Assembly (NCBI GenBank): GCA_947462105.1 | Contig: CANHNJ010000010.1 | Location: 1-64,000, forward strand | From: Alphaproteobacteria bacterium | Lineage (GTDB): Bacteria; Pseudomonadota; Alphaproteobacteria; Micropepsales; Micropepsaceae | Length of the DNA: 64,000 bases | Reading direction: 5' to 3' | In this document: positions 1-64,000 of the stretch, in pieces | Layout of the letters: every line of letters begins with the position of its first letter | Position numbering within the stretch: position 1 is the first letter of the stretch | The notes under the pieces: model-generated | Told to the model about the DNA's origin: nothing | Databases searched by the model: none | Seen by the model: only the letters and a program-made list of their open reading frames with translations | Made by a program: the position numbers and the translations under genes

Positions 1-147
1 CACAACATGCAGCAGGCGTCGCGCGCATCCGACTACACCGCCTTCATGTATCTGGGCGAACTGATCGAATATGGCGCGACGGAGAAGATCTTCACCGCCC
101 CCGACAACAAGCGGACAGAACAGTACATCACCGGCCGCTTCGGCTGA
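1..147 (+). CDS. pstB: Phosphate ABC transporter ATP-binding protein PstB, C-terminal end (partial)
   Basis: The window opens inside this gene; 48 codons and a TGA stop remain. The fragment starts [15 protein letters not shown] and carries LGELIEYG and a QYITGRFG end, the hallmark tail of PstB. PstB is the cytoplasmic ATPase of the PstSCAB high-affinity phosphate importer, and the H at residue 1 here is the switch histidine after the Walker B region. The usual partner phoU does not follow on this strand; the next gene is convergent. The stop codon lies inside the first helix of a repeated hairpin element (144-249). Confidence 0.93.
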
Positions 148-249
148 GCGCGCGTCTTTTGCCCTCTGGCGGTGTCACGCGTCGCTCATGGGCTTAGTGC
201 CCACATCGCTCCTCGGTACTGGCCAGCGGCCAAAATCCGCAGCGCTCAG
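144..249 (+). repeat. Structured intergenic element, copy 1 of 3
   Basis: This is a roughly 106-nt unit with nested helices. An outer helix pairs CTGAGCGC (144-151) with GCGCTCAG (242-249). A second pairs 157-170 (TTTTGCCCTCTGGC) with 222-235 (GCCAGCGGCCAAAA), 12 of 14 positions. An inner hairpin pairs TGGGC (189-193) with GCCCA (199-203) around loop TTAGT. Two other copies, at 46947 and 56347, keep the pairing while changing the bases. The pstB stop codon is part of the outer helix. No match to a named element is claimed. Confidence 0.75.
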
Positions 250-267
250 GTGGCGGGATCAGTAAGC

Positions 268-295
268 AAAAGGCCGCTCCATCGAGCGGCCTTTT
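268..295. terminator. Bidirectional Rho-independent terminator
   Basis: A perfect 12-bp stem AAAAGGCCGCTC / GAGCGGCCTTTT with a 4-base loop (280-283) is followed by TCTTTT on the + strand. It lies between pstB (+) and the convergent symporter gene (-), and the A-rich left arm gives a U-run in the other direction, so it can serve both. Confidence 0.85.
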
Positions 296-316
296 TCTTT
301 TGTGTGGTGCGCTGGA

Positions 317-1873
317 TCAGGCGGTGTAGTCGCCCGGCACGGTCTCGTCTGTGCCCGCGCGCTTGCCCAGGATCAGTGTCGCCACCACCGCCACCGCAAT
401 GTTCAGCGCCAGCGCCAGGATTGCGGCATAGGTCGGGACGGTGAGGCCAAAGAGTACCAACGGATAGGTGCTGGTCTTCAGCGCCAACTGCCACACCATC
501 ACCGTGCCGCTGACTATCCCCGCCGTCCAGCCCGCCAGCAGGCCCATCGGGTTGAACCAGCGGGTATACAGCCCGATGATCACCGCCGGCAGGGTCTGAA
601 CCATCCAGATGCCGCCCAGCAACTGGAGCTGGATGGCATAGGTGCTCTGCAGCTCCAGCACGAACAGCAGCGCGCCGAACTTCACGACGATGGAAACGAT
701 CTTGGCGACGCTGGCTTCCTGTTGCGGGGTGCAGTCTGGCTTCAGCCACTCCTTGTAGATGTTGCGGGTGAAGAGGTTGGCGCAGGCGATGGACATGATC
801 GCGGCGGGCACCAGCGCGCCGATGGCGATGGCGGCAAAGGCCAGGCCCACGAACCAGGCCGGGAACATCTTCAGGAACAGCGCCGGCACGGCGAAATTGT
901 TGCCGAAGGCAGCAAAGCCGGAGGCATAGGCCGGATCGCCCTTCACGCCTGACGCGATCGCCATGTAGCCCAGCAGCGCGATCAGGGCGAGCGCCACCGA
1001 ATAGGCCGGCAGGATCATCGCATTGCGGCGAATGACATGACGGCTGGACGAAGACAGGATGCCGGTCACCGCATGCGGATAGATGAACAACGCCAGCAGC
1101 GAACCCAGCGCCAGCGTGGCATAGCCAAACTGCGGGCCCAGGCTTGTCGCCGTCGCCGGGGCCAACGTCAGCTGCGTCTGGGGCGCGGCGTCGAAGATGG
1201 CGCCATAGCCGCCCAGCTTTGCCGGGATGTAGATAATGGCGGCGATGACGGTGATGTAAACCAGCAGGTCCTTCACCACTGCGATCAGTGCGGGCGCACG
1301 CAGGCCCGACGAGTAGGTGTAGAAGGCCAACACGGCGAAGGCGATCAGCAGCGGCACGTCGACCGCGCCGAAGCCCGGCACGTGCAGCGAGAAATTCATG
1401 CCCAGGGCTGCCAGCACCACCTGCATGCCGACAAGTTGCAGCGCGATATAGGGCATGGTGGCGACGATGCCGGTGGCGGCCACCGCCAGCGACAGGCTGC
1501 GGCTGCCGAAGCGGCCACGCACGAAATCGGCGGCAGTGACATACCCATGACGATGCGCCACCGACCACAGGCGCGGGAATGCCAGGAACAGCAGCGGGAA
1601 CATCAGGATGGTATAGGGCACGGCGAAGAAGCCCGGCGCGCCCGCACCGAACACCAAAGCGGGCACGGCGATGAAGGTATAGGCGGTGTAGAGGTCGCCG
1701 CCCAGCAGGAACCAGGTCACCCAGGTGCCGAAGCGGCGGCCACCCAGGCCCCATTCATGCAGGTTGGAAAGATCGCCCGCGCGCCAGCGCGCCGCGAAAA
1801 AGCCAAGACCCGTCACCAGCGCGAACAGGCCCAGAAAAACCGTCAGGGTGACGGGATTGGCTTGCATGCTCAT
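317..1873 (-). CDS. Solute:sodium symporter (SSS) family transporter, MctP-like
   Basis: A 518-residue, very hydrophobic protein with about 13 predicted membrane segments. The N-terminal region has a GLGGRRFGTWVTWFLLGGDLYTAYTF stretch (about residues 42-67), typical of the SSS/PutP family and closest in feel to rhizobial MctP monocarboxylate permeases. It would import a small organic acid or amino acid with Na+ or H+ across the inner membrane. Its ATG overlaps the stop of the DUF3311 gene upstream (ATGA), an arrangement known for MctP-type systems, so the two are probably co-translated. Substrate cannot be read from sequence. Confidence 0.88.
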   Translation of the reverse strand: MSMQANPVTLTVFLGLFALVTGLGFFAARWRAGDLSNLHEWGLGGRRFGTWVTWFLLGGDLYTAYTFIAVPALVFGAGAPGFFAVPYTILMFPLLFLAFPRLWSVAHRHGYVTAADFVRGRFGSRSLSLAVAATGIVATMPYIALQLVGMQVVLAALGMNFSLHVPGFGAVDVPLLIAFAVLAFYTYSSGLRAPALIAVVKDLLVYITVIAAIIYIPAKLGGYGAIFDAAPQTQLTLAPATATSLGPQFGYATLALGSLLALFIYPHAVTGILSSSSRHVIRRNAMILPAYSVALALIALLGYMAIASGVKGDPAYASGFAAFGNNFAVPALFLKMFPAWFVGLAFAAIAIGALVPAAIMSIACANLFTRNIYKEWLKPDCTPQQEASVAKIVSIVVKFGALLFVLELQSTYAIQLQLLGGIWMVQTLPAVIIGLYTRWFNPMGLLAGWTAGIVSGTVMVWQLALKTSTYPLVLFGLTVPTYAAILALALNIAVAVVATLILGKRAGTDETVPGDYTA

Positions 1874-2076
1874 TTGTTGCGCTCTTCATGGCGATAGACG
1901 GGATAAAGGCAGGCGACGCCGCCCACGATCCAGCTCATCTGGAACCAGTAGAAGAAGGGAATGCCGAACAGGCGCGGCTCGATCTGGTTGTAGAAGGGCA
2001 CCCACAACAGCGCCACATACGGGATCAGCAGCAGCAGATAGACCGGATGAAACTTCCGGCGCGGTTTATCGTCCAT
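1870..2076 (-). CDS. DUF3311 small membrane protein, partner of the SSS symporter
   Basis: A 68-residue protein starting MDDKPRRKFHPVY, with two membrane segments: PVYLLLLIPYVALLWVPFY, and one around FFYWFQMSWIVGGVACLY. DUF3311 proteins are nearly always encoded just before MctP-type symporters and are presumed accessory subunits. The ATG at 2076 has GAGGGGAACC directly upstream; a longer in-frame reading would start inside the terminator at 2140-2172 and is rejected. The stop overlaps the symporter start by 4 nt. Confidence 0.85.
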   Translation of the reverse strand: MDDKPRRKFHPVYLLLLIPYVALLWVPFYNQIEPRLFGIPFFYWFQMSWIVGGVACLYPVYRHEERNK

Positions 2077-2139
2077 GGTTCCCCTCAATCCCCCTGCCGC
2101 GTCTTGCAGGCGCGTGCAGCAGCAGTTATCGCATAAAAA

Positions 2140-2172
2140 ATGCGCCGCCCGAAAGACTTTCGGGCGGCGCAT
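2140..2172 (-). terminator. Rho-independent terminator of the bicupin gene
   Basis: An almost continuous inverted repeat, ATGCGCCGCCCGAAAG (2140-2155), A, then CTTTCGGGCGGCGCAT (2157-2172). On the minus strand it is followed by a run of T (complement of 2135-2140). It lies 18 nt past the bicupin stop codon. Confidence 0.88.
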
Positions 2173-2190
2173 GGTGCAGGCTTGAAGCTG

Positions 2191-3192
2191 CTAGTTGCCG
2201 CGACCAGCCGGGGCGGTGGCGCCACGGCCCGCAGGTGCGCGCATGACTTCCTTGCCGTCCTCGTCCACGGCCTGGTTGGTCGCGGGCGCGACGCCGGTGA
2301 TGTAGAGCCGCGTGGTGTTCGGATCGCCGATACGGTTGCCGTCCCAATGGATGCCCTTGGGCAGATCCTGGACGAAGGCGCCGGCCGGCATCGGATAGGT
2401 CAGCCGGGTGTCATGATAGGTGCTGGAGCTGGTCCACCAGGTCCCCGTCAGGACATAAATGTAACGGGGATATGGGTGGTAATGCGGCGAGGAATAACGC
2501 CCCGGCGCCCAGGTCTGGACGACGCCATACGGGGTGCCTTCGGTCTGGGCACCCTGGCCGCCGCCATAGAGGTTCTGGTTCCCGGTGGTCGAGACTTCCG
2601 CGATCGTGATCTTCGCCGCATCGGGCGCCGCGCCCGCCGCATCGCTGACCTTGACGGTGGTGGTCTGGGCATAATCGCTCATGATGCGGTTATCCGCCGA
2701 TCCGACACCGGTGATGATCAGCACGGTGGGCTCGGTCGCGCCGGCGCGGTTGCCGTCCACGAAGCTGGTCTTGGCGACATTGGTGATGAAGTTGTCGGCC
2801 TTGACCGGATAGCTGGCCGCCGCAGTGCTGTTGCTGACCCACAGGGTGCCGGATGCAACATAGACCCAGCGGTCATTGGCAAGCGTGCGCGGCTGGGAGA
2901 ATTGCCCCGGCGCCAGTTTCACCAGCACGCCATAGGGATCGCCCGCCTTGGTAGGATTGCCATAGAGCAGGGCCTTGTTGCCGGTCCATTTGATCTGGTT
3001 GGGCAGCAGGTAGGTGATGCGCGAGGGATCGGGTGTCGGTCCGTGCGGGTCGCTGATGGTCGCGCCCATGAATTCGTGGGGCCCGTGGGGAGGATTGTTC
3101 TGATATTGCGTTTGGGCGAAGCCCTGGGACGCGATGGCGGCGCCTGCCATCACGGCAAGCGCAGACAAGCCGTATTTCATGATGGTCTTCAT
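2191..3192 (-). CDS. Secreted two-domain cupin protein with a decayed first metal site
   Basis: A 333-residue protein with an N-terminal signal peptide (MKTIMKYGLSALAVMAG..., cleavage after FAQ, about residue 27). Two homologous cupin domains follow (about 50-155 and 190-310). The second has SSPHYHPYPRYIYVLTG and KGIHWDGNR, the HxH and later His of a cupin metal site. The first has SQPRTLANDRW and SFVDGNR at the same places, so it lacks the histidines. The C-terminus is a short low-complexity RGATAPAGRGN tail. A single-domain paralogue lies at 4475-4963. The start has AGGGAGA 6 nt upstream. Enzymatic role unknown. Confidence 0.85.
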   Translation of the reverse strand: MKTIMKYGLSALAVMAGAAIASQGFAQTQYQNNPPHGPHEFMGATISDPHGPTPDPSRITYLLPNQIKWTGNKALLYGNPTKAGDPYGVLVKLAPGQFSQPRTLANDRWVYVASGTLWVSNSTAAASYPVKADNFITNVAKTSFVDGNRAGATEPTVLIITGVGSADNRIMSDYAQTTTVKVSDAAGAAPDAAKITIAEVSTTGNQNLYGGGQGAQTEGTPYGVVQTWAPGRYSSPHYHPYPRYIYVLTGTWWTSSSTYHDTRLTYPMPAGAFVQDLPKGIHWDGNRIGDPNTTRLYITGVAPATNQAVDEDGKEVMRAPAGRGATAPAGRGN

Positions 3193-3330
3193 AAGACGTC
3201 TCCCTGGAAATCTGTGGCTGGAATTCTGTCATGGGCCGGCCCGAGCAGGGTGACGGCGTGAGGGACAAGATTCCGAGCGCCTGTCCCGAATGTCAATGTT
3301 GCAATGTCCTTCGCAACTGCAATGACGGCG

Positions 3331-4077
3331 CTATCGCAGGACCGTAAAGCCCGCCTTCTCAAAGACTGAACGCGCCGCAGGGGAAGACAGATACTCGAGG
3401 AAGCCCCGCGCCTCCGGCCTAGCGTCCCTGGTCAGGGCGGCGGGATAGCGGATGGGGGTGTGCAGGTTCTCCGGGAAGGTCGCGGCGACCTTCACTCTGG
3501 GTTCTGCCCGGGCGTCGGTTTCATAGACCACGCCCAGCTTCGTTTCCCCGCGCGCGACATAGGCGAGGGCGACGCGCACATTTTCCGCCAGCGCCAATGG
3601 CACGCCATCCCAGACAGCAAGTGCGGTCAACGCCTCCTTGCCATACTTGCCCGCCGGCACGGTGGTGGGATCGGCAATGGCCAGACGCCCGCCCTTCAAG
3701 ACGCTCTTCAGGTTCCGGCCGCGCGTCAGCCTAATGGCGGCGCCGTCCAGCGGCGCGATCAGCACCAGCCGGTTGCCCAGCAGGTCCTTGCGCGTCCCGG
3801 CCGCCAGAAAATTCTTACTGTCGAGATAGTCCATCCACTCCTCGTCGGCGCTGACGAAGACATCGGCGCCGCCAGAGGCTTCGACCTGCCGCGCCAGCAC
3901 CGATGAAGCCGCCAGCGAAACGGCGACGGTCTTGCCGTTCTGCTTCGAATAGTCGGCGGCCAGCCGGTTCATGGTCTCGGCCAGCGAGGCGGCGGCAAAG
4001 ACCGTGATGTCGGCGGCGAAGGCGGGAAGGGGCAGAAGCAGCAGCGCTGCGAGAAGGGCGCGCGCAAGCAGGCGCAT
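3331..4077 (-). CDS. modA: Molybdate ABC transporter substrate-binding protein
   Basis: A 248-residue periplasmic binding protein with a signal peptide (MRLLARALLAALLLLPLPAFA, about 21 residues) and the ModA signature ITVFAAASLAETM, then GADVFVSADEEWMDYL and GRLAIADPTTVPAGKYGKEAL. It captures molybdate or tungstate for the ModBC importer. The ATG at 4077 is chosen because it begins the signal peptide; longer readings run through the spacer. No modB or modC is next to it in this window, so it is either an orphan or served by a permease elsewhere. Its neighbours are cupins and a small membrane protein. Confidence 0.92.
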   Translation of the reverse strand: MRLLARALLAALLLLPLPAFAADITVFAAASLAETMNRLAADYSKQNGKTVAVSLAASSVLARQVEASGGADVFVSADEEWMDYLDSKNFLAAGTRKDLLGNRLVLIAPLDGAAIRLTRGRNLKSVLKGGRLAIADPTTVPAGKYGKEALTALAVWDGVPLALAENVRVALAYVARGETKLGVVYETDARAEPRVKVAATFPENLHTPIRYPAALTRDARPEARGFLEYLSSPAARSVFEKAGFTVLR

Positions 4078-4129
4078 GACAGGCTCCGGAAGTGGGTGGC
4101 CGGAGCCTATCACGCCCTTGTGTCTGTGC

Positions 4130-4348
4130 TTAGGCCTTGCGGCCCGCGACCACCAGACCCAGACCCGCCAGGACGGCGGCGATGGAAGCCGCCATCGGAA
4201 TCCAGACGTTCTTTTCCTTGTCGGCATTGATCTCGATGGGGCCAATCTCGGCCACGGTCTCGCGCTGGGCCCAGGAAATATTGGGGACCACCAAGGCGCC
4301 GATACCCAGAGCAATCAGCACGATACCCAGAATCATCATTGGCTTCAT
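4130..4348 (-). CDS. Small two-TM membrane protein of unknown function
   Basis: A 72-residue protein, MKPMMILGIVLIALGIGALV at the N-terminus and a second hydrophobic stretch (about 50-69) ending AGRKA. Between them is a short polar loop with EIGPIEINADKEKNVWIP, facing the periplasm if the N-terminus is inside. The pattern resembles small DUF3185-like membrane proteins; no function is known. A GGGAG ribosome site precedes the ATG by about 9 nt and sits next to an inverted repeat CCCGAAATCGGG. It lies upstream of modA on the same strand. Confidence 0.72.
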   Translation of the reverse strand: MKPMMILGIVLIALGIGALVVPNISWAQRETVAEIGPIEINADKEKNVWIPMAASIAAVLAGLGLVVAGRKA

Positions 4349-4474
4349 GAAATATGTCTCCCGAAATCGGGAGGATAACGCCCTGGCGGGAACAAAGGTT
4401 CCGGTCCCCTTTTCTTCGCCGCAATCGCCCTTTAGCGTCGTGCCGATAAAATCCTGACTTTGGAGAGAAACGTC

Positions 4475-4963
4475 ATGCGCCTTGCCCTTGCCGCCCTCAT
4501 CGCGGTGGCCGCCGCCGCAGTGCTGCCCGCCGCCGCCCAGACCCAGCCCGTCATTCCCAAGACGGCGGTGGTACCGGACAAGACCCACGCCACCTACATC
4601 CTGCCCAAGGATCTGAAGTGGAAGAAGGAAAGCCTGGGCCAGATGCAGGCGCCGCTCTATGGCGATCCCACCAAGCCCGGCCCCTATGGCGTCATCATCA
4701 AGTGGCCCAAGGGCCAGATGAGCCATCCGCATTATCACACCACCGACCGCTTCGCGTATGTGGTGTCGGGCACTTGGTGGGTCGCCACCAGCGAGACCTT
4801 CGATCCGGCCACCACCTATCCGCTGCCCGCTGGCACCTTCGCCACCGACCTGGCGAACAAGGTGCACTGGGACGGCTCCAAGGATGAAGACCTGATCCTG
4901 CTGGTCACGGGCATGGGCCCGATGAAGACGGTAACGGTGCCAGAAAAGCCCGCGAAGAAGTAA
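4475..4963 (+). CDS. Secreted single-domain cupin protein
   Basis: A 162-residue protein with signal peptide MRLALAALIAVAAAAVLPAAAQ. The cupin core has SHPHYHTTDRFAYVVSGTWW (about 82-101) and NKVHWDG (about 132-138), keeping the histidines expected for a metal-binding cupin. The sequence between and after these closely follows the C-terminal domain of the bicupin at 2191-3192, so the two are paralogues. The ATG at 4475 is preferred over an upstream TTG at 4460 because GGAGAG lies 7-8 nt before it. Likely periplasmic; substrate unknown. Confidence 0.85.
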   Translation: MRLALAALIAVAAAAVLPAAAQTQPVIPKTAVVPDKTHATYILPKDLKWKKESLGQMQAPLYGDPTKPGPYGVIIKWPKGQMSHPHYHTTDRFAYVVSGTWWVATSETFDPATTYPLPAGTFATDLANKVHWDGSKDEDLILLVTGMGPMKTVTVPEKPAKK

Positions 4964-4982
4964 GACGCAGTCCGTCGCGCGT

Positions 4983-6348
4983 CTAAAGATGCGCGATGCG
5001 GCGATAGGAGAGCGCCTCGGCAACATGGTTTTTGCCGACGCTCTCCGCACCGCCCAGATCCGCGATGGTGCGGGCGACTTTCAGGACGCGATGATAGCCG
5101 CGCGCCGTAAGCTGCATCCGCTCTGCCGCCTCGGTCAGGAGCTTGCTTCCTGCTACTTCCGGCGTGGCCATTTTCTCCAGCACTTCGCCTTCCATCTGCG
5201 CATTGGTGCGCAGGCCGTGCGGCGTCAGCCGTTCGCGCTGGATATCGCGCGCCGCCGCCACGCGCTGCGCCACGGCGGCGCTGCCTTCGGCGGCAGATGG
5301 TAGCGACAGGTCCGCTGCGGAAACGGCGGCGACATCCAGATGCAGGTCGATGCGGTCAAACAGTGGACCGGAGATGCGCGATTGGTAATCCAGCGCGCAT
5401 TTTGGTGCGCGGCCACAGCCACGTGCGGGCTCTGACAGGTAGCCGCAACGGCACGGGTTCATCGCCGCCACCCACCAGCGCTGCCATCGAGGCGGAGTGG
5501 TGCGGGTTGCAGAAGGGACGCGAACGGCTGATCGCGCCGCCTTCCAGCGCGCCGGACAGCGACTGGATAAGCGATATCTCCAGCGCCTCGCGCGCATCCA
5601 GCGGCGGCAGCAGGCCCGGCAGCCGTTGCGCCAGCATCGACTTGCCCGCGCCGGGCGGGCCGACCATCAGCAGGTTGTGCCCGCCGGCTGCCGCGATCTC
5701 CAGCGCGCGCTTGGCGCCTTCCTGGCCCTTGACGTCGCGCAGGTCGGGCGCACTGCGCGATGGCATCGCCACCTTTGGCACTGGCGTTGCCAGCACGGTG
5801 GCGCCCTTCATGTGATTGACCAGCGCAATGAGCGATGGCGCGGCGAGAATTTCCATTGCCCCGGCAAAGGCCGCTTCCGCGCCGCAGGCCTCGGGACAGA
5901 TCAGGCCGCGCCCCTGTTCGTTGGCGGCGATGGCGGCGGGCAGCACGCCCGGCACGGCGGTGATGGCTGCATCCAGCGACAGCTCGCCCAGCGCCACGTA
6001 ATTCGCCATCTCGCTGATCGGCAGCGCGCCCATCGCGGCCAGCAGGCCCAGCGCAATGGGCAGGTCATAGTGCGAGCCTTCCTTGGGCAGGTCGGCGGGC
6101 GCGAGGTTGACGGTGATGCGCTTGAACGGCAGCGCCAGCCCGATGGCGGCCAGCGCGGCGCGCACTCGCTCGCGGCTTTCCGCCGCCGCCTTGTCGGCCA
6201 GGCCGACGACATTGAACTGGCCAGCGCCGCTGTCGGCAATGTGCACCTGCACGTCCACCGGACGAGCCTCGATGCCCTGGAACGCAACGGTATAGATATG
6301 AGCGACGGTCGTGGAGCCCGGTGCGAAACAGCGACAGCACAAGCACAC
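4983..6348 (-). pseudogene. comM: YifB/ComM Mg-chelatase-like AAA+ ATPase, disrupted by an internal deletion
   Basis: ComM is the helicase-like AAA+ ring that extends donor DNA during natural transformation. The first part (about 6348-5470) has the N-terminal fold from YTVAFQGIEARPVDVQV and the Walker A GPPGAGKS, reaching NPHHSASMAALVGGG. The gene then jumps frame directly to VAAMNPCRCGY and continues to the usual end, YRRIAHL. The segment normally in between, about 57 residues containing the DELPEF Walker B region, is absent. The junction is at 5464-5472, where GGTGGCGGC could have served as a short direct repeat. The start (GTG 6348 or TTG 6342) is uncertain. Confidence 0.85.
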
Positions 6349-6410
6349 AACACAGTCAGGCAGGAGCCTAGCTGCGTTATTCCATCCGGGTAAAGAGGCT
6401 GGGAGGCGCC

Positions 6411-6722
6411 CTATTCAGGCGCGACGGTGACCTTGATGCCGTCAGTCTCGGCCGAGCAGATGATCTGGCATGACAGGCGCGAGGAGCCCGGCTCCACCGC
6501 CAGCGCCATATCCAGCATGTCGATCTCGGCTTCCGAGGGTTCCGGCAGTTTGCCGTACCAGCCATCGGTCACATAGACATGGCAGGTGGCGCAGGCGCAG
6601 GCGCCGCCACATTCGGCGGCGATATCGAAGCCGCCATCGCGCAGGATTTCCATCACGCTCCAGCCATCACGGCCTTCGATTTCGCGCGTATTGCCCTGAC
6701 GGTCCGTGCCAATGATCTTCAT
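6411..6722 (-). CDS. 2Fe-2S ferredoxin, adrenodoxin type
   Basis: A 103-residue electron carrier with the C-x5-C-x2-C...C pattern of vertebrate/adrenodoxin-type ferredoxins: Cys38, Cys44, Cys47 and Cys85. The cluster loop is AAECGGACACATCHVY. It starts 3 nt after the stop of the reductase gene upstream, so the two form a complete NADPH to reductase to ferredoxin chain. In alphaproteobacteria such pairs feed cytochromes P450 or Fe-S assembly; no P450 is in the window. Confidence 0.93.
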   Translation of the reverse strand: MKIIGTDRQGNTREIEGRDGWSVMEILRDGGFDIAAECGGACACATCHVYVTDGWYGKLPEPSEAEIDMLDMALAVEPGSSRLSCQIICSAETDGIKVTVAPE

Positions 6723-6725
6723 CGC

Positions 6726-7778
<1,053 letters not shown>

Positions 7779-7906
7779 TTAAATGCTTTTGGGCGCGGCG
7801 GGAAAATCAAGTTTCTACACCTAAGTTCGTGTAATAGCTGGAAAAACCGTCTTCGTTATATGTAAAAATAGCCAGCCCAACAACCCCTGCTATAAACAGC
7901 GCTGCG

Positions 7907-8218
7907 ATGCAAAATGACGCCCCCCTGAAGTCCCCGGAATCCTGCGCTGACATGGCAGAATTGCGGGATGCCATCGATGCGATGGACCGCAAGCTGGTGC
8001 GGCTGCTGGCCCAGCGCCAGGGCTATATCGAGCGCGCGGCGGTGCTGAAGCAGGATCGCGCCACCGTGCGAGACGAGGCGCGGATCGAGGATGTGGTGGC
8101 CAAGGTGCTGGCCGAGGCCAAGGCCGCAGGGCTGTCGCCCGCGATAGCCGAAGCGGTGTGGCGCGTCCTGATCGAACGCTCCATCCAGCACGAATTCCAG
8201 AAATTCGACGCCAAGTAA
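7907..8218 (+). CDS. Chorismate mutase, AroQ class
   Basis: A 103-residue all-helical protein converting chorismate to prephenate for Phe and Tyr synthesis. Arg20, Arg37 and Lys48 have the same spacing as the catalytic Arg11, Arg28 and Lys39 of the E. coli domain (LRDAIDAMDRKLVRLLAQR). It is a stand-alone enzyme of ordinary length with no fused dehydratase or dehydrogenase. It reads divergently from the reductase gene across a 143-nt spacer. Confidence 0.92.
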   Translation: MQNDAPLKSPESCADMAELRDAIDAMDRKLVRLLAQRQGYIERAAVLKQDRATVRDEARIEDVVAKVLAEAKAAGLSPAIAEAVWRVLIERSIQHEFQKFDAK

Positions 8219-8238
8219 TAGGCGTCAGGCAGAAAGCG

Positions 8239-8271
8239 ACGGGCGCCTGTCGCTGGCGGACAGGCGCCCGT
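8239..8271. terminator. Hairpin between convergent chorismate mutase and urcA
   Basis: A 13-bp perfect stem ACGGGCGCCTGTC / GACAGGCGCCCGT with a 7-base loop (8252-8258) sits in the 64-nt gap between two convergent genes. There is no T-tract, so it may act as a barrier or processing stop rather than a canonical terminator. Confidence 0.6.
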
Positions 8272-8282
8272 GGTCGTGTGGT

Positions 8283-8585
8283 CTAGCGCGACGCGAACTG
8301 CTGCGGCGCGGCGGTGCTGCTGAGTTCCAGCAGCGCCTTGCGGCTCATCTGCTTGACGCAGGCCGTGGTGGCGCCGGCGGCGAAGGCGGGTGCCACCATG
8401 TAGGTGGGGGCAGGCGCGCTGCAGTAGGCGGTGGCGGCAGTCTGTACCCGCGCGGCGAGCGCGGCGCTGCCGGAGGTGGTGGCGAGGTTAAGGTCGCCAT
8501 AGAGGATGGTGGTGGGGCCGGCGGCGAGGGCAGAGCCCATGCCGAGGGTGGCGAGGATGGCGGCGGCGGCGATGTTGCGAACCAT
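8283..8585 (-). CDS. UrcA family secreted protein
   Basis: A 100-residue protein with a signal peptide (cleavage after ALAA, about residue 22), the UrcA motif ILYGDLNLATTSGSAALAARV and two cysteines (Cys55, Cys76) that can form a disulfide. UrcA proteins are abundant paralogues in sphingomonads and caulobacters with no assigned function. The ATG has a near-perfect AAAGGAGAT ribosome site, suggesting high expression. A 17-nt palindrome lies about 90 nt upstream (8673-8689). Confidence 0.85.
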   Translation of the reverse strand: MVRNIAAAAILATLGMGSALAAGPTTILYGDLNLATTSGSAALAARVQTAATAYCSAPAPTYMVAPAFAAGATTACVKQMSRKALLELSSTAAPQQFASR

Positions 8586-8672
8586 GAAGGATCTCCTTTG
8601 GGGTTAGGCGATCAATCCCGGTTCCTACCTGCGTATGTCGTTTTCTGGTGCTGGAGCGGAGGGTTAGCCCCG

Positions 8673-8689
8673 CAAGTCAACTTGACTTG
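8673..8689. promoter_or_regulatory. 17-nt palindrome upstream of urcA, candidate operator
   Basis: CAAGTCAA-C-TTGACTTG is a perfect 8+8 inverted repeat around one base, in the spacer between urcA and hpt. TTGACT within it could be a -35 element on the minus strand towards urcA, though no clear -10 follows at the right distance. The regulator is unknown. Confidence 0.4.
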
Positions 8690-8793
8690 AAGGTAAGCTA
8701 GCTGCGAGTGCGAACAAAAGTAAAGCGGACTTCCGCGTCAATTACGCGAAAGTATTGCAACGCAGCAATGCAGAAATGAGGCGGGCCTGAAAT

Positions 8794-9131
8794 CTAGGCA
8801 GCCAGATAGTGGCGGATGAAGTCGTGTACCGCCATCGCCTCCTCCGAGAGGCGGTCGATGCACTGGCCGGCGCGCTCGGCATTGGCGGGGTCCACCGGCT
8901 CGGCTGATGCCGCCGCATCGCCAAAGGAAAAGGCGCCGACGCCGCGCGCCGCGCCCTTGATGGTATGGGTGATTTCCTTCCAGCGCTTGGAATCGCGGGC
9001 CACCATGACGCTGCGCAGTTGGCCGACCATTTCGCCGATCTGGCCGTCAAACAGCTTCAGGATTTCGGCGTTCAGGCCTTTTCGCCGCCGGTGTAGCGGG
9101 CCAAGTGTTCAAGGTCGATGACATCAGACAC
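8794..9131 (-). pseudogene. Histidine phosphotransfer (Hpt) protein, frameshifted near the N-terminus
   Basis: The C-terminal frame has the phosphotransfer motif HTIKGAARGVGAF, whose His accepts phosphate, in a four-helix bundle ending IRHYLAA. Upstream, a GTG at 9131 preceded by GGATGAGG opens VSDVIDLEHLARYTGGEKA and hits TGA at 9074-9072. In the next frame the sequence continues at once with LNAEILKLFDGQIGEMVGQL, which is what family members have after that point. One missing base near 9075 joins the two into a normal product of about 113 residues. Either the gene is newly inactivated, an N-terminally shorter protein starts at ATG 9030, or the base was lost in sequencing. Confidence 0.78.
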
Positions 9132-9209
9132 GGCCTCATCCTGCCCCGGCCTCGGCTAAAGCGCGGTTAATGCGGCGCAGCTTGTGTGAAATAGGGGGGT
9201 GATGGTTAA

Positions 9210-11291
9210 ATGATCGGGAGCCACCGGGCGAGCAGGGCCATGAGGAATTTTTCCACGCAGAACCAGCCGGTTGCCTCCAACGCGGCGGTGGCCGAAGCCC
9301 CGCGTGCCGAGCGGCCTTTGCCGCCACCCGCCCTGCCCGCTGTCGAATTGCCGCGCCGCCGCCACATGCTGGTGGGTCTCAGCGTGGCGCTGGTGCTGTC
9401 CTTCTTCTGGGTCGGCATCGGTGCGGCCTACCTTGCCGGTTACATGGGTCCGCAAGGTTTTGCCGCCCTGCCGCTGCAGGCGCAGGCGCTCACCGCCGCC
9501 GCGCTGGCGCTGCCGCCGCTGTTGTTCCTGGCCATCGCCATGCTGGTGGCACGCGGCCTTACCCTAAACGACACGGCCGGGCATTTGCTGGCCGCCACCG
9601 AGCGCCTGCATGCGGTGGACGATGTCGCCGCCCGCAGCGCTGCCAAGCTGGGCCGTGTCGTGCGCCGCGAACTGGATGGCCTGAATGCGGGCCTCGATGC
9701 TGCCTTCCAGCGCCTGCGCGCGCTGGAGAATGTGCTGGAGAACCAGATCGCCGCGCTGGACGAAGCGGGCGCGCGCGCCGAAGTGCGGGGCGAAGCCGTC
9801 GCCGCGCGCCTGGGCCAGGAGCGTGAGCGGATCGAAAGCCTGTCGGGCACGCTGACCGAAACCGCCGCGCGGGCCGGCGAGACGGTGGCGGGCCGCGCCG
9901 CGCAACTGAAATCGAGCATGGAAGCCGCCGAGTCGTCGCTGAAGATGGCGGCACAGTCCTTGGACGTGCAGGCCGCTGCCTTCCGCGCCGCCGCGACCCA
10001 GGCGGCGGAGTCGCCGCACGCCGCCGCCATCGAACTGGATACCCAGGCCAAGCGCATCGAGGATGTTTCGGACAACGCCCTCAAGCGCGCCGAGTTCGTG
10101 CTGGCTCGGCAGGAAAAGCAGCGGGCGCATATGAGCGAGATGCTGGAAACGCTGAAAGCCGAAAGCGCCGTGCTGGAAACCGCGCTGGCGCGTCAGCAGG
10201 CGGGGATGGAAAACGCCGTCAGCGCCGTGCGCGCCGAGGCGGGCAAGTTCGAGGATGTCACCGGTGACGCCCAGCGCCATATCGAGATGCTGATGGCCAA
10301 CGCCGCGTCGCGCGCCGCCCAGCTCACCGGCAATTTCGCCCGCGAGGCGGAGAAGCTGAAGGAATCCTCCGACACCGCCAATGCGCTGCTGGCCAATCTG
10401 GTCAACGGCATGAAGGATGCGGGCGAAGGCGCGCGCGACCTGATCGCGCAAAGCGCCAGCCAGGCGCGGCAGGATGCGCATGCGCTGGTGGGCGAAGCGA
10501 TGGGCGAATGCGAGCGCCTGTTGCGCGTCGCGGGCGAACTCTCGGGCGAAGCGAACAAGATCCGCACCACCCTGGCCAAGTCGTCGGAAGAACTAGAACG
10601 TCATCTCATCCGCCTGCCCGGCCTGGCGCAGGACGAAGCCCGCCGCGTGCGGCTGGTGGTGCAGGGCGAGACGGAACAGATTCTCGACCTGTCAGCGCGC
10701 ACCATGTCGGCGCTGCACGCGCGCGGTAAGCGCGCCCCCGAAACCCTGCCGCCGCTGCCCGGTGCATCCTTGCGCGAAACCGCGCCGGAAGAAGATGGCC
10801 TGAAGGGCCTGGCGCGCCGTCTCACCTCGCGCCGTCCGGCGGGCCGCAAGGATGGTGTCTCGCAGAACTGGGAAATGAAGCAGTTGCTGGCGGCGGTGGA
10901 GAATGACGAGCCGCGCGCGCTGAAGCCGTCCAATGCGGCTGCGCTGGCGGCGCTGGAAATGGCGCTGGCCGACATGGCGCTCGACCTGTCGGCGCTGAAC
11001 GCCAGCGAGCCCACCGATGGCGAATGGCGTTCCTACCTGTCGGGCGACCGCGCCATCTTCGCGCGCCGCCTGGCGGATACCATCGACGCGGAAGCCGTGG
11101 ATCGCATCACCGCGCTCTATCGCGACGACCCGCGTTTCCATGACGCCGCCGATGCTTACCTCGGTGAGTTTGAAGCGCTGCTGGCCAAGGCGCGCGAAGG
11201 CGATGCCGATGGTCTGCTGGTATCGACGCTGCTTTCGGCGGACACCGGCAAGGTCTATCTGGCCATCGCGTATGCGCTGGGGCGGCTCTAG
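9210..11291 (+). CDS. TipN-like membrane-anchored coiled-coil protein
   Basis: A 693-residue protein with a short Pro-rich cytoplasmic N-terminus and two membrane segments (about 53-75 and 88-112). A very long Ala/Glu/Gln-rich coiled coil follows (about 120-530), then a conserved C-terminal globular part with EWRSYLSGDRAIFARRL and SADTGKVYLAIAYAL. The layout matches Caulobacter TipN, the birth-pole marker that sets polarity and flagellum placement, but the assignment rests on architecture and a partial impression of the C-terminal domain. A second start at ATG 9240 is possible. It is divergent from hpt. Confidence 0.6.
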   Translation: MIGSHRASRAMRNFSTQNQPVASNAAVAEAPRAERPLPPPALPAVELPRRRHMLVGLSVALVLSFFWVGIGAAYLAGYMGPQGFAALPLQAQALTAAALALPPLLFLAIAMLVARGLTLNDTAGHLLAATERLHAVDDVAARSAAKLGRVVRRELDGLNAGLDAAFQRLRALENVLENQIAALDEAGARAEVRGEAVAARLGQERERIESLSGTLTETAARAGETVAGRAAQLKSSMEAAESSLKMAAQSLDVQAAAFRAAATQAAESPHAAAIELDTQAKRIEDVSDNALKRAEFVLARQEKQRAHMSEMLETLKAESAVLETALARQQAGMENAVSAVRAEAGKFEDVTGDAQRHIEMLMANAASRAAQLTGNFAREAEKLKESSDTANALLANLVNGMKDAGEGARDLIAQSASQARQDAHALVGEAMGECERLLRVAGELSGEANKIRTTLAKSSEELERHLIRLPGLAQDEARRVRLVVQGETEQILDLSARTMSALHARGKRAPETLPPLPGASLRETAPEEDGLKGLARRLTSRRPAGRKDGVSQNWEMKQLLAAVENDEPRALKPSNAAALAALEMALADMALDLSALNASEPTDGEWRSYLSGDRAIFARRLADTIDAEAVDRITALYRDDPRFHDAADAYLGEFEALLAKAREGDADGLLVSTLLSADTGKVYLAIAYALGRL

Positions 11292-12553
11292 GCTTTCTTG
11301 AACCGCGCGGCGAAGAAGCCGTCCATGCCGCCTTCGAGCTGGAAGGGCAGGGTGCGCAGGTCGCCGTCCGGCGTCAGCCATTCGGCGTGACCGAACACTT
11401 CTTCTGCTGCAATCGGGACGCGGGTGAATTCGGGGTTGCGGTCCAGGAATAGCCGCGCCTGCTCTTCGCCTTCCTCGCGATCCAGCGAGCAGACGGCGAA
11501 GACCAGCAGCCCGCCCGGATTCACCATGCATGCGCCGGCTTCCAGGATTTCGAGCGCCTTCACCGCCATGTTCAGCGCATCGCCCGCTTCCTTGATCCAG
11601 GGCAGGTCAGGATGGCGGCGGATGGTGCCGGTGGCGCTGCAGGGGGCATCGACCAGCACGCAATCGGCACGGCCGTCAAAGTCCAGCGCGTTGCTGGTGA
11701 CAAGCGTGGCGCTCAGGCCGGTGCGCTTCAGGTTCGCTTCGACCCGCGCCAGCCGCGCGGCATCAAGATCGATGGCGGTGACTTTTGCGCCCGCCGCCGC
11801 AAGCTGCAGTGTCTTGCCGCCCGGCGCAGCGCACAGATCGATCACTGTCTTGCCTTTCACATCGCCCAGCAGCGTGGCGGGCAGGGTCGCGGCGGCGTCC
11901 TGCACCCACCAGGCGCCTTCGGCGAAGCCGGGCAGGTCCTCGACGCGCTCGCCCTGCGTCACACGGCGGGCAAGCCCGAACAGGGCAGCACTTTCGGGAT
12001 GCGCGGCGTCGGCACTGCGCAGGGCAATGTCCAGCGGTGCTTCCGACTGATGCGCCCGTGCGATCTGCCGCGCGGTCTGCGGATCATATTGCGCGCTCCA
12101 GCGGTGCCATAGCCAGTCGGGTGTGCACAGCCGCTCGCGGTCCAGGTTGGAGAAGATCGCGGCGCCTTCGCCCGCCACCTTGCGCAGCACGGCGTTGACC
12201 AGCGGCTTGAAATGCACCGCCTTGCCATCGGCTTGCGCCAGGCGATTGGCAGCATCGACGGCGGCGTGGGCTGGCGTTTTCAACACCAGCAATTCGCACG
12301 CGCCCAGCAGCAGGATTTCCATCGCGGCGCCCGCCTTGTGCGGGCTGAGCGGTTTCTTGAGGAATTTGCGCAGTACCGCGTCCAGCACGCCGTAATGGCG
12401 CAGCGTCTGGCTGGCTAGGGCGCGGGCAAAGGCGGCGTCGCGCGCTGGCAGCGCCTTCATCTGTGGCAGTTCGCCGTCCAGCGGCTTGCGCCGCGTCAGG
12501 ACGCTGGAAACAAGCGCCAGCGCGGCTTTGCGGGCAGGAAGGCCTTCACTCAT
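11288..12553 (-). CDS. rsmB: 16S rRNA m5C methyltransferase, RsmB/NOP2 family
   Basis: A 421-residue protein. Residues 1-140 form a NusB-like RNA-binding domain; the rest is a Rossmann methyltransferase with DLCAAPGGKTLQLA (SAM site), VLVDAPCSATGTIRRHPDL (motif IV, catalytic Cys in DAPC) and VFAVCSLDREEGE (motif VI Cys). It methylates C967 or an equivalent base of 16S rRNA. The ATG at 12553 begins MSEGLPARKAAL; longer readings run into htpX. The start is 32 nt after the htpX stop, so the two are probably co-transcribed. Its stop overlaps the convergent coiled-coil gene by 4 nt. Confidence 0.92.
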   Translation of the reverse strand: MSEGLPARKAALALVSSVLTRRKPLDGELPQMKALPARDAAFARALASQTLRHYGVLDAVLRKFLKKPLSPHKAGAAMEILLLGACELLVLKTPAHAAVDAANRLAQADGKAVHFKPLVNAVLRKVAGEGAAIFSNLDRERLCTPDWLWHRWSAQYDPQTARQIARAHQSEAPLDIALRSADAAHPESAALFGLARRVTQGERVEDLPGFAEGAWWVQDAAATLPATLLGDVKGKTVIDLCAAPGGKTLQLAAAGAKVTAIDLDAARLARVEANLKRTGLSATLVTSNALDFDGRADCVLVDAPCSATGTIRRHPDLPWIKEAGDALNMAVKALEILEAGACMVNPGGLLVFAVCSLDREEGEEQARLFLDRNPEFTRVPIAAEEVFGHAEWLTPDGDLRTLPFQLEGGMDGFFAARFKKA

Positions 12554-12585
12554 GCCCACCGCATAGCGCAGGTGCGCGCGAGCGC

Positions 12586-13509
12586 CTAGCCCCAGGGTCC
12601 GCGAGGCGGTGAACCCGCGTGGGCCACCTGCGGCACGGGGCTGGCAGGCGCGAGATCTACGCGCGCGCCGCCATTGGACATGGCGCGCAGGCGCGCGATG
12701 CGTTCCTGCGTAGGCGGATGGGTCGAGAACAGGCCCGACAGCCCGCCATGCAGCGGGTTGATGATGAACATGTGCGCCGTGGCGGGATTGGCGTCGGCGG
12801 CATGGTTGGGCAGGCCCTTGGCGGCGCGCTCGATCTGGTCCAGCGCGTCGGCCAGCCATTGCGGGCGGCCGCTGATTTCTGCGCCCGCCTTGTCGGCTTC
12901 GTATTCGCGGCTACGGCTGATGGCAGACTGCACCAGCATGGCGGCGATGGGCGCCAGCAGCATCACCAGGATGACGCCGACAATGCCCAGCGGGTTGCGC
13001 TCGCGGTCACCGCCGCCGCCCATGAACATCGCCATGTTGGCCAGCATGCCGATGGCGCCCGCCACCACGGCGACGATGGTCATGATCAGCGTGTCGCGGT
13101 TGCGAATATGGCCCAGCTCATGGGCGATCACGCCTGCCAGCTCTTCAGAACTGCAGCGTTCCATCAGGCCGGTGGTGACGCAGACCGCGCCATGCGCGGG
13201 ATCGCGACCAGTGGCGAAGGCGTTGGGCTGGGAATTCTCGGAGATATAGACCTTGGGCATGGGCAGCTTCGCATTGGCCGCCAGGGTTTCGACCATGCGG
13301 TAAAGCGCGGGGTCCGATGTGGCACTGACAGGCCGCGCCCCGAACATCTTCAGCAGCATCTTGTCGGAATTCCAGAAGGCGAACAGGTTCATGCCGCCCG
13401 CGATCACAAACGCGATCATCATGCCGCCGGTGCCGCCGATCATGCCGCCGATCGCGATGAACAGGCCCATCAGGGCCGCCATCAGGATGCCGGTCTTCAA
13501 GGTATTCAT
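12586..13509 (-). CDS. htpX: Membrane zinc metalloprotease HtpX
   Basis: A 307-residue M48 peptidase with two N-terminal membrane segments, the zinc site HELGH near residue 127, a later membrane pair, and EYEADK supplying the third zinc ligand. HtpX degrades misfolded inner-membrane proteins with FtsH. The usual [11 protein letters not shown] motif is present near residue 265. An Ala/Pro-rich tail extends past the normal end. It reads divergently from the SdhAF4 gene with 43 nt between starts. Confidence 0.94.
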
Positions 13510-13552
13510 TTTTCGTATTCTCCCAGTCAGGCCAAAGATGTAAGCTCGTTCG

Positions 13553-13735
13553 ATGGCCAATCAAGACGACATCGCCGCCCGCATCGCCGAGGCGGGCCAG
13601 CGTGCCGCAGCCGAAGCGCAGGCGCGGCGGCAACAACCTGCCAAGCAATTGCCGCCAGAATTGGGCGGACCCAAGGGTCTGGAGCCGACGCGCTATGGCG
13701 ACTGGGAGAAGAAGGGCATCGCGTCCGACTTCTAA
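13553..13735 (+). CDS. Succinate dehydrogenase assembly factor 4 (DUF1674)
   Basis: A 60-residue protein ending in the conserved block [19 protein letters not shown], the signature of DUF1674/SdhAF4. In mitochondria and alphaproteobacteria this factor binds flavinylated SdhA and shields its FAD until it joins SdhB. The N-terminal half is polar and low in complexity, as usual. The sdh operon itself is not in the window. The stop ends one base before the convergent DUF2239 gene. Confidence 0.9.
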
Positions 13736-14242
13736 CTAGTCTTCATCGTCGCTGCCGAAGGCGGGTGCCGCCATTTTTTCCAGATGCGCCGCGACATCCG
13801 GCGGCCAGGTTTCCAACTGGCGGTGGAATTTCTTGCGCTTGCCCGCATAGAGCGCCCGCATCGCTTCCTCGAAGCCCGCCTCATCGCCGCCCATGGCCGA
13901 CGCAAAGCGATAGGCGGCGTCGCGCGCCGCATGCCGCTCCGCCCTGGGATCGCGGGACGCCGCTTCCACCAGCTTGCGCAGCGCCACCGACGCACCGCCC
14001 GGCTGTGCTGCCAGCCAGTCCCAGTGCCGGGGCAGCAGGGTCACTTCCCGTGCTGTTACCCCCAGCCGGGGGCGGCCCGGCCCCTTGGTGTCGGAGGGCG
14101 GCAGCCTGGTCGGGTCGATATCCACCACCCGCCCGTCGGGTCCGAAGATCAGGGCGCCCGGGTTCTGGACCGCGTGTGTGGTCGCGACGGAGAGGGGCCC
14201 GCCGCCGATCCGGCTGCTGTTGAGAAAGACGACATGCGACAT
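13736..14242 (-). CDS. DUF2239 family protein
   Basis: A 168-residue cytoplasmic protein. The middle carries GRPRLGVTAREVTLLPRHWDWLAAQPGGASVALRKLV, the conserved core of DUF2239. That core (LGVTAREVTLL...ASVALRKLVEAA) resembles a ribbon-helix-helix DNA-binding unit, which suggests but does not prove a regulator. The rest is helical. A consensus promoter overlapped by a perfect 14-nt palindrome lies directly upstream (14266-14295), fitting autoregulation. Confidence 0.82.
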   Translation of the reverse strand: MSHVVFLNSSRIGGGPLSVATTHAVQNPGALIFGPDGRVVDIDPTRLPPSDTKGPGRPRLGVTAREVTLLPRHWDWLAAQPGGASVALRKLVEAASRDPRAERHAARDAAYRFASAMGGDEAGFEEAMRALYAGKRKKFHRQLETWPPDVAAHLEKMAAPAFGSDDED

Positions 14243-14265
14243 GATTTTATCCGGAGTAAAACAAT

Positions 14266-14295
14266 TCTATACCCGGGTATAATACTCTCTGTCAA
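14266..14295 (-). promoter_or_regulatory. Promoter with overlapping palindromic operator for DUF2239
   Basis: On the minus strand TTGACA (14295-14290) and TATAGA (14271-14266) are separated by 18 nt. The perfect palindrome TATACCCGGGTATA (14268-14281) covers most of the -10 box and the adjacent spacer, where a bound repressor would block RNA polymerase. The predicted transcript starts about 18 nt before the DUF2239 ATG. The flanking words TCCGGAGTAAAACA and TCCGGGTAAAACA form an imperfect direct repeat around it. Confidence 0.7.
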
Positions 14296-14389
14296 TATCG
14301 TCCGGGTAAAACATCGCGCAAGGCATAAGCCAGCTTGAACCGGCTTCCCCTTGGGTCCATGTACCAGAAGAGATTTCCGGGCCGCGCAC

Positions 14390-14947
14390 ATGTTCATCCA
14401 GACCGAAGCCACCCCCAATCCCGCCACGCTGAAGTTCCTTCCCGGCAAGGATGTCATGGGCGAGGGCGGCGTGGCCGATTTCCCCAGCGCCGAGACGGCG
14501 GACCGCTCGCCCCTGGCCAAGGCGCTGTTTGAAATTCCAGAGGTCAGCCGGGTGTTTTTCGGCTCCGATTTCATCTCGGTGACCAAGCGCGATGGCGACT
14601 GGAAGCACCTCAAGCCCGCCATTCTGGGCGCGGTGATGGAGCATTTCACCCGTGGCCTGCCGTTGCTGGAAGGCACCGCTGCGGAAACCGAAGAAACCTA
14701 CAGCGATGACGATGCCGAGGTGGTCGGCCAGATCAAGGAGCTGATCGAGACCCGCGTCCGCCCGGCCGTGGCGCAGGATGGCGGCGACATCATCTTCCGC
14801 GGCTTTGACGGCGGCAGCGGCGTGGTCTCGCTGGAATTGAAGGGCTCGTGCGCCGGGTGTCCGTCCTCGACCATGACGCTGAAGAACGGCATCGAGAACA
14901 TGCTGCGCCATTACGTACCGGAAGTGACGGCGGTCGAAGCGGTCTGA
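14390..14947 (+). CDS. Fe-S cluster carrier, Nfu/NifU C-terminal family
   Basis: A 185-residue protein. An N-terminal Nfu_N domain starts MFIQTEATPNPATLKFLPG, and the C-terminal NifU domain has GSCAGCPSS with Cys154 and Cys157 binding a shared 4Fe-4S cluster. It delivers clusters to late targets such as aconitase, lipoate synthase or MiaB, which is encoded nearby at 17937. The ATG at 14390 is chosen from the family's conserved MFIQTE start. Its stop overlaps the next start (TGATG). Confidence 0.93.
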   Translation: MFIQTEATPNPATLKFLPGKDVMGEGGVADFPSAETADRSPLAKALFEIPEVSRVFFGSDFISVTKRDGDWKHLKPAILGAVMEHFTRGLPLLEGTAAETEETYSDDDAEVVGQIKELIETRVRPAVAQDGGDIIFRGFDGGSGVVSLELKGSCAGCPSSTMTLKNGIENMLRHYVPEVTAVEAV

Positions 14948-15579
14948 TGGTGTACTCCAAAGTGGAAGATTGGCGCGCCGAACCGGACCACGCCATTTCC
15001 GACGCCGCGCTGGATGCGATTTTCCGCGAGGCGCGCACCTTACGCAAATGGCGCGACAAGCCCGTCACGCCAGCCCTGCTGATGGCAATCTATGACCTGA
15101 CGCGCTGGGGCCCGACCGAATCCAACATCTGCCCCGCGCGCTTTCATTTTATCGTGTCCCCCGAAGCCAAGGCGCGTTTGCAGCCGTTGCTGGACGAAGG
15201 CAATATCGCCCAGACCATGGCCGCGCCCGCCACCGCCATTGTCGCCTATGACCTCGACTTCGCGGCAACCCTGCCGGTGCTGGCGCCACGTTCCGCCGAG
15301 AAGATGCAGGCGCGGCTGGCAGGCGATCCGGCGAAAGTCGAACTGATGGCGACGCGCAGCGCGGGCCTGCAAGGCGGCTATTTCATGGTCGCGGCGCGGG
15401 CGCTGGGACTGGATTGCGGCCCCATGTCCGGTTTCGACCGCGCTGGCGTCGACCGGGAATTCTTTGCAGGCACGCAGATCAAGTCCTATTTCCTCTGCAA
15501 TCTCGGCTATGGCGACCGCGAGGGCTTGCGCCCGCGCCAGGCGCGCCTCGGCTTCGACGACGCCTGCAAGATCTTGTGA
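14947..15579 (+). CDS. Nitroreductase family protein, RutE/HadB-like
   Basis: A 210-residue FMN-dependent oxidoreductase of the nitroreductase fold. ARTLRKWRDKPVTPALL near residue 30 and RWGPTESNICPARFHFI near residue 55 match the RutE group, which reduces malonic semialdehyde in pyrimidine breakdown. No other rut genes are near, so the substrate is open and a general quinone or enal reductase is equally possible. It is co-translated with nfu and overlaps the next gene's GTG. Confidence 0.85.
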   Translation: MVYSKVEDWRAEPDHAISDAALDAIFREARTLRKWRDKPVTPALLMAIYDLTRWGPTESNICPARFHFIVSPEAKARLQPLLDEGNIAQTMAAPATAIVAYDLDFAATLPVLAPRSAEKMQARLAGDPAKVELMATRSAGLQGGYFMVAARALGLDCGPMSGFDRAGVDREFFAGTQIKSYFLCNLGYGDREGLRPRQARLGFDDACKIL

Positions 15580-16688
15580 AAATCCTTGCCGTAGAAACCT
15601 GTCTGGGCGCCTGTTCCGTCGCGTTGCTGGATGGGAAAACTCTTCTCGCGCATCGCATGGAAACGATGGAGCGCGGTCATGCCGAGGCGCTGGCGCCGAT
15701 GGTGCAGGATGTGATGGCGGGGCACGATTTCGCCACGCTGGATCGTCTCGCCGTCACGGTGGGGCCCGGCACTTTCACCGGCCAGCGCGTCGGCCTGTCC
15801 TTCATGCGCGGGCTGCGTCTGGCGTTGAACAGGCCGCTCACCGGCATCACCAGTCTGGAAGCGATGGCGGCTGCGGCCTGTGCGCAAACCGCAATGATGC
15901 GGGCTGCGACGATTCATGATGCACGCCGCGACGAAGCCTATCTCGCCTTGTTTGAAAATGGCGTGATGACGCTGTCGCCACGCGTGCTGTCTTTTTTCGC
16001 TGCCATCGAAGCCATTCGCGCCTTCGGTCCCTGTGTGCTGGCAGGCACGGGCGCACCTGCGGCAAAGGATGCACTTGGCGATCCCTTCGCGCTCTCTACC
16101 ATTCAACAGCCCGATGCATTGTTCGTGGCGAAGCTGGCGCAGGCACTGCTCGCGCCCGGCCCCGATGCAGCGCCACCAGCGCCGCTTTACCTGCGCGCGC
16201 CCGATGCCAAGCTGCCCGGCGGGCGTGAACTGGTGACCCTGTTTGCAAGCGGCACGGATGCGCTGGCGGTGCTGCATGCGCAGGCCTTTGATCAGCCCTG
16301 GGATGCGGCGGCGCTGACCAGCCTGCTGGCGGGATCCGGCGTCTTTGCCTTCGCGGCGCCGTCCGGCTTTGTGATGGCCCGCGCCGCTGGTGGCGAAGCC
16401 GAGATTCTCACCCTGGCCGTGATCCCTGCAGCGCGAGGCCGTGGCCTTGGACGCGACCTGATGCAGGCCGCCGCTGCCCATGCCGTCATCCTGGGGGCCC
16501 AAACCCTGCTCCTGGAAGTGGGCACCGACAATCCGGCCGCGCTGGCGCTCTACAATGGCCTTGGCTTCAAGCGCGCCGGTCAGCGGAAGGGCTATTATGA
16601 TAGCTATTCGCAGGACGGGACCGCGCAAATGGGCCGTGATGCGCTGGTGCTGAAAGCCGCGCTTCCGCTGGCGGGAAAATTGGCCTAA
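15576..16688 (+). CDS. Fused TsaB - RimI: t6A synthesis subunit and ribosomal protein alanine acetyltransferase
   Basis: A 370-residue fusion. Residues 1-210 are TsaB (VKILAVETCLGACSVALLDG; TVGPGTFTGQRVGLSFMRGL), the non-catalytic partner of TsaD in making threonylcarbamoyl-adenosine 37. Residues 215-365 are a GNAT domain with the acetyl-CoA loop RGRGLGRDLMQAAA and the RimI-like end YNGLGFKRAGQRKGYY. In most bacteria these are separate neighbouring genes. The GTG start overlaps the nitroreductase stop. The catalytic TsaD is encoded at 44277-45338. Confidence 0.9.
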   Translation: MKILAVETCLGACSVALLDGKTLLAHRMETMERGHAEALAPMVQDVMAGHDFATLDRLAVTVGPGTFTGQRVGLSFMRGLRLALNRPLTGITSLEAMAAAACAQTAMMRAATIHDARRDEAYLALFENGVMTLSPRVLSFFAAIEAIRAFGPCVLAGTGAPAAKDALGDPFALSTIQQPDALFVAKLAQALLAPGPDAAPPAPLYLRAPDAKLPGGRELVTLFASGTDALAVLHAQAFDQPWDAAALTSLLAGSGVFAFAAPSGFVMARAAGGEAEILTLAVIPAARGRGLGRDLMQAAAAHAVILGAQTLLLEVGTDNPAALALYNGLGFKRAGQRKGYYDSYSQDGTAQMGRDALVLKAALPLAGKLA

Positions 16689-16721
16689 CTTGCCGGACTT
16701 GCACAATATGGACAGTTCCCT

Positions 16722-17138
16722 GTGACCCGGATCGAGAAACTCTGCGTGGACAAAGGCCTGCGCATGACCGACCAGCGCCGTGTCATCGCCAAGGTACTGT
16801 CGGATTCGCCCGACCATCCCGACGCGGAGGAACTCTACCGCCGCGCCGCCGCAATGGACCCGCATATCTCCATCGCCACCGTCTACCGCACCGTCAAGCT
16901 GTTCGAGGATGCCGGCATCCTGGAGCGCCACGACTTCCGCGATGGCCGCTCGCGCTATGAAGAGGTGCCGGAAAACCACCACGACCATCTCATCGATGTG
17001 CAGACCGGCAGCGTGATCGAATTCCGCAACGAGGAAATCGAGAAGCTGCAGCGTCGTGTTGCCGAGGAGCTGGGCTTTGAACTGATCGACCACCGGCTTG
17101 AGCTTTATGGCGTCCCCAAGGCCAAGCGCCCCGGCTGA
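16722..17138 (+). CDS. fur: Fur family metal-responsive regulator (alphaproteobacterial Fur/Mur type)
   Basis: A 138-residue regulator. The N-terminal winged helix (RMTDQRRVIAKVLSDSPDHPDAEELYRRA) is followed by the dimer domain with NHHDHLIDVQTG. The CxxC zinc site that follows this histidine cluster in E. coli Fur is absent, as in alphaproteobacterial Fur/Mur proteins, which often sense manganese. The GTG at 16722 fits the family start. plsC starts inside its 3' end, 32 nt before the stop. Confidence 0.9.
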   Translation: MTRIEKLCVDKGLRMTDQRRVIAKVLSDSPDHPDAEELYRRAAAMDPHISIATVYRTVKLFEDAGILERHDFRDGRSRYEEVPENHHDHLIDVQTGSVIEFRNEEIEKLQRRVAEELGFELIDHRLELYGVPKAKRPG

Positions 17139-17940
17139 TCTGCCGGCGCTGTCCCCCCCCATCGCTGTGCTGCGCGCCGCCGTCCTCGTGACGGGCATGG
17201 TGCTGTTCACCCTTGCATGCATGCCGGTGCAGATGCTGCTGCTGAAGCTGGCCCCGCGCGCCGCCCGAAGCTTTCCGGTCTTCTATCATCGCAGCGTCTG
17301 CAAACTGTTCGGCGTCCATGTCCGCATCATCGGCACGCCCGCGACGGACGAAGGCGTGCTGCTGCTGGCCAACCACACCAGCTGGCTGGACATCATCCTG
17401 CTGTCGGCGATCACGCCGCTGTCCTTTGTCGCCAAGTCGGAGATTGCCGGCTGGCCCGTCTTCGGTACCCTGGCGCGGCTGCAGCGCACGGTCTTTGTGG
17501 CGCGCGAGCGGCGCAACCAGACCGGCGCAGTGGCCGACCAGATCGGGACGCGGCTGGCGGCGGGTGATTGCCTGGTGCTGTTCCCCGAAGGCACCTCCTA
17601 TGACGGCAACAGCGTGCTGCCGTTCAAGAGCGCGCTGCTGGGTGCTGCCGAAGCGCGCCGCGCCGACGGACGCCATGTGGCGGTGCAGCCGGTCTCGATC
17701 GCCTATGTCGGCTGCCAGGGCATGCCGATGGGGCGCGAGATCCGGCCCTTCTATGCCTGGTTCGGCGACATGGAAATGGTGCCGCATCTGTGGGAGGCGC
17801 TGAAGACGGGGCCGCTGGACGTGACGGTGCAGTTCCATCCCACCGCGACGCTGGACCAGATGAACCGCAAGGAACTGGCGGCGCGGGCCCAGGCGCAAGT
17901 GGCGGCAGGCCTGAGCCTGGCCCTGGCAGGCCGCGTATGA
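17107..17940 (+). CDS. plsC: 1-acyl-sn-glycerol-3-phosphate acyltransferase
   Basis: A 277-residue inner-membrane enzyme making phosphatidic acid. One N-terminal membrane segment (about 22-48) is followed by the HX4D motif NHTSWLD near residue 88 and the FPEGTSYDG motif near residue 159. The ATG at 17107 lies within fur, and the stop overlaps the miaB start as ATGA, so it is embedded in a tightly coupled operon. Confidence 0.92.
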
Positions 17941-19262
17941 AGAAGCTGCTGGTCAAGTCCTATGGCTGCCAGATGAACGCCTATGACTCGGCGCGCATCG
18001 CCGACCTGCTGGCGCCGCTGGGCTATGGCGCAGCGGCGACGCCCGAAGAAGCCGACATGGTGGTGCTCAACACCTGCCATATCCGCGAGAGGGCGGCGGA
18101 AAAAGTCTATTCCGAGCTGGGCACCCTGCGTGACCTGAAGGCAGAAAAGGCCAGACGCGGCAGTCCGATGCTGATCGCGGTGGCGGGCTGCGTCGCGCAG
18201 GCCGAAGGCGAGCTGATGTTGAAGCGGGCGCCTGCAATCGACCTGCTGGTGGGGCCACAGACCTATCACCGCCTGCCGGAAATGATCGCGAAGATCGCCC
18301 GTGCCGGTGGCACGGCGCTGGAAACCGATTTTCCAGCGCTGGAGAAATTCGATTCCCTGCCCGATGCGACGGCGCGCGGCGCCAGCGCCTTCCTCACCGT
18401 GCAGGAAGGCTGCGACAAGTTCTGCACCTTCTGCGTCGTGCCCTATACGCGCGGCGCCGAACTGTCGCGCGCGCCGCAGGCCGTGCTCGCCGAAGCCCGC
18501 ATGCTGGTGGCGGGCGGTGTGCGCGAACTGGTGCTGCTGGGCCAGAACGTCAACGCCTATCGCGGCGACGCCGCCTACGGTAAAAGCTGGTCGCTGGCCA
18601 GGCTGTGCGAAGCGCTGGCGCAGATCGAAGGGCTGGCGCGCATCCGCTACACCACCAGCCATCCCCGCGACATGGCGGACGACCTGATCGCCGCCCATCG
18701 CGACAATGACAAGATGATGCCGTTCCTGCACCTGCCGGTGCAGTCTGGCTCCGACACGGTGCTGGCGGCGATGAACCGGCAGCACAAGGCAGGCGATTAT
18801 CTGCGCCTGATCGACCGCATTCGTGCCGCCCGCCCCGATATCGCCCTGTCGTCGGATTTCATTGTCGGCTTTCCCGGTGAAACCGATGCCGATTTTGAAG
18901 CGACACTGGAACTGGTGCGCAAGGTGAAATACGCCCAGACCTTCTCGTTCAAATATTCCAAGCGGCCGGGTACGCCCGCCGCCGCAGCGATGAAGCAGGT
19001 TTCGGAAAGCGTGAAATCCGAGCGCCTGCAGGCGTTGCAGAAGCTGTTGCTGGAGCAGCAGGACGACTTCAATGACGCGCAGATCGGCCGCACGCTGGAT
19101 GTGCTGTTCGAGAAGCCGGGCCGCGAGGACGGCCAGCTTGTTGGCCGTTCGCCCTACCTGCATCCGATCCATGCCCAGGCGCCCGCCACCATGATCGGCC
19201 AGATCGCCAGGGTGCGGGTGGAAATGCGCACCTCGAATTCCCTGAAGGGCGTTCTGGCTTGA
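17937..19262 (+). CDS. miaB: tRNA-2-methylthio-N6-dimethylallyladenosine synthase
   Basis: A 441-residue radical SAM methylthiotransferase. Cys11, Cys47 and Cys85 hold the auxiliary 4Fe-4S cluster in the UPF0004 domain; Cys159, Cys163 and Cys166 (CDKFCTFC) hold the SAM cluster; a TRAM domain closes the protein (about 375-441). It adds the methylthio group at A37 of tRNAs reading U-starting codons. The order miaB-phoH-ybeY-corC-lnt is conserved in alphaproteobacteria. It overlaps plsC by 4 nt and phoH by 4 nt. Confidence 0.96.
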
Positions 19263-20200
19263 GCGCGAAGAAGAACCAGCTCACGCTCGAATTTCCCGAG
19301 AATCGGCTGCTGGCGGCCCTGGGTGGCGCGCACGAGAAGAATTTCGCGCGGCTGGAGCAGGCGCTGGGCGTGCGCGTCTCCAGCCGGGGCAATCTGGTGG
19401 CGGTGGAAGGCGTGAACCAGGAACGCGCTGCGGTCATCCTCAAGGCGCTGCATGCGCGGCTGGAAGCCGGCGAAACCATCACCCCGGCGGACGTGGATGC
19501 AGAGATCCGCTTTGCCGAGGCAGGCCGCGAAACGGTGCCCGGCGCGATCCGCACATCCTCGGGCCGCCTCACCCGTCCGCGCAACCCGGCGCAGGCCGCC
19601 TATCTCGACATGATGCGGGCCCATCCGCTCACCTTCGGCATCGGTCCCGCCGGTACCGGCAAGACCTATCTGGCGGCGGCCTTCGCCGCGCACATGCTGC
19701 AGGAGCGCCGCGTTGAACGCATCATCCTGTCGCGCCCCGCCATCGAGGCGGGCGAGCGGCTGGGTTTCCTGCCCGGCGACCTGAACGAGAAGATCGACCC
19801 TTATCTCCGCCCGCTGTCGGATGCGCTCTTTGACGTGCTGGGCGACAAGGCCGCGCGCCTGCGCGAGCAGGGCGTGATCGAAGTCGCACCGCTGGCCTTC
19901 ATGCGCGGCCGCACCCTGACGCGCGCCTTTGTCATCCTGGACGAGGCGCAGAACGCCACCAGCGCCCAGATGAAGATGGCGCTGACCCGGCTGGGCGAAG
20001 ATTCGCACATGGTGGTGACGGGCGACCGCACCCAGAGCGACCTGCCGGGTGGCCGGGCCGAGGGGCTGGACGAGGCGCTGCAGATTCTCGAGGGCGTGGA
20101 AGGCGTTGGCATTGCCCGCTTCTCCCAGGCCGATGTGGTGCGCCATCCCCTCGTCGGGCGCATCGTCGCCGCGTATGATAAGAAAGACGCGTCGCGGTAA
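19259..20200 (+). CDS. PhoH family ATPase
   Basis: A 313-residue P-loop ATPase. Walker A GPAGTGKT is near residue 128 and Walker B VILDEAQN near residue 224, with a KH-like N-terminal region (about 20-80). PhoH-like proteins work with YbeY in rRNA and RNA metabolism, and ybeY follows directly. The TTG start (19259) overlaps the miaB stop as TTGA; the stop overlaps the ybeY ATG by one base. Confidence 0.94.
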
Positions 20201-20655
20201 TGGAGACGAAGATAACGCTGGTGGTGGAAGAGGCAGCCTGGCGCGGCCATCGCGGTCTTCTGCCCAGGCTGGCGGCGGCGGCGGAAGCGGCGCGCAAGGC
20301 GGGCAAGCTCCCCGCCAAAAGCCGCTTCACCATCCTGCTGGCCGATGATGCCCGGCTGAAAAAACTCAACCACGATTTTCGCGGCAAGAACAAGCCGACC
20401 AACGTGCTGTCCTTTCCGGCGCACGATGACGGTTATCGCGGCGATATCGCGCTGGCCTATGGCGTCACCAGGGCCGAGGCGCTCAAGGCCAAGAAGAAAT
20501 TCGCCGACCATGCCACGCATCTGGTGGTTCATGGCGTGCTGCACCTGGCGGGCCATGACCATGAGCACGCCGCAGACGCAAAGCTGATGGAGCCGCTGGA
20601 AACCCGGATCCTGGCGAAGCTGGGTATCGCCGACCCCTATGAGGGTCCGGCATGA
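20200..20655 (+). CDS. ybeY: rRNA maturation endoribonuclease YbeY
   Basis: A 151-residue metalloprotein with the HGVLHLAGHDH zinc site near residue 110 (H-x3-H-x5-H) and NKPTNVLSFP near residue 66. It trims the 3' end of 16S rRNA and takes part in ribosome quality control. It overlaps phoH by one base and the next gene by 4 nt. Confidence 0.96.
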   Translation: METKITLVVEEAAWRGHRGLLPRLAAAAEAARKAGKLPAKSRFTILLADDARLKKLNHDFRGKNKPTNVLSFPAHDDGYRGDIALAYGVTRAEALKAKKKFADHATHLVVHGVLHLAGHDHEHAADAKLMEPLETRILAKLGIADPYEGPA

Positions 20656-21530
20656 GCAGCGACGGCGACATATCTCTCTGGAAGAAACTGCTGCGCCTGC
20701 TGCAGGGCGACCGCGCCGGCCAGAACGCAATGCGCGAAAGCCTCGAAGAGGTGATCGAGGAAAGCGAGCGCCAGTCGCCGGCGCTGTCCGACGCCGAGCG
20801 GGTTATGCTGTCCAACCTGCTCAAGTTCGGCGAATTGCGGCTTAAGGATGTGATGGTGCCGCGCGCCGCCATCATCGCGGTGGATGAAACCGTGTCGATG
20901 AACGATCTGGTGCAATTGTTCCGCGAGGCCCAGCATTCGCGACTGCCCATGTATCGCGACACGCTCGACGATCCCACCGGCCTGGTGCATGTGAAGGATG
21001 TGCTGGCGCTGCTGCAGGATGCGCCGGGCGGCGGCTATCGTCTGCCCGATGTGCCCATCGTGGGATTGCGCCGCCCCATCCTGTTCGTGCCGCCCTCGAT
21101 GCGGGCGCTGGACCTGCTGCTGAAGATGCAGACCAGCCACACCCATCTGGCGCTGGTGATCGATGAATATGGCGGCACTGACGGGTTGGTCTCGATCGAG
21201 GACATCATCGAGGAAATCGTCGGCGACATCGCCGACGAACATGACGATGAGCCCATGGCGTTGAAGCACGAAGGCGACAGCTTCGTCGCCGATGCCCGCA
21301 TGGAGCTGGAAGATTTTGCGGAAGCCGCAGGCTTTGCATTGCCCGTGCCCGAAGACAGCGAGGGCGTGGATTCGCTGGGCGGACTGGTGGTGTCGCATCT
21401 GGGTCGCGTGCCGCAGCGGGGCGAGATCGTCGAAGGCCCGGAGGGCTTTGTTTTTGAGGTGCTGGAGGCCGATCCCCGCCGCGTCCGCCGCCTGCGCATC
21501 CGCCCTCCAAAAACGGATATCGTCACTTGA
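20652..21530 (+). CDS. CorC/HlyC family CBS-domain protein
   Basis: A 292-residue soluble protein of the short CorC type, without the DUF21 membrane domain. Two CBS domains (about 65-185, with VMVPRAAIIAVDE and LVIDEYGGTDGLVSIEDI) are followed by a CorC_HlyC transporter-associated domain (about 205-285). Such proteins are linked to Mg2+/Co2+ efflux and membrane integrity and sit next to ybeY and lnt across proteobacteria. Its stop overlaps the TTG start of lnt. Confidence 0.92.
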   Translation: MSSDGDISLWKKLLRLLQGDRAGQNAMRESLEEVIEESERQSPALSDAERVMLSNLLKFGELRLKDVMVPRAAIIAVDETVSMNDLVQLFREAQHSRLPMYRDTLDDPTGLVHVKDVLALLQDAPGGGYRLPDVPIVGLRRPILFVPPSMRALDLLLKMQTSHTHLALVIDEYGGTDGLVSIEDIIEEIVGDIADEHDDEPMALKHEGDSFVADARMELEDFAEAAGFALPVPEDSEGVDSLGGLVVSHLGRVPQRGEIVEGPEGFVFEVLEADPRRVRRLRIRPPKTDIVT

Positions 21531-23038
21531 CGCGCCTCGGCGACGTGCTGCGCGGGCTTTCCGGCTGGCGGCGGCTTGGGCTGGCGATCCTGCTGGGCGC
21601 AGCTTCCGCCACCGCATTTCCACCCTTCCATTTTTTTCCGGCGCTGCTGCTCGCGCTGGCGGGCCTGTCGCTGCTGCTGGATGGCGCGCACACGGTGCGC
21701 GCCGCCGCCGTCACCGGCTGGGGCTTTGCCTTCGGCCAGTTCCTGGTCGGGCTGCACTGGATCGCCTATCCCTTCATGGTCGATCCATCCTCACATCTTT
21801 GGCAACTGCCTTTCGCAGTGACCCTGATGCCGGCGGGCCTGGGCCTGTTCGGGGCGCTGGCGTGCGGCGCGGCGGCTTACCTGCGCGCGAGCGGTGCGGC
21901 CCGCGCCGTGCTGTTGGCGCTCTGCCTGGCGGTGGCGGAATGGCTGCGCGGCCACATCCTCACTGGTTTTCCCTGGAACCTGCCGGCCTATGCCTGGGGC
22001 GCCTCGCCAGAGGTGATGCAAAGCGCCGCGCTGTTCGGCGCCTATGGCCTGTCGCTGCTCACGCTGCTGCTGGGTGTTTCACTGGCGGAGCTCGCGCGCC
22101 GCCGCACGGTGTTGCCTGTCGTGATGCTGGCCGTTTTTGCCACGCTGTGGAGTTTCGGCGCCCTGCAGTTGCGGCAGCCCAGCGTGAATGTGCCCGGCGT
22201 CTCGCTGCGGCTGGTGCAGCCCAATGTGCCCCAGGCCGAAATGCATGGCCGCTTCGTGCCACGCAACTTGCAGCGCCTTACATCCCTCACCCAGCGCCCC
22301 GGCAATCCCACCCACATCATCTGGCCGGAATCGGCAGCGGCTTTCGTGCTGGCGCGCGATGCCGAAGCGTTGCGCCAGATCGCGCAGCTTACGGCGGGCG
22401 GGGCTTCGCTGCTCACCGGCACCGTGCGGCTGGACGCGCAAGGCCGTGGCTACAACAGCCTTTACCTGTTTGGGCCAGGCGGCACGAATTTGGGCGTCTA
22501 TGACAAATTCCATCTGGTCCCGTTCGGGGAATATCTGCCGCTGGCGCCGCTGCTGGGCCGGCTGGGTTTTAGCCGGCTGACGGGCGGCAATATCGGCTTT
22601 GCCGCCGGTGACGGGCCGCATCGCTTCGCCTTGCCGGGCGCGCCGCCGGTGACACCCCTGATCTGCTACGAGGCGATATTCCCTGGTGCGGTGACGCCGG
22701 CAAGCCGTCCCGGCTGGCTGGTCAATGTCACGGATGATTCCTGGTTCGGGCCCTGGGCCGGGCCGAACCAGCACCTGCTGATCGCACGCATGCGCGCCAT
22801 CGAGGAAGGTCTGCCCCTGGCGCGCGCCGCCAATACGGGCATTAGCGCGGTGATCGACGCGCGGGGCCGTATTATGGCCAGTCTTGGGTTGGGGCAGGGT
22901 GGCGTTGTCGATGTCGGCTTGCCGCAAGCCTTGCCGCCGACAGTGTATGCGCGTTACGGCGATCTCGGATTTGCCATAATTTTATTGGCTTCTCTCATCG
23001 CTGCGGTTCTTTTGTCAGGTCGCCGGCGTCCGCTTTGA
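21527..23038 (+). CDS. lnt: Apolipoprotein N-acyltransferase
   Basis: A 503-residue inner-membrane enzyme adding the third acyl chain to lipoproteins. An N-terminal membrane region (about 1-215) precedes the nitrilase-like domain with the catalytic Glu in IIWPESAAAF, Lys in YDKFHLVPFGEYLP and Cys in PLICYEAIFP. Lipoproteins that depend on it are encoded in this window (DUF3576, lptE). The TTG start at 21527 overlaps the corC stop (TTGA). Confidence 0.95.
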   Translation: MTRLGDVLRGLSGWRRLGLAILLGAASATAFPPFHFFPALLLALAGLSLLLDGAHTVRAAAVTGWGFAFGQFLVGLHWIAYPFMVDPSSHLWQLPFAVTLMPAGLGLFGALACGAAAYLRASGAARAVLLALCLAVAEWLRGHILTGFPWNLPAYAWGASPEVMQSAALFGAYGLSLLTLLLGVSLAELARRRTVLPVVMLAVFATLWSFGALQLRQPSVNVPGVSLRLVQPNVPQAEMHGRFVPRNLQRLTSLTQRPGNPTHIIWPESAAAFVLARDAEALRQIAQLTAGGASLLTGTVRLDAQGRGYNSLYLFGPGGTNLGVYDKFHLVPFGEYLPLAPLLGRLGFSRLTGGNIGFAAGDGPHRFALPGAPPVTPLICYEAIFPGAVTPASRPGWLVNVTDDSWFGPWAGPNQHLLIARMRAIEEGLPLARAANTGISAVIDARGRIMASLGLGQGGVVDVGLPQALPPTVYARYGDLGFAIILLASLIAAVLLSGRRRPL

Positions 23039-23127
23039 TGTGACTATTTGTTTTGTTTAGATAATGGTTGCGGAGAGGTTTCCGCGCGCATGGGTGCGTT
23101 CCGCCCGTTTCCAGAGGATGTGTTCTG

Positions 23128-23541
23128 GTGCCGAAGAAACAAGCCAATCCCGTTGACATTCAAGTCGGCAATCGTGTGCGCATCCGGCGCATGCTGATTG
23201 GCATGAGCCAGGAACGCCTGGGCGAGCTGCTCAGCCTTACCTTCCAGCAGGTGCAGAAATACGAAAAGGGCGTCAACCGTATCGGTGCGGGCCGCCTGTT
23301 CGATGTCTCGCGCATTCTGGGCGTGCCGATCAACTATTTCTATGAAGGCGTGGGCGCGCAACTGGCCGGGCAGGAAGGCTTCGCCGAGGACAGCGCGCCG
23401 CCGGTGATGGAGTTCGTTTCCTCCGGTGAAGGCTTGCAGCTTTCCCTGGCCTTCATGAAGATCAAGGACAGCAAGGTGCGCAAGCGTGTGCTTGACCTTG
23501 TGAAGAGCCTCGCGGAAGAACAGGCCGAGAAAGACGCCTAA
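23128..23541 (+). CDS. XRE family transcriptional regulator
   Basis: A 137-residue Cro/CI-type regulator. The helix-turn-helix is at about 14-70 ([36 protein letters not shown]), followed by a helical tail with [20 protein letters not shown]. This subgroup is standard next to lnt in alphaproteobacteria. The GTG at 23128 has AGAGGA about 9 nt upstream and begins the conserved [18 protein letters not shown]. The 89-nt AT-richer leader (TTTGTTTTGTTTAG) probably holds its own promoter. It overlaps hisE by 4 nt tail to tail. Confidence 0.9.
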
Positions 23542-23870
23542 CTAAAGGTCGCTTTTCCGCGCGCCGCTTTCTCTTGAAGTCCCGACTGGGCCTCGCGCGC
23601 CTTCAGTTCGGCATAGACGTCTTCGGGCGTGATGCCCGCCGCCGCCCACAGCACCAGCAGGTGATAGAGCACATCGGCACTCTCGCTGGTGAGGGCCACG
23701 GGGTCTTTTGCCGTCGCGGCAATCACCGCTTCCACCGCTTCCTCGCCGAATTTCTTGGCGCATTTCTCCACGCCCGCCGCCAGCAGCTTGGCAGTGTAGG
23801 AGGTCTGCGAATCCGCGCACTTGCGGGCGGCGATGGTGGCAAAAAGGCGGTCTAAAGGATGGTCGCTCAT
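23538..23870 (-). CDS. hisE: Phosphoribosyl-ATP pyrophosphatase
   Basis: A 110-residue MazG-like enzyme for the second step of histidine synthesis. [16 protein letters not shown] near residue 40 and [14 protein letters not shown] near residue 64 are the HisE metal-binding helices. It stands alone here; hisF is 17 kb away at 40813 and the rest of the pathway is elsewhere, so the his genes are at least partly scattered. Confidence 0.95.
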
Positions 23871-23974
23871 GGGCCGCTCCTAGCATGGGCGGGCGGGGGC
23901 GAAAAATCCGCTTGCCAAAGGCAGTAGGTCAGAATACTCCATTTCACAGAGCTATCTACCAATGGGGTCTGGCC

Positions 23975-24562
23975 ATGAGCCTGTCGCAAAGCGAAGCCGC
24001 TGAAATGCTTGGAGAAATCAACCGCACCGAAAAGCGCAGCATGGAAGTGCGATGCTATGCCAATGCCAGCGCCGGTTTCATCCTGTGGGGCCTGATCTGG
24101 GTCGCCGGCTACAGCGGCACCTATCTTTTGGTTCGGCATGGCACGGTTCACGGCATTGACTGGTTATGGTCCTGTCTGACGCTGCTGGGCTTTGCAGGCA
24201 GCTGGATTATTGGACGCCGCCAGCGTCTCGCCCGCAATCCCGGCGCACATGCCGAAGGCCGCAGCATCGGCCTGCGCTGGCTGCTGACCATCGTGGCGCT
24301 ATGGTCGTTCGTCATCGCCACCTTCACGGTGATGCGGCCCTACAATCCTGCGGCCACGGGCGCCTTCATTCCCCTGCTGGTGGCGCTGGCCTACGCCGTC
24401 TTCGGCATCTGGCGCGGCCTGCGCTTCCTCTATGCCGGCATTGCGGTCGCGGCGCTGACGCTGGGCGGCTTCTTCTATCTGCCGGAATATTTTCTGCTCT
24501 GGATGGCGTTCGTGGGCGGTGGCTCGCTGGTGCTGGTCGGCCTCTGGCTGCGGAAGGTGTGA
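23975..24562 (+). CDS. Five- to six-TM membrane protein of a regulator module
   Basis: A 195-residue integral membrane protein. A cytoplasmic N-terminus with GEINRTEKRSMEV precedes hydrophobic segments at about 33-53, 64-82, 106-124, 131-150, 154-171 and 173-190. No catalytic motif is visible. The stop overlaps the leader of the winged-helix gene at 24564, and membrane protein plus winged-helix pairs of this kind recur in proteobacteria as an unassigned module. The ATG at 23975 gives the best N-terminus. Confidence 0.75.
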   Translation: MSLSQSEAAEMLGEINRTEKRSMEVRCYANASAGFILWGLIWVAGYSGTYLLVRHGTVHGIDWLWSCLTLLGFAGSWIIGRRQRLARNPGAHAEGRSIGLRWLLTIVALWSFVIATFTVMRPYNPAATGAFIPLLVALAYAVFGIWRGLRFLYAGIAVAALTLGGFFYLPEYFLLWMAFVGGGSLVLVGLWLRKV

Positions 24563-24563
24563 G

Positions 24564-24854
24564 ATGGCCGACCTGAACACCATCATTCACCAGCCGGTGC
24601 GGCTGAAGATCATGTCGGCTCTAAAAGCGCTGCCCCCGGGCGAACAACTGGAATTCGTGCGGCTCAAAAAACTGGTCGAAGCCACCGAGGGCAATCTGGG
24701 TGCCCACATCCAGACGCTGGAGGAGGCGGGCTATGTCGCAGTGGAGAAAGACTTTTCCGACAACCGGCCCCGCACCCGCGTCAGGCTGAGCAAGGACGGT
24801 CGCCGCGCCTTCGAGGATTATGTCGCCTTTCTGCGCGGCATCATCGAGGGCTGA
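24564..24854 (+). CDS. Winged-helix DNA-binding protein (PF13601-like)
   Basis: A 96-residue regulator formed by a single winged helix: IIHQPVRLKIMSALKAL, then FVRLKKLVEATEGNLGAHIQTLEEAGYV as recognition region, and a wing with DNRPRTRVRLSKDGRRAFEDYV. It resembles the MarR/ArsR-like regulators paired with small membrane proteins. It starts one base after the membrane gene and ends 3 nt before the next, so all three are one operon. Confidence 0.88.
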   Translation: MADLNTIIHQPVRLKIMSALKALPPGEQLEFVRLKKLVEATEGNLGAHIQTLEEAGYVAVEKDFSDNRPRTRVRLSKDGRRAFEDYVAFLRGIIEG

Positions 24855-24857
24855 ACC

Positions 24858-25298
24858 GTGACGCTGGCACAGTATCTTCTGCCGGTCGGCTTGGCGCATG
24901 TGCCGGATTTCACGCTTGGCCATCTACGGGTCAGCCCCTCCACGCGGGAAGTGATGCGGGCAGGCTGGATCGACAGCCTGGAGCCGCGCGTGATGCAGGT
25001 GCTGGTGGCGCTGGCCCGCGCGAACGGGGCCGTGATGTCGCGCGATGACTTGCTGGCGCAATGCTGGTGCGGCCGCATCGTCGGCGAAGATGCCATTCAC
25101 CGCGCCATAGGCCGCTTGCGGCGGCTCTCGAAAGCCGATCATGGCGCGTCCTTCGTGATCGAGACGATCCCGCGCGTCGGCTATCGCCTGCGCCTTGTCG
25201 CCGCCATTGCAAAGCCGCCGCGCCTGGCGTGGTGGCGCGCCCTATTGCTGGCCGCCGGTGTCACAACTCCAGCCAGGCGCGAATATCAGACGGTGTAG
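24858..25298 (+). pseudogene. CadC-like winged-helix protein, probably truncated
   Basis: A 146-residue product. An OmpR/PhoB-type winged helix (about 18-118, with LEPRVMQVLVALARANGAVMSRDDLL, then AIHRAIGRLRRL and IETIPRVGYRL) is followed by one membrane segment (WWRALLLAAGV). Relatives of this CadC/ToxR layout continue for hundreds of periplasmic residues. Here translation ends about a dozen codons later, and those codons are antisense to the end of gluQRS. The 3' part was therefore probably lost. A genuinely short membrane-tethered regulator cannot be excluded. GTG start, 3 nt after the previous stop. Confidence 0.6.
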
Positions 25299-26073
25299 CG
25301 CCCGCCACGCGCAGCGCTTCCAGCGTCACGGCTTGATCGCGCTTGGAAAATTTCCTGCCCGTCTCGTCGAGAATGAGACGGTGATGCGCATAGGCCGGTT
25401 CGGGCAGGCCCAGCAGCGCCTGCAGCAGCCGCTGCACATGGGTGGCGGCCAACAGGTCTTCGCCCCGCGTCACCAGCGTGATGTTCTGGAAGGCATCGTC
25501 CACCACCACGGCGAGGTGATAGGCGGCCGGCAGATCCTTGCGCGCCAGCACGATATCGCCGAAGCGCAGCGGATCGACCTCGTGGCGCCTGCCATGCTCG
25601 CCAAAGCTGAGCGGGCCCGCCAGCGCTGCCGCCTTGGCCGCATCCAGCCGCAGCACGCAGGGCTTGTCGGATGGTGTATTCACCAGATGGCGGCAGGTGC
25701 CGGGATAGAGCGGGCCATCCGGCCCCGAGACATTATAGTGCTGTGCTTCGCCCGCCCGCGCGATTTCTTCGGCGATCTCCTTGCGGGTGCAGAAGCAGCG
25801 ATAGATCAACCCCAGCGCGTCCAGCTTCCGCAGCGCCTCTTCATAGGCCGCGCTGCGGCGCGACTGGCGCAGCACCGGTTCGTCCCACGACAGGCCCAGC
25901 CATTTCAGGTCAAAGAGGATCGCTTCAATGAAGCCGGCGCGGCTGCGGCCCTGGTCCAGGTCTTCCAGCCGCAGCAGGAAATCGTCTCCCGCGTCATGGG
26001 CGGTGAAGGCCGCATAGGCGTGGCCCAGGTGCAGCAGGCCGGTGGGCGAGGGGGCGAAACGGGTGACAATCAT
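25261..26073 (-). CDS. gluQRS: Glutamyl-Q tRNA(Asp) synthetase
   Basis: A 270-residue truncated paralogue of glutamyl-tRNA synthetase that attaches Glu to queuosine 34 of tRNA-Asp. RFAPSPTGLLHLGHAYAA (HIGH motif), a zinc site CFC...YPGTC and KFSKRDQ (KMSKS variant) are all present; the anticodon-binding domain is absent, as expected. The ATG at 26073 begins MIVTRFAPSPTG. Its 3' end overlaps the truncated regulator gene by 38 nt. Confidence 0.93.
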   Translation of the reverse strand: MIVTRFAPSPTGLLHLGHAYAAFTAHDAGDDFLLRLEDLDQGRSRAGFIEAILFDLKWLGLSWDEPVLRQSRRSAAYEEALRKLDALGLIYRCFCTRKEIAEEIARAGEAQHYNVSGPDGPLYPGTCRHLVNTPSDKPCVLRLDAAKAAALAGPLSFGEHGRRHEVDPLRFGDIVLARKDLPAAYHLAVVVDDAFQNITLVTRGEDLLAATHVQRLLQALLGLPEPAYAHHRLILDETGRKFSKRDQAVTLEALRVAGATPSDIRAWLEL

Positions 26074-26120
26074 CGCGGGTTCTGTAAGGTCGCCGCCGAA
26101 TTTAAAGCGTCCGAGGCCCA

Positions 26121-26774
26121 ATGTCTGCGTCCGATACCCCTCGCCTGGCCCCTCTCAGCGGCACCGCCCGCCAGCTTGTCGTGCTGGTGCATGGCTATGG
26201 CGCCGACGGCAACGACCTGCTGTCGCTGGGGCAAAGCTGGCAGCAGGCCCTGCCGGACGCCGCCTTTGCGTCGCCCAACGCCCCCCTGCCGGTTCCCGGC
26301 GCGTCCGGCTATCAGTGGTTTCCCCTGCGCACCCTGGATAACAACGATGTCACGCCGGGCGCGGCATCCGCAGCGCCGGGGCTGGATGCCTTCATCGACG
26401 CGGAACTGGCGGCACAGGGCGTCGCCCCGGAAAATCTGGTGCTGATCGGCTTCAGCCAGGGCGCGATGATGGCGCTATATGTCGGCCTGCGCCGCAAGGT
26501 CGCGCCCGCCGCCATCATCGCCTATTCCGGCCAGTTGCCGGGCCGCATCCCCCAGCCCGCCCCGGCAGGACATTATCCCCCCGTCTTCATCAGTCATGGC
26601 GACAGCGACAATGTCGTGCCGCCGCAGCTGATGTTCGTCGCCATCGGCGCGATGCAGCAGGCGGATGTCACGGTGGAATGGCATCTGGCCCGGGGCGTCG
26701 GTCATGGCATTGACCCGGAAAGCCTGGAGCTGGGCGGCCAGTTCCTGCTCAAGGCGCTGGCGGGCAAGCCGTAA
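26121..26774 (+). CDS. Phospholipase/carboxylesterase family alpha/beta hydrolase
   Basis: A 217-residue hydrolase with the nucleophile elbow GFSQG near residue 112, catalytic Asp in FISHGDSDNVVP and His in GVGHGID. The oxyanion part LVHGYGADGNDLL is near residue 24. It belongs to the small carboxylesterase/thioesterase group acting on short acyl esters; no signal peptide, so cytoplasmic. It is divergent from gluQRS with only 47 nt between starts. Confidence 0.9.
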   Translation: MSASDTPRLAPLSGTARQLVVLVHGYGADGNDLLSLGQSWQQALPDAAFASPNAPLPVPGASGYQWFPLRTLDNNDVTPGAASAAPGLDAFIDAELAAQGVAPENLVLIGFSQGAMMALYVGLRRKVAPAAIIAYSGQLPGRIPQPAPAGHYPPVFISHGDSDNVVPPQLMFVAIGAMQQADVTVEWHLARGVGHGIDPESLELGGQFLLKALAGKP

Positions 26775-26864
26775 CCGGACTGTCGCACATAAGCCCTTGA
26801 GTGTTTCACGAATCTCCCTCTAAATCTGGTGAGAGAGGAGAGTCGCCTTCACAGGATTTTTTCC

Positions 26865-27425
26865 GTGTTAGCGCCCAGCGTGACCTCAAGCGCCTGTCCG
26901 GCGCTGGTGCTCAACGCCGACTATCGGCCGCTGAGCTATTACCCGCTTTCGCTCTGGTCGTGGCAGGACACGATCAAGGCGGTCTTCCTCGACCGCGTGA
27001 ATATCCTGGAAGAATATGACCGCGAGGTGCACTCCGCCCGCTTCGCGATGAAGCTGCCCTCGGTCATCGCCCTCAAGACCTATATCCGGCCGGCGCGGCA
27101 TCCCGCCTTCACCCGCTTCAACGTTTTCCTGCGCGACGAATTCGAATGCCAGTATTGTGGCGATGACCAGGAATTGACCTTCGATCATGTCATTCCCCGC
27201 GCGCGCGGTGGCTGCACCACCTGGGAGAATGTCGTCGCCGCCTGCTCGCCGTGCAACCTGACCAAGGGCAGCCTGCTGCCCGCCCAGGCGAAGATGTTTC
27301 CCCGGCACAGGCCGCATCCGCCGACCGTGACCGAGTTGCGCGAGCATGGCCGCAAGTTCCCGCCCAACTACCTGCATGAAAGCTGGGCCGACTATCTCTA
27401 TTGGGATTCCGAACTGGAAGCCTAG
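26865..27425 (+). CDS. HNH endonuclease family protein
   Basis: A 186-residue protein with the alphaproteobacterial pattern CPALVLNADYRPLSYYPLSLW at the start. A C-terminal HNH domain follows, with CQYCG and CSPCN binding structural zinc and LTFDHVIPRARGG supplying the catalytic His. It is a chromosomally conserved stand-alone HNH protein of uncertain role. Start choice: GTG 26865 has AGGA about 9 nt upstream; GTG 26829 and GTG 26880 are alternatives. Confidence 0.88.
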   Translation: MLAPSVTSSACPALVLNADYRPLSYYPLSLWSWQDTIKAVFLDRVNILEEYDREVHSARFAMKLPSVIALKTYIRPARHPAFTRFNVFLRDEFECQYCGDDQELTFDHVIPRARGGCTTWENVVAACSPCNLTKGSLLPAQAKMFPRHRPHPPTVTELREHGRKFPPNYLHESWADYLYWDSELEA

Positions 27426-27446
27426 GGCGCACTTCTTTCGCGCCCT
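27424..27446. terminator. Hairpin between convergent HNH and coq7 genes
   Basis: AGGGCGC (27424-27430) and GCGCCCT (27440-27446) enclose a 9-base ACTTCTTTC loop just past the HNH stop. The motif resembles the 5' end of the repeated element copies at 46947 and 56347 (GGCGC, TTCTTTT, GCGCC), but the rest of that element is missing. Confidence 0.5.
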
Positions 27447-27457
27447 GTCAGGGCCAA

Positions 27458-28000
27458 TCAAATACGCTCGGAAAGCTTTATCGCGACGCGGCAGCCTGCC
27501 TTGATCGCGGCGCTGAGCAGCTTGTAGCCCACCGCCTGTTCGGCGCCATTCTCCAGCGCCGTCTGGCGATGTTCGGCTTCCTCGGCGCGGAATTCTTCCA
27601 CCGTCGCCTTCAGGGCTTCGTCCTTGCCTTCCAGCGCCGCGACCTGAGATGCGTAATGCTCGTCGATCACATCCTCGACAGCGGCGGTGCAGGCGAAGGC
27701 GGCTTTCTCGCCCATCAGGGCGGTGGCGGCGCCCAGCGCGAATCCCGCCACGCGCCACACCGGTTCCAGCGCGGTGGGCCGCACCTTTCGCGCATTGACC
27801 AGCTTGTCGAAGGCCTTCAGGTGCCGTTCTTCCTGGCTCGCCATGTGCCGGATGGTGTCGGCGGCGGCGCCATGCTTCAGCACCGCAAGCTGGCCCTGAT
27901 AGATGCGCACCGCGCCATATTCGCCGGCATGATCGACGCGGATCATCGCGTCGGTGTCCAGCGCGACGCCGGGCGCGGTGGGCTTGGGCCTACGGCTCAT
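27458..28000 (-). CDS. coq7: Demethoxyubiquinone hydroxylase Coq7
   Basis: A 180-residue carboxylate-bridged di-iron enzyme of ubiquinone synthesis. Iron ligands are visible in DHAGEYGAVRIY, ASQEERHLKAF, VEDVIDEHY and AEEAEHRQ. Membrane association would be through its helical bundle. The ATG at 28000 lies 11 nt inside the end of the dsbB-like gene, so translation is coupled. Coq7 rather than UbiF is normal for alphaproteobacteria. Confidence 0.93.
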   Translation of the reverse strand: MSRRPKPTAPGVALDTDAMIRVDHAGEYGAVRIYQGQLAVLKHGAAADTIRHMASQEERHLKAFDKLVNARKVRPTALEPVWRVAGFALGAATALMGEKAAFACTAAVEDVIDEHYASQVAALEGKDEALKATVEEFRAEEAEHRQTALENGAEQAVGYKLLSAAIKAGCRVAIKLSERI

Positions 28001-28466
28001 GGGCGGTCTTTCCCAGCAGGACGCCGCCGATGGCCGCGATGCCGATGGAGAAGAAGGCATTCCAGAAAGCCAGAGTCTGGCCCAGGAACACCTGCTGCAG
28101 CAGGCTGCAGGACGGCGCGGGCGCCATGTCGCTGCCCAGCACGAAGCGCGTCCCGGAACAGGTGGTGGGACCGGGCAGGATGCCCCACTGGAATCCAGTC
28201 TGCCACGCGCCGATCAGTCCCGAAGACAGCACCAGCATGATAGCGGCGGTGGCGACATAAAAAGCGTAGCGGCGCGGCAGGAAGCCGCCGCCGATCAGGC
28301 CGATCACCGCCGCAGCGATGTGCGGCCAGCGCTGCCAATGGCACATGTGGCAGGGCGGCATGCCGCCCAGATACTGGTAACCCAGCGCGCCCAGGATCAG
28401 CGCCAGCGCGCCGGTGCCGACCGCGATGGCGATCCAGTCAGCGCGCAAAGACTGCGTTGTCGTCAT
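27990..28466 (-). CDS. Disulfide bond formation protein DsbB family
   Basis: A 158-residue protein with four membrane segments. PPCHMCHWQRWPH near residue 37 holds the first Cys pair (CxxC) and a periplasmic loop with TTCSGTR and APSCS holds the second. DsbB reoxidises DsbA using ubiquinone; it is fitting that a ubiquinone-synthesis gene overlaps its 3' end by 11 nt. The start lies 29 nt inside the VOC gene upstream, so the three form one compressed operon. Confidence 0.9.
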   Translation of the reverse strand: MTTTQSLRADWIAIAVGTGALALILGALGYQYLGGMPPCHMCHWQRWPHIAAAVIGLIGGGFLPRRYAFYVATAAIMLVLSSGLIGAWQTGFQWGILPGPTTCSGTRFVLGSDMAPAPSCSLLQQVFLGQTLAFWNAFFSIGIAAIGGVLLGKTAHEP

Positions 28467-28860
28467 GGAAGGCCTTGAATTCGAGTGCGTTGCCGGAGGG
28501 ATCGAGAAAGAAGAACGTTGCTTGTTCGCCGGGCAGCCCTTCGAAGCGGATGCCGGGCGCAATGATGAACTGTGTGTTGGCAGCGGTCAGTTTGCCGGCC
28601 AGCGTCTTCCATTGTTCCATTGTCAGGATCGCACCAAAATGGCGCACGGGAACTGCGTCACCGTCAACCTGATTATGTTCTTTGTGACCGACCTCCTTCG
28701 GGCTTAAATGCGCAACGATCTGATGGCCGAAGAAATCGAAGTCCACCCACTCCTCGCTCGAACGTCCCTCGGGACAGCCGAGCAGATCGCCATAGAAGGC
28801 GCGGGCTTCGGCAAGATCGCGTACCGGGAACGCAAGATGAAAGCGCGGACGTGTCGACAT
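28438..28860 (-). CDS. VOC (glyoxalase/bleomycin resistance) family protein
   Basis: A 140-residue protein with two beta-alpha-beta-beta-beta units: FHLAFPVRDLAEARAFYGDLLGC at the start and FFFLDPSGNALEFKAFHD at the end, where His and Glu act as metal ligands. Substrate unknown. Its ATG (28860-28858) shares bases with the ATG of the divergent peptidase gene (28859-28861), so there is no spacer between them. Confidence 0.88.
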   Translation of the reverse strand: MSTRPRFHLAFPVRDLAEARAFYGDLLGCPEGRSSEEWVDFDFFGHQIVAHLSPKEVGHKEHNQVDGDAVPVRHFGAILTMEQWKTLAGKLTAANTQFIIAPGIRFEGLPGEQATFFFLDPSGNALEFKAFHDDNAVFAR

Positions 28861-29635
28861 GATTTCCCTGTTCCGCCGCAAGCCTAAAGCCAGCGCCGTC
28901 AAAAAGCGACCCACCAGAAGCAACGGCGAAACCGTGGCCCTGGCCATCGAAGGCGAACCGGTTTCGGTCAAGTTGCGGCTCAATCCGCGCGCCCGGCGCG
29001 TGATCGTCAAGGTTCACCCCTCCACAGGCGAAGTGACGGTGGTGGCCCCGACCCGGGCCGGCCTCGCCCATGCGCTGGATTTCGCGCGCGGCGAGCAGGA
29101 CTGGATCGCGCGGCAGCGGGCGCGGGTGCCGCAGCCGGTGGTGCTGGCACCCGGGGCCAGGCTGCCGTTTCGCGGCCAGTCGCACGAAATCCGCCACGGC
29201 GGCAGAAACGGCCCCGCGCCGGTCTGCCATGATGCGGCGGGGCGCGTGTTGTGGGTGCATGGCCGCGCCGAACATGCGCAGCGCCGTCTCACTGATTTCT
29301 TCAAGCGCGAGGCCCGCAACCTGTGCGAGGCGCAGGCACTGGCCTATGGCGCGCAACTGGGCGTCGTGCCCGCGCGCATCACCATGCGCGACACCGCCAG
29401 CCGCTGGGGCTCCTGCTCGGCGGCGCGGGCGATCTCGTTTTCCTGGCGGCTGATCTTCGCGCCGGATTTCGTGCGCGACTATGTCGTGGCCCATGAAGTG
29501 GCGCATCTCAAGGAGATGAATCACGGCCCGCGCTTCTGGAAGCTGGTGGAAAAACTGCAGCCAGACTTCAAGCCGGCGCAGGAATGGTTGCGCCTGCATG
29601 GCCGCTCGCTTCAGAGATACGCCCCGAAGCTTTAG
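28859..29635 (+). CDS. YgjP/SprT-like zinc metallopeptidase (M48-related)
   Basis: A 258-residue protein whose C-terminal domain has [20 protein letters not shown] near residue 207, giving the HExxH site and a downstream His ligand. The preceding [23 protein letters not shown] is the YgjP/DUF45 hallmark. Unusually for a peptidase it has no signal peptide. The ATG at 28859 is the first start but overlaps the divergent VOC start, so a slightly later start is possible. It overlaps the convergent PBP gene by 4 nt. Confidence 0.88.
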
Positions 29636-31665
29636 CCGCCGAACAGGCTGTTCAGGATCAAATCGATGGTGCCCGGCTTGGCCTGTTCCACCGGGGCCGA
29701 AACCGCCATCGCGGCCGGCGGCTGCGGCGTCAGCGCCGCCGTATCAGTCGGAGGCAGGTTGGCGGCCATGGCCGCACCCGCCAGCGGCCGTTCCGGCAGG
29801 CCCTGTTCGGCGCCGCCCATGAAATCGCGGAAGATGCGGGCCGGCAACGCGCCGCCGGGGGCTTTCTTCATGGGCGTGAAATCGTCATTGCCGGTCCAGA
29901 CGGCGCAGACCAGATCGGCGGTAAAGCCGATGAACCAGGCATCGCGATAATCCTGCGTCGTGCCGGTCTTGCCCGCCACGTCGCGGTTCGGCAGGCGGGC
30001 CGCCTTGCCGGTACCGGTCAGCACGGTTTCGGCCATCAGCCGGGTCATGGCGGCGTTGTTTTCCGGACTCATCGCCGCGCCTTGTGCCTTCGGCTTGCGC
30101 TCATAAAGCACCTTGCCCGCGACGGTACGGATCTTCATCACGGCGAAGGGCGTCACGGCCTCGCCGCCATTGGCGAAGGCGGCATAGGCGCCGGTCATTT
30201 CCAGTGGCGAAACGCCGGAGGTGCCCAGCGCCAGCGAATCCACCGCATCCAGCGGCGCGGTGATGCCCAGCCGGCGCGCCGTCGCCGCCACGGTGCGCGG
30301 CCCCACTTCCTGAGTGAGCTGCGCCGCGACGGAGTTGGAGGAGGTGGCAAAGGCCCGCAGCAAGGGTATCGCACCTTCATAGCGGTTCTCGTAATTGCCC
30401 GGTGTCCATTTGCCGAACGTCACCGGCTCATCCTGCACCGTGTCGTTCAGCGTGTGGCCATGCTCCAGCGCCGCCAGATAGACGAAGGGCTTGAAGGCGC
30501 TGCCCGGCTGGCGCACCGCATCGGTGGCGCGGTTGAAGGCCGACTGGGCATAGGAACGGCCGCCCACCAGGGCACGCACCGCGCCATCTGGCGTCATCGC
30601 CACCAAAGCGGCCTGCGAAACGTTGAGCTTCTCGCCATCCAGGCCAAGGCCCTGCATCACGGCAGCTTCCGCCAGGCCCTGTGTCTGCAGGTTGAAACTG
30701 GTTTCCACCATGATGGGCTCGGCGCTGGCCGGCACCAGTTCGCGCAATTGCGCGATCACCCAATCGGCGAAATAGCCGGAGCCGGGCGTGCCGCTGACGC
30801 GGCTGATGCGCGGGCGCGTCTGCGCGGCGGCAAGACGGGTATCGAGATCGATATAGCCTGCTTCCTCCATCGCCTTCAGCACCACCTGCGCCCGCGCATG
30901 TGCGGCGTCGGGATCGGCGAGGGGATTGTAGCGCGCGGGCGCCTTGACACTGCCCGCCAGGATCGCGGCCTCGGTCAGGCCGAGCTCGGAGGCATGCTTG
31001 CCGAAGAATTTTTCCGCCGCCGCTTCCAGTCCATACACGCCGGCGCCGAAATAGACCTTGTTGAGATACAGGCCAAGGATCTGGTCCTTGCTGTAGCGCG
31101 TCTCCAGATAGACGGCGAGCGCCGCCTCCCGCAGCTTGCGCTCATAGGTGCGGCCCGGCGTGAGGAACAGGTTCTTGGCCAGCTGCTGCGTCAGGGTCGA
31201 ACCGCCCTGCACCACATGGCCCGTCGCCATGTTGCGGATGGCGGCGCGCGACAGACCGAACGGATCAATGCCGAAATGCGAACGGAAGCGGCGGTCCTCG
31301 ACGGCGATAAAGGCGTTGGTGACATAGTCGGGCAGGTCGGCCACCGCCACCGTCTCGCCCTGGGTCAGGCCGCGCCGCGCGATGACGCGGCCATGATCGT
31401 CCAGGATGGTGACATCCTCCGAGGCAGCGGGCGTCATGATGTTGTTCACATCGGGCAGGCCGGAAATGAAGTGCGAGAAGATCACCGCGCCGAAGATGAG
31501 GCCCCAGATGGCGAACATGGTGACGACATAGGGCCAACTGCGCTTGCGGCGCGTCACGGGCTTTGGCGGGGGCGGGCCATCATCGTAATCGGCAGGCGCA
31601 CGGCCACGGCCGGAAGCTTTGCCCCGCGGTTTTCCAGAAGACTTTTTGGGTGTTGGCTTGCCCAT
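29632..31665 (-). CDS. Class A penicillin-binding protein (PBP1A family)
   Basis: A 677-residue bifunctional peptidoglycan synthase. A Lys/Arg-rich cytoplasmic tail and one membrane anchor (about 45-67) lead to the GT51 glycosyltransferase domain ([32 protein letters not shown]). The transpeptidase domain follows with GSAFKPF (Ser near 388), SSNSVA and KTGTT (near 563). A low-complexity Pro/Ala tail ends LNSLFGG. It is shorter than E. coli PBP1a because it lacks the extra loop domain, as usual in this class. Confidence 0.94.
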
Positions 31666-31719
31666 GCTGCCAGTATGGCGGCGAGGTGGTTAACGGCTGT
31701 TAAACATTCACCTTTGCTC

Positions 31720-31851
31720 GAGCCCGGCATTCCGCCGGGCGACTTTCTGCCAGGCCTCCAGCTTCCTTTCCCCGCGAACGCAGTGACGAGCGGGGGAAGG
31801 TGTCGCAACGAGGTGTCGCCGGAGGCGACCCGAGTTGTGACGGATGGGGGT
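31720..31851 (+). repeat. Dispersed hairpin repeat, family 2, copy 1
   Basis: A ~132-nt intergenic unit. It begins GAGCCCGGCATTCCGCCGGG (hairpin CCCGGC/GCCGGG), has a long GGGGAAGG/CCTTTCCCC stem in the middle, then GTCGCC-GGA-GGCGAC, and ends GACGGATGGGGGT. A clearly homologous unit in the same orientation lies at 56934-57068. It fills the space between two minus-strand genes. No open reading frame in it is credible. Confidence 0.85.
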
Positions 31852-31858
31852 CATAAAA

Positions 31859-32512
31859 TCAGGCGGAAAGCCTGTATCCGCCTTCTTCCGTCAGCAGAAT
31901 CCGCGCTTCGCCGGGGTCTTTTTCGATCTTCTTGCGCAGGCGGTAGATGTGGGTCTCCAGCGTGTGGGTGGCCACCAGCGGGCCATAGCCCCAGACTTCT
32001 CCCAGCAGGGTCTGGCGCGGCACGATCCCCGACGCGTTCTTGAGATAGCGCAGGATGTCCGTCTCCTTCTCGGTCAGCCGGATCTTGTGCTCCCCGTCCA
32101 CCAAGAGCTTGGCGGAGGGGTGAAAGTCGTAGGGACCGATACGGCCAGCCGCCTCACCCGGGGGATGCGCCAAAAGCTTGCCCAATTCCAGCTGCAGGGC
32201 GGTGAAGCGGAAGGGCTTGGCCAGCCGCGCCAGCCCGTCCTGCACCTCGGCCTTGTCCGCCGGGGTCAGCAGCAGCAGCGGTGCGCCAAAGCCGTCTTCC
32301 TCCAGCGCCCGCGCCGCATCGGCGGCATCCCCGTCCGGCAAGGCATCGTCGATCACCGCGAAGCTGAACAGGGACTCAGCAGTGACGGTGCGCGCCTCGC
32401 CGCTACTGGATGCGATGATGATCTCGCTGCCTTCCTCGCCCGCAAGCTGCTGGGCAAGCTGGTCGCGGAAAATGCCGGGCGCGGCGATCAGGAGGGCCTT
32501 GGGCTTGGGCAT
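31859..32512 (-). CDS. OmpR-family response regulator with atypical receiver domain
   Basis: A 217-residue protein. A C-terminal OmpR/PhoB winged helix (about 118-216: IRLTEKETDILRYLKNASG, ETHIYRLRKKIEKDP) binds DNA. The N-terminal receiver (1-112) keeps a candidate phosphoacceptor Asp in FAVIDDALPDGD and the Lys in LAKPFRF. It lacks the paired acidic residues after the first strand (LLIAAPGIFRDQL instead of the usual VDDD), so Mg2+ binding and phosphorylation may be lost. No histidine kinase is adjacent. Confidence 0.87.
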   Translation of the reverse strand: MPKPKALLIAAPGIFRDQLAQQLAGEEGSEIIIASSSGEARTVTAESLFSFAVIDDALPDGDAADAARALEEDGFGAPLLLLTPADKAEVQDGLARLAKPFRFTALQLELGKLLAHPPGEAAGRIGPYDFHPSAKLLVDGEHKIRLTEKETDILRYLKNASGIVPRQTLLGEVWGYGPLVATHTLETHIYRLRKKIEKDPGEARILLTEEGGYRLSA

Positions 32513-32638
32513 AGTGCAAGTCTAGTCCAAGCCACGACGCGGCGGCAATTTCTGCCGGGCTGCAGGCGGTGGCCCTGGGCGAAAAGCCCGCGAATCCGGC
32601 GCTTTCCCACTGGCGTAGCGCTTGCTTGGGACAAGGCG

Positions 32639-33199
32639 ATGCCCGCTCTCGACATCATGCGTCACATGGATCCCGCCCAGGTGCGTTCGCGCGCCAGCGT
32701 GGCCGCGCCGCAAACTGCGTCCAGGGCGGAAACCGCGAAGGCCGATAGCGGCGCCACCCTCGATACCGCCTTCGAAGACCTACTCGACATCGTTAACCCG
32801 CTGCAGCACCTGCCTGTGGTGGGCACGCTCTATCGCGCCATCACCGGCGACACGATGGGCACGGTGTCGAAGATTGCAGGCGATGCGCTCTATGGCGGGC
32901 TGTGGGGCGCGGTGTGCGCCGTCGCCGACAGTGCCTTCGAGGCGATCACGGGCAAGGATTTCGGTTCGACCGTGTTGGCGCTGGCGACCGATGTGCTGGG
33001 CCTGGACGATGATGCGCCGCCGACACAGATCGCGGCGGCAACGCCGCCGGCCAGGCCAGTGGCGCAGGCCGGTGACAGCGCAGAGGCGCTGGCTTTCGGC
33101 AATGCGCTGACGGCCAAGGGCATGGATAGCGAAATGGCTTCCCGCGCCATGTATGCCTATCGCCGCGCCAATGGCCTTCTCCCGGTCGGACTGAACTAA
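32639..33199 (+). CDS. Conserved hypothetical protein with a hydrophobic core
   Basis: A 186-residue protein I cannot assign to a named family, although the block FEDLLDIVNPLQHLPVVGTLYRAITGDTM followed by IAGDALYGGLWGAVCAVADSAFEAITGKDFG is familiar from alphaproteobacterial unknowns. The N-terminus is polar and disordered (1-40), the middle is amphipathic or weakly membrane-seeking (45-115), then a Pro/Ala linker leads to a helical tail (SEMASRAMYAYRRANGLLP). The ATG at 32639 is the first after the regulator spacer. Function unknown. Confidence 0.75.
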   Translation: MPALDIMRHMDPAQVRSRASVAAPQTASRAETAKADSGATLDTAFEDLLDIVNPLQHLPVVGTLYRAITGDTMGTVSKIAGDALYGGLWGAVCAVADSAFEAITGKDFGSTVLALATDVLGLDDDAPPTQIAAATPPARPVAQAGDSAEALAFGNALTAKGMDSEMASRAMYAYRRANGLLPVGLN

Positions 33200-33209
33200 T
33201 TTATTGGTC

Positions 33210-33252
33210 GCGGTTCCTGCGGAAAACCGCTCCGCACTTTTCCTGGAACCGC
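33210..33252. repeat. REP-like cruciform sequence
   Basis: Two nested inverted repeats: GCGGTTCC (33210-33217) with GGAACCGC (33245-33252), and inside it TGCGGA (33218-33223) with TCCGCA (33231-33236). Its wording (GCGGAAAACCGC...CACTTTTCCTGGAA) resembles short intergenic repeats that I recall from Rhizobiales genomes. It sits 10 nt after a stop codon and could also act as a transcript end. Only one copy is seen here. Confidence 0.55.
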
Positions 33253-33271
33253 TCTGGGCTATAAGTCTTTC

Positions 33272-33811
33272 ATGGATTTGCAGGTGACAATGCAGGGCGG
33301 CCACGCCGTGCTGGACTGGGGTGCAGGCGCGCGCCGCGCCGCCATCGGCCCGGGCGGCATCGCGGTGAAGGGCGGCGAGGGCGATGGCATCACGCCCATC
33401 GGGTCATGGCCAGTGCGCGAGATTTTCTACCGTGCGGATCGTATCGCCAAACCCGACGTGCAACTGAAGCTGCGCGCGATCGCGCCGGATGATGGCTGGT
33501 GCGATGCGCCGAACGATTCCAATTACAACCGGCTGGTGAAACGGCCCTATCCCGCCAGCGCCGAGACCATGTGGCGTGACGATCACCTCTACGATCTGGT
33601 GGCGGTGCTGGGCTTCAACGATGATCCGGTGGTGGCAGGCAAGGGCAGCGCCATCTTCCTGCATTTGGCGCGGAGCGTCGGCGAGAGCCGGAGCGACACT
33701 TCAAAGGAGCCGGGCTATGCCAACACGCATGGCTGTGTCGCGCTGAAACATGACGATGCGCTGGCGGCGCTGGAACAGTTGCGGCCGGGTGACCGCGTCA
33801 TTATTTCGTAA
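33272..33811 (+). CDS. L,D-transpeptidase family protein (YkuD-like)
   Basis: A 179-residue protein with the YkuD catalytic block TSKEPGYANTHGCVALKHDD, where His and Cys of HGC are the active-site pair; GDGITPIGSWPVREIFYR forms the substrate groove. Such enzymes make 3-3 crosslinks or lipoprotein-peptidoglycan links. There is no N-terminal signal peptide, which is odd for an enzyme working in the periplasm; this compact group (sometimes called YkuD-like, ErfK-related) often lacks one. The C-terminus overlaps the convergent yggS by 11 nt. Confidence 0.88.
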   Translation: MDLQVTMQGGHAVLDWGAGARRAAIGPGGIAVKGGEGDGITPIGSWPVREIFYRADRIAKPDVQLKLRAIAPDDGWCDAPNDSNYNRLVKRPYPASAETMWRDDHLYDLVAVLGFNDDPVVAGKGSAIFLHLARSVGESRSDTSKEPGYANTHGCVALKHDDALAALEQLRPGDRVIIS

Positions 33812-34466
33812 GGCGCTCACCAAAAATCGCGCTGCCGACTCTGACGTGTGTCGCACCGAACTTCACCGCCAGTTCAAAATCGCTGCTCATGCCCATGCTG
33901 AGCTGGGACAGGCCCAGATCGCGGGCGCGCTGCATCAGGAAGGCGAAGTGTGGCGCGGCGTCATCCCCTGCCGGCGGGATGCACATCAGGCCTTCGACCG
34001 GCAATTGCAGCCCGCGCGCATGCGCCAGCAAGGCCGCGAGATCGGTGGGCAGCACACCCGCCTTCTGTTCTTCCTCGCCCGTGTTGACCTGGATGAAAAT
34101 ACGGGGACAGGGCGCGCCCTTGTCGCGTTCGGCGGCCAGCGCATCGGCCAGCTTTACCCGGTCCAGCGACTCGATGACGTCAAACAGCGCCATCGCCTCT
34201 TTCACCTTGTTGGTCTGCAGCGGGCCAATCAGGTGCAGTTCCAGCGCGGGGAATTCTGCCTTCAGCGCCGGAAATTTGGCCTGCGCCTCCTGCACGCGGT
34301 TCTCGCCGAAGCAGAGCTGGCCCGCCGCCAGTGCGGCGCGAATCCCGGCTTCGTCCACCGTCTTGGAGACGGCGACCAGCTGCGTGGCGGGCGCAGGGTT
34401 AATCGCGGCCTTTCGCGCCGCGCCGATGCGCGCCAGAATGTCTGCCAGATTTTCGGGAATGCTCAT
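33801..34466 (-). CDS. Pyridoxal phosphate homeostasis protein YggS
   Basis: A 221-residue alanine-racemase-fold protein binding PLP through Lys35 in LVAVSKTVDEA. HLIGPLQTNKVKEA and LSMGMSSDFELAVKFGATHVRVGSAIFGER are family signatures. It buffers free PLP and amino-acid pools and is usually near proC or cell-division genes, but here it faces a thiE-like gene, with 5 nt between the two ATGs. Confidence 0.94.
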   Translation of the reverse strand: MSIPENLADILARIGAARKAAINPAPATQLVAVSKTVDEAGIRAALAAGQLCFGENRVQEAQAKFPALKAEFPALELHLIGPLQTNKVKEAMALFDVIESLDRVKLADALAAERDKGAPCPRIFIQVNTGEEEQKAGVLPTDLAALLAHARGLQLPVEGLMCIPPAGDDAAPHFAFLMQRARDLGLSQLSMGMSSDFELAVKFGATHVRVGSAIFGERLTK

Positions 34467-34471
34467 TGGGG

Positions 34472-35008
34472 ATGTTTCTAGCAAGGCAGCAGCAACGTCT
34501 CAATCCGGACCTGCCCTTGGTGCTGTTCACCGATGACAGCGGCCGTGACTGGCTGGCCGCCGCCCGCCGCCTGCCGTGCGGCAGCATCGTGGTCCTGCGC
34601 GGCAAACAGCGCGCCACGCTGCTGGACAGGCTGCGCCCGCTGCCGCTGCGTCTGCTGGTGGCGGAGGATGCCGTGCTGGCGGGCGAGGCCGATGGTCTGC
34701 ACCTGCCCGAGCAGCGGGCGCGCGAAGCGGCGCACTGGCGGTGCCGCAGGCCTGACTGGATCATCACCACATCGGCCCATTCGCTGCGGGCGCTGATGCA
34801 GTTGCGCCATGTCGATGCCGCCTTCCTGTCGCCGGTCTTCGCCACCACCAGCCATCCCGGCGCGACGGTACTGACACCGGTGCGGGCCGCCTTCATCGCG
34901 GCACATGCCCTGGTGCCGGTCTATGCCCTGGGCGGCGTCGATGCGCGCAAGGCGCCGCTGCTGGCGCCGGCTTTCAGCGGCATCGCCGCGATCACGGCAC
35001 TGTGTTGA
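34472..35008 (+). CDS. Thiamine phosphate synthase / TenI-like protein
   Basis: A 178-residue TIM-barrel protein. LLVAEDAVLAGEADGLHLPE, then TTSAHSLRALMQL and VDAAFLSPVFATTSHPGA, follow the ThiE/TenI pattern that binds thiazole phosphate. It is shorter than ThiE (about 210) because the N-terminal strand region is reduced, so catalytic competence is uncertain. No TPP riboswitch can fit in the 5-nt gap to yggS. Its end overlaps the convergent porin by 17 nt. Confidence 0.8.
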   Translation: MFLARQQQRLNPDLPLVLFTDDSGRDWLAAARRLPCGSIVVLRGKQRATLLDRLRPLPLRLLVAEDAVLAGEADGLHLPEQRAREAAHWRCRRPDWIITTSAHSLRALMQLRHVDAAFLSPVFATTSHPGATVLTPVRAAFIAAHALVPVYALGGVDARKAPLLAPAFSGIAAITALC

Positions 35009-36164
35009 GATACAGCTTCACGAAGAGCGCATCCATTGCCAGCTTCGGTGCGCCATTGAAGAACAGGCCCGCGCTGCGGTCATAGCCCAGGCGTTGCCAG
35101 CCCATGCTGACGGCTAGGCTGGGATCGAAGACATAGCGCAATGATGCTTGCGTGCCGTTCAGCGCGATGCGCGGCAGGCCCGCCACCGTTTCGGCCGCGC
35201 CATTGCTGTATTCCAGCGCCGCCGACCAGTCGCCATACGACGCGCCCGCGCTGACATCGCCCTGCCCCGTGTCAGAGCCGGTATAGGCGCGATGATTGTC
35301 GAAGGCATGTGCATTCGACTTGCGCCACGATCCGCCCAGCGAAAAACTCAGCAGGTCATCGACATGGTAATCGATGCGCGCGCCCAGCCCGAATTCCGAG
35401 ACCCCCTGCTGCCCCGGCAGCTTGCGTTCCGCCGCGCCGAAGGCGCCGCCGAAATAGCCACTCATGGTCAGTGGTCCGAAATCGTCGGAATAGCGCAGCG
35501 CGCCTTCCCAGATCGACGTCTGCCGCCCGTTCACCTGCGGCCCCGCCGCTGCCCAGGGCAGCACGTTCTTGCCTTCGGACGGCGTGAAGGAGAAGGAGAG
35601 GGTGACGCCGAACAGGGTCGGGGTCTCCACCAGGATCTTGGCGTAGTTGCTGCTGGCGGTCAGCGCGGTGCGTGGCGCGAAGATCGTGGTCACGGCGCGC
35701 CCCGTGGGATCGCTGAAGAAGCTTGTCTGGGCGTCGTCCAGTGCCTGCCCGGCGCGGGGCCCCGTCACCTGCAGATTGGCGGCGGCGCCATCCATCATGC
35801 CGGCCCGGATGCTGATGAGCAGCAGCTTGGTCTCGACATAGGCCTTTTCCAGCACATCGCCGTCATAGCGCCCGCGCGACAGCGGATCGGCGGCGGCCAG
35901 GGTGGCATTCACCGACCAGAAGAAGCCGCTGTCATACATCCGGCGGAGCGAGGGACTGAAGCGGGCGATGCCGGACGCAAAGACAGAAGTGCCTGGCTGG
36001 CTGGCGGAAAACAGCGCCCCTTCCGCCGATCCGCCCAGGCTGAGCTCGGCGTCGGCCACCGGCAGCACCAGGGCCGTGACCTCCGCCCGGGCAGGCGTTT
36101 GGGCCGCCACGACAAAAGCCAGCACGGCCATGATCTTACGCGTGTGCAACGAAGCTCCCCGCAT
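34992..36164 (-). CDS. Porin-like outer membrane beta-barrel protein
   Basis: A 390-residue exported protein. The signal peptide region is MRGASLHTRKIMAVLAFVVAAQTPARA. The mature part alternates polar and aromatic residues in strands (LSFSLGGSWRKSNAHAFDN, WSAALEYSNGAAETVAG, ASLRYVFDPSLAVSMGW) and ends KLYLNTVP. This matches gammaproteobacterial-type and alphaproteobacterial Gram-negative porins (Porin_4-like). Likely trimeric diffusion pore. Starts at 36185 (TTG) or within KIMAV are alternatives. Confidence 0.8.
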   Translation of the reverse strand: MRGASLHTRKIMAVLAFVVAAQTPARAEVTALVLPVADAELSLGGSAEGALFSASQPGTSVFASGIARFSPSLRRMYDSGFFWSVNATLAAADPLSRGRYDGDVLEKAYVETKLLLISIRAGMMDGAAANLQVTGPRAGQALDDAQTSFFSDPTGRAVTTIFAPRTALTASSNYAKILVETPTLFGVTLSFSFTPSEGKNVLPWAAAGPQVNGRQTSIWEGALRYSDDFGPLTMSGYFGGAFGAAERKLPGQQGVSEFGLGARIDYHVDDLLSFSLGGSWRKSNAHAFDNHRAYTGSDTGQGDVSAGASYGDWSAALEYSNGAAETVAGLPRIALNGTQASLRYVFDPSLAVSMGWQRLGYDRSAGLFFNGAPKLAMDALFVKLYLNTVP

Positions 36165-36313
36165 TTTCTTCTTAAGTCCTTCCAAAATAAGCCGAACTTG
36201 CCCCCGGCGCGCAAGGCCCGGGCGTTGCGAAGGGCAAGGGGCACCGCTATAAGCGCCTGCAGGCGGGACGCCGTTCCGGCAAAGCCGGACAAATCAAGGG
36301 TTAAATTCGAGCG

Positions 36314-36763
36314 ATGCGTATTCTGCCTGTATTGCTGTGCACGGCCCTGCTGGCCGGCTGCGGCTCGTCCAACGACACCGACCGCTATCTGGATACCGGC
36401 ACTTCGACCATCGCGGGTACCTCGGGCCGTCTTACCCTGGGCGTAAACACCTATCTGTGGCGCGCCACGCTGGACACGCTGTCCACCCTGCCGCTGGTCT
36501 CCGCTGATCCGTTCGGTGGCGTCATCATCACCGACTGGTACACCACGCCCGCCGCACCCGATGAGCGCCTGAAGGTGACCGCCTATATCACCGACCGCGA
36601 GCTGCGCGCCGACGGCCTGCGCCTGGTCGTGTTCCGCCAGACCCGCGCCGCAGGCGCCTGGAGCGACGCCGCCCCCAGCCCCGACACCGCGCACAAGCTG
36701 GAAGACGTTGTCCTGACGCGCGCGCGCGAACTGCGCCTGGGCAGCCTGAACACCGCCCGATAG
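36314..36763 (+). CDS. DUF3576 lipoprotein
   Basis: A 149-residue lipoprotein with lipobox LLAGC (Cys16). The folded part has [35 protein letters not shown], the DUF3576 core. It precedes leuS, lptE and holA, an order conserved across alphaproteobacteria, which links it to the outer membrane although its role is unknown. A CCGGCAAAGCCGG hairpin lies in the 5' region. Confidence 0.9.
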
Positions 36764-36767
36764 GTCG

Positions 36768-39311
36768 ATGGCGCGCTACAACGCCAAGGAAGCCGAGAAG
36801 CACTGGCAGCAGGTGTGGGACGCAAGGCAGTCCTTCCTGACGCCGGCGCATTCTGACAAGCCCAAATGCTACGTGCTGGAGATGTTCCCCTATCCGTCGG
36901 GGCGCATCCACATGGGCCATGTGCGCAACTACACCATGGGCGACGTCATCGCCCGCTTCCGCCGCGCCCAGGGTTACAGCGTGCTGCACCCGATGGGCTG
37001 GGACGCGTTCGGCCTTCCGGCGGAAAACGCGGCGCGCGACAAGGGCGGCAGCCCACGCGAATGGACCTATGACAATATCGCGGCGATGCGGGCGCAACTG
37101 AAGTTGATGGGCCTGTCCATCGACTGGAGCCGCGAGTTCGCCACCTGCGATCCGGAATATTATCACCAGCAGCAGAAGCTGTTCCTGAGGTTCTACCAGG
37201 CCGGGTTCGTCTATCGCGGCGAAGCCGATGTGAACTGGGACCCGGTGGACATGACCGTGCTCGCCAACGAGCAGGTGATCGACGGCAAGGGCTGGCGTTC
37301 CGGCGCGGTGGTGGAGCGCCGCAAGCTGAGCCAGTGGTTCTTCAAGATCACCGACTTCGCCCAGGAATTGCTGGACGCGCTCGATACGCTGGACCGCTGG
37401 CCGGAAAAAGTCCGGCTGATGCAGAAGAACTGGATCGGCCGCAGCGAAGGCCTGAAGTTCCAGTTCACGCTTTCGGATGCGCAGTTACTCGACGTCTTCA
37501 CCACGCGTCCCGACACCCTGTTCGGCGCGTCGTTCGTGGCGCTGTCGCCCGAGCATCCGCTGACCCAGGAACTGGCGGCGAACAATCCGAAGTTGCAGGG
37601 CTTCATCGCCGAATGCCGCAAGACCGGCACTGCGGAAGCCGAGATCGAAAAGGCCGAGAAGCTGGGCTTCGACACCGGCCTCACCGCCGCGCATCCCTTC
37701 GATCCCGACTGGAAGCTGCCAGTGATGGTGGCCAACTTCGTGCTGATGGGCTACGGCACCGGCGCCATTTTCGGCTGCCCCGCGCATGACCAGCGCGACC
37801 TGGATTTTGCCCGCAAATACGGGCTGAACGTAACGCCGGTGGTGGTGCCGGAAGACGCCGCCGCCAAGACATTCACCGTCGGCACCGAGGCTTATACCGG
37901 CCCCGGCCGGCTCGCCAATTCGCGCTTCCTTGATGGCCTGTCGGTTGAAGACGCCAAGAAGGATGTGGCGGCGCGGCTGGAGAAGGCCGGCATCGGCGAA
38001 CGCACGGTGAATTTCCGCCTGCGCGACTGGCTGGTGTCGCGCCAACGCCCCTGGGGCTGTCCGATTCCGGTCGTGCATTGCGCCAAGTGCGGCGTGGTGG
38101 CGTTGCCGGAAAGCGCGCTGCCGGTGAAGCTGCCCGACCAGATCGATTTCTCCAAGACCGGCAATCCGCTGGACCGCGACTTGGGCTGGAAGACCACCAC
38201 CTGTCCCGATTGCGGCGGCCCCGCGTCACGCGACACCGACACGCTCGATACCTTCGCGGATTCGTCCTGGTACTTCGCCCGCTTCTGCGCCCCGCATGCG
38301 GCGCAGCCGGTGGACAAGGCGGCGGCGGATTACTGGCTGCCGGTCGACCAGTATATCGGCGGCATCGAACACGCGATCCTGCACCTGCTCTATGCGCGCT
38401 TCTTCACCCGCGCCATGCACAAGCTGGGCCTGGTCTCGGTGGCAGAGCCCTTTGCGGGCCTGTTCACCCAAGGCATGGTCTGCCACGAGACCTACAAGAA
38501 TGCGGCGGGCGAATGGGTCTCGCCCGACGAACTCGAGAAGCGCGACGGCAAGTTCTTCCTGACCGGCACGAACACGGAAATCGCCGTGGGCGCGTCCGAG
38601 AAGATGTCCAAGTCGAAGAAGAATGTGATCGCGCCCGAAACCATCATCGAGGATTACGGCGCCGATACCATCCGCTGGTTCATGCTGTCGGATACGCCAC
38701 CCGAGCGCGACATCGAATGGACCGATGCGGGCGCCGAAGGCTGCTGGCGCTTCGTGCAGCGCGTCCATCGCCTGGCGACGGAGGCCGAGGGCTTGCCGGC
38801 GCCCGGCACCGTGCCATCCGCCGATGACGAAGCCTCGAAGACCCTGCGCACCGCCGTGCACAAGGCGATCGCGGCGGTGACCGATCACCTGTCCGGCCTG
38901 CGCTTCAACAGCGCCGTCGCCCAGCTCTATACGCTGGCCAACACGGTCTATGATGGTGCTGCCGCCAACCCGTCCGTCCGCCGCGAGGCGCTGGAAGCCT
39001 TGGTGTTGCTGTCCGCCCCGATGATGCCGCATCTGGCAGAGACCTGCTGGCAATCGCTGGGGCACGCGGGCCTGGTGGTGGAAGCCGCCTGGCCGAAACA
39101 CGATCCCGCCCTGCTGGAATCCGACAGCTTCACCTATCCGGTGCAGGTCAATGGCAAGGTGCGCGGTACCTTCCAGATCGCCAAGAGCGCCGACAAGGCG
39201 GCGGTGGAGCAGGCGGCGCTGGCGCTGGAGGATGTGCAGCGCATCCTGAACGGCGCACCCGTGAAGAAGATTATTGTCGTTCCGGGCCGCATCGTTAACA
39301 TCGTGGCATGA
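36768..39311 (+). CDS. leuS: Leucyl-tRNA synthetase
   Basis: An 847-residue class I synthetase with HIGH in [15 protein letters not shown] (about 42-56), a CP1 editing domain (about 220-420) with [19 protein letters not shown], a zinc-like pair CAKCG/CPDCG and KMSKS near residue 610. The length is normal for the bacterial enzyme. It starts 4 nt after DUF3576 and overlaps lptE by 4 nt. Confidence 0.97.
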
Positions 39312-39784
39312 AGAAGCTCCTAGCCCTTGCTGTCGTGTTTGCGCTGGCAGGGTGCGGGTTCAGCCCCATGTACGGCCCCTCCCTGTCGCCGCAGTTGGCC
39401 TCGATCTATGTCGAGTCGATGCCGGAACGCGACGGCTATGAACTGCGCAACACGCTGATCGACCTGTTGGGCTCCAACGGCGTCACCACCGGCAAGCGCT
39501 ATCGCCTGACCGTCAACCTGCGCCAGTCCAGCCGGGGCGTCGCGCTGCAGAACGACGCTGCCATTACCCGCTACAATGACACGCTGGATGCCGATTACAC
39601 CCTGACCGACATGGCTGGCGGCACCGTCACCAGCGGCAGTCACACCAGCCTGTCGGCCTACAACGTTGCCATCTCGCCCTATGCCACGCTGGCGGCGCAG
39701 CGTGATTCCTCGCGGCGCGCTGCCACGGCCATCGCTGATCGCATCCGGCTCGACCTCGCGGCCTATTTCCGCCAGCGCCGATGA
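39308..39784 (+). CDS. lptE: LPS assembly lipoprotein LptE
   Basis: A 158-residue outer-membrane lipoprotein with lipobox ALAGC (Cys16) and the opening [20 protein letters not shown] typical of alphaproteobacterial LptE. It plugs the LptD barrel during LPS insertion. The position between leuS and holA is the classic one, and the ends overlap both neighbours by 4 nt. Confidence 0.93.
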
Positions 39785-40803
39785 TCGTCAAGAGCCACGA
39801 GGCCGACCGGTTCGTCGCCGCCCCCCCAGCGGCGCTGCAGGCGGCGCTGGTCTTCGGTCCCGATGCCGGGCTGGTGCAGGAGCGGGCCGAGAAACTGCTC
39901 AAGACCGTGGTGACTGACCTTACCGACCCGTTCAATTCGGTGGATATCAGCGAAGCGGCGCTGCTGGACGACAAGGCGCGGCTGTTCGACGAAGCCGCCG
40001 CCATTTCCATGATGGGTGGCCGGCGGGTGATCCGGGTGCGCGGTGGCGGCAATGATCTGGCATCGCTGTTCGAGTCGTTCCTGGACGAACATGCGGGCGA
40101 CGCGCTGGTGGTGATCGAGGCAGGCGACCTGGGCAAGTCTTCCACCCTGCGCAAGCTGTTCGAAGGCGACAAAAATGCCGCCGCCATTCCCTGCTATGCC
40201 GACAATGCCCGCGACCTGGGCGATGTCGTGCGCGACGAGCTCAAGGGGCTGGGTTTTGCACTCGCCCCCGGCGCGGTGGAAGAGGCGGTATCGCGGCTTG
40301 GCAGCGATCGCGGCGTGACCCGGCGCCAGCTGGAAAAGCTGGCGCTTTACGCGCATGGGCAGAAGCAGATCACGGCCGAGGATGTCCGCGCCGTAATGGG
40401 CGATGAATCCCAGGCCCGTACAGAGGCCGCCTATGATGCGGCGGGCACAGGTGATCTGGTGCGGCTGGACCTGGAGCTGGAACGGCTCTGGATCGCCGAT
40501 ACCGCCCCGGCGCAGATCCTGCGCGGCGCACTGGGCCATTTCCAGCGCCTGATGCTGGCCAAGGAAGGCATGGCGCGGGGCGAGCAGCTCGATGCCGTCA
40601 TGCGGAAATTCTTCCCGCCGATCCATTTTTCCCGCACCGACAGCTTCAAGGCCCAGGCCCGCAACTGGAATGCCGACCGGCTGGCCGATGCGCTCGACCT
40701 GCTGCTGGAAGCCGAAGGCATGACCCGCACCACCGCCATGCCCGCCGAAGCGGTCACCGGCCGCGCCCTTTTCACCATCGCCGCGCTGGCGAAAGCACGC
40801 TAA
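39781..40803 (+). CDS. holA: DNA polymerase III subunit delta
   Basis: A 340-residue clamp-loader subunit. The AAA+-like N-terminal part has ALVFGPDAGLVQERAEKLL without a functional P-loop, as normal for delta, and the C-terminal collar region contains LRGALGHFQRLMLAKEGM. It opens the beta clamp in the gamma complex. Starts 4 nt inside lptE; hisF begins 10 nt after it. Confidence 0.94.
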   Translation: MIVKSHEADRFVAAPPAALQAALVFGPDAGLVQERAEKLLKTVVTDLTDPFNSVDISEAALLDDKARLFDEAAAISMMGGRRVIRVRGGGNDLASLFESFLDEHAGDALVVIEAGDLGKSSTLRKLFEGDKNAAAIPCYADNARDLGDVVRDELKGLGFALAPGAVEEAVSRLGSDRGVTRRQLEKLALYAHGQKQITAEDVRAVMGDESQARTEAAYDAAGTGDLVRLDLELERLWIADTAPAQILRGALGHFQRLMLAKEGMARGEQLDAVMRKFFPPIHFSRTDSFKAQARNWNADRLADALDLLLEAEGMTRTTAMPAEAVTGRALFTIAALAKAR

Positions 40804-40812
40804 GAACGCCCT

Positions 40813-41574
40813 ATGCTCAAAGTCCGCATCATTCCCTGCCTCGACGTGAAGGATGGCCGCGTCGTCAAGGGCATCAACTTCGAAGGTCTGCGCGATGCCG
40901 GTGATCCGGTGGAGCAGGCGGTGATCTATGACGCCGCCGGGGCCGACGAACTCTGCTTCCTCGACATCACCGCCAGCGTCGAGGCGCGCGGTACGCTGCT
41001 GGATGTAGTGCGGCGCACGGCGGAAGTCTGCTTCATGCCGCTGACCGTGGGCGGCGGCGTGCGCGAGATTGCCGATATCCGCGCCTTGCTGCTGGCGGGC
41101 GCCGACAAGGTCACCATCAACACCGCCGCCGTGGCGCGGCCCGAATTCGTGGCCGAAGCGGCGGAGAAATTCGGCAGCCAGTGCATCGTCGCCGCCATCG
41201 ACGCCAAGATGGCCCCGTCTGGCCATTATGAAATCTATACTCATGGCGGCCGCCGCGAGACCGGTATCGATGCGGTGGAGCATGCCCGCAAGCTGGTGGG
41301 CTTTGGCGCGGGCGAAGTGCTGCTGACCTCGATGGACCGCGACGGGGTGAAATCCGGCTATGACCTGGCGCTGACCCGCGCCGTGGCCGACGCCGTCCCG
41401 GTGCCGGTGATCGCCTCGGGCGGCGTCGGCACGGTGCAGGACCTGGTGGACGGTGTCACAAAAGGCCATGCCAGCGCCGTGCTGGCCGCTTCGATCTTTC
41501 ATTTCGGCGAAGTGAGCATGGCGCAGGCCAAGGCGGCGCTGGCCGGCGCTGGAATTCCTGTACGGCCAATCTGA
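40813..41574 (+). CDS. hisF: Imidazole glycerol phosphate synthase cyclase subunit
   Basis: A 253-residue (beta-alpha)8 barrel. Catalytic Asp11 lies in [15 protein letters not shown] and Asp130 in IVAAIDAKM; phosphate-binding glycines are in LTVGGGVR and VIASGGVG. With HisH it closes the imidazole ring of histidine. hisH and hisA are not adjacent, which is unusual, and hisE is 17 kb away. Confidence 0.96.
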
Positions 41575-41593
41575 TCTCTGCTTAGTTTCGCGG

Positions 41594-42577
41594 ATGGACG
41601 ACCTGATTGCCCTTCGCGTTTCCAGCGCCCGTTCGACCAACCCGGACCAGCGGCTGCTGCGCAATGCTGCGCGCGGCAAGCCGCGCCGCCTGCGGCTGAA
41701 CCGGCAGATGCAAGCCGACCAGGCCTTTCGCGCTATCCTGGCCGATTGTCTCGGCGCGGCCTCGGCCCAGGCCGGTATCCTGCGCGCCGGGCGCTCGGTC
41801 GAAGCGCTGCATCACCTGCGCGTGGCGCTGCGGCGGCTGGAAGTGATGCTCGCCGCCTTCGGCAAGGCCTTTGGCCAGGACTGGTTTGCGGATTTGCGCG
41901 GCCGCGCCAAGGCGATCTCGGCCCGGCTGGGACCGGCGCGCGATCTCGATGTTTTCCTGGAAGACCTTTGGCCTGATGTGACCAGATCCCTGGCGGCCAG
42001 TGGTGGCACCGGCGATTTCGTACCCCTGCGCCGGGCGGCGGAAGATGCCTGCGCCATTGCCTGGCAGGCCGTGGGGGAGACCATCGTCTCGGAGGATTTC
42101 GCACATTTTCTCGATGACATCGCCGCCCTGTCGCAATCGCGCCTGCCGCTGGGCCGTGGCGAGAAGATCAGGCCGTTGGCACGCCAGATGCTGAAACTGG
42201 CGGCGCAGCGGGTGGAACGGCGCGGCCGCAAGGCGAAAAATCGCGACGAGGCGGACCTGCATCGCCTGCGCATCGCGCTAAAGAAGCTGCGCTACCTCAC
42301 CCAGATGTTTGCGCCGCTGCAGGCGGGAAAGCGGGTCAAGTCCCACCTGAAATCCCTGAAGCGGATGCAGGAAGAACTGGGTCATCTCAACGACATTTCG
42401 CATGTCCGCACCACCATTGCCGGGCTGATGCGCGATGGCGATGCGGCGGCCATTGGCTACGGCGTGGGACTGGTGCTGGGCCATTATGGCGCGGGGCGTG
42501 ATCGTGCCGCGAAGCAGGCGCTGAAGAGCTATCGCAACTTCCGCAAACTCACGCCGTTCTGGAAAAAGCGCGGTTGA
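41594..42577 (+). CDS. CHAD domain protein
   Basis: A 327-residue all-helical protein of the CHAD family. Positively charged histidines and arginines lie along helices in ALHHLRVALRRLEVMLAAF and LHRLRIALKKLRYLTQMF. CHAD domains bind polyphosphate and localise to polyphosphate granules. No CYTH domain is fused here, unlike the ygiF-type proteins. Its 3' end overlaps the convergent phosphatase by 29 nt. Confidence 0.92.
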   Translation: MDDLIALRVSSARSTNPDQRLLRNAARGKPRRLRLNRQMQADQAFRAILADCLGAASAQAGILRAGRSVEALHHLRVALRRLEVMLAAFGKAFGQDWFADLRGRAKAISARLGPARDLDVFLEDLWPDVTRSLAASGGTGDFVPLRRAAEDACAIAWQAVGETIVSEDFAHFLDDIAALSQSRLPLGRGEKIRPLARQMLKLAAQRVERRGRKAKNRDEADLHRLRIALKKLRYLTQMFAPLQAGKRVKSHLKSLKRMQEELGHLNDISHVRTTIAGLMRDGDAAAIGYGVGLVLGHYGAGRDRAAKQALKSYRNFRKLTPFWKKRG

Positions 42578-43139
42578 GTTCGTGTAGCGACGGGCGGCCT
42601 GCGCTGTCCAGCGTCAAGACCAATATCTGCGCGACATCGAGATCGGCGGGCATGATCGTGTCCATCGCCCAGCCCGTCGCCAGCGTATAGGCCGCGCGCA
42701 GCACCCCGAAATGTGCCACTGCCACCGTGTCGCGCGGTTCGCGGGCAATGTCGGTCAGGAAGGCCTGCACGCGCGCCATCAGTTCGGCGGTGGATTCGCC
42801 GCCAAACGGCCGGAATTCATGGGCTCGCCCGGCACGGTCGAAGCAGTCCTCGCCATCACGGGCGCGAATTTCGGCATTGGTCAGGCCTTCCCACTGGCCC
42901 CAGTTCTGCTCCATCAGCCGCGCATCCAGGGTGGGATCGGCCAGTCCCAGCGCTTGCACCGTCTGGCGGGCACGGTTCAGCGTACTGCAATAGAGCCGCG
43001 CGCCCGCGAATTCCTCCGGCAGGCGCAGCGCCTGCATCTTGGCCAGGCCTTCATCGCTGAGCGGAATGTCGGTGTGACCCTGGATGCGGCCTTGCGCATT
43101 CCAGCTCGTGGGTCCGTGTCGAAGCAGTGCAATCTTCAC
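42549..43139 (-). CDS. Histidine phosphatase family protein
   Basis: A 196-residue phosphoglycerate-mutase-like phosphatase. The catalytic His8 is in LLRHGPTSWNAQGR, with the second His in VAVAHFGVLRAAY. Substrate unknown; alpha-ribazole or sugar phosphates are typical for this group. The GTG at 43139 fits the family start and follows the xth stop by one base, so the two are translated together. Confidence 0.9.
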   Translation of the reverse strand: MKIALLRHGPTSWNAQGRIQGHTDIPLSDEGLAKMQALRLPEEFAGARLYCSTLNRARQTVQALGLADPTLDARLMEQNWGQWEGLTNAEIRARDGEDCFDRAGRAHEFRPFGGESTAELMARVQAFLTDIAREPRDTVAVAHFGVLRAAYTLATGWAMDTIMPADLDVAQILVLTLDSAGRPSLHELNRAFSRTA

Positions 43140-43140
43140 T

Positions 43141-43932
43141 TCAAATATCCAGCTCGACCATGATGGGCACATGGTCGGATGCCTTCTGCCAGCCGCGCAT
43201 CTTCTTGAAGATGGTCTGCGACTTCAGCGCACCATTCAGGCCGGGGCTGGCCCAGACATGGTCCAGCCGCCGCCCGCGATCCGATGTTTCCCAGTCGGCG
43301 GCGCGATAGCTCCACCAGGAATAGATCTTCTCAGATGGCGGCACGAAGTGGCGCGTCACATCGGTCCAGTCGAAGGCGGCCTGCGCCTCGCCGAACAGCT
43401 TGGTCTCCACCGGGGTGTGGCTCACCACGTCCAGCAATTGCTTGTGCGACCAGACATCGGTTTCCAGCGGCGCGACATTCAGATCGCCCAGCAGCAGCAC
43501 CGGAGCGCTGCGGTCTTTGCGGTTGGCGAAGAAACGCTCGATGCCTTCGAGGAAATGCAGCTTGTGCGCAAACTTGCCGTTCAGCACCGGATCGGGAATG
43601 TCGCCACCTGCGGGCACGTAGAAATTGTGCAGCTCCACGCCATTGGCCAGCGTCACGCCCATATGGCGGGCATGGCCCTCGCGGCAGAAATCTTGGCTAC
43701 CGGTCTTCTTGAATGGCAGGCGCGAGAGCACCGCCACCCCGTTATAGGCCTTTTGGCCGTGGATGGCCTGGTGGACATAGCCCAGCTTGGCCAGCGGGCC
43801 GCCGGGGAAAAGGTCGTCGGTGACCTTGGTCTCCTGCAGGCACAGCACATCAGGCTGCTTTTCCCGCAGAAACCGCGCCACCAGAGCGATGCGGTGGCGG
43901 ACGGAATTGATGTTCCAGGTGGCGATTTTCAT
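43141..43932 (-). CDS. xth: Exodeoxyribonuclease III (AP endonuclease)
   Basis: A 263-residue DNase-I-fold enzyme. MKIATWNINSVRHR at the start, LQETKVTDDLFP (Glu metal ligand), LLLGDLNVAPLETDVW (Asp/Asn) and KASDHVPIMVEL (His at the end) give the full active site. It cuts at abasic sites in base excision repair. The ATG at 43932 is used because the preceding 15 codons are not conserved. Confidence 0.94.
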   Translation of the reverse strand: MKIATWNINSVRHRIALVARFLREKQPDVLCLQETKVTDDLFPGGPLAKLGYVHQAIHGQKAYNGVAVLSRLPFKKTGSQDFCREGHARHMGVTLANGVELHNFYVPAGGDIPDPVLNGKFAHKLHFLEGIERFFANRKDRSAPVLLLGDLNVAPLETDVWSHKQLLDVVSHTPVETKLFGEAQAAFDWTDVTRHFVPPSEKIYSWWSYRAADWETSDRGRRLDHVWASPGLNGALKSQTIFKKMRGWQKASDHVPIMVELDI

Positions 43933-44068
43933 GCCTTGAACGTCACCTTTCGCAAGCCACCTATGCTGCACTTGCACATCGAGTTAATGACACGAAATTC
44001 TGTTGTTATCATAGTAATATCAATCACTTATTTGATTTGTTATGAATTATTACCATGACAAGCCATAC

Positions 44069-44096
44069 TTGAAACGCGTGACTAGGGGCATATACT
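44069..44096 (+). promoter_or_regulatory. Sigma70-type promoter of the 40-residue protein
   Basis: TTGAAA (44069-44074) and TATACT (44091-44096) with a 16-nt spacer are followed by about 26 nt to the ATG. The region just upstream (43985-44060) is strikingly AT-rich for this genome, like an UP element or a site for a nucleoid protein. Confidence 0.6.
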
Positions 44097-44122
44097 GCAG
44101 TGCAGCAACAAAGGAGTTCCCC

Positions 44123-44245
44123 ATGTCTGAGTCCCTTATCCGTCTTCCCGAAGCCGCGCAGGAACAGCTTTCCCTGGTTCTCGGCGGCGTCTCGGCCGTC
44201 CTGGTGTCCAGCCTGTTCTACGTCGCCCTCGGCCTGTCCCTCTAA
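44123..44245 (+). CDS. Small single-TM protein, 40 residues
   Basis: The ORF reads MSESLIRLPEAAQEQLSLVL then a hydrophobic helix (GGVSAVLVSSLFYVALGLSL) to the end. It has a consensus AAGGAG ribosome site 6 nt before the ATG and its own good promoter at 44069-44096, which argues it is really expressed despite its size. A cytoplasmic amphipathic N-terminus and one membrane span would orient it N-in. Function unknown; small membrane peptides of this kind often regulate larger membrane complexes. A hairpin follows. Confidence 0.65.
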   Translation: MSESLIRLPEAAQEQLSLVLGGVSAVLVSSLFYVALGLSL

Positions 44246-44251
44246 CCCGGC

Positions 44252-44280
44252 CTGAAGCGGCGGCACCAGCCGCCCTTCAG
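44252..44280 (+). terminator. Hairpin after the 40-residue gene
   Basis: CTGAAG-CGGCGGC and GCCGCC-CTTCAG pair around ACCA with one bulged base. It lies in the short gap to tsaD and overlaps the last codons of that convergent gene. There is no T-run. Confidence 0.5.
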
Positions 44281-45338
44281 TCCGTGGCCGTGGTGGTGAG
44301 GGGCCAGCGCGCTCTCGGAGAGATTTCGAGCCCGTCGCTGTCCTGAACCGCCAGACGTTCGAGTCCCGCCCAAGCGATCATCGCCGCATTGTCGGTGCAG
44401 AGCCCAGGCGGCGGGACAGCCAGGCGAAAGCCCTGGGCCGCACAGAGTTGGGCCAGCGCACCCCCGATGGCGCGATTGGCGGCGACGCCGCCCGCCACCA
44501 CCAGCGTCTTTTCCGGCGCTTGCGGAAAATCCCGCGCAAAATTCTCCATCGCCAGCCTGGTGCGATCCGCTAGGATATCGATCACCGCTCTCTGAAAGCT
44601 GGCGCAGACATCTTCCGTTTTCGCCTGCTGGCGCTCGGTCAGTTGCCGTACGGCGGTCTTCAGGCCGCTGAAGGAAAAATCGGCAGTCTTGCGGACATTG
44701 TGGCCGGTGACCAGCGGTCGCGGCAGCTCGAAGGCGCGTGGATTGCCCAGCGCGGCGTGCTTCTCGACTTCCGGGCCGCCCGGATATGGCAGGCCCAGCA
44801 GCTTGGCGACCTTGTCGAAAGCCTCGCCCACGGCATCGTCGATGGTGGTACCATAAAGGCGAAAATCGTTCAGCCCGCCCACGCCCAGCAACTGGCAATG
44901 GCCACCTGACACCAGCAGCAGCAGGAAGGGAAAGCCGACGCCCTCGGTCAGCCGCGCCGTCAGCGCATGGCCCATCAGGTGATTGACCGCGACCAGCGGC
45001 CTGCCCAATCCCAGCGCCACGCCCTTGGCCGTGGTCAGCCCGACCATCACGCCGCCGATCAGGCCCGGCCCCGCCGTGGCGGCGACGCCGTCGATCTCCT
45101 GCGCGGCGATCCTGGCTTCGGCGATGGCGCGGGCAATAACCGAATCCAGGATTTCCAGGTGGGCGCGGGAAGCGATCTCGGGCACGACGCCGCCATAGGG
45201 CGCATGGGCGCTGATCTGGCTGGCCACCACGTTCGACAGAATTTCGCCCGGCCCCGGTGCGGCCCCGCGCACGATCGCCGCTGCAGTTTCGTCGCAGCTC
45301 GTCTCGATGCCGAGAATGGTGAGGCTCTTGCCTGTCAT
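44277..45338 (-). CDS. tsaD: tRNA t6A37 threonylcarbamoyltransferase TsaD
   Basis: A 353-residue Kae1/TsaD ATPase with [15 protein letters not shown] at the start and the metal site VNHLMGH near residue 114. It transfers the threonylcarbamoyl group to A37 together with TsaB and TsaE; TsaB is encoded in the fused gene at 15576-16688. It is divergent from hemD with 20 nt between starts. Confidence 0.96.
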
Positions 45339-45358
45339 GGGGTGGTCCTTTACCCCAC

Positions 45359-46051
45359 ATGGCGATGCGCGTTCTAGTCACCCGGCCCCAGGAAGATGGC
45401 GCGGAAACCGCAGCCCTGCTGGCGGCGCGCGGCCATCAGGCGTTGCTGGCGCCATTGCTGGAAACGCGCTGGTTCGATGGCCCGGCGCTGGATCTTGACG
45501 GCATCGCCGCCATTCTCGCGACTTCGGCCAATGGCGTGCGCGCCCTGGTGCGCCGAACGGCCCGCCGCGACATTCCGGTTTTCGCGGTGGGTCCCCAGAC
45601 CACGCAGGAAGCACGTGCCGCCGGCTTCGCCCGCGTCGAGAATGCCGATGGCGATGCGCGCGCGCTGGCCGCTGCAGTGCCGGGCTGGTCGCGGGCGGGC
45701 GATGGCGCGCTGCTGCATGTCTGTGGTGAACAGAATGAAGGCGTCATGGCACAGAGCCTTGCCGCGCAAGGTTATGATGTGCGGCGCGAAATCCTCTATG
45801 TCGTGGTGCCGCGCGCCTTGCCCGCCGATGCGGCGCAGGCTTTGCGCGCCGGCACGGTGGATGCGGCAATCTTCTTTTCGCCGCGCAGCGCCCGCATTTT
45901 TGTGGAACAGGCCGGCGCAGCGTCATTGCAAGGCGTGATCGCGCTCTGCATCAGCCCGGCAACGGCGCAGGCCCTGCCGGATGGGGCTTTCCGAGAGGTC
46001 CGCATCGCGGCCAGGCCCAACCAGGACGCCCTGCTGGCGCTCCTGGACTGA
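45359..46051 (+). CDS. hemD: Uroporphyrinogen-III synthase
   Basis: A 230-residue bilobed enzyme closing the tetrapyrrole ring. [24 protein letters not shown] is the family start, and [15 protein letters not shown] is the conserved C-lobe motif. hemD is often divergent from tsaD in alphaproteobacteria (tsaD-hemD), which supports the assignment. hemC is not in the window. ATG 45359 or 45365. Confidence 0.9.
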
Positions 46052-46055
46052 CTAT

Positions 46056-46466
46056 CTATTCCAATAGCACGGTCAGGTCTTCGACCTGGTTGATGATCAA
46101 CCGGACAAAGCCTTCGTCATCCAGCACCGGCGTGTTCACCACGCGCCAGAAGCGCGGCACATAGCGGCCGCCTTCTGCCGGGGCGATGTCGAACTTGAAG
46201 CTGGGAATGATGTCGGCGGCGCGCGTCTTGAGTACGTTTAGCAGTGACTGGCGCAGCACCGAGACGCCATCGGCCGCGTTGCAGTTGGGATTGTCGGGGA
46301 AAATCTCAAAGAGGAATTTGCCCAGCGTCTCTTCCGGCCTTGTCATGGTGGCCTGGGCAAGGGCGTCGTTCTGCGCCACGATCCGCAAGGCGGGGTCGAG
46401 GACCAAGCACAGGCCCGGCTTGCTCTCGAACAGGGCCTGATCGGCAGGCGTCAGCAGGCTTGGCAT
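46056..46466 (-). CDS. Single PAS-domain protein
   Basis: A 136-residue protein that is essentially one PAS domain: LVLDPALRIVAQNDALAQATM, GKFLFEIFPDNP and VVNTPVLDDEGFVRLIINQVEDLT. No kinase, cyclase or DNA-binding part is attached. It may be a free-standing sensor module or the remains of a larger signalling protein. hemD is convergent with a 4-nt gap. Confidence 0.8.
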   Translation of the reverse strand: MPSLLTPADQALFESKPGLCLVLDPALRIVAQNDALAQATMTRPEETLGKFLFEIFPDNPNCNAADGVSVLRQSLLNVLKTRAADIIPSFKFDIAPAEGGRYVPRFWRVVNTPVLDDEGFVRLIINQVEDLTVLLE

Positions 46467-47058
46467 CGCACAACAGGCTCCCTGGACGGCGGCATACTAG
46501 ATTTCAGTGCCGGGCTGAGCCCCCCTCTATTCAGGGGGCATCCGACGCTTCACCTGCCATTTTCACAACCAATAGTTGTATTATTTTTAACCGCCACATC
46601 CCCCAGGGCGCGCTTATGACAGGGCAAGGCGGCCTTTCCCGGCGTCTTCACACCTGGCCCTGTACAAAGTTGCACACGCCATCCAACCCGGGATGTTCCG
46701 CACAAATTCCTCATACCATTTGGTTTTCGCCCCTGCGCGGCCTTGCCACGCTTGACGGCATCGAAGCGGAACCGTCACTCTTCGCGTATGCAGCAAGAGG
46801 TTTTTGCCAATACCGAGGACTTCGGCGGCCCGGACATCATCGCCGCGCCCTGCAAGGCCTCCCGTCCCGGCCAGGACGCGCCCTATGCCCGCCGCGACGC
46901 CGACGCCGGGACGGCTGTATCACCAGCAACAAAAGCAACAACAATAAGGCGCTTTCTTTTGCGCCCTGAGTTCGTCGCGCCTTAGCTCATGTACTATTTG
47001 TACACATCGCTCGGCGCCCCTGCTCAGGCCGCAAAATCGACGCGCCTGGAAGAATGAG
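46467..47058. other. 592-nt region without a confident gene
   Basis: It holds a GCCCCCT/AGGGGGC hairpin (about 46519-46539), a short ACAAC/GTTGT inverted repeat followed by a T-rich run (46565-46590), and the structured repeat copy 2 (46947-47047). One short frame from ATG 46788 (MQQEVFANTEDFGGPDIIAAP...) runs to 46985 across the repeat, has no ribosome site and is not recognisable. I see no reliable coding signal. Confidence 0.6.
46947..47047 (+). repeat. Structured intergenic element, copy 2 of 3
   Basis: The outer helix is AGGCGC/GCGCCT (46947-46952 with 47042-47047). The second helix is TTTTGCGCCCTGAG (46957-46970) with CTCAGGCCGCAAAA (47023-47036), 13 of 14 paired. The third is GCGCC (46977-46981) with GGCGC (47013-47017). 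The inner hairpin is TGTAC/GTACA (46990-46994 with 47000-47004) around TATTT. It ends 11 nt before the ATG of the gene at 47059. Confidence 0.78.
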
Positions 47059-47415
47059 ATGCGGGGAAAGAAAAGAGATATTGGCGGCGTCATCAAGATT
47101 GGCGATTTTCCGCTGCGCTGGTCGGTGAAAAGCGAGCCGATCTGGAAATCCACCGATGGCGATATCGGCCTGCGCCTGAGCGTGGTGCGGCATGATGAGG
47201 CCCTGACGCGGCACGGCACGCCGCGCGCCTGGCGCGAACTGATCCTGCAATTTCCGTTTGAAAAGCCCAAGCACGCCACGCGGTTTCCGGAACGGCCGGA
47301 CGTGACACCCGAGAAACTGGCGGCGGCCATCCACATCGCGATGGAAGCAGGCTGGGAGCCATACTCCCGTGGCCGCGCGATGGAGCTAATACTGGAAGCG
47401 GGCGACTTGCCCTGA
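47059..47415 (+). CDS. Conserved-looking hypothetical protein, 118 residues
   Basis: I do not recognise the family. The product is soluble and basic with a beta-rich start (DIGGVIKIGDFPLRWSVKSEPIW) and helical end (VTPEKLAAAIHIAMEAGWEPYSRGRAMELILEAGDLP). There are no cysteines or catalytic motifs. GGAAG about 7 nt before the ATG is a fair ribosome site. It is the only plausible intact gene between hemD/PAS and the MFS gene, and element copy 2 occupies its leader. Confidence 0.6.
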   Translation: MRGKKRDIGGVIKIGDFPLRWSVKSEPIWKSTDGDIGLRLSVVRHDEALTRHGTPRAWRELILQFPFEKPKHATRFPERPDVTPEKLAAAIHIAMEAGWEPYSRGRAMELILEAGDLP

Positions 47416-47423
47416 AGAAAGAT

Positions 47424-48120
47424 CTAGACGGCCAGTGACCGGCGTTCGGCGTTGGTGGCGAAGATCTCCAGCTCGTCGCTGACTTCCGGCATCAGCGCAT
47501 CCCAGTCGCCGAACTTTTCCGGCTAGCAAACTCGCGTCTTCGCATACCCGGGATATTCGTTCGTCCCCAGCTGCTGCCAGGTGCGGCCGGCGGTGACCGC
47601 AGCGGCGATGGGAGCGGAAATCAACATGCCAACCGCAGCACAAAGCGCGGCCGCACCTTTGATATCCTATTTCAGGTTCATGCCCTCGATCTGGTGAACG
47701 GTGACGCCGAACTGTTCGGCGGCGCGCGGCAGCTCCTGCGCACAGTCGCCATATTGAAGGCATTGCGCCGCTGACGCCCGGCGTGGCCAGCACGGGCCTT
47801 AGCCATCGATGGGCGAGAAATACTTGGCGCGCTTTGCCTGCAGCATCATGGAACACTGGCACAGGCCGACCTTGCGGCCCGGCAGGGCAGCCAGCTGGGC
47901 GCGGAAATCCGCCACCCGGGCCGGGTCCGGCACCAGGAAGGGCTTGTGCGGGAAATCGGCCAGCGACTTGCGATAGTGCTGCAAGGGCGGTGCCCATCGG
48001 CGCCCACAGGTCGGGCTTGTTGTTCTTGGTCGCGAAGGGAATGAGCCGCAGCGCCTTGTTGCCGTCGGCATCGACCAGGGCGCAGCGGCCAGGGCTGCGC
48101 CAAGGGTGAGGGCGGCAATA
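47424..48120 (-). pseudogene. TPR/glycosyltransferase-like protein, degraded remnant
   Basis: Three-frame reading of the minus strand recovers the C-terminal half of the TPR proteins that accompany flagellar or surface modification. In order: HYRKSLADFPHKPFLVPDP, GRKVGL...SMMLQAKRAKYFSPIDG, a stop, RPVLATPGVS, LQYGDCAQEL, FGVTVHQIEGMNLK, a TAG stop, DIKGAAALCAA, AKTRVC, a second TAG, PEKFGDWDALMPEVSDELE. At least two in-frame stops and several frameshifts separate these blocks, and the N-terminal TPR part is gone. The decay is too extensive for sequencing error. A DUF6165 gene, often its neighbour, survives at 59297. Confidence 0.8.
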
Positions 48121-48308
48121 AGAATATTAAAGAGGAGCGCGGCGCATGAAGGGCTTCTGCCTTTCGGTTCGACGAACGCCTTGCCAGAAGCGTGTCGCCA
48201 GAAATTGACAAAATAGTAATATAATTAATTTCTTATTTCGCCGTAGTGACAGCCAAAAGCGCCACCCGGCAGAAGCTGCACTGTCAAATGATCGTGGTTA
48301 AAAAGATT

Positions 48309-49571
48309 CTAAAGATTCGCGTAGCGGCGCTGCTTCGATCCGATTGCCAACGAGGCGAAGGCGGCGATCACCGCCACCACCCCCGCCAGCACGAAGGCGT
48401 CGAGATAGCTGCCGAAATAGGTGCGGCTGATGCCGGCGAGATAGGCGGCGCTGGCCGCACCCACCTGATGGCTGGCCGAAATCCAGCCGAACAGGATCGG
48501 GCCCCGCTTCGGCCCGAAGGTGCGGGTGGTGATGGCGACGGTGGGCGGCACGGTAGCAATCCAGTCCAGGCCATAGATCACCGCGAACAGCGACAGGCCA
48601 TAGAAGCTGAAATCGGCGAAGGGCAGGTAGATCAGCGACAGCCCGCGCAGGCCGTAATACCAGAACAGCAGCTTGCGCGGTTCGAAGCGGTCGGTGAGCC
48701 AGCCGCTGGCGGTGGTGCCGACCAGGTCGAACACGCCCATGATCGCCAGCAGCCCGCCCGCCGCCGTCACCGCCATGCCGTTGTCGGCGCAGAAGGCGAT
48801 CATGTGGGTGCCGATCAGGCCGTTGGTGGTGAAGCCGCAGACGAAGAAGGTGCCCGACAGCAGCCAGAAATCGCGATGGCGCACGCCTTCGCCCAAGGCG
48901 CTGAAGGCGGTGCGGATGGGGTTGCTGGTCTCGCGCGGCGGCACGGGATGATGCTCGTCCGCGCCGAAGGGCTTCTCGCCGATATCCTGCGGCCATTCCG
49001 GCAGGAAGAAGAAGACCACCGGGATCAGCAGCGCCATCACCGCCGCCACCGCCATCACCACCGGCTGCCAGCCATGATGCTCGGCAATCGCCGCCAGGCC
49101 GGGAATGAAGATCAGCGTGCCGGTGGAGGTGGAAGCGGCAAACAGCCCCATCACCAGGCCGCGATGGGTGGTGAACCAGCGGTTGACGATGGTGGCCGAC
49201 AGCACGTTGGTGATGCAGCCCGAACCGATGCCGGACACCAGGCCCCAGGTCACGACCAGATGCCAGGTCTGTGTCATCATCAGGCTGGTGGCGGTGGACA
49301 GGCTCATCATCGCCAGCGCGGTCAGCACCGTGGCGCGAATGCCGAAGCGCTGCATCGCGGCGGCGGCGAAGGGACCGGTGATGCCGAACAGGAATATCCC
49401 GGTAGCGGCGGCAAAGCTGATGCTGCTGCGCGACCAGCCGAACGCATCCTCCCACGGCACCATCAGCACGCCGGGGGTGGAGCGCAGGCCAGCCGCCGCC
49501 AGCAGCGCGCAGAAGATCAGCGCGGCGACTGCCAGTGCGTAATGCCGCCCGAAAAAGCTGCGCTTCCCCAT
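48309..49571 (-). CDS. Major facilitator superfamily transporter
   Basis: A 420-residue protein with 12 predicted membrane helices. GWSRSSISFAAATGIFLFGITGP near residue 45 and SGWLTDRFEPRKLLFWYYGLRGLS between the halves (loop 8-9) carry the MFS motif A-like pattern. It resembles monocarboxylate/oxalate-formate antiporter-type carriers. The substrate is not predictable. It follows the TPR pseudogene and precedes a duplicated oxygenase fragment. Confidence 0.88.
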   Translation of the reverse strand: MGKRSFFGRHYALAVAALIFCALLAAAGLRSTPGVLMVPWEDAFGWSRSSISFAAATGIFLFGITGPFAAAAMQRFGIRATVLTALAMMSLSTATSLMMTQTWHLVVTWGLVSGIGSGCITNVLSATIVNRWFTTHRGLVMGLFAASTSTGTLIFIPGLAAIAEHHGWQPVVMAVAAVMALLIPVVFFFLPEWPQDIGEKPFGADEHHPVPPRETSNPIRTAFSALGEGVRHRDFWLLSGTFFVCGFTTNGLIGTHMIAFCADNGMAVTAAGGLLAIMGVFDLVGTTASGWLTDRFEPRKLLFWYYGLRGLSLIYLPFADFSFYGLSLFAVIYGLDWIATVPPTVAITTRTFGPKRGPILFGWISASHQVGAASAAYLAGISRTYFGSYLDAFVLAGVVAVIAAFASLAIGSKQRRYANL

Positions 49572-49643
49572 GTCCTCACGGTTCTTGGACCGATTTGCCC
49601 CAGCCTAGCAGGTTTGCCCGGCTGGCGGAGGCCGGGCAGGCGT

Positions 49644-49694
49644 GGCACCCGCCGCGCGCTGGTGATATGGACGGCAGGACCGCATTTCCGCTGA
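49644..49694 (+). pseudogene. Remnant of a 2OG-Fe(II) oxygenase C-terminus
   Basis: These 51 nt read GTRRALVIWTAGPHFR followed by TGA. The intact gene just downstream ends GTRKALVCWAAGPHFR-TGA; 41 of the 51 nucleotides are identical by hand alignment. Nothing upstream of 49644 continues the similarity. The intact gene starts 10 nt later, so this is a leftover of a tandem duplicate. Confidence 0.75.
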
Positions 49695-49704
49695 AGGCCG
49701 GACC

Positions 49705-50283
49705 ATGCAAGACGATCCCTACTCGCAACTGAGGCCGTTCGCGGTCTGGGAACATGCGTTTACGGCGCCGGAGTTGGACGCCATCGTGGCGCTGGGCGAC
49801 CGCCTGCGGCTGGAGAAAGCCACCATTACCTATCAGCCGGGCGAGGACACCGACGATCCCACCCGCATCACCCGCACCGCCTGGCTGGGGCGCGATGCCC
49901 AGACCAGCTGGATCTATGAGCGGATGGAGCGCATCGCCCGCACCCTCAACAATCACATCTACCGCTTCGACCTCACCGGCTTTTCCGACCTGTTCCAGTA
50001 CACAGTCTATCGTGCCGAGGAAGGCGGGCATTTCGACTGGCACATCGACCAGATTCCCCAGCCGGCGCTGCGCAAGCTGTCCTTTTCCCTCCAGCTCTCC
50101 GACCCGTCCGACTATGAAGGCTGCGACCTGGAAATCCATGCCGGTACCCGGATCGACAAGGTGAGCCGCGCCCGTGGCGCGGTGGTGGCCTTTCCCGCCT
50201 ATGTCATTCACCGCGTGACGCCGATCCGCGCCGGCACCCGCAAGGCGCTGGTGTGCTGGGCGGCAGGACCACACTTTCGCTGA
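49705..50283 (+). CDS. 2OG-Fe(II) oxygenase (PKHD-type hydroxylase-like)
   Basis: A 192-residue double-stranded beta-helix dioxygenase. HFDWHIDQ near residue 109 supplies the His and Asp iron ligands, VIHRVTPI near residue 171 the distal His, and GTRKALVCWAAGPHFR at the end the 2-oxoglutarate Arg. It resembles the PiuC/YbiX PKHD group linked to iron-dependent uptake, but no TonB receptor is adjacent. A copy of its tail precedes it (49644-49694). Confidence 0.86.
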   Translation: MQDDPYSQLRPFAVWEHAFTAPELDAIVALGDRLRLEKATITYQPGEDTDDPTRITRTAWLGRDAQTSWIYERMERIARTLNNHIYRFDLTGFSDLFQYTVYRAEEGGHFDWHIDQIPQPALRKLSFSLQLSDPSDYEGCDLEIHAGTRIDKVSRARGAVVAFPAYVIHRVTPIRAGTRKALVCWAAGPHFR

Positions 50284-50351
50284 GCGGACGCATGGACAGG
50301 GGCGGGCGGGCTCCCTATTTTCGCCTCACCTTTTGATCAGGATTCGCCGGC

Positions 50352-50456
50352 ATGGCTCCGCGTCCCGCGCTACTTTGTATCCTTGCTGGCTGGGGCCCCG
50401 GCGGCGACAGCCGCCCATCAAACCAGGCCAACCCCTGCAACCTGGTGATGTCGTGA
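50352..50456 (+). pseudogene. Duplicated N-terminus of gpmI, or a 34-residue leader ORF
   Basis: ATG 50352 opens MAPRPALLCILAGWG, which matches the intact enzyme's start PRPALLCILDGWG at 12 of 13 residues from PRP onward. The nucleotides agree at 31 of 39, mostly differing at third codon positions. The one residue change, Asp to Ala, hits the metal-binding Asp of the enzyme. After that the similarity stops and the frame ends in TGA at 50454-50456, overlapping the GTG of gpmI as GTGA. It may be a decayed duplicate or a translated, coupled leader. Confidence 0.65.
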
Positions 50457-52018
50457 GCATTCCGCGCCCCGCGCTTCTTTGCATTCTCGACGGCTGGGGT
50501 TGGCGGCCCGAGGATGCTGCCGACAACGCCATCGCCAGGGCGCGGACGCCCAACTACACGCGCATGCTGGCCGACAGCCCCTATGCTTTGCTCGCCACCT
50601 CCGGTACGGCCGTGGGCCTGCCGCGCGGCCAGATGGGCAATTCCGAAGTCGGACACATGAATATCGGTGCCGGCCGCGTCGTGGCGCAGGATCTGCCGCG
50701 CATCGATGTCGCCATTGAAGACGGGTCGCTCGCCACGCGTCCTGTGCTGGTGGACCTCATCAACAAGGCCAAGGCTCCGGAGCGTAACCGAGAGGGTGAG
50801 CGACCAATAAATAAAGGCGGGGCGCTGCACATCATGGGCCTGCTGTCGCCGGGCGGCGTGCATGCGCATCAGGATCACATCGCCGCGCTGGTCAAGGCGG
50901 CTGCTGGCGTGCCCGTTTTCATCCATGCTTTCCTCGATGGCCGCGACACGCCGCCGAAAAGCGCGCGCGGCTTTGTCGAGAAATTCCTGAATGACATTGC
51001 CGGGATTCCCGGCGTGCGCCTCGCCACCATTTCGGGCCGCTTCTATGGCATGGACCGCGACAAGCGCTGGGACCGCGTGGAAAAGGCCTATGCCGCGATT
51101 GTCGATGCCGATGCGATCCGCTTCGCCGATCCGCTGGCGGCGATTGACGCCTCCTATGCCGCTGATGTCACCGACGAGTTTATGCTGCCGGTGGTGCTGG
51201 ACGAATATGCCGGCGCGCGCGATGGCGACGTGCTGCTGTTCGCCCATTTCCGCGCCGACCGCGCCCGCGAGATTTCTGCCGCGCTGCTCGATCCCGGCTT
51301 TGACGGCTTTGTCCGTCCGCGCGTGGTGCGGTTCGCCGCCGCGGCTGGCCTGACCGAATATTCCGACGCGTTGAAGCCGTTGATGGCCGCCATTTTCCCG
51401 CCGGAAGATGTGCGCGAAACGCTAGGCGAAGTGATCGCTGCGCGCGGACTCAGGCAGCTCCGCATCGCCGAGACCGAGAAATACGCCCATGTCACTTTCT
51501 TCCTGAATGGCGGGCGCGAAACCCAGTTCGAGGGCGAGGACCGCATCCTGGTGCCCAGCCCCAAAGTGACGACCTATGATCTCAAGCCTGACATGAGTGC
51601 GGGCGAAGTCACCGACAAGCTGGAAGCGGCGATCCTGTCGGGCAAATACGATCTCATCGTCTGCAACTATGCCAATCCCGACATGGTCGGTCACACCGGC
51701 ATCATGCATGCGGCGCTGGCGGCGGTGGAAACCATCGACGCGGCGCTGGGCCGCCTGCGCGCCGCCATCGAGAAGATGGGTGGCGTCATGCTGGTCACCG
51801 CCGATCACGGCAATATCGAGATGATGGAAGACCCGGAGACCAAAGAGCCTTTCACGGCCCACACCACGCTGGACGTTCCGGTGATCGTGGTGAACGGCCC
51901 GCGCGCCACGCTGGCGAATGGCCGTCTTGCCGATGTCGCGCCCACCATGCTCGACCTGATGGGCTTGCCTGCACCGGCGGTGATGACCGGCCATTCCCTG
52001 CTCAAGCGCGAGGCCTGA
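50453..52018 (+). CDS. gpmI: 2,3-bisphosphoglycerate-independent phosphoglycerate mutase
   Basis: A 521-residue glycolytic enzyme of the alkaline phosphatase superfamily. LLCILDGWGWR near residue 8 gives the metal Asp, GQMGNSEVGHMNIG near residue 60 the catalytic Ser, then DGRDTPPKSA, RFYGMDRDKRWDR, FRADRAREIS and VTADHGNIEMM complete the two Mn sites. It interconverts 3- and 2-phosphoglycerate. The GTG start overlaps a 34-codon frame carrying a second, altered copy of its own N-terminus. Confidence 0.95.
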   Translation: MSIPRPALLCILDGWGWRPEDAADNAIARARTPNYTRMLADSPYALLATSGTAVGLPRGQMGNSEVGHMNIGAGRVVAQDLPRIDVAIEDGSLATRPVLVDLINKAKAPERNREGERPINKGGALHIMGLLSPGGVHAHQDHIAALVKAAAGVPVFIHAFLDGRDTPPKSARGFVEKFLNDIAGIPGVRLATISGRFYGMDRDKRWDRVEKAYAAIVDADAIRFADPLAAIDASYAADVTDEFMLPVVLDEYAGARDGDVLLFAHFRADRAREISAALLDPGFDGFVRPRVVRFAAAAGLTEYSDALKPLMAAIFPPEDVRETLGEVIAARGLRQLRIAETEKYAHVTFFLNGGRETQFEGEDRILVPSPKVTTYDLKPDMSAGEVTDKLEAAILSGKYDLIVCNYANPDMVGHTGIMHAALAAVETIDAALGRLRAAIEKMGGVMLVTADHGNIEMMEDPETKEPFTAHTTLDVPVIVVNGPRATLANGRLADVAPTMLDLMGLPAPAVMTGHSLLKREA

Positions 52019-52019
52019 C

Positions 52020-53342
52020 CTGAAGCGGACGGCACTCCTTTTCCTGCTTGGCGCGGCGCTGGTGATGCCGCCGCTGCCCGATGCCGCCGCGCAGACACGC
52101 AAACCCGCCGTCCAGAAAACAACAAAGCCGCGCGCCCGGATCGTCGACATCATCCGGCCGCGCCCGCGCCCGCTCCATCGCCTCGATGCGCCGCCGGAAC
52201 AGCCGCTCGATCTTTCCCATGCCGTGCCCGGCCGCAGCATGGCGCAGATGCCGTCCAGTGCCGAACAGTTGCAGGCGCTCAACAGCCGGATCCAGCAGCA
52301 GACGCCGCAGGTGGCGGCGGCGCGCCAGAAAAGCGATGCGCTCTCTGCCGAAGCCGCCGCCCTGCGCAAGAAGCTGATCATCACGGCGGCGCAGATTGCG
52401 CAGTTCGAACGCGACCGGGTGGAGCAGACCAGGCGCATCGCCGAACTGACGGCAGAGGATGCGCGGCTGGGCGCGGGCTTCGCGCGCGACCGCGTTGCCG
52501 TCACCCAGTTGCTGGCGGTGCTGCAACGGCTGCAGCATGACATGCCACCGGCGCTGGCGATGACGTCGGGCGACGCGCTGGGCGCGGCGCGGGGCTCCCT
52601 GCTGATCGGCGCGTCCCTGCCGCCGGTCTATGCGCGGGCGGCCGCCCTGTCGCGGCGGCTGGAAGCGCTGGCGCGGACACGGGCGGAACTGGCCGCCAGG
52701 CGGACCCAGGCGGACGTGACGGAAAAATCCCTCACCCGGGCGCGGGCAGAACTGGGCGTGCTGCTGGACCAGAAGGAGCAGGAGGCCCAGGACGCCGCCG
52801 GAACCTACGGAAACCTGCAAAAACAGTTGGCGGTGATTGCCGCCGAAGCCGCCGATTTCCAGGTGCTGCTGAACCGCATCGCGCGCCTGCGCCGCGCGCC
52901 GGACGCGCAAAGCGGCGTGGTAACCGTGGAATCGCGGGCGGGCGGCGGTTTCGAGGTAGTGGCCCGGGGATCACTGCTGCCGCCGGTGGTCGGCACCCTG
53001 TTGCCGCCCGGTTCCGGCTCTGGCCCAGGCTCCAGCTTTGTCGTCCTGCCAGGGGCGCAGGTCATCGCGCCTGCCGACGGCAAGGTTTTGTTCGCCGGTC
53101 CTTACCATAGGTCCGGATATGTCTTGATCCTGGAGATCAGCACTGGCTACGATCTGGTCTTGGCGGGGTTGGGACAGGTTACGGTGCGTCCGAACGACGA
53201 GCTGCTGGCGGGTGAACCCGTCGGAACCATGCCGGGCAAAGACGGCGATGGCAGGCTCTACTTCGAACTCCGGCGTGACGGCAAAGGGCTCGATCCTGCG
53301 CCCTGGCTCAGCCTCGATTTGAGGAAGGCGAAGAAAACATGA
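52020..53342 (+). CDS. Murein hydrolase activator EnvC family protein
   Basis: A 440-residue exported protein. With a CTG start at 52020 (GAGG 7-8 nt upstream) the N-terminus is MKRTALLFLLGAALVMPPL...AAAQ, a proper signal peptide; the first conventional start, GTG 52062, would leave out most of it. A coiled coil (about 85-280) is followed by a LytM/M23 domain (VIAPADGKVLFAGPYHRSGYVLILE...) lacking the zinc histidines, as in EnvC, so it should activate an amidase rather than cut peptidoglycan. It is coupled with ctpA by a 4-nt overlap. Confidence 0.88.
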   Translation: MKRTALLFLLGAALVMPPLPDAAAQTRKPAVQKTTKPRARIVDIIRPRPRPLHRLDAPPEQPLDLSHAVPGRSMAQMPSSAEQLQALNSRIQQQTPQVAAARQKSDALSAEAAALRKKLIITAAQIAQFERDRVEQTRRIAELTAEDARLGAGFARDRVAVTQLLAVLQRLQHDMPPALAMTSGDALGAARGSLLIGASLPPVYARAAALSRRLEALARTRAELAARRTQADVTEKSLTRARAELGVLLDQKEQEAQDAAGTYGNLQKQLAVIAAEAADFQVLLNRIARLRRAPDAQSGVVTVESRAGGGFEVVARGSLLPPVVGTLLPPGSGSGPGSSFVVLPGAQVIAPADGKVLFAGPYHRSGYVLILEISTGYDLVLAGLGQVTVRPNDELLAGEPVGTMPGKDGDGRLYFELRRDGKGLDPAPWLSLDLRKAKKT

Positions 53343-54658
53343 AACGGATTGCGCTTGTCGGCATGGGTGTCGTGGTCGGCTTTGGTGCCGCCCTCGGCGT
53401 GATGAGCGCCAAGGGCGCCGACGATGCCAGCGCCTATCGCCAGCTCGATCTGTTTTCCGATGCCTTCGAACGCGTGCGCGCCAACTATGTGCGCCCGGTG
53501 GAAGACCGCGAACTGATCCGCGCCGCCATCCAGGGCATGGTCTCCGACCTCGATCCCCATTCCGCCTACATGGATGCCAAGGGCTATGGCGACATGCAGG
53601 TGCAGACGCGCGGCCAGTTCGGCGGCGTCGGCATCGAGGTGACGCAGGAAAACGGCCTGATCAAGGTGATCTCGCCGATCGATGGCACGCCCGCCGCGCG
53701 CGCCGGCATCAAGGGCGGCGACAAGATCGGCGCCATTGACGGCGTCTCGATCATGGGCCTGGCGATGGACGAAGCCATCGACAAGATGCGCGGTCCGGCC
53801 GGTTCGAAGATCACCCTGACCGTCATCCGCGAAGGCGAGAAGAAGCCGTTCGATGTCCAGCTCCAGCGCGCCATCGTGCAGGTCGATGCAGTCTCGTTCC
53901 GCCGCGAAGGCAATGTCGGCTATATCCGCCTGCCCGGTTTCAACCAGCAGACCGCCTCGGGCCTGGAACGCGCGGTGCGCGAGCTGAAGCGCCAGGTCGG
54001 CCCCGGCATCAAGGGTTATGTGCTCGACCTGCGCAACAATCCGGGCGGACTGCTCGACCAGGCGATCCAGGTTTCGGACGACATGCTGCCCACGGGCGAG
54101 ATCGTCTCGACGCGCGGCCGCCAGAATGACGACACCCAGCGCTATGATGCAAAGTCGGGCGACATCACCGAAGGCAAGAAGGTGGTGGTGCTGGTCAATG
54201 GCAGCAGCGCCTCGGCGTCCGAGATCGTCGCGGGCGCGCTGCAGGATCACAAGCGCGCCACGATTGTCGGCATGACCAGCTTCGGCAAGGGTTCGGTGCA
54301 GACCATCATTCCCCTGGGCCAGGGCGGCGGCGCGCTGCGCCTGACCACGGCGCGCTACTACACGCCGTCGGGTCACTCGATCCAGGCGCAGGGCATCATC
54401 CCCGACATCCAGGTGGCGCAGGGCGACGAGGCGGCGGTGCCCAAGCTGGCGCGCCAGTCCGAAGCCGATCTGCGCGGCCATCTGGCGGGCGAGCCGGTGC
54501 CCAAGCAGCGCGTCAACGCGCCGGTGGTCCGCCCCGCGCCGGGCAAGAAGTATGACGACTTCCAGCTTTCCTATGCGCTGGACCTCATCAACGGCACCAT
54601 GACGGTGGCGTCGGCCACGGAAACGCCGGCCACCACGGCCGCTGCCGCCAAGCAGTAA
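53339..54658 (+). CDS. ctpA: S41 family C-terminal processing peptidase
   Basis: A 439-residue periplasmic protease with an N-terminal signal anchor (MKRIALVGMGVVVGFGAAL). A PDZ domain (about 95-180, GGVGIEV; DKIGAIDGVSI) precedes the catalytic part with GSSASASEIVAG (Ser near 297) and SFGKGSVQT (Lys near 322). It trims envelope proteins; the envC-ctpA pair is conserved in alphaproteobacteria. The C-terminus is a Thr/Ala-rich tail. A Rho-independent terminator follows. Confidence 0.95.
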   Translation: MKRIALVGMGVVVGFGAALGVMSAKGADDASAYRQLDLFSDAFERVRANYVRPVEDRELIRAAIQGMVSDLDPHSAYMDAKGYGDMQVQTRGQFGGVGIEVTQENGLIKVISPIDGTPAARAGIKGGDKIGAIDGVSIMGLAMDEAIDKMRGPAGSKITLTVIREGEKKPFDVQLQRAIVQVDAVSFRREGNVGYIRLPGFNQQTASGLERAVRELKRQVGPGIKGYVLDLRNNPGGLLDQAIQVSDDMLPTGEIVSTRGRQNDDTQRYDAKSGDITEGKKVVVLVNGSSASASEIVAGALQDHKRATIVGMTSFGKGSVQTIIPLGQGGGALRLTTARYYTPSGHSIQAQGIIPDIQVAQGDEAAVPKLARQSEADLRGHLAGEPVPKQRVNAPVVRPAPGKKYDDFQLSYALDLINGTMTVASATETPATTAAAAKQ

Positions 54659-54677
54659 AAATCTTTTCCAGCAGGAT

Positions 54678-54710
54678 GGCCGCCCCTCACCGGGCGGCCG
54701 TTTTGCTTTT
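54678..54710 (+). terminator. Rho-independent terminator of envC-ctpA
   Basis: GGCCGCCC (54678-54685), loop CTCACC, GGGCGGCC (54692-54699), then GTTTTGCTTTT. It lies 20 nt after the ctpA stop codon. Confidence 0.9.
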
Positions 54711-54775
54711 GGGGCATTTGCACCGGGCGGCAGAGTCCCGTAACAGGGCCGCTGCCACTCCTTGGGAAAAGCACC

Positions 54776-55267
54776 GTGCGCCGTTCCGCCTGCCTTGCCG
54801 CTGTCTGTGTCCTCCTCGCCGCCATGCCGGTGCTGGCGCAGGTGCGTGGCGCCCCGGGCATCGTGGCGGTGGTGCCGCCGCCCCTGAGTTCGGTGCCGAC
54901 CAATTCCAATGGCTGCACGCCATCCAATCCCTGCGCGGTAGCGACGCCCCTGGGTGGGTTGGCCATGTCCGCGCCCGAAGCCGCGCCCCAGCCCAATCCG
55001 TCCGGCACCACCGAAACGCCAGCCGCGCCTCCTGCGGCTGGCCGCGCCGCGACGGCCCAGGCCAATTGCCCCGCACCGGGCGCGCGTGGCGGCCGTGGCC
55101 CGACAGGCCGGGGCGAGGGCCGGGGCGCTTTTGCCGGACGGGGTGATTTTGCCGGTCGCGGCGGCGAAGGCCGTGGCGCGTTCGCGGGCCGGGGCCGTGG
55201 CCTGCCGCCCAACTGCCTGCCGCAGGGCCCGGGGCGCGGAAATCCTGCCAATCCTGCCGGGCGTTAA
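54776..55267 (+). CDS. Secreted Gly/Arg-rich (RGG-type) protein
   Basis: A 163-residue exported protein: signal peptide MRRSACLAAVCVLLAAMPVLAQ, then a part with two nearby cysteines (GCTPSNPCAVATP), a Pro/Ala linker and a Gly/Arg-rich region (about 100-145) built from GRGAFAGRG and GRGDFAGRG repeats, ending LPPNCLPQGPGRGNPANPAGR. RGG repeats usually bind RNA or phase-separate in the cytoplasm; an exported version is unusual. The GTG start is uncertain but gives a good signal peptide. Family not recognised. Confidence 0.65.
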   Translation: MRRSACLAAVCVLLAAMPVLAQVRGAPGIVAVVPPPLSSVPTNSNGCTPSNPCAVATPLGGLAMSAPEAAPQPNPSGTTETPAAPPAAGRAATAQANCPAPGARGGRGPTGRGEGRGAFAGRGDFAGRGGEGRGAFAGRGRGLPPNCLPQGPGRGNPANPAGR

Positions 55268-55301
55268 CCTGTCTTAAAACACGCCGCGCTTTCATGGCGG
55301 C

Positions 55302-56347
55302 ATGACGCTCTATGGCGATCCGCAGGCTTCGGCGCCGCCCAAAGGCGTGCGCACGCTCGGCCTTGTCGGCGCGGCACTGCTCTGTGCCCTGATGGGCACG
55401 GCGGCCACCATTACGCTGTTGGGCGGCGCGGAGCAGGCTTCGGTCCGCATCCCGCTCACGCCGCCGGTGGCCCATGATCAGCCCGCGTCTGCCATTCGCG
55501 CCGAAGCGACACCCGACACGCCGACGCCCGCCGTCACGGGCATCCTGCATGCGGGCCGCGCCCTCATCGCCGATCCGGCGCTGGTCGAGAATTCGCCCCT
55601 GGGGCCCCTGCCGCGCATTGCCGATGACGGGCGCAAGCCCATGACCGCCTATGCCGCCCCTGCGGTGAGTGGAAATTGCGGATCGCCATCGTCGTGACCG
55701 GCCTGGGCCTTTCCGCCCGGGCGACACAGGCCGCCATCACCGGCCTGCCAGCCTCCGTGACGGTGGGCCTGCTGCCCTATGCGTCGGATGCGCCGTGCTG
55801 GCTGTCGGCGGCGCGCGCCGCCGGGCATGAAGTCGTGCTGCAGGTACCGATGGAGCCGTTCGATTTCCCCGACAGCGATCCCGGCCCGCACACGCTGCGC
55901 GCGGGCAGCATGAGCTCCGCCAATGCCGAGCGCCTGAACTGGGCGCTGACCCGCTTCACCGGCTATGCCGGCGTGACCAATCTTCTGGGCGACCGCTTCC
56001 TGACGGATTCCGAAGCGCTGGCCCCGGTGCTCACCACCCTGTCGCGGCGCGGCCTGTATTTCTACGATGCCGGCGGCACCTCACGTTCCGTCGTGCCCAG
56101 CGTGGCGGGCAGCCTGGGCGCGCCCTTTGCGCAAGGCGCCGCCAGCCTCGACACCATCCAGAGCGCGCTGGAAATCGACCGCCGCCTGGCCGAACTGGAA
56201 AACACCGCCCGCGCCAATGGCAGCGCAGTGGGAACCGCGTTCCTCTATCCGGTCTCCGTCGAACGCATCGCGCTGTGGGCCAAGTCGCTTCAGTCGCGGG
56301 GGTTTGTTCTCGTCCCGGTTTCAGCGATAGTCAGCGCGCCACAATAG
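55302..56347 (+). pseudogene. Divergent polysaccharide deacetylase family protein, frameshifted
   Basis: The first frame (55302-55697) has a membrane anchor (TLGLVGAALLCALMGTAATITLL), a Pro-rich linker and the family's lead-in NSPLGPLPRIADDGRKPMTAYA. It then drifts into SGNCGSPSS and stops. The second frame, joined near 55671, reads KLRIAIVVTGLGLSARATQ and continues through the whole deacetylase-like domain (YDAGGTSRSVV, GTAFLYPVSVERI) to VSAIVSAPQ. Restoring one base gives a normal protein of about 348 residues. Family members (YibQ-like) often follow envC-ctpA, as here. No slippery sequence is seen. Confidence 0.82.
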
Positions 56348-56445
56348 GCGCGGTTCTTTTGCGTCGTGGGTTCGTCGCGCGTGCTCACGTGCTATTAGCA
56401 CGCTCCGCTCGACGCTCCTGCCCACGCCACAAAATTCCTCGCGCC
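56347..56445 (+). repeat. Structured intergenic element, copy 3 of 3
   Basis: The outer helix is GGCGC/GCGCC (56347-56351 with 56441-56445). The second is TTTTGCGTCGTGGG (56357-56370) with CCCACGCCACAAAA (56421-56434), 12 of 14 paired. A short helix is GCGT (56379-56382) with ACGC (56412-56415). The inner hairpin is CGTGC/GCACG (56388-56392 with 56398-56402) around TATTA. It starts at the deacetylase stop codon and ends 17 nt before the rppH ATG, filling the spacer. Confidence 0.78.
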
Positions 56446-56462
56446 CCAATAGCGAGATAAGC

Positions 56463-56930
56463 ATGTCCGAACTTCCGTACCGTCCCTGCGTCGGCATCAT
56501 GCTGATCAATGACGAAGGCTGGGTCTTTGTCGGCAAGCGCATCGACCAGACGGTGGAAGGCTGGCAGATGCCGCAGGGCGGCATCGATGATGACGAAACG
56601 CCGCGCCAGGCCGCCCTGCGTGAATTGCGGGAAGAAACCGGCACCGACAAGGCCGAGATCATCGGCGAACTGCCTGACTGGATCGCCTATGACCTGCCCG
56701 AACATCTGGTCGGGATCGCCTTTCATGGCAAGTATCGCGGCCAGAAACAGAAATGGTTCCTGATGCGCTTCACCGGCCATGACACCGATGTCAGCCTGGG
56801 CTTCGAACCGGAATTCTCGGGCTGGAAATGGGTGCCGCTGGACCAGGTCGCGGCCTTGATCGTGCCGTTCAAGCGGCCAAGCTATGAAGCCGTGATCGAA
56901 GGATTCCGATCTCTGGTGACCTCCAGATAA
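56463..56930 (+). CDS. rppH: RNA 5'-pyrophosphohydrolase
   Basis: A 155-residue Nudix hydrolase that removes pyrophosphate from mRNA 5' ends to start decay. YRPCVGIMLIND at the start and the Nudix box GGIDDDETPRQAALRELREETG (about 38-59) are complete. rppH commonly follows ctpA and the deacetylase in alphaproteobacteria. Its 115-nt leader is almost entirely element copy 3. Confidence 0.95.
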   Translation: MSELPYRPCVGIMLINDEGWVFVGKRIDQTVEGWQMPQGGIDDDETPRQAALRELREETGTDKAEIIGELPDWIAYDLPEHLVGIAFHGKYRGQKQKWFLMRFTGHDTDVSLGFEPEFSGWKWVPLDQVAALIVPFKRPSYEAVIEGFRSLVTSR

Positions 56931-56933
56931 CGC

Positions 56934-57068
56934 GAGCCCGGCATTCCGCCGGGCGACCTTCCGCTTGGTGCCAGCTTCCTTCCCCCTTCGAAGCGAAGCA
57001 TCAGGGAAGGGGGAAGGTGGCGCAACGAAGTGTTGGCGGAGCCGACCTGAGTTGCGACGGATGGGGGT
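56934..57068 (+). repeat. Dispersed hairpin repeat, family 2, copy 2
   Basis: A ~135-nt unit homologous to 31720-31851 and in the same orientation: GAGCCCGGCATTCCGCCGGG, a long CTTCCCCCTT/AAGGGGGAAG stem, GTTGGC-GGA-GCCGAC, and GACGGATGGGGGT at the end. In the last hairpin the paired bases differ from copy 1 (GTCGCC/GGCGAC) yet still match. It starts 4 nt after the rppH stop. Confidence 0.85.
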
Positions 57069-57085
57069 TCACTAGAAAAACAGCG

Positions 57086-58165
57086 TTAGCTGTTTTTCGG
57101 AACAGCAAACTTCTTGTTGAAGTCGCTCATGAAGGATTTCAGCGTATCGACGCTGGCGATCTGCGCCGCCGCCTCGCGGAAGGCCAGGCCGTGCATCTCG
57201 ATGGGCTGTGACAGCACCGCAAACAGGCTGGCTTCGGGCGCGCCCTTCAGCTTTGGCGTCATCGCCGCGCGCATGCGCTCCAGGCCCTTTTCGTCATTGG
57301 CCAGCGAATAGGCGCCGCCGGTGCGCAGCGCCTTCATGCGGTCTTCCGGGCTGAAGGCGGGCGCGGCCATCGCCGGGATCAGCATGTCTTCCAGCTTCTG
57401 CGCCGCCACGGCCCAGTTGCCACTTTCCCAGTAGATGTCGGCGCGCAGCTGCTTGACCTCGGCACTTTCATCGACGCCGATCAGGTCCAGCGCATTGTCA
57501 TACTGCTTCAGCGCCACCAGCGCGCGCGCCTCGATCAGCAGGCGGCCATGCATGACATCGTCGGGCAGGCCGGTGATCTGCGAGTTGCGCAAGGAGACGA
57601 TGGCGTCAGCGGGCTTGCGGTTCATCAACTGCACCGCAGCCAGGCGCGTCGCGACCTGGGCCCGGGCGATGCCGTCCAGGCGCTTGTCCACCTGATAGGC
57701 CAGCAGATCACTGGCCGGGCCCAGCAGGTCCACCGCCACCAGGCGGTCGGACATGCGGCGGATCATGTCGTCGCCGTCCGTGCCGATCGGGGTGAGATCG
57801 ATATTGTCGTAGAACATGGCCAGCGACTGCACCGGCGGCAGCTTGTTGGCGCCGCCCTTCAGGTACAGGTCGGTGAAAGCGCCGCGCATGTCATCCTGCG
57901 CCGAGCGGGCATCGTTGCCGGTGAAGTTCTGCGTCGCCACCCGCAGCGTCTTCAGTTCCAGATTGTCGCCGCGCCAGCGATAGCGCAGGCGCTCCAGCGT
58001 CTCGATGGCCTGCTTGTCGCTGACGGTGCCGGCCGCCATGCCCGCCTCGGTGCGGTAATTGGCCGCCTGCGCCGCGATCTTTTCATTCGGGATTTTTCCA
58101 GCGCTGCGAATTCCGGCATCGCCGTATCGAAGCGGGCTTCCCCGGCGGCCAGGCGCGCCTTCATC
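57086..58165 (-). pseudogene. C-terminal part of a large TPR-like protein, truncated and frameshifted
   Basis: The minus strand encodes a helical-repeat C-terminus: EKIAAQAANYRTEAG, SLAMFYDNIDLTPIGTDGDD, LLAYQVDKRLDGIARAQ, EVKQLRADIYWESGNWAVAAQKLEDML and FMSDFNKKFAVPKNS. It resembles the large motility-linked TPR proteins found near flagellar genes in Rhodospirillales and Caulobacterales. About 70 nt before the breakpoint, SELARLMKARLAAGEARFDTAMPEFAALEK is in another frame; a sixth A in the run of five T at 58092-58096 would join both frames. The N-terminal several hundred residues are missing because the sequence switches to flgH on the other strand at about 58165. Confidence 0.75.
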
Positions 58166-58582
58166 AGCCGCGCCAATTCCGACAGCGCCAACCTGTCCAA
58201 CTTCTTCGGCCTGGAAACCATGCTGCCCACCGGCATGACGCCCGGCAGCCTGGTCGATATCGGCTCGGATTCCTCCAACGCCGGCAATGGTTCGATCAAC
58301 CGCTCGGAATCGATCAACCTGATGCTTGCCGCCCTGGTGGCGCAGGTGCTGCCCAACGGCAATTTCGTCATCGATGGTCACCAGCAGGTGCGGGTGAACA
58401 ACGAATTGCGAGATCTCAAGGTGACGGGCATCGTCCGCGCCGAAGACATCACCCAGGACAACACGGTCAGCCTGGCCCAGATCGCCGAAGCCCGCATCTC
58501 GTATGGTGGCACCGGCACGGTCAGCGATGTGCAGCAGCCCAGGTATGGTTCGCAGCTCTACGACATCATCATGCCCTGGTAA
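58166..58582 (+). pseudogene. flgH: Flagellar L-ring protein FlgH, C-terminal fragment
   Basis: The + strand reads SRANSDSANLSNFFGLE, then ESINLMLAALVAQVLPNGNFVIDGHQQVRVNNELRDLKVTGIVRAEDI and finally SQLYDIIMPW with a stop. That is the C-terminal half of FlgH, which forms the outer-membrane L ring. The lipoprotein N-terminus is missing: upstream of about 58165 lies the reverse strand of another truncated gene. No start codon or promoter for it is visible. A bidirectional terminator follows, then the convergent dksA. Confidence 0.85.
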
Positions 58583-58653
58583 GTTTCCCCCATCCGTTGA
58601 GACAAGAAATTCTTGATGTCCTGGCAAAACGCCGGGGACGCCCATCAAGCAAA

Positions 58654-58681
58654 AAAGCCCGGCTCGCATGAGCCGGGCTTT
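58654..58681. terminator. Bidirectional Rho-independent terminator (flgH fragment / dksA)
   Basis: AAAGCCCGGCTC (58654-58665), loop GCAT, GAGCCGGGCTTT (58670-58681), flanked by A-run on the left and TATCTTT on the right. It lies between convergent flgH' and dksA. Confidence 0.9.
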
Positions 58682-58703
58682 ATCTTTGCGTGCAAGACGA
58701 AGA

Positions 58704-59120
58704 CTAGTCGTCCCTGTAAATTTTTTCGCGCCGTTCATGGCGCTCTTGCGCTTCAATCGACAGGGTGGCGATCGGGCGGGCATCCAGCCGCTTCAGGCTG
58801 ATCGGCTCGCCGGTCTCTTCGCAGAAACCGTAGGAGCCATCTTCGATCCGGCGCAGCGCCGCGTCGATCTTGGCGATCAGCTTGCGCTGGCGGTCGCGGG
58901 TGCGCAGTTCGAGCTGGCGCTCGGCCTCGGTCGAGGCGCGGTCAGCCAGGTCGGCATGCGGCACGGTCTCGGCCTGCAGATTCTGGATGGTCTCGCGGCT
59001 TTCTTTCAGGATCTCGTCCTTCATGCCATTGAGCTTGCGGCGGAAATATTCCCGCTGCTTCTCATTCATGAACGGCTCGGATTCCGAGGGCCGGTATTCG
59101 GGAGAAATCTGGACTGCCAT
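58704..59120 (-). CDS. dksA: RNA polymerase-binding regulator DksA
   Basis: A 138-residue protein. YFRRKLNGMKDEILKESRETIQNLQ begins the coiled coil that enters the RNA polymerase secondary channel, and GSYGFCEETGEPISLKRLDARPIATLSIEAQERHE is the C-terminal zinc-finger region, in the reduced-cysteine form common in alphaproteobacteria. With ppGpp it adjusts rRNA and amino-acid promoters. dksA next to flagellar genes is the alphaproteobacterial pattern. Confidence 0.95.
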   Translation of the reverse strand: MAVQISPEYRPSESEPFMNEKQREYFRRKLNGMKDEILKESRETIQNLQAETVPHADLADRASTEAERQLELRTRDRQRKLIAKIDAALRRIEDGSYGFCEETGEPISLKRLDARPIATLSIEAQERHERREKIYRDD

Positions 59121-59296
59121 GCATATCCCTTCGACAAGTCGAATCGCGCCAGCAGGTTGATTTTAGTGCCGCGCGGGCCGGGGTTATATGGCGGCCTACC
59201 GGCCCGAAGCAATCGCTATCCTGCGACGGGATGAACCATGCCCAGAAAAGAGGCGGTTCAGGGCCGGAACGGTACAGAAACGACCGGAATCCGGGA

Positions 59297-59701
59297 CTAT
59301 TTCGCGTCCGCGATATAGGGCTTGTAGCTCTTCTCTTCCACCAGGCCGGAGCTCAGCACGCGGTTGAGATCGCGCTTCAGCGCTGCCCGGCGGTCATTGG
59401 TGACATAGACTGCGCGGGCCAGTTCTATGAAGCGGGCATCGAATTGCTGGGCGGCTTCCTTGTCGCGGATATGGTCCTCGATCTCCCACAGGGCCTCGTT
59501 GACGGCTTTCAGCGCTGCCGTCAGCGCCGTCACTTCTTCGCTCTGGCGCGCGGGCGCCGCGATCTGCGCCAGAAGCGTCAGTTCCGTGACGACGTTGGCG
59601 CGCTTGGCGGCGTCGGTCAGGCGCTCGGCCTTGATCTCGAGGATGGTGATCTTGTCGATCAGCTCACCCCAGGAGACCGGGGTCATCGGCGTGGAGGTCA
59701 T
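59297..59701 (-). CDS. DUF6165 family protein
   Basis: A 134-residue helical protein, MTSTPMTPVSWGELIDKITILEIKAERL... with a conserved WEIEDHIRDKEAAQQFD centre and a YVTNDRRAALKRDLNRVL end. DUF6165 genes tend to accompany the TPR/glycosyltransferase proteins of the type now broken at 47424-48120, suggesting a shared surface or flagellin modification role, which is inference. The ATG at 59701 has AGGA about 9 nt upstream; ATG 59686 is an alternative. Confidence 0.82.
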   Translation of the reverse strand: MTSTPMTPVSWGELIDKITILEIKAERLTDAAKRANVVTELTLLAQIAAPARQSEEVTALTAALKAVNEALWEIEDHIRDKEAAQQFDARFIELARAVYVTNDRRAALKRDLNRVLSSGLVEEKSYKPYIADAK

Positions 59702-59776
59702 GGGCAAGCGATCCTGTGGCAGAAGCGCGGTGGCAACTGGGTCCCCCGGACAAGCCGGGGGACACCATTCGCACAA

Positions 59777-59807
59777 ACGGCTTAGGTCCGAAAAGGACCT
59801 AAGCCGT
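59777..59807 (-). terminator. Terminator of the initiator tRNA gene
   Basis: ACGGCTTAGGTCC (59777-59789) pairs perfectly with GGACCTAAGCCGT (59795-59807) around a 5-base loop, followed on the minus strand by TTTG. It begins 11 nt after the tRNA 3' end. Confidence 0.8.
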
Positions 59808-59817
59808 GTGCTTATGG

Positions 59818-59894
<77 letters not shown>

Positions 59895-60054
59895 TCATAT
59901 CTTGGGTATGATCCAAGGCGCGCGGGTATAGGCCAGCGCAGGCCCCCTGTCCACCCCTGTCATCAGCGCGCAAAAATCCAGCTTTCCCGCGGCTTTACAG
60001 CGCCTTAAGGCGTCCCTGCTAGGGTGTTGCCTGCATTTCGACGGAACCAGGCCC

Positions 60055-60360
60055 ATGGCCCCTGCCAAAACCCTGCTGACGGCAGCGCTGCTGCTGGCGA
60101 CGGCCCCTGCCTTTGCTGAAACGGTGGTGGCCCAGAAGGGCCGCGCCTTTCGTCCGGCCGAAATCAGCGTGTCGCGAGGCGAAACTGTCATCTTCACCAA
60201 CGAGGACAGCTACATTCACCAGGTCTATGTCCCCGGCATGTTCGAATCCGCCGAGAAGGCGCCGGGCGAGAATTATTACCAGCCCTTTACCATCAGCGGC
60301 ACTTTCCAGGTTCGCTGCCGCATTCATCCTACGATGAAGCTGACGGTCAGGGTGCGCTAG
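60055..60360 (+). CDS. Cupredoxin-like periplasmic blue copper protein
   Basis: A 101-residue exported protein with signal peptide MAPAKTLLTAALLLATAPAFA. The type 1 copper ligands are visible: His in SYIHQVYVP, Cys and His in VRCRIHPTM, and Met at the end of that motif. It is the amicyanin/plastocyanin-like form with a short loop, a likely small electron carrier. No partner oxidase is adjacent. Confidence 0.9.
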   Translation: MAPAKTLLTAALLLATAPAFAETVVAQKGRAFRPAEISVSRGETVIFTNEDSYIHQVYVPGMFESAEKAPGENYYQPFTISGTFQVRCRIHPTMKLTVRVR

Positions 60361-60465
60361 CGCGGAAATCCACCACCTTTTCAATATCCGGGCGTCAGCC
60401 TTAAGCCGTCCTAAACCCTGTATACGACATGATGAAGCGCCAGCAGGGGACAGGCTGAACGCGCG

Positions 60466-62322
60466 ATGAGGCTCGCCAAATACACCATCGGCGCCCGGAT
60501 TTTCGGGGCTTTCGTCACCATGAGCGTCCTGATCGGCGCCATGGGAGTGGCAGGCTATGGCCTGCTCTCGGTGACGGGCGGTATTGCCGTCAACACGTTT
60601 GATGGCCCTCTGATGGCGATCAACTATGCCCGCGCAGCGCATTTTGACTTTGCAGAGATGAAGCGCACCGAGCTGCGCTTCGAACATGCCGGCAGCGATG
60701 CCGAGCGCGTCGCCATCGCCGAGGAGATCGGCAGCATATACGCCAATTTCGAAACGGATCTGGGTGTCGCCGCCGAGCGCAGCCAGCATCCCGACGAACT
60801 GCGCATGATCCACGAATTGCGCCCACTGGTGCTGCAATGGCGCAAGCTTCGCGCCCAGGGCGCCATCGCTGAGCTGCCCCTGCTCGAAGTTTCGATCAAC
60901 GAAAAATTCGATCTGCTGATCGAATATGTCACTGGTCACAGCTTTATCAGTCGCCGCCAGACGGTGTACAATATCAACATTTTCAAAGACGCGGTTGGTG
61001 GCGTCACGCTGATGGCGTTGTTGCTGGCTGCGGCCATAACCTGGCGTCTGCGGTCCCGCATCGTCCGGCCGCTTGCCGCCGCCGCCGCCGTCGCCAACCG
61101 CATCGCCAAAGGCGAGCTGCAGACCGCCATCCCGCCCGGCGGCAGTGACGAGACCGGCGCCCTACTCAATTCCATGACGGTGATGCAGGACAATATCCGC
61201 CAGATGATGGTGCGCGAGACGGCCATGCGCCGCTCGGCCGAGAACCGCCTCACCGACGCGCTTGAGACCTCGAATGAAGGCGTGATGCTGGTGGGGCCCG
61301 ATGGCGTCCTGGCGCTGGCCAATTCCTCGCTGCGCCGCTTCTTTCCGGAACTGGAAACTCTGCTGGTCCCCGGCACGCCGTTCGAGCAGGCGCTGGCCGC
61401 GATCCAGGGCCAGCTCGCGCCCGGCCCGCTGGATGGCATCGACATGAGCGGCCATGCCGAGCTGCAGCTCGCTTCAGGCCGCTGGCTGCGCCTGACCGGC
61501 ACCGCCACCAGCGAAGGCGGCACCATCATCTTCTTCTCCGACTTCACCGTCATCAAGGAGCGCGAGGAAAGCCTGCGCAAGGCGATGCAGCAGGCCGAAG
61601 CCGCCAACGCCGCCAAGACCCGCTTCCTCGCCAATATGAGCCATGAGCTGCGCACGCCGCTCAACGCCATCATCGGTTTCTCCGAGATCATCAACGGCCA
61701 ATTGTTCGGCGGGCTCGGCAACGACAAGTATCTCGATTATTCCGGCGACATCCTGCGCTCGGGCCGTCACCTGCTGGCGGTGATCAACGATGTGCTCGAC
61801 CTGGTGAAGAGCGAATCCGGCCGCATGTCCTTCCGCGCCCAGGAACTGGACATGCGCGACGTGCTGGAAGATTGCGCCGCCATGATGCGCGAACAGTGCC
61901 ATGCCGCCGGCCTCAACCTTGTCGTCGAAGGGGTGGAGTGGCCGCTGCCGGTGTCGGGTGACGCCGCCAAGCTGCGCCAGATTTCCCTCAACCTGCTGTC
62001 GAACGCCGCCAAGTTCACCGCGCAGGGCGGCACCATCTCGCTGGTGGCGCAAGACACGGCGGAAAGGCTGGCCATCACCGTGGGTGACACGGGCATCGGC
62101 ATGAGCGCGGACGATATCGAGATCGCCTTCCAGCCCTTCGGCCAGGTCGATAACCGGCTGGAGCGCCGCTATGAAGGCACCGGCCTTGGCCTGCCGCTCA
62201 CCAAGTCGCTGGCCGAACTGCATGGCGCCGCCATCGCCATCGACAGCGCGCGCGGCGAGGGCGCGCGTGTCACCATCACCTTCCCCAAGGCGGCGATGCT
62301 GGAGCTGGCCGAAGCGGTCTAG
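60466..62322 (+). CDS. Membrane-bound hybrid-less sensor histidine kinase (HAMP-PAS-HisKA)
   Basis: A 618-residue kinase. Two membrane segments (about 12-35 and 178-200) enclose a helical periplasmic sensor of the MCP four-helix type. A HAMP domain (about 196-250), a PAS domain (about 262-365), HisKA with SHELRTPLN (His393) and an ATPase domain with NLLSNAAKF, DTGIGM and GTGLGLPLTKS follow. No response regulator is adjacent; the regulator at 31859 and the Hpt at 8794 are far away. The stop overlaps the convergent PH-domain gene by 4 nt. Confidence 0.94.
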   Translation: MRLAKYTIGARIFGAFVTMSVLIGAMGVAGYGLLSVTGGIAVNTFDGPLMAINYARAAHFDFAEMKRTELRFEHAGSDAERVAIAEEIGSIYANFETDLGVAAERSQHPDELRMIHELRPLVLQWRKLRAQGAIAELPLLEVSINEKFDLLIEYVTGHSFISRRQTVYNINIFKDAVGGVTLMALLLAAAITWRLRSRIVRPLAAAAAVANRIAKGELQTAIPPGGSDETGALLNSMTVMQDNIRQMMVRETAMRRSAENRLTDALETSNEGVMLVGPDGVLALANSSLRRFFPELETLLVPGTPFEQALAAIQGQLAPGPLDGIDMSGHAELQLASGRWLRLTGTATSEGGTIIFFSDFTVIKEREESLRKAMQQAEAANAAKTRFLANMSHELRTPLNAIIGFSEIINGQLFGGLGNDKYLDYSGDILRSGRHLLAVINDVLDLVKSESGRMSFRAQELDMRDVLEDCAAMMREQCHAAGLNLVVEGVEWPLPVSGDAAKLRQISLNLLSNAAKFTAQGGTISLVAQDTAERLAITVGDTGIGMSADDIEIAFQPFGQVDNRLERRYEGTGLGLPLTKSLAELHGAAIAIDSARGEGARVTITFPKAAMLELAEAV

Positions 62323-62852
62323 ACGCTCGGCTGCGTCGGGATCGGCCGCTGCGCCATGTGCTCTTTCGCAGTTTGAATGGCGCGCACAAAGGCGATCGGA
62401 TCAGCGATGACGGGCGTCAGCACCGAATCGTCGCCGGTGCCTTCGATCCGCACCGTGCCGTAATTGAAGATGCGGCCCAGGACGCCCTGGTTGACCCGCA
62501 CGCCTTCGATGTTGGGCACCGCGATCTCGTTGCTGCGCAGGGTGAAGACGCCGTATTTCTCGACGAAGCGATGGCTGGTGACGCCGACCTCGGTGGTCCA
62601 TTTGCGCACGATCATCACCAGCGAATTGCAGACGCAGGCGATGAACAGCACCGCCACCAGCGCCGTGGCCCAGGTGACGGGATCGTCGCTGGCGAACGGC
62701 ACGGGCCCCTGCTGGGCGCGGGCCAGTAAGGTCAGCAGCAAAAGCCCGGGCACCAGGATGCTGCCCCAGACAGCGACGTCATAAAGCCAATGGAACCTGG
62801 CGCGTACGATCACGGTTTCGCCTTCGCCCAGCGACTTGTCGATGTAGGACAT
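62319..62852 (-). CDS. Bacterial PH-domain membrane protein (bPH2)
   Basis: A 177-residue protein. A soluble N-terminal turn (LGEGETVIVRARFHWL) precedes two membrane segments (about 28-47 and 62-82), then the bPH2 domain with TSHRFVEKYGVFTLRSNEIAVPNIEGVRVNQGVLGRIFNYGTVRI. Proteins of this type are widespread; the function is unclear, perhaps envelope stress. It follows the partial phosphodiesterase on the same strand with a 30-nt gap. Confidence 0.9.
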   Translation of the reverse strand: MSYIDKSLGEGETVIVRARFHWLYDVAVWGSILVPGLLLLTLLARAQQGPVPFASDDPVTWATALVAVLFIACVCNSLVMIVRKWTTEVGVTSHRFVEKYGVFTLRSNEIAVPNIEGVRVNQGVLGRIFNYGTVRIEGTGDDSVLTPVIADPIAFVRAIQTAKEHMAQRPIPTQPSV

Positions 62853-62882
62853 GGAGCCTCCCGCTTTTGAAGGCAGCTTAGG

Positions 62883-64000
62883 TTACTTCAGGGCTGGCTT
62901 GAAGGTGCTGAGATTGCCGTCGTTCTTTTCCGGCGGCAGTCCCGTGATCTCCGCCAGCATCGGATAGATGTCCACGTTATCAAAAGGCTGCAGCGTCACG
63001 CCCCGGCGGAAGGACGGCCCACGGCCCAGGAACAGCGCATCCATGCTGCGCGCTTCGGGCGGATAGCCATGATCACCGGGCTTCTCTGCGGCCCAGTTCG
63101 CCACCGCCTGGCGCGTGACGATGCGCCAGCCATCTTCCGCCGCGCAGATCACGCCGGGCACGCGCGCGTTGGTGCCAAAATGCAGATGCGGCGGAATCTC
63201 GCCCTTGCGCCAGCAGGTGGCGTGGGGATGGCTGCCGGCCAGCGCCTTTTCCACTTCGGCTTCATGTCCCGGCAGGGGCTGGATGCCCGCCGACGGCCCG
63301 TAATAGAGCAGCTTGAATTTCGTGGTGTCGACGAATTCGTCCAGCACCACCATCTGGCCCTTCTTCATGTCGGCCAGGCCGTGGTCGGACAGGACCACCA
63401 GGTTGGTGCGTTGATACAGGCCGCGCCGCTTCAGCCCCGCCACCAGCGTGGCGATGGCGGCATCGACCTGGCGCAACGCCGTGTTCACTTCCGCCGCGTT
63501 GGGGCCGTGGTCATGGCCGGCTTCGTCCACGGCATCCAGATAGACGAAGGTGAGCGCGGGCCGCTGCGCCGCCGGCAGATCCATCCAGTTCAGCACCAGC
63601 GTGACGGCTTCGGCGGGAGAGGCGCCCTTGCGCCAGGGATCGATATAGCTGGCCCGGCCGCCATTGATGGCGACGTCAGACCCCGGCCAGGCGACGCTGG
63701 CGGTGCGCTTGCCCGCCTTGCCTGCCGTCACCCACAGGGGCGTGCCGCCGTTCCACCAGCGCGGATCGGCATAAGAATTGGCGGTCTTGGAGAAAGTCTC
63801 CGGCGACACTTTCGGGTCGTCCATGGTGTTGGCAACCAGGCCGTGATGGTTGGGGCGCAGGCCCGTCACCAGCGTGTAGTGGTTGGGGAAGGTCTGGGAC
63901 GGAAAGCTGGGGTGCACCGCCACGGCATGGGCACCTTCCTTGGCCAGGGCCGTCAGGGTGGGGGTGATACCGCGCTTGAGGTAATCGGCCCGGAAGGCAT
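62883..64000 (-). CDS. Alkaline phosphatase/nucleotide pyrophosphatase family protein (partial)
   Basis: The gene runs off the right edge of the window; 372 codons are present and the N-terminus is missing. The nucleophile Thr is in FPSQTFPNHYTLVTG, metal ligands in YLDAVDEAGHDHGP and VVLSDHGLADM, and a final His in GDHGYPP. This is the ectonucleotide pyrophosphatase/phosphodiesterase (NPP) group, secreted zinc enzymes hydrolysing nucleotides or phospholipids. The end is NLSTFKPALK. Confidence 0.9.
   Translation of the reverse strand, partial: AFRADYLKRGITPTLTALAKEGAHAVAVHPSFPSQTFPNHYTLVTGLRPNHHGLVANTMDDPKVSPETFSKTANSYADPRWWNGGTPLWVTAGKAGKRTASVAWPGSDVAINGGRASYIDPWRKGASPAEAVTLVLNWMDLPAAQRPALTFVYLDAVDEAGHDHGPNAAEVNTALRQVDAAIATLVAGLKRRGLYQRTNLVVLSDHGLADMKKGQMVVLDEFVDTTKFKLLYYGPSAGIQPLPGHEAEVEKALAGSHPHATCWRKGEIPPHLHFGTNARVPGVICAAEDGWRIVTRQAVANWAAEKPGDHGYPPEARSMDALFLGRGPSFRRGVTLQPFDNVDIYPMLAEITGLPPEKNDGNLSTFKPALK

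Follow-up and report, generated by a model that had tools for sequence, protein, structure and literature searches.

The space between a divergent polysaccharide deacetylase gene and the RNA pyrophosphohydrolase gene rppH of an alphaproteobacterium (assembly GCA_947462105.1; Alphaproteobacteria; Micropepsales; Micropepsaceae) is occupied by a hairpin, and the question raised by this locus is what kind of element such a hairpin represents and how it came to lie at the end of a gene. The locus is part of the window, that is, the stretch of 64,000 nt analysed here, which corresponds to positions 1-64,000 of contig CANHNJ010000010.1. A preliminary description of this DNA had placed three copies of a structured element at 144-249, 46947-47047 and 56347-56445, each folding as nested helices; all three were found there as a hairpin repeat of approximately 104 bp (Table 1), and the nested fold was confirmed for each by comparison with shuffled sequences on both strands. 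The inner stems that had been proposed (TGGGC/GCCCA, TGTAC/GTACA and CGTGC/GCACG) were recovered together with the outer stems, while the supposed 14-nt stem running from TTTTG to CAAAA requires amendment, as the TTTTG/CAAAA pairing is real and the stem is interrupted by mismatches.

Table 1. Positions in the window of the three hairpin copies, of the structural parts of copy 3 and of the genes on either side of it.
Feature	Position	Strand	Remarks
Hairpin copy 1	144..249	+	left end holds TGA stop (145-147) of pstB fragment; right end is TCAG
Hairpin copy 2	46945..47049	+	left end without long-frame stop (L025)
Hairpin copy 3	56345..56448	+	TAG stop of upstream gene at 56345-56347 (L019)
Copy 3, GGCGC, left arm of outer stem	56347..56351	+	partner at 56441-56445
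Copy 3, second stem, TTTTG arm	56357..56361	+	partner CAAAA at 56430-56434
Copy 3, TTCGTC, left side of conserved internal loop	56371..56376	+	
Copy 3, CTCCTG, right side of conserved internal loop	56415..56420	+	
Copy 3, conserved GCTCA adjoining inner stem	56383..56387	+	
Copy 3, inner hairpin CGTGC-loop-GCACG	56388..56402	+	
Copy 3, conserved CNNCGC (CTCCGC), facing GCTCA	56403..56408	+	
Divergent polysaccharide deacetylase gene, upstream of copy 3	55676..56347	+	Pfam PF04748, E 7.5e-58
RNA pyrophosphohydrolase gene rppH, downstream of copy 3	56463..56930	+	NCBIfam NF001938, E 8.7e-64

The z-scores of folding for copies 1, 2 and 3 were -4.1, -6.8 and -4.1 on the plus strand and -6.1, -7.1 and -6.3 on the minus strand, with none of 200 shuffles, or in one case a single one of 200, folding as well as the real copy on either strand; the antisense strand was the more stable by about 8 kcal/mol in all three. 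Between the helices lie two unpaired internal loops that are absent from the preliminary description, one in which TTCGTC faces CTCCTG and another beside the inner stem in which TCA faces CNNC, and both are among the most conserved letters of the hairpin. The 48 amino acids of PstB encoded upstream of copy 1 match positions 201-248 of the 248 of TIGR00972, and as the profile is matched to its last position copy 1 does not truncate that gene. An intrinsic terminator was considered and rejected, as the left arm carries the T-run and the right arm the A-run, which is the wrong way round, and no T-run comes after the hairpin in the consensus.

The three copies in the window belong to a much larger set. 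With copy 2 as a blastn query, 18 places were matched in the genome at E <= 10, while a covariance model built from 13 copies, a search for which the preliminary description had named tens of copies as support, identified 24 distinct places in the 2.17-Mb genome at E < 0.001, of which 21 had E < 1e-10; three antisense matches that duplicated such places had been removed. The absence of further copies, which would have refuted the preliminary description, was thus not observed. Some of these copies are truncated. Two (L038 and L043, on contigs C11 and C6) have by eye an additional hairpin in the left strand, next to the inner stem, and could represent a subfamily; two half-copies (L046 and L048), considered as the ends of an autonomous element, were rejected as such because by eye they resemble short deletion derivatives.

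The model also reached well beyond this genome, matching 33 of 69 genomes of the genus (E <= 1e-6), at least 53 of 385 genomes of the class and at least 66 of 398 of the phylum (both E <= 0.001), 49 of the latter being assigned to other classes; the class and phylum searches scored the best 9-10 candidates per genome, and copy numbers from these are lower bounds. An exact-pattern scan of named genomes produced 52 stretches, all from metagenome-assembled genomes, with 49 bearing titles that specify Alphaproteobacteria or a taxon within it and three Proteobacteria only. Inspection by eye covered 27 loci of the class, 17 from the phylum search (three of these from the same class) and 40 further stretches. 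Inverted pairs of the hairpin with their left ends meeting, an arrangement in which the right ends would face the flanking genes, were seen at eight loci in six genomes of other families. At two loci from genomes of other classes (L273 and L278) the hairpin is enclosed by a terminal inverted repeat that is long and almost perfect, starts GGGCCTGTT and has TA at both ends, and an autonomous version may exist in these genomes. In a series of high-GC alphaproteobacterial loci (L175, L177-L180, L188, L202-L215, L219-L221 and L241) the hairpin is embedded in a longer repeat, whose conserved segment to the right of the hairpin ends at approximately GCTCTAG and can provide a frame on the opposite strand with its TAG stop. 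Blastn gave no match to the hairpin in plasmids (five queries) or in phages (one query).

That no known family could be named for the repeat, as originally stated, was upheld by searches of Rfam. Across the whole window at gathering scores no family covered a hairpin copy, and at permissive E-values neither the 401 bases surrounding copy 3 nor 26 other loci gave a credible hairpin match, the sole match over a copy, besides an edge overlap with suhB, being a chance-level one at L175 (29.2 bits against a cut-off of 137). The only feature of the window to reach a gathering score was a tRNA gene on the minus strand at 59821-59894 (64.4 bits).

In the repeat family the fold is kept by paired changes. 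The genus alignment was assembled from 97 loci, namely 21 of the genome itself, 24 of genus genomes and 52 metagenome-assembled-genome stretches, some of which repeat genus genomes and all of which were presumed to belong to the genus; these loci yielded 104 matches and 95 distinct rows. In this alignment, which was fitted to the model and whose rows are related to one another, 23 of the 27 pairs have changed on both sides as compared to 12.0 in column shuffles, 96.1% of cells are paired as compared to 81.8% when shuffled and 29.5-48.5% when partners are slid, and 367 cells are doubly changed as compared to 107 in column shuffles. One-sided standard changes account for just 18 cells, and about 100 of 2561 cells are unpaired. 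Relatedness and model fit were addressed with a structure-blind alignment of 91 distinct copies and a tree-based null (our own script after R-scape, with the FastTree tree and the substitutions per branch retained in 200 null alignments), against which E < 0.05 was reached by 12 of 5050 column pairs, comprising eight helix pairs and four that link subtype positions around the inner loop. Four antisense self-matches were kept in the 95-row count and were omitted from the tree-based null and from the counts of placement, mirrored stops and G.T and A.C pairs given below. Seven of eight possible pair combinations occur in the inner stem and four of four in the third stem, and as nearly all combinations are present the pairs of a stem change individually and not as blocks.

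A wider alignment of 82 rows, in which some antisense and partner matches are included and where fitting favours the model's own letters, gave 91.4% of cells paired as compared to 56.5% in shuffles, and the doubly changed cells numbered 723 of 2182 as compared to 206 in shuffles; two-sided changes affected all 27 pairs, a figure equalled by 51 of 500 shuffles and hence not special. The columns conserved at 85% or above are GT facing CCT, and GC-T facing C--CGC, and of these letters GC/GC forms a helix of two pairs, all others belonging to loops (seven low-scoring rows retained in the 82-row statistics were dropped from these letter counts and from those of pair types). Beyond the genus, therefore, the letters that are kept lie in or beside the two internal loops while the stems covary, and this combination favours recognition of the fold, either in RNA or in single-stranded DNA. 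The covariation claimed in the preliminary description is accordingly significant with many copies, both in the 95-row shuffles and for the eight helix pairs of the tree-based null. Its further step, that covariation in three copies implies selection, does not hold, as templated repair between the arms of a palindrome also yields matched changes.

Within the genus the hairpin is placed with its loop-defined left end towards the upstream gene and on its stop codon. At 72 of the 90 loci with enough upstream sequence a long upstream frame (at least 120 codons; some of these frames may be spurious) has its stop no more than 12 nt from the left end, and for 66 of these 72 the offset is between -3 and +1; eight shifted control positions gave such a stop at just 1-5 of 87-90 loci. 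When one copy was counted per orthologous site (15 orthologous groups), 56 of 70 left ends were still at a long-frame stop. The right end has such a stop at 25 of 88 loci. Where both flanks could be read (85 loci), 48 had a stop on the left only, 20 on both sides and four on the right only, the corresponding numbers with one copy per orthologous site being 38, 16 and four (67 loci). The stops at the left end are TAG in 42 cases, TAA in 17 and TGA in 13 (n = 72). By our own gene calls only 40 of the 196 TA dinucleotides outside coding sequence in the window are in stop codons, so a plain preference for TA does not explain this placement. The right end is furthermore the exact complement of the stop triplet at 25 of 68 loci, orthologous copies included, as compared to 12.4 in shuffles (none of 10000 was as high), the mirrored ends being TGA/TCA in 6 of 12, TAG/CTA in 17 of 41 and TAA/TTA in 2 of 15.

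The sense orientation relative to the upstream gene favours either a role in RNA or a polar mechanism of insertion. Outside the genus the stop-codon rule is not evident: among 31 loci a long-frame stop lies within 12 nt of the left end in four and of the right end in six. One copy of the genome (L034:1501-1669, contig C18) starts in the T-run that ends a match to the suhB (mmgR) sRNA (64.6 bits), and a copy with a similar upstream flank is found in another genome (L104). These two loci suggest that transcript ends lacking a stop codon may be targets too.

The site between the deacetylase and rppH genes exists in occupied and empty versions. Among the best 30 of 64 matching genus genomes, all of which were fetched, 29 sites were readable, and of these nine are filled (one of them, in G081, by a degenerate copy), one is decayed (G070) and 19 are empty; two fetched loci were left unparsed by the automatic reading of states, one of which (G030) was read as empty. 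Where filled, the hairpin sits at the stop codon of the deacetylase gene, and where empty a short spacer only is present. The genome closest by RppH among these best 30 of 64 (G088, 81% identity) has an empty site. On a protein tree of 27 rows, from which G079 was left out and where the decayed site was counted as empty, the state changes at least seven times, a count that cannot separate gain from loss; some empty sites may be deletion scars, and GCGC-type letters at several of them resemble such scars. At other orthologous sites different species carry by eye different subtypes, which fits recurrent insertion or replacement.

The enzyme that would move such a repeat was sought by profile searches for Y1_Tnp, DDE_3, DUF4096, RVT_1 and IS110, all of which were absent from the genome at E <= 1e-5. 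In the 28 element-rich genus genomes, defined by six or more copies in the genus search, these were found in 2, 0, 3, 4 and 4 genomes, respectively, as compared to 16, 18, 24, 17 and 17 of the other 41, a comparison among 69 genomes that genome size may confound; all five are missing from 16 of the 28. Element-rich genomes are in general poor in these mobile-enzyme families, and most genomes that do encode them have few or no copies. Helpers of the Y1, IS630, IS5/IS427, reverse transcriptase and IS110 types, being absent from the genome and rarer in element-rich genomes, were rejected, and none of the five tested families is the helper in a simple sense.

Several explanations have to be weighed against these observations. 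A cis-acting structure at the 3' end of mRNAs, starting at the stop codon and protecting or marking the end of the transcript while selection on the RNA keeps the pairs, would account for the sense orientation and the near-zero distance to the stop codon, for fold z-scores of -4 to -7 and for the copy that overlaps the end of the suhB match, together with its counterpart of similar upstream flank. The wobble pairs that such a structure might be expected to tolerate point both ways: in the wide set (1754 of 2003 cells Watson-Crick) G.T exceeds A.C by 78 to 37, or by 60 to 34 among 1930 cells if one weak U-G consensus pair is omitted, whereas in the genus set without this pair (2363 cells, 2254 Watson-Crick) G.T is the rarer with 19 against 38, and with it becomes the commoner (99 of 2454, A.C 38). 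As the ratio hinges on the set and on a single pair, it decides nothing on RNA wobble. The lesser stability of the sense strand in all three window copies, the predominance of empty and decayed rppH sites (19 and one of the 29 readable, among the best 30 of 64) and the absence of an orientation rule outside the genus argue against this explanation, and we regard it as rather unlikely. The matched changes could alternatively be mutational, arising when replication switches template and the sequence of one palindrome arm is copied into the opposite arm. The mirroring of the left stop triplet by the right end is what such copying would produce, as is the large excess of two-sided over one-sided changes with few cells left unpaired; yet unrestrained copying between arms would erase the unpaired loops, which are among the most conserved letters, the stem pairs vary in nearly all combinations and not in blocks, and both the copy number and the placement would be left unexplained. 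This account is in our view unlikely.

The remaining alternatives invoke established modes of transposition. For a classical miniature inverted-repeat element (MITE) with a TA target duplication, mobilised by an IS630 or IS5/IS427 transposase, one could cite the 17 of 68 loci with TAG on the left and CTA on the right, and the two hairpins (L273 and L278) enclosed by a long terminal inverted repeat whose ends both carry TA. The terminal stem sequences nevertheless differ between copies, DDE_3 occurs in none and DUF4096 in three of the 28 element-rich genomes, and TGA provides 13 of the 72 stops; empty rppH sites exist with which a TA duplication might be read, but TA is self-complementary, some ends are TGA/TCA and scars confuse the reading. 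Such an origin is very unlikely. A repetitive extragenic palindrome (REP) moved by a Y1 transposase (RAYT, TnpA-REP) appears more improbable still: the imperfect hairpin with conserved irregularities, the placement at gene 3' ends and the inverted pairs are as in REPs, whereas Y1_Tnp is missing from the genome and from 26 of the 28 element-rich genomes, the GTAG tag is absent and the length is several times that of a REP.

Taken together, the data point to a real, fold-conserved and widely spread repeat family that is apparently undescribed. We consider that it is probably a non-autonomous, dispersed, REP-like hairpin without a GTAG or CGTC tag, recognised by its fold and tolerated or used at the 3' ends of genes. 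A protein would recognise the folded strand through the internal loops, such that the letters of the stems can drift while still pairing, and an enzyme provided in trans would insert copies at or beside gene ends. At these positions the copies would be tolerated and may in addition act as structures at the 3' end of mRNAs, and deletion between the arms would remove copies, leaving short GCGC-type scars. Transposition, the mechanism of spread and any benefit are inferred. Several observations stand against this REP-like reading: none of the five mobile-enzyme families tested was found in the genome as a mobiliser, the terminal stem sequence varies, which is unusual for the end of a transposon, and the stop-codon rule is not evident outside the genus. 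The orientation bias moreover needs a cause, such as selection on transcripts or strand-polar insertion. A bolder version, in which these are phylum-wide mobile hairpins known by fold and loop letters, whose polar insertion is steered to gene ends by transcription or translation (for example by stop codons or transcript ends) via a hairpin-acting enzyme outside the five families, is distinctly improbable in our estimation.

Whereas sequence is what usually defines repeats of this size, the present family is defined by a fold and two internal loops, and the covariance model follows it from one uncultured alphaproteobacterial lineage into many families and other classes. Some ninety aligned natural variants in close relatives, together with occupied and empty versions of one site, constitute a resource, and the stop-codon rule is testable at the bench. 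For CGTC-type and similar REPs, which have no known transposase, the question of how they move also becomes more approachable. A literature search that covered few subscription journals, and text without figures, found no paper naming this repeat.

Among the known repeats with which the hairpin may be compared, RUP, Correia/NEMIS and similar TA-flanked MITEs are palindromic, approximately 100 bp long and have TA at their ends, with conserved terminal repeats and a helper of the IS630 type. The hairpin, in contrast, has variable ends, the GGCGCG type being the commonest and not universal, and no such helper was found. Integron attC sites are recognised as a folded single strand through unpaired bases while the sequence of their stems is variable; the hairpin differs from these in being dispersed at gene ends. 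Integron integrases are named in PMC8266576. The Rickettsia palindromic elements, also alphaproteobacterial, are noted for insertion inside reading frames in Di Nocera 2013 (PMC3733652), and by that description are set apart from a hairpin located at gene ends.

The closest resemblance is to REPs. In GTAG REPs and BIMEs with TnpA-REP the hairpin is imperfect, and in E. coli its mismatches are important when the folded single strand is recognised (PMC8266576); the termini of GTAG REPs often supply a TAG stop (PMC3733652). The hairpin resembles these in that the irregularities of its stems are kept, and differs in its greater length, the lack of a GTAG tag and the absence of a Y1 transposase from the genome. 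The CGTC-tagged REPs are palindromic, multicopy and mainly alphaproteobacterial repeats near the 3' ends of open reading frames, with inverted dimers common and a transposase not known, and measure 20-40 bp with stems of 8-9 bp, an unpaired CGTC at one terminus and a CCA tail (PMC3733652). Host range, multiple copies, placement at gene 3' ends, inverted dimers and the want of a known transposase are shared with the hairpin, which on a comparison by description only is unlike them in its approximately 104 bp, its two internal loops and its freely covarying stems. In contrast to both REP super-families its ends are paired and often comprise a stop codon, no terminal tag is present and the CGTC-like letters are internal. 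The preliminary description had regarded a match to a known REP family as contrary to its view, and the outcome lies in between, in that the repeat is best called REP-like while lacking the tags by which the described super-families are defined; as neither tag nor size fits, it is filed as REP-like and not as a member of the REPs.
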